Program-made: the position numbers and the translations under genes | The notes under the pieces: generated by a model | The model's database searches: none | What the model was told of the DNA's origin: nothing | What the model saw: the letters and a program-made list of their open reading frames with translations, nothing else | In this document: in pieces, positions 1-8,570 of the stretch | How the letters are laid out: each line of letters starts with the position of its first letter | Position numbering within the stretch: the first letter of the stretch is position 1 | NCBI GenBank assembly: GCA_003560355.1 | Contig: PWIP01000070.1 | Coordinates: 1 to 8,570, forward strand | Direction of reading: 5' to 3' | DNA from: Candidatus Dojkabacteria bacterium | Lineage (GTDB): Bacteria > Patescibacteriota > Dojkabacteria > SC72 > T1SED10-24 | Length of the DNA: 8,570 nt

Positions 1-212
1 CACCTAAAAACTATCTGTTCCTTCCCTCCTTTTTTTCTTAAAGCAACAGGCTCCAAAATACCCCTACATCTATTCAATCTATCCCCCGGTTCATTATCAA
101 CATGCAAACCAAAAAGGCAGTAATTACAGTGATCCCTTGAACTTGTTGGATGAAGTTCCACCTCTTTACCACAATTAATACAAACGAAGCTTTCATTTCT
201 CTTTTTAAACAT
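1..212 (-). CDS. RNHCP-domain protein, partial (3' end beyond window)
   Basis: Seventy codons can be read from the ATG at 212-210 before the window ends. The protein has CxxC at residues 11-14 (CINC), the segment SRDHCNYC at 25-32 that corresponds to the family's name-giving R-N-H-C-P motif, then HVDNEPGD at 37-44, a further Cys at 49 and LEPVAL at 53-58. This order (CxxC, HCxxC, HVDxxPGD, C-x-G, EPV) is that of the RNHCP family, a small presumed metal-binding domain of unknown function. The start is well supported: GGAGAG at 226-221 stands 8 bases upstream, inside the last codons of argS, and only 1 base separates the argS stop from this ATG. It is therefore probably co-transcribed and translationally coupled with argS. 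The four cysteines suggest a zinc ribbon. A link to tRNA or translation is only suggested by position. The C-terminus is not visible. Confidence 0.85.
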   Translation of the reverse strand, partial: MFKKRNESFVCINCGKEVELHPTSSRDHCNYCLFGLHVDNEPGDRLNRCRGILEPVALRKKGGKEQIVFR

Positions 213-213
213 A

Positions 214-2565
214 TCACATTCTCTCCAAAGGCTTAATTCTCAAAAGTGACAAACCATCCCTCAAAACCTCTCTAACAAAACAAACAACCAAAATTCTAGT
301 AGCCCTTTCAACACCCTTTGCTTCTAAAACCTTCTCCGTCTCGTACATTTGGCTAAAAAGCTTAGCTAAATCATACAAATATTCAGCCATTATACTAGGC
401 AAATAGTTATTAGCAGATGCAACAACCACATTAGGATAATCCAAGCACTTCAGTAGAATCTCTCTGTTAATATCCGTAAATTCAAACTCTTGAGTATTTT
501 CCTGCTCATCAACATTTTTTAATATATTACAAGCCCTAGCATATGCATACATAATGTAAGGACCACTCCTACCTGTAAACTTCACTGCTTTTTCTAAGTC
601 AAATTTCATATCTTTAAATGGATCAGAAGACAAAAAAGCATATTTCAAAGCTCCAACGGCCACATCTTCACTATCCGTAGCCTCCTGAACAATATCTAAA
701 AGTTCATCACCTGAAAGCTTTTCACCGTCTCTAGAAGACATTTTTTTACCATCTTTGTCAAACACATAGCCGTATGCCAAGTGATACAAATTATCAATTG
801 GCAAAAGCCCTAAAGAATCAATCAAGGAAAAAAGTCTTTGAAAATGAGTTATTTGTTCATTCCCCACAACCCAAATCGCCAACCAAGGATTAAATTTTTC
901 AACCTTAAGCTTAGTAAGGCCAAGATCTTGGGTATGATACAAAGAAGTTCCGTCGGATTTTAAAAGAACAACATCAGGCACACCATATTCATCTTCAAGT
1001 TTTGCAACAACAGCACCATCAGAAGTTTCTACTATTCTTTTACCATCTATATTATCCTTAACAATTTTTTTGCCAACTTCATATATTTCACTTTCAAACC
1101 ACATATGCCCCATTTCTTCCCCCAATCTCTTCATTGTTTCCTTGTGCCCTTCTAAAACCCAAGAAATTACTTTTTTCCACAAATCAATAATTTCAGGTTC
1201 ACCTTTTTCCCAATCAACTAACATCTTCCGAACTTCATTCTCAACTTCTTTACTTTCTTTAAACTTCTGATTTCCCAAAACATAATATTTATCTACAAAA
1301 TGATCTGGCTTCAAACCTTCTTTTTCAGGAGAAGAATCAGAGGCAAAATTTTTCAAGCCCCACATAGCTTTACATATTGGAAGCCCCTTATCATTAATTA
1401 TATTATCGTTGTAAACTTTAAAACCAAGCTTTTCAAAGATACTTTTTAGGGATTGTGCTAAAAAAACATTCAAAAGATGACCCACGTGCATAGCTTTATT
1501 AGGGTTTGCAGAAGGGCTTTCAATTAAAATAACTCTCTTCTTACCTACATTGCAAGAAGAGAATGATTCAAAATTTGAAATAGATTTTGATATATGCTTA
1601 AATAGGTAGTCATCAGAAAGGAAGAAATTTACGAATCCGTTCTTGGCAACTTCAATTTTGCTAAAAACAGAAGAAACCCTCGTTTCACCAGCCAGTTTCA
1701 CGGATACTTCTTCGCTTACTCCCGACGTTTTTTTATTTAAGGCTTTTGACACCTCAAAAGCGATATTTGTTGAAAAATGACCAAATTTCAAATTTGGAGA
1801 TTTGAACAAAATCGTTTTGTTCTCAAAGTTAAAATCAGGATAAATCTCCTGCAAAATCCCTACGAGCAAGGCGTTTAACTCATGTTGCAAGGTGTTTTCA
1901 TTAACAAAACCAAGAGATTTTCCTCTTCTTTTTTTCAAACCTTTCTCCCCTTTAGATTTTATTTGTGTTAATTTTTTTAGTTCAGAAACTACGTCTAAAC
2001 TTTCATCTATACGTTTTACCCTAAAATCTATTTCTACCGGACTCTTTTTATGCACTATCCACTCACCTCCCAAGAAACCTTTCGCCTCTTTGGCAAATCC
2101 CTCAGCTAACTGACAAAGACTCTCCGAATCTTGCTTTAAACCTAGAAAACAAACAAAAGCATTTTTTGACTCACTGTCAATTTTTATCCTCTCTCCTTGA
2201 ACAAAACCATCAAACCTATGGGTCACAGAGTGTTCATCAAGAAAAACCTTTTCTCCCTTCTTGCAAAATTCCACATCTTTACCTCCAGAAGGCAAAAAAG
2301 GCTTTTCTTCTTTCAAAACATCTAACTTTAAATCCCCAAAAACCTTGTCTAAATCTGCATAAATCCCATCAATGTTATTTTCTAAAACAAAAACATTAAA
2401 AAAATTAACAAACGGATTAATATTAGGAAGTTTCTTTTTCCCTTTCAGTTTTTCTAATTTCAATACAATATCACGACTCTTTGGAGTTCTGTTATTAATA
2501 CCCTTTGCCACAACAAAACAAAAGGAATAATCTTTTAAAAATTCTTCTGCTATTTCAAACTTCAT
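214..2565 (-). CDS. argS: Arginyl-tRNA synthetase with N-terminal B3/4-like domain
   Basis: Class I synthetase that charges tRNA-Arg with arginine in the cytoplasm. Numbered from the ATG at 2565 (783 residues), the synthetase part runs from about 224 to the end: the ArgRS N-terminal additional domain (224-328, with GHFSTNIAFEVSKAL and GFVNFFLS), the HIGH box as HVGH (360-363), VVGNEQITHF (566-575), the KMSKS box as KMSSR (608-612), and a C-terminal DALR-type anticodon-binding domain (from about 666, GRSGPYIMYAYAR, ending in PLERM). That part alone is about 560 residues, the usual ArgRS size. The first 190 or so residues are extra and resemble the B3/4 domain (SRD at 30-32, LPNINPFV at 46-53, DLDKVFGD at 71-78, HRF at 116-118, GERIKI at 124-129, KNAFVCF at 134-140). 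A lysine-rich linker (about 196-217) joins the halves. No methionine occurs between residues 1 and 358, so there is no internal AUG for a separate ArgRS. Start choice: reading further upstream enters the tRNA gene. ATG 2574 is the alternative; M-K-F-x-I at 2565 resembles the start of stand-alone B3/4 proteins as I remember them. No Shine-Dalgarno sequence is seen at either. Confidence 0.95.
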   Translation of the reverse strand: MKFEIAEEFLKDYSFCFVVAKGINNRTPKSRDIVLKLEKLKGKKKLPNINPFVNFFNVFVLENNIDGIYADLDKVFGDLKLDVLKEEKPFLPSGGKDVEFCKKGEKVFLDEHSVTHRFDGFVQGERIKIDSESKNAFVCFLGLKQDSESLCQLAEGFAKEAKGFLGGEWIVHKKSPVEIDFRVKRIDESLDVVSELKKLTQIKSKGEKGLKKRRGKSLGFVNENTLQHELNALLVGILQEIYPDFNFENKTILFKSPNLKFGHFSTNIAFEVSKALNKKTSGVSEEVSVKLAGETRVSSVFSKIEVAKNGFVNFFLSDDYLFKHISKSISNFESFSSCNVGKKRVILIESPSANPNKAMHVGHLLNVFLAQSLKSIFEKLGFKVYNDNIINDKGLPICKAMWGLKNFASDSSPEKEGLKPDHFVDKYYVLGNQKFKESKEVENEVRKMLVDWEKGEPEIIDLWKKVISWVLEGHKETMKRLGEEMGHMWFESEIYEVGKKIVKDNIDGKRIVETSDGAVVAKLEDEYGVPDVVLLKSDGTSLYHTQDLGLTKLKVEKFNPWLAIWVVGNEQITHFQRLFSLIDSLGLLPIDNLYHLAYGYVFDKDGKKMSSRDGEKLSGDELLDIVQEATDSEDVAVGALKYAFLSSDPFKDMKFDLEKAVKFTGRSGPYIMYAYARACNILKNVDEQENTQEFEFTDINREILLKCLDYPNVVVASANNYLPSIMAEYLYDLAKLFSQMYETEKVLEAKGVERATRILVVCFVREVLRDGLSLLRIKPLERM

Positions 2566-2589
2566 ATCTTTCATTATTACATTAAAACA

Positions 2590-2663
2590 CACACCCAGAG
2601 GGATTCGAACCCCCAACCTTCGGTTCCGAAGACCGACGCTCTATCCAGTTGAGCTATGGGTGC
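2590..2663 (-). tRNA. tRNA-Arg, anticodon UCG
   Basis: A full cloverleaf of 74 nt can be folded. The acceptor stem is GCACCCA with TGGGTGT (the first pair is G1-U72), the D stem is GCTC/GAGC, the anticodon stem TCGGT/ACCGA with loop CTTCGGA, the T stem GGGGG/CCCTC with loop TTCGAAT, and the discriminator is G73. The anticodon TCG (U34 C35 G36) reads CGA and, by wobble, CGG as arginine. A20 is present in the D loop and C35/G36 in the anticodon, which are known bacterial arginine identity elements. CCA is not encoded (TGT follows G73), so it must be added by a nucleotidyltransferase. The gene lies directly upstream of argS in the same direction, behind its own promoter. Confidence 0.97.
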
Positions 2664-2678
2664 CTCCCTTACGTTGAC

Positions 2679-2687
2679 ATTATATCA
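2679..2687 (-). promoter_or_regulatory. Extended -10 promoter of tRNA-Arg and argS
   Basis: The minus strand reads TGATATAAT: a perfect TATAAT at 2684-2679 with an upstream TGn extension at 2687-2685. The predicted transcription start is near 2672, giving a leader of about 9 nt before the mature tRNA 5' end at 2663. The 17-bp-spaced -35 position (2702-2707, ACTTTT) is poor, which an extended -10 can tolerate. The next start, argS, has no visible promoter of its own in the 25 bases between it and the tRNA, so this promoter probably drives tRNA, argS and the RNHCP gene. Confidence 0.65.
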
Positions 2688-2698
2688 AAAAAAGACAT

Positions 2699-3517
2699 TC
2701 AAAAAGTTTCCAACTCAACTTTTAATATATCCCTAATATTTTCCCCTAAATTTCTTGCAAAACCAACATCTTCAACAAAGTTTTCCAAATCAAAAGCTAT
2801 ACTTTTTGTATCAACATTATCTATTTTCTCCAAAAGCCTTAACTTCAATTCTTCTTTACTCAAAACATCTTTCAAGCAATCATAGTTTGGCTCAACATTG
2901 TTTTGTAAAAACCACATCAAATCAAAAAAATCTCTACCTTTTACCTGCGTTAAAACATTTCCTTTTTTGTCTTTTTTCTGCCAACTCCTATTTAAAACAG
3001 CCAATATTTTAGTTGACATCAAAGTAGATAGATCAAAAGTCTTTAATAGTACAGAGCGATTGAATTTAAAAAGAGGTTTAAATTCTTTCTTAAAATTTTT
3101 ACAAAATCCAAACTCAGAGAATATTTCCAATTTAACAAAAAGAACATTTGAACCCCCCTTCTCTTCTGTGAGTCCTAATTCTTTTAAAATTGGAAATTTA
3201 AAATATATCCTGGATTTTTGTATCTTAACACCTATTTCCAAGTCTAAACTTTTTCCCAAAAAAGCTTTAACATCGCTAGCTAAAATTTCCATATTTGTAT
3301 TACCTTTTTCATCCACAAAATCCAAATCTTCAGAAAGTCTAGGTAAATTGTAGCATAAAGCTAAACAAGTACCTCCATAGAAAAAAAGATTATTGTATTT
3401 TTTAGAAGAATAGATATATTCTAAAATTAAAACCTGTAAATACTGTCTTAGTAAGTTACGTACGTAAAAATGAGGCCTTTCAGGATTATCCTCAACTATT
3501 TTTTTCGATATTTCCAT
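2699..3517 (-). CDS. AbiEii/AbiGii-family nucleotidyltransferase toxin
   Basis: Predicted toxin of an AbiE (type IV) toxin-antitoxin or abortive-infection pair, 272 residues from the ATG at 3517. The nucleotidyltransferase motifs are visible: GGTCLAL at 48-54 followed by RLSEDLDF at 60-67 (S62, D64, D66, the metal-binding DxD), VKLE at 128-131, K170 and R177 in the STKILAVLNR helix, and KGRDFFDL at 193-200 (R195, D196, D199). Known members transfer nucleotides, at least some of them to RNA including tRNA, and stop growth; the target here is not known. The start was chosen at ATG 3517 because AGAAGG (3529-3524) lies 6 bases upstream; the TTG at 3523-3521 would directly abut that site. The antitoxin's stop codon is only 2 bases before this ATG, so the two are probably translationally coupled. 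All motifs are intact and no frameshift is seen. Confidence 0.88.
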   Translation of the reverse strand: MEISKKIVEDNPERPHFYVRNLLRQYLQVLILEYIYSSKKYNNLFFYGGTCLALCYNLPRLSEDLDFVDEKGNTNMEILASDVKAFLGKSLDLEIGVKIQKSRIYFKFPILKELGLTEEKGGSNVLFVKLEIFSEFGFCKNFKKEFKPLFKFNRSVLLKTFDLSTLMSTKILAVLNRSWQKKDKKGNVLTQVKGRDFFDLMWFLQNNVEPNYDCLKDVLSKEELKLRLLEKIDNVDTKSIAFDLENFVEDVGFARNLGENIRDILKVELETF

Positions 3518-3519
3518 TT

Positions 3520-4164
3520 TCAACCTTCTTTTAAGAATTTAAATATATCTTCCATTCTTTTGTCTTTTTTCAAGCTAACATACTCTCCAAACTCTTCTAT
3601 ATCCTCACTACCTACCTGCTCCATATTTAACCTTAAAGATTTGAAATAGTTTTTACTAATTAACATACTTTTTCTTAAATACAAAAAGTCAAAAAGAGCT
3701 TTTGCAAGAGTAGCTTTGTATATTAAAAAGTTGTTTTTTTTAATTAATTTAAAACCTGTAAAAAGTTCCTTTTTAATATTATGGTAATGGAAAACACCCA
3801 AATTATTTTTAAATTTCGTTGTTTTTTTTGTACTAATTGCTGAAAAACCAAAAGAAGATTCACTCAAAACATTATACTCATTCAAAACATATTCTAAACT
3901 TAAATATGACGGAAAGTACAAAGTACTAGAAAGAAATTCTAAATAGCTATTCCAGGAATTTTTTCTTCTCATTTCTTCCAAAAAGTAAGAAGAAACATAT
4001 ACTCCTCTTTTTAAAGAAACTACTTTTTCTTTTGATTTAAGTCTGGAAAGAATGATTTTTAAATAATAATCTTCAATATCTAAACTCTGTAAAGTTTGCA
4101 AAGAGAAAAAGGGCATTTCTTTAATTATTCTTTCAACTTCTTTTGTCTTAGGAATATTTTCCAT
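3520..4164 (-). CDS. AbiEi-family antitoxin / transcriptional autoregulator
   Basis: Predicted antitoxin of the AbiE pair, 214 residues from the ATG at 4164. Residues 17-58 look like the N-terminal winged helix-turn-helix of AbiEi proteins (FSLQTLQSLDI, then LKRGVYVSS as the wing end). The following part has the family's SLEYVLNEYNVLSES (89-103) and the ATLAKALFDFLYLRK helix (151-165), matching the usual pattern before the C-terminal antitoxin part. Characterised AbiEi proteins repress their own promoter through inverted repeats and neutralise AbiEii without direct tight binding. A frame extension to the TTG at 4203 would run through the -10 box and is rejected. AGAG 3 bases upstream of the ATG is at best a weak ribosome-binding site. 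The gene is very AT-rich (16 of 60 bases G+C in the row 3661-3720), compared with 24 of 60 in an argS row (901-960), which may mean recent acquisition. Confidence 0.82.
   Translation of the reverse strand: MENIPKTKEVERIIKEMPFFSLQTLQSLDIEDYYLKIILSRLKSKEKVVSLKRGVYVSSYFLEEMRRKNSWNSYLEFLSSTLYFPSYLSLEYVLNEYNVLSESSFGFSAISTKKTTKFKNNLGVFHYHNIKKELFTGFKLIKKNNFLIYKATLAKALFDFLYLRKSMLISKNYFKSLRLNMEQVGSEDIEEFGEYVSLKKDKRMEDIFKFLKEG
3524..3529 (-). promoter_or_regulatory. Ribosome-binding site deciding the AbiEii start
   Basis: AGAAGG on the minus strand lies within the last codons of the antitoxin gene, 6 bases before ATG 3517. It supports the ATG over the TTG at 3523-3521 and suggests coupled translation. 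Confidence 0.7.
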
Positions 4165-4182
4165 AAACTCTATTTCTTTAAA

Positions 4183-4199
4183 TATACAAATATTGTATA
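4183..4199. promoter_or_regulatory. Candidate AbiEi operator (inverted repeat over -10)
   Basis: TATACAA-ATA-TTGTATA is a perfect inverted repeat with 7-bp arms and a 3-bp centre. It covers the whole -10 hexamer and the predicted transcription start, where a bound repressor would block polymerase. Known AbiEi antitoxins bind inverted repeats in their own promoters, so this is the obvious candidate site. A second, much shorter symmetric element (AGGT-CA-ACCT, 4214-4223) covers the -35 box and might be a second site, but 4-bp arms can arise by chance. Confidence 0.6.
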
Positions 4200-4220
4200 C
4201 CAAAAGAAACAGAAGGTCAA
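4192..4220 (-). promoter_or_regulatory. Sigma70-type promoter of the AbiE pair
   Basis: The minus strand has TTGACC (-35, 4220-4215), a 17-bp spacer, and TACAAT (-10, 4197-4192); each hexamer has one mismatch to consensus. Predicted start of transcription is near 4185, about 20 nt before ATG 4164. The nrdG stop codon TGA (4219-4217) lies inside the -35 hexamer, so the promoter is embedded in the end of the upstream gene and gives the toxin-antitoxin pair transcription independent of the nrd operon. Confidence 0.75.
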
Positions 4221-4912
4221 CCTACATTCTTTATATTTACATTCTCAATGTATTTTTCAAGAATTTTCTGAAACTTTTCCAACTCTTTCTTAGAAAATTC
4301 ATTCTCTTTAGTAAATTCCGAAGAAATACTCTTGCTATATTTGAAATTCTGCAAAGAAAAATTCTCAATTCCTTTCAAAAGCTTCCCAATATTCTCTATA
4401 CTCTCCTTAGTATGCATACCATTAACGACTGTTGTTCTGAATTCATAATCTACATTAGAATTTTTAATTAACTCAATACTCTTTGATATTTTTCCTACGC
4501 CATTAAAACCTCCTGTAGTACCCTCATATTCTTCAAAAGAAGATTTGACGTCCATAGCTATGTAATCTGTAAGTTTTTCCTTCAAAAGCTTTTGTAGGAT
4601 TTCTGGAAAAGATCCATTTGTATCAATTTTTACTAAAAAATCTTCTTTCTTAATTTTTTTACAAAAAGAAACTATGTCTTTTTGCAAACAAGGCTCTCCC
4701 CCAGTTATTACCACACCATCTAACATTGTTTTTCTTTTTTTTAAAAAGTTAAAAAATTTTTCTTCTGGAATTGTTTCATTCGGAGGTTTAACGACTAATT
4801 CTGGATTATGACAAAAAGGACAACGAAAATTACAACCATGGGTAAAAACCGTACAAGCAATCTTATTTGGATAATCTATCAAGGTCGTTTTTTGTAACCC
4901 GGCAATAACCAT
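4217..4912 (-). CDS. nrdG: Anaerobic ribonucleotide reductase activating protein (radical SAM)
   Basis: Activase that uses a 4Fe-4S cluster and S-adenosylmethionine to make the glycyl radical on class III reductase; cytoplasmic and oxygen-sensitive. The 231-residue protein has the radical-SAM cluster motif CxxxCxxC at C27, C31 and C34 within HGCNFRCPFCHN, the SAM-contacting TGGEP at 70-74, and IDTNG at 96-100. The opening GLQKTTLIDYPNKIACTVF is typical of the longer NrdG2-type activases (about 190-240 residues) rather than the short E. coli type. The start ATG is 4 bases after the nrdD copy A stop, with AAGG 9 bases upstream. As the only activase in the window, it probably serves both reductases. 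Its last codons carry the AbiE promoter. Confidence 0.93.
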   Translation of the reverse strand: MVIAGLQKTTLIDYPNKIACTVFTHGCNFRCPFCHNPELVVKPPNETIPEEKFFNFLKKRKTMLDGVVITGGEPCLQKDIVSFCKKIKKEDFLVKIDTNGSFPEILQKLLKEKLTDYIAMDVKSSFEEYEGTTGGFNGVGKISKSIELIKNSNVDYEFRTTVVNGMHTKESIENIGKLLKGIENFSLQNFKYSKSISSEFTKENEFSKKELEKFQKILEKYIENVNIKNVG

Positions 4913-4916
4913 AATT

Positions 4917-6728
4917 TTAAACCTTGTAATTTTTCCTAACTTCCCATTCTGCTTTCTTCCCCTTATTCCAACATTTTATGGGGCTAATATATCCAACCAC
5001 CCTAGAATATACTTCGCATTTTACATTACAAGTATCACAATATTCATGTTCTCCTTTCATATATCCATGTTCTGGACAAATACTAAAGGTCGGTGTTATT
5101 GAAAAATATGGCATTTTGTAATTTTCAGCAATTTTTTTTACTAACTTTTTCGTTGCACACATAGATGGCATTTTTTCTCCAACAAACACATGGAAGACTG
5201 TTCCTCCTGTATATTTACACTGGATTTCATCTTGATTTTGCAAAGCTTCACAAACATCATCAGTAGCATCTACTGGAAGCTGTGTTGAATTTGAATAGAA
5301 TGGGTCTCCATTTGTGTTTGCAACTATGATATCAGGATACTTTTTCTTGTCTATCCTTGCAAAACGATATGACGTGCTTTCAGCTGGAGTGGCTTCAAGA
5401 TTAAAAAGAACACCCGTTTCTTTCTGATACTGTTGCATTACATCTCGCATATAATCAAGGACCTCTAGCGTGAAGTCTTTGCCCTCTTTGCTCAAAAGGT
5501 TTTTATCCATAAAATTAAGAAGAGCCTCATTCATACCATTAACGCCAATTGTATTAAAGTGGTTACTCCAATATTTTCCAAATCTTTTTTTAATTCCAGA
5601 AAGATAATATCTACAATATGGATAAAGGCCTCGTTCTGTTGTATATTCAATAGCTTCTCTTTTAATAACTAGGCTTTCTTTTGCTAAATCCATATTTTCT
5701 TTTAACTTTTTGAAAAATTCTTCCTTACTCTTTGCAAGATACCCAATCCTAGGTAAGTTAATCGTCACAATCCCTATACTCCCCGTCAAAGGGTCAGAAC
5801 CAAAAAGTCCACCCCCTTTTCTTCTAAGCTCCCTGTTATCAATTCTTAATCTACAGCACATTGACCTAACATCGTCCGGACTAATATCAGAATTAATGAA
5901 ATTGGAAAAGTAAGGAATTCCATATTTAGTAGTCATTTCCCAAATTGGATCCATCATTGGATCATCCCATTTTAAATCTTTTGTTAAATTATATGTTGGA
6001 ATTGGCCAAGTGAAAGGTCTCCCTGACATGTCTCCTTCCATCATAACTTCAGCGAAAGCTTTGTTAAACATATTCATTTCTTTCTGAAAATCTTTGTATT
6101 TTTCCTCTTTTACTTCGCCACCAATAATTACACCCTCTTTACCCAATGTACCACTAGGAGTAATATCCAAACTAATATTCGTAAATGGAGCTTGAAATAC
6201 TTTGTCTAAGGGTACATTCATATTAAAAACAAAATATTGCAAAAGTTGTTTTACCTGGTCATAGTTAAGACCATCGTAACGTATAAATGGAGCCATATAT
6301 GTATCAAAACTTGAAATAGCTTGAGCTCCCGCAGCTTCATGCCTTAAAAGAAAAAGAAGGTTTTTTACATGGTCAAGAGCTGAATGCAAGTGTTTAGCTG
6401 GAGTACATGCAACCTTACCATATACACCTGTATGGCCTTTCAAAAGAAAATCTCGCAAATCCCAACCTACACAATATGTTGAAATATATCCCAAATCATG
6501 TATATGTATATCCCCAGATTTATGAGCCTCCCCTATTTTCTTTGGATAGACTTTGTTTAACCAATAGTTTGATTGAGCTGTAGTAGCTATATGATTTGTA
6601 AGACCGTGAAGAGAATATGAAGAATTGCTGTTTTCTTTAACTCTCCAGTTACTCCCATTTATATAGTTTTCAATAATATCAATAGCATCTATACACGACT
6701 CTTTTGTTTTCCTATGGGTTTTAAACAT
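4917..6728 (-). CDS. nrdD: Class III (anaerobic) ribonucleoside-triphosphate reductase, copy A
   Basis: Reduces ribonucleotides to deoxyribonucleotides without oxygen, using a glycyl radical installed by NrdG. It has 603 residues and looks complete. Visible features are HIHD (75-78) and YCVGWDL (85-91, C86) in the substrate pocket, SSFDTYMAPFIRYDG (139-153), WPIPTYN (241-247), the cysteine pair C291-C292 in SMCCRLR (expected thiyl-radical region), GSIGIVTINLPRIGY (316-330), LEATPAES (444-451), a C-terminal metal-binding set C551, H554, C564, C567 (plus C571), and the glycyl-radical motif SRVVGY with G579. The protein starts directly at the catalytic domain, with no N-terminal ATP-cone, so the usual dATP-sensing module is absent. 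ATG 6728 has AGAAG 5 bases upstream, and copy B ends 18 bases before it. Confidence 0.95.
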   Translation of the reverse strand: MFKTHRKTKESCIDAIDIIENYINGSNWRVKENSNSSYSLHGLTNHIATTAQSNYWLNKVYPKKIGEAHKSGDIHIHDLGYISTYCVGWDLRDFLLKGHTGVYGKVACTPAKHLHSALDHVKNLLFLLRHEAAGAQAISSFDTYMAPFIRYDGLNYDQVKQLLQYFVFNMNVPLDKVFQAPFTNISLDITPSGTLGKEGVIIGGEVKEEKYKDFQKEMNMFNKAFAEVMMEGDMSGRPFTWPIPTYNLTKDLKWDDPMMDPIWEMTTKYGIPYFSNFINSDISPDDVRSMCCRLRIDNRELRRKGGGLFGSDPLTGSIGIVTINLPRIGYLAKSKEEFFKKLKENMDLAKESLVIKREAIEYTTERGLYPYCRYYLSGIKKRFGKYWSNHFNTIGVNGMNEALLNFMDKNLLSKEGKDFTLEVLDYMRDVMQQYQKETGVLFNLEATPAESTSYRFARIDKKKYPDIIVANTNGDPFYSNSTQLPVDATDDVCEALQNQDEIQCKYTGGTVFHVFVGEKMPSMCATKKLVKKIAENYKMPYFSITPTFSICPEHGYMKGEHEYCDTCNVKCEVYSRVVGYISPIKCWNKGKKAEWEVRKNYKV

Positions 6729-6746
6729 ATTGTCTTCTACAAAAAC

Positions 6747-8570
6747 TTAAGTACAGAATTCTTTACGATCTTTAAATTCTGATTGCTTACCTGAATTCCA
6801 TCTCTGCACAGGAGCTATTTTACCTACAACCCTACTGTAAACCAAAGCATCTTTTTTACAAACAGGACATTTAAAATGCTCCCCTGAAAGATATCCATGA
6901 GTTTGACAAACACTAAAGGTGGGAGTAAGAGTTATGTAAGGAAGTTTGTAACCTGACGTTATCTTCTTAATTAAAGCCTTAGTTTCTTCCACTCCACTTA
7001 ATCTTTCACCTAAAAATGCATGAAAAACTGTCCCCCCAGTATATTTACTCTGCAATTCATCTTGCAAATCCAATGCCTCAAAAATATCATCTGTATAATT
7101 TACAGGAAGTTGCGTTGAATTCGTATAGTAAGGATCAGCACCACATTTTTTCACTTCCTTTTCATTCGCGACAATAATTTCTGGATAAAGTTCTTTGTCT
7201 TTTTTAGCCATTGAAAAAGAAGTTCCTTCTGCTGGAGATGCTTCTAAATTGTAAAGTTCGTCACTTTCTTCTTGATACTGTAACAATTTCTTATTCATGA
7301 AACTTAAAACTTCATTAGCAAATTTCTGCCCTTCTTTTGAGGCAATATCTTTATCAAAAAAGTTCAAACAGGCTTCATTCATACCAATAATTCCAATAGT
7401 ACTAAAGTGATTTGTCCAATACTTTCCTGTTTTTTCTTTAACCTGACGTAAGTAAAATTTAGAATATGGATACAGACCTTTCTCCGTAAAGTCTTCAACT
7501 AAATTTCGTCTAAGAGTTAGGGCGTTACGACTTACTTTCATAAGGTATTCAAGGCGTTTAAAAAACTCCTCCTTGTTTCCTTTAGTCAAAAAACCTATCC
7601 TTGGTAAGTTAATCGTTGTATAACCAATACTACCAGTCAAAGGATTCGCCCCAAAAAAGCCACCACCCCTTTTATGCAATTGCCTATTATCTATTCTCAA
7701 TCTACAACACATAGACCTTGCATCTTCAGGACTCATATCACTATTAACAAAATTCGCAAAGTAAGGAATTCCATATTTGGCTGTCATTTCCCAAATACCA
7801 TCATATGATTTGTTAGCCCAATCAAAATCTTTTGATATATTGTAAGTAGGGATTGGAAAAGTAAACGCCCTACCCTTTGCATCTCCCTCAATATATACCT
7901 CGGCCAAAGCCTTGTTAAACATATCCATCTCCTCTTGGTAATCTCCATATTTTTCTTTTTGCAACTTACCCCCTATTATCACAGGCTGGTCTTTCATATC
8001 CTCAGGCACCTTTAAATCCAAAGTTATATTGGAAAAAACAACCTGTCCACCAGATTTCGTAGGCATATTCATGTTGTAAACAAAAGACTGCAAAGCCTGT
8101 TTTACTTTTTCAAAATCTAAATCATCATAACGAATGAATGGAGCCATATATGTATCAAGACTAGATACCGCAACAGCACCATCTGGTGCTTCATTAGTCA
8201 GTGTGTACAAAAAATTCATTAATTGTCCAAGAGCTACTCCAAAGTGTTTTGGAGGTTTGCACTCAACATTACCAGCAACACCTTTAAAGCCAACAAGAAG
8301 TAAATCTTGTAAATCCCAACCAACACAATATGCACTAATGGAAGAACTTTTATGAATATGGAAATCCTTGTTATCATGCAACCTCCTCATTTCACCTGTA
8401 TATACCTCATTCATCCAATACTTTTCAGAAATTTCATTAACAATATTCTTGTACATACCCTGAAGGTGATAGTCAATCGAGGAATCAATATTAATTTTCC
8501 AATCTTTCTTTCCAACATATGAATTAATTTTTACCCCAACATCAAGCAAATTATTAATATTTCTAGCTCG
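6747..8570 (-). CDS. nrdD: Class III (anaerobic) ribonucleoside-triphosphate reductase, copy B, 5' partial
   Basis: Second class III reductase. The frame is open to the window end (residues RARNINN precede LLDVGV), so the N-terminus is missing; a TTG at 8549-8547 is an unlikely start, with no ribosome-binding site. Numbered from that TTG, it has HIHK (64-67), YCVGWDL (74-80), SSLDTYMAPFIRYDD (129-143), FPIPTYN (231-237), C281-C282 in SMCCRLR, NLPRIGF (314-320), LEASPAEG (435-442), metal ligands C548, H551, C561 and C564, and the glycyl-radical motif SRVVGK with G576. By eye it shares more than half its residues with copy A, with long identical blocks, so it is a paralogue. Differences include HIHK for HIHD, K for Y after the radical glycine, and a one-residue insertion in the EAPDGAVAV loop (EAAGAQAI in copy A). 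Whether an ATP-cone lies upstream cannot be seen. Confidence 0.93.
   Translation of the reverse strand, partial: RARNINNLLDVGVKINSYVGKKDWKINIDSSIDYHLQGMYKNIVNEISEKYWMNEVYTGEMRRLHDNKDFHIHKSSSISAYCVGWDLQDLLLVGFKGVAGNVECKPPKHFGVALGQLMNFLYTLTNEAPDGAVAVSSLDTYMAPFIRYDDLDFEKVKQALQSFVYNMNMPTKSGGQVVFSNITLDLKVPEDMKDQPVIIGGKLQKEKYGDYQEEMDMFNKALAEVYIEGDAKGRAFTFPIPTYNISKDFDWANKSYDGIWEMTAKYGIPYFANFVNSDMSPEDARSMCCRLRIDNRQLHKRGGGFFGANPLTGSIGYTTINLPRIGFLTKGNKEEFFKRLEYLMKVSRNALTLRRNLVEDFTEKGLYPYSKFYLRQVKEKTGKYWTNHFSTIGIIGMNEACLNFFDKDIASKEGQKFANEVLSFMNKKLLQYQEESDELYNLEASPAEGTSFSMAKKDKELYPEIIVANEKEVKKCGADPYYTNSTQLPVNYTDDIFEALDLQDELQSKYTGGTVFHAFLGERLSGVEETKALIKKITSGYKLPYITLTPTFSVCQTHGYLSGEHFKCPVCKKDALVYSRVVGKIAPVQRWNSGKQSEFKDRKEFCT

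Follow-up and report, generated by a model that had tools for sequence, protein, structure and literature searches.

The window examined here, an 8,570-nucleotide stretch of DNA from a Candidatus Dojkabacteria bacterium, encodes an arginyl-tRNA synthetase (ArgRS) that holds in the same chain an extra N-terminal domain, which by profile and structure prediction has a known editing fold, that of B3/4. We regard it as an even prospect that an ArgRS with such a domain, which is of the type found in the tRNA-Arg deacylase CtdA, proofreads in cis on tRNA-Arg, and this is less sure for the clade of the window than for its canonical relatives. Relative to the open-licence PubMed Central literature that we searched, the occurrence of B3/4 on ArgRS and on five more kinds of synthetase is new.

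Layout of the fused synthetase

The ArgRS fusion is coded by a single uninterrupted frame at 214-2574 of the minus strand, with 786 codons and a stop when read from the ATG at 2574, or 783 residues from the ATG at 2565, the likelier start because nine of ten aligned relatives begin at its residue. An earlier note on this DNA had described one frame of 783 codons, with a complete ArgRS in about the last 560 residues and no internal methionine before residue 358. These details held up, as Pfam (PF03485, PF00750, and PF05746) and NCBIfam place a complete ArgRS at residues 233-786, and beyond the start region no methionine occurs before residue 362 of 786, or 359 of 783, within one of the position given. 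The NCBIfam argS profile scored 365.9 bits against a cut-off of 261.65. In Pfam, the Arg_tRNA_synt_N domain spans residues 233-319 (1618-1878), the catalytic domain (tRNA-synt_1d) residues 341-629 (688-1554), and the DALR anticodon-binding domain (DALR_1) residues 674-786 (217-555), all on the minus strand, while the HIGH-like motif HVGH (residues 363-366; 1477-1488, minus strand) and the KMSKS-like motif KMSSR (residues 611-615; 730-744, minus strand) were read from the sequence. Judged by the argS profile, these three domains, and both motifs, the protein is an arginyl-tRNA synthetase. It is the only ArgRS that a protein search gave in the genome of the window (487 kb in 93 contigs, 68.3% complete), a second PF00750 match being below the cut-off, and the B3_4 matches in this genome are two, the ArgRS fusion and a PheT.

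The N-terminal B3/4 domain

From the Pfam match, the AlphaFold2 model, and the Foldseek and VIA-align comparisons, the B3/4 domain covers approximately residues 4-185 (2020-2565, minus strand). It is followed by a basic linker to the ArgRS part (residues 207-226; 1897-1956, minus strand), in which a GxxGxKKR stretch is conserved in the alignment and for which the predicted models have low to middling confidence. The Pfam B3_4 profile (PF03483) matches residues 18-143 (2146-2523, minus strand) with 42.4 bits against a cut-off of 29.3, and with E-values of 7.1e-11 for the isolated N-terminus and 9.4e-10 within the whole protein. Moreover, AlphaFold2 predicts a B3/4 fold for the extension, and Foldseek and VIA-align lead from this model to both CtdA and the PheRS beta subunit, with CtdA as the best match by sequence and by predicted fold. 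The identification of the extension as a B3/4 domain of the CtdA type is thus supported by profile, sequence, and predicted fold. The earlier note had proposed an N-terminal B3/4-like domain and had suggested a search of the N-terminus against PF03483, a comparison of the predicted structure, and a survey of related genomes; all three came out in favour of the proposal, as the profile match and the fold are present and so is the extension in close relatives. An origin of the domain from PheRS was rejected, since the match of the canonical ArgRS-fused domain is far better to CtdA (3e-24) than to PheRS (0.0018), and the PheT domains form a separate branch in the domain tree.

Occurrence and selection

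Residues 1-260, used as a query against 5.8 billion proteins, returned 11 proteins including that of the window itself. The other ten are 770-825 residues long, share 37-69% identity over residues 1-260, and in every case have ArgRS domains behind the extension; the precomputed Pfam list gives B3_4 for only eight of the 11. The fusion also occurs in two MAGs of the same genus (SLHS01 and SLSN01), complete in L066 and spread over two contig ends in L063/L067. These MAGs were deposited under the isolate names Patescibacteria group bacterium CSSed165cm_164 and CSSed165cm_609, which are probably those of soda-lake sediment MAGs.

For the class Dojkabacteria, the PF03483 and PF00750 profiles were run over 85 genomes and the frames were then read, giving a B3/4-ArgRS in at least 14 of them. 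Both profile matches lie in one frame in 11 genomes (G000, G006, G009, G011, G018, G021, G042, G055, G007, G049, and G077, the last three being cut at contig ends and G077 having a B3_4 match below the cut-off), while two more (G001 and G003) were recognized by homology to the domain of the window without a Pfam match, and one (G002) is split over contigs. An ArgRS catalytic domain above the cut-off is found in 76 of the 85 genomes. A protein search with the N-terminal part of L041 (the same as P0013) found 18 proteins, these being 17 ArgRS fusions, query included, and one LysRS fusion. P0014, an ArgRS of 1124 residues, has two different B3/4 domains in tandem (residues 20-223 and 284-493). 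In an ArgRS tree from a quick search (76 rows, 40 of them fused; L002, L066, and L067 left out), the fused state needs nine changes, at least seven of which are forced by well-supported branches, and a single gain of the fusion without loss was rejected on these counts. The weak partial match G077:C5 (L075, below the cut-off) was left out. As 36 of the 76 rows are without the domain, it is dispensable.

Turning to selection, the dN/dS (NG86) of the N-terminal domain is 0.26, 0.16, and 0.22 in three pairs and that of the catalytic part 0.084-0.094, values that are rough in the pairs with the window since dS there exceeds 1. The B3/4 domain of the window's clade is under purifying selection, two to three times looser than that of the catalytic part. 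In L076, from the same family, the domain is eroded further and has no Pfam B3_4 match; its genome (G003) has two ArgRS genes, L076 with the eroded extension and the unfused, long-branch L082. As a separate observation, the first ~358 residues of P0006 and P0007 are near-identical and the remainder is sharply divergent, which points either to recombination among ArgRS genes or to a contig that is chimeric.

Remodelled pocket

In the alignment, PVGGEN of CtdA corresponds to DGIYAD in the window, and TCRRWNWRQGVRT of CtdA to THRFDGFVQGERI. Here, several residues of the CtdA pocket region are changed: E118 is replaced by A73 (2356-2358, minus strand), W171-R172-Q173 by F124-V125-Q126, of which Q126 alone is kept, and T177 by I130, with W169 changed as well. 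The E118 column has E in 26 of the 27 other ArgRS fusions and A or L in the window's clade (A in 11 and L in two of 13 rows, which make up 11 distinct proteins), and the clade-wide changes also include C166 to H and T177 to V or I. The H of the C166 column (H119; 2218-2220, minus strand) and the R of the CtdA R176 column (R129; 2188-2190, minus strand) are present in all 13 clade rows, whereas N60 (2395-2397, minus strand), which aligns with CtdA N105 and T. thermophilus PheRS Asn250, is found in ten of 11 aligned proteins. Moreover, all 11 of these proteins of the clade share H115, H119, PFLP at 92-95, and F103-C104. The stretch from the first strand to the NINP motif is 25 residues long in the window, 71-77 in the canonical ArgRS fusions, and 49 in P0012.

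The clade's own invariant residues, along with the kept N60 and R129, suggest from the alignment that the pocket is in use. New invariants and purifying selection favour a re-tuned pocket, while the lost canonical signature and the erosion in L076 favour a non-catalytic role. We prefer the former and consider the domain of this clade, with moderate confidence, to be a re-tuned proofreading pocket. The other reading, in which the B3/4 domain has been retired from editing and now binds tRNA or plays a structural part without catalysis, raising the affinity for tRNA-Arg, is a lesser if still sizeable possibility, as it has to contend with the invariant and kept residues just named and with the presence of CtdA's signature in relatives of the same architecture. 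For the re-tuned pocket, the remodelling makes it likely that the substrate of the window's clade is different from, or broader than, that of CtdA.

That the domain of the window edits canavanyl-tRNA-Arg exactly as CtdA does, other residues having taken the place of those lost, seems unlikely. CtdA is its best match by sequence and fold, and the clade arose among ArgRS-fused domains in which CtdA's residues are kept, but E118, W169, W171, R172, and T177 have all changed, and neither canavanine genes nor a guanidine riboswitch were found in the window or five related loci. Likewise, the guess of the earlier note that an arginine analogue might be cleared stands in part, as it fits the substrate of CtdA, but the window's domain has lost residues common to CtdA and 26 of the 27 other ArgRS fusions. 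Lastly, a functionless extension, whether left over by accident, in decay, or produced by misassembly, as L076 and the 36 of 76 ArgRS rows lacking the domain might be taken to indicate, is highly improbable in view of its presence in all ten other proteins found, its intact form in L066 and its occurrence at contig ends in L063/L067, the dN/dS of 0.16-0.26, and the ArgRS fusion in at least 14 genomes of the class.

Other synthetases with the module

CtdA-like B3/4 domains are also fused to synthetases other than ArgRS, namely LysRS of both classes, TyrRS, TrpRS, and MetRS, in the class and elsewhere in Patescibacteria. The Arg, Lys, Tyr, Trp, and Met synthetases are not known to have a standard post-transfer editing domain. 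Typed by NCBIfam or Pfam, the retrieved fusions within the class, PheT apart, are to TrpRS (L033 and the similar L035), TyrRS (L040, L042, L046, L051, L055, L059, L069, and L070, with L062 by eye), class II LysRS (L034 and L036-L039), class I LysRS (L068), and MetRS (L043, L050, L052, L053, L057, and L060, with L058 by eye). In addition, there are stand-alone short B3/4 proteins (L072, which is cut at a contig end, L073, and L074), and L056 combines B3/4 with a tRNA-binding part like the PheT N-terminus. In a phylum sample of 286 genomes, the domain profile matched at least 30 at E 1e-15, five being of the window's class, and owing to this strict threshold the 30 of 286 is a lower bound. Outside the class, the retrieved matches are ArgRS (L117, L119, L121, and L128), class II LysRS (L116, L118, and L120), class I LysRS (L122-L125), TrpRS (L126), and TyrRS (L127) fusions, together with the PheT-like matches L129 and L130. 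The type was given by eye or likeness only for L062 (no NCBIfam match at 1e-40), L058, L123, L119 (like L117), and L121 (like P0029), that of L035 by the Pfam W/Y family and likeness to L033, and that of L042 by the Pfam W/Y family and a TyrRS C-terminal domain. No B3/4 fusions to Val, Leu, Ile, Ala, Thr, or Pro synthetases were found among the retrieved loci.

Several of these chains also contain Pfam tRNA_edit beside B3/4, with two copies in L033 (846-3632, minus strand) and one each in L035, L042, and L126, and by these profile matches such TrpRS and TyrRS proteins are synthetases with two kinds of putative editing domain. The B3/4 domain is C-terminal in the class I LysRS L068 (1227-3527, plus strand), L122, L124, and L125. 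The class II LysRS fusions L036 and L037 show an HD-like stretch (HDIG just under the cut-off), lying between synthetase and B3/4 in L036 and after B3/4 in L037.

Relationships among the domains

In a tree of 72 domains, which comes from a quick search and has many open forks (24 of 69 inner branches), 11 groups need 11 changes, the minimum being ten and the shuffled mean 44.5, with none of 200 shufflings as low. The window's clade nests within the ArgRS-fused domains with a support of 99, and the class I LysRS domain (L068) groups with three class II LysRS domains with a support of 97. Class I and class II LysRS are unrelated enzymes. As exceptions, the ArgRS domains need two changes, and the domain of the LysRS P0030 sits among stand-alone ones. 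Two B3/4 domains, the one in P0024 and the first in P0014, sit with ArgRS-type domains other than those expected from their ArgRS backbones, which is consistent with module exchange. Nine duplicate or cut rows (L002, P0001, P0002, P0007, P0013, L064, L065, L066, and L071) were left out of the alignment, and the tree additionally left out P0004, P0006, and all but six PheT rows.

Outside the window's clade, the E118 column holds E in both solved structures, in the 26 of 27 ArgRS fusions, and in three of seven stand-alone proteins, H in nine of ten TyrRS and all seven MetRS, and F in all three TrpRS, all five class I LysRS, and all 29 PheT; the nine class II LysRS have F (four), Y (three), or D (two). 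This count does not include L121 (near P0029) and the PheT-like L129 and L130, and the cut fragment L131 was counted apart. B3/4 domains group largely by the amino acid of the synthetase, and the residue in this column tends to follow it, a pattern that may reflect shared descent within each type. A universal residue code was rejected, there being exceptions in the ArgRS L128 (F), the TyrRS L127 (Y), and the class II LysRS (F, Y, or D). In PheRS, the E118 column falls two residues past His261 of T. thermophilus or His265 of E. coli, and the partner of CtdA Q173 is Gly318; the varying positions are probably those of the pocket because they align beside PheRS editing-site residues. Passages on this site in one PheRS study name Asn250, His261, Thr249, Glu323, and Glu334 around it, and describe its triad as more positional than catalytic, and give Gly in place of His261 for archaeal and eukaryotic PheRS (PMC3275996). 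Changes of E. coli Gly318 reduce editing more than 70-fold, according to a passage in another (PMC4066437).

Proposed function

Several observations argue for proofreading in cis. Profile, sequence, and predicted fold all point to CtdA and the PheRS editing domain; CtdA, the nearest solved relative, acts on tRNA-Arg (PMC10018355); the same module adjoins tRNA_edit, a known editing family, in L033, L035, L042, and L126; the window's clade nests in ArgRS-fused domains, of which the canonical ones match CtdA at 3e-24; the E118-column residue tends to follow the amino acid; the unrelated class I and class II LysRS carry sister domains; and the domain is under purifying selection with invariant residues of its own. 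Counting against it are the loss of E118, W171-R172-Q173, and ~48 residues, the looser selection, the erosion in L076, the 36 of 76 ArgRS without the domain, and the exceptions to the residue pattern, which may go back to shared descent within each type. In the mechanism that we propose, the ArgRS catalytic domain would attach a wrong amino acid, be it an arginine analogue or another misfit, to tRNA-Arg, the CCA end would then leave the synthetic site for the B3/4 pocket, where the ester would be cleaved and the wrong amino acid hydrolysed off tRNA-Arg. Canavanine-like residues would be the substrate of a pocket that keeps CtdA's E118 and WRQ motif, as in the canonical relatives. Across Patescibacteria, repeated fusion seems to have placed the same module on the synthetases of Arg, Tyr, Trp, Met, and, in both classes, Lys, with tuning to each.

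More tentatively, and at somewhat under an even chance, the CtdA-type B3/4 fold in Patescibacteria may be a general plug-in proofreading module for all these synthetases, tuned in each through a single residue of the pocket, which is E in the Arg fusions, H in those of Met and Tyr, and F in those of Trp and class I Lys, with the window's clade as a re-tuned Arg version that edits a new impostor of the arginine site. If this is true, bacteria with tiny genomes, expected perhaps to drop quality control, have added it. The fusions would then offer a set of proteins on which to test how fidelity is kept by synthetases that have no editing domain, as well as a natural series from which to learn what governs the choice of amino acid by a B3/4 pocket, and they would supply synthetase engineering with editing modules ready for use.

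Comparison with known systems

CtdA, a B3/4 protein that stands alone, removes canavanine from tRNA-Arg and spares Arg-tRNA-Arg (PMC10018355; PDB 9f7e and 9mkl), which the paper calls the first editing activity towards tRNA-Arg. In its host, ArgRS has a preference of only 12.9-fold for Arg over canavanine, and with canavanine ~5.6% of detected peptides were canavanylated in a CtdA deletion strain compared with 0.3% in the wild type (PMC10018355). The passage on CtdA in a 2024 review places it among free-standing deacylases, related to PheRS (PMC11415595). Whereas CtdA acts in trans, the domain of the window is fused to ArgRS, its pocket residues differ from CtdA's throughout the clade, and it is ~48 residues shorter than canonical ArgRS-fused relatives. 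The B3/4 editing domain of bacterial PheRS beta is on a class II synthetase and clears Tyr-tRNA-Phe, and it matches the window's domain weakly in sequence, the His261 position being I71. Passages on PheRS B2 joined to TyrRS and LysRS in the same phylum offer a likeness, in that a PheRS-beta-related module is joined to other synthetases in the candidate phyla radiation, but B2 is an RNA-binding OB fold and not the B3/4 editing domain, and ArgRS is not involved in the fusions they describe (PMC5370408). An engineered TyrRS with a PheRS editing module, mentioned in a passage of PMC3275996, is an artificial precedent for B3/4 on a synthetase without one; it is man-made and concerns one synthetase, whereas the Patescibacteria fusions are natural and involve several. 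We found no description of a B3/4-ArgRS fusion in the open-licence PubMed Central literature, where the term B3/4 itself is not searchable, and there is no mention of it in the available portions of PMC9437257 and PMC6744442. This agrees with the earlier note, whose author knew of no described ArgRS of such a form, though the form is not a one-off.

Genomic surroundings

A tRNA-Arg(UCG) gene (2590-2663, minus strand), the likely source of the substrate of the window's ArgRS, lies 15 bases upstream of the ATG at 2574 on the same strand. In the retrieved flanks, a tRNA-Arg is upstream in eight of the 17 fused loci having a 5' flank (close in the window, L066, L063, L076, L041, L044, and L047, and ~340 bases off in L061) and in eight of 36 unfused loci, with none in the retrieved 5' flanks of the fused L049, L065, L045, L048, L054, L117, L119, L121, and L128. 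Within the window's order, this amounts to eight of ten fused and eight of ten unfused loci, and outside it to none of seven and none of 26; the linkage tracks the order, not the fusion, and was dropped as functional evidence. Upstream of argS, fused or not, this order has clusters of tRNA-Arg genes (UCG, frequently along with GCG and UCU). The fused TrpRS L033 has a tRNA-Trp upstream. A guanidine riboswitch or another RNA control element was rejected for the window and five related loci, where Rfam at gathering thresholds gave 13 matches, all of them tRNAs.

Just upstream of the tRNA gene, the window contains a type IV toxin-antitoxin pair (2699-4164, minus strand), made up of an AbiEii-type toxin gene and an AbiEi-like partner with a weak match. 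Further along, two tandem genes for NrdD, the anaerobic ribonucleotide reductase, are followed by an NrdG2-type activase gene (4217-8549, minus strand).
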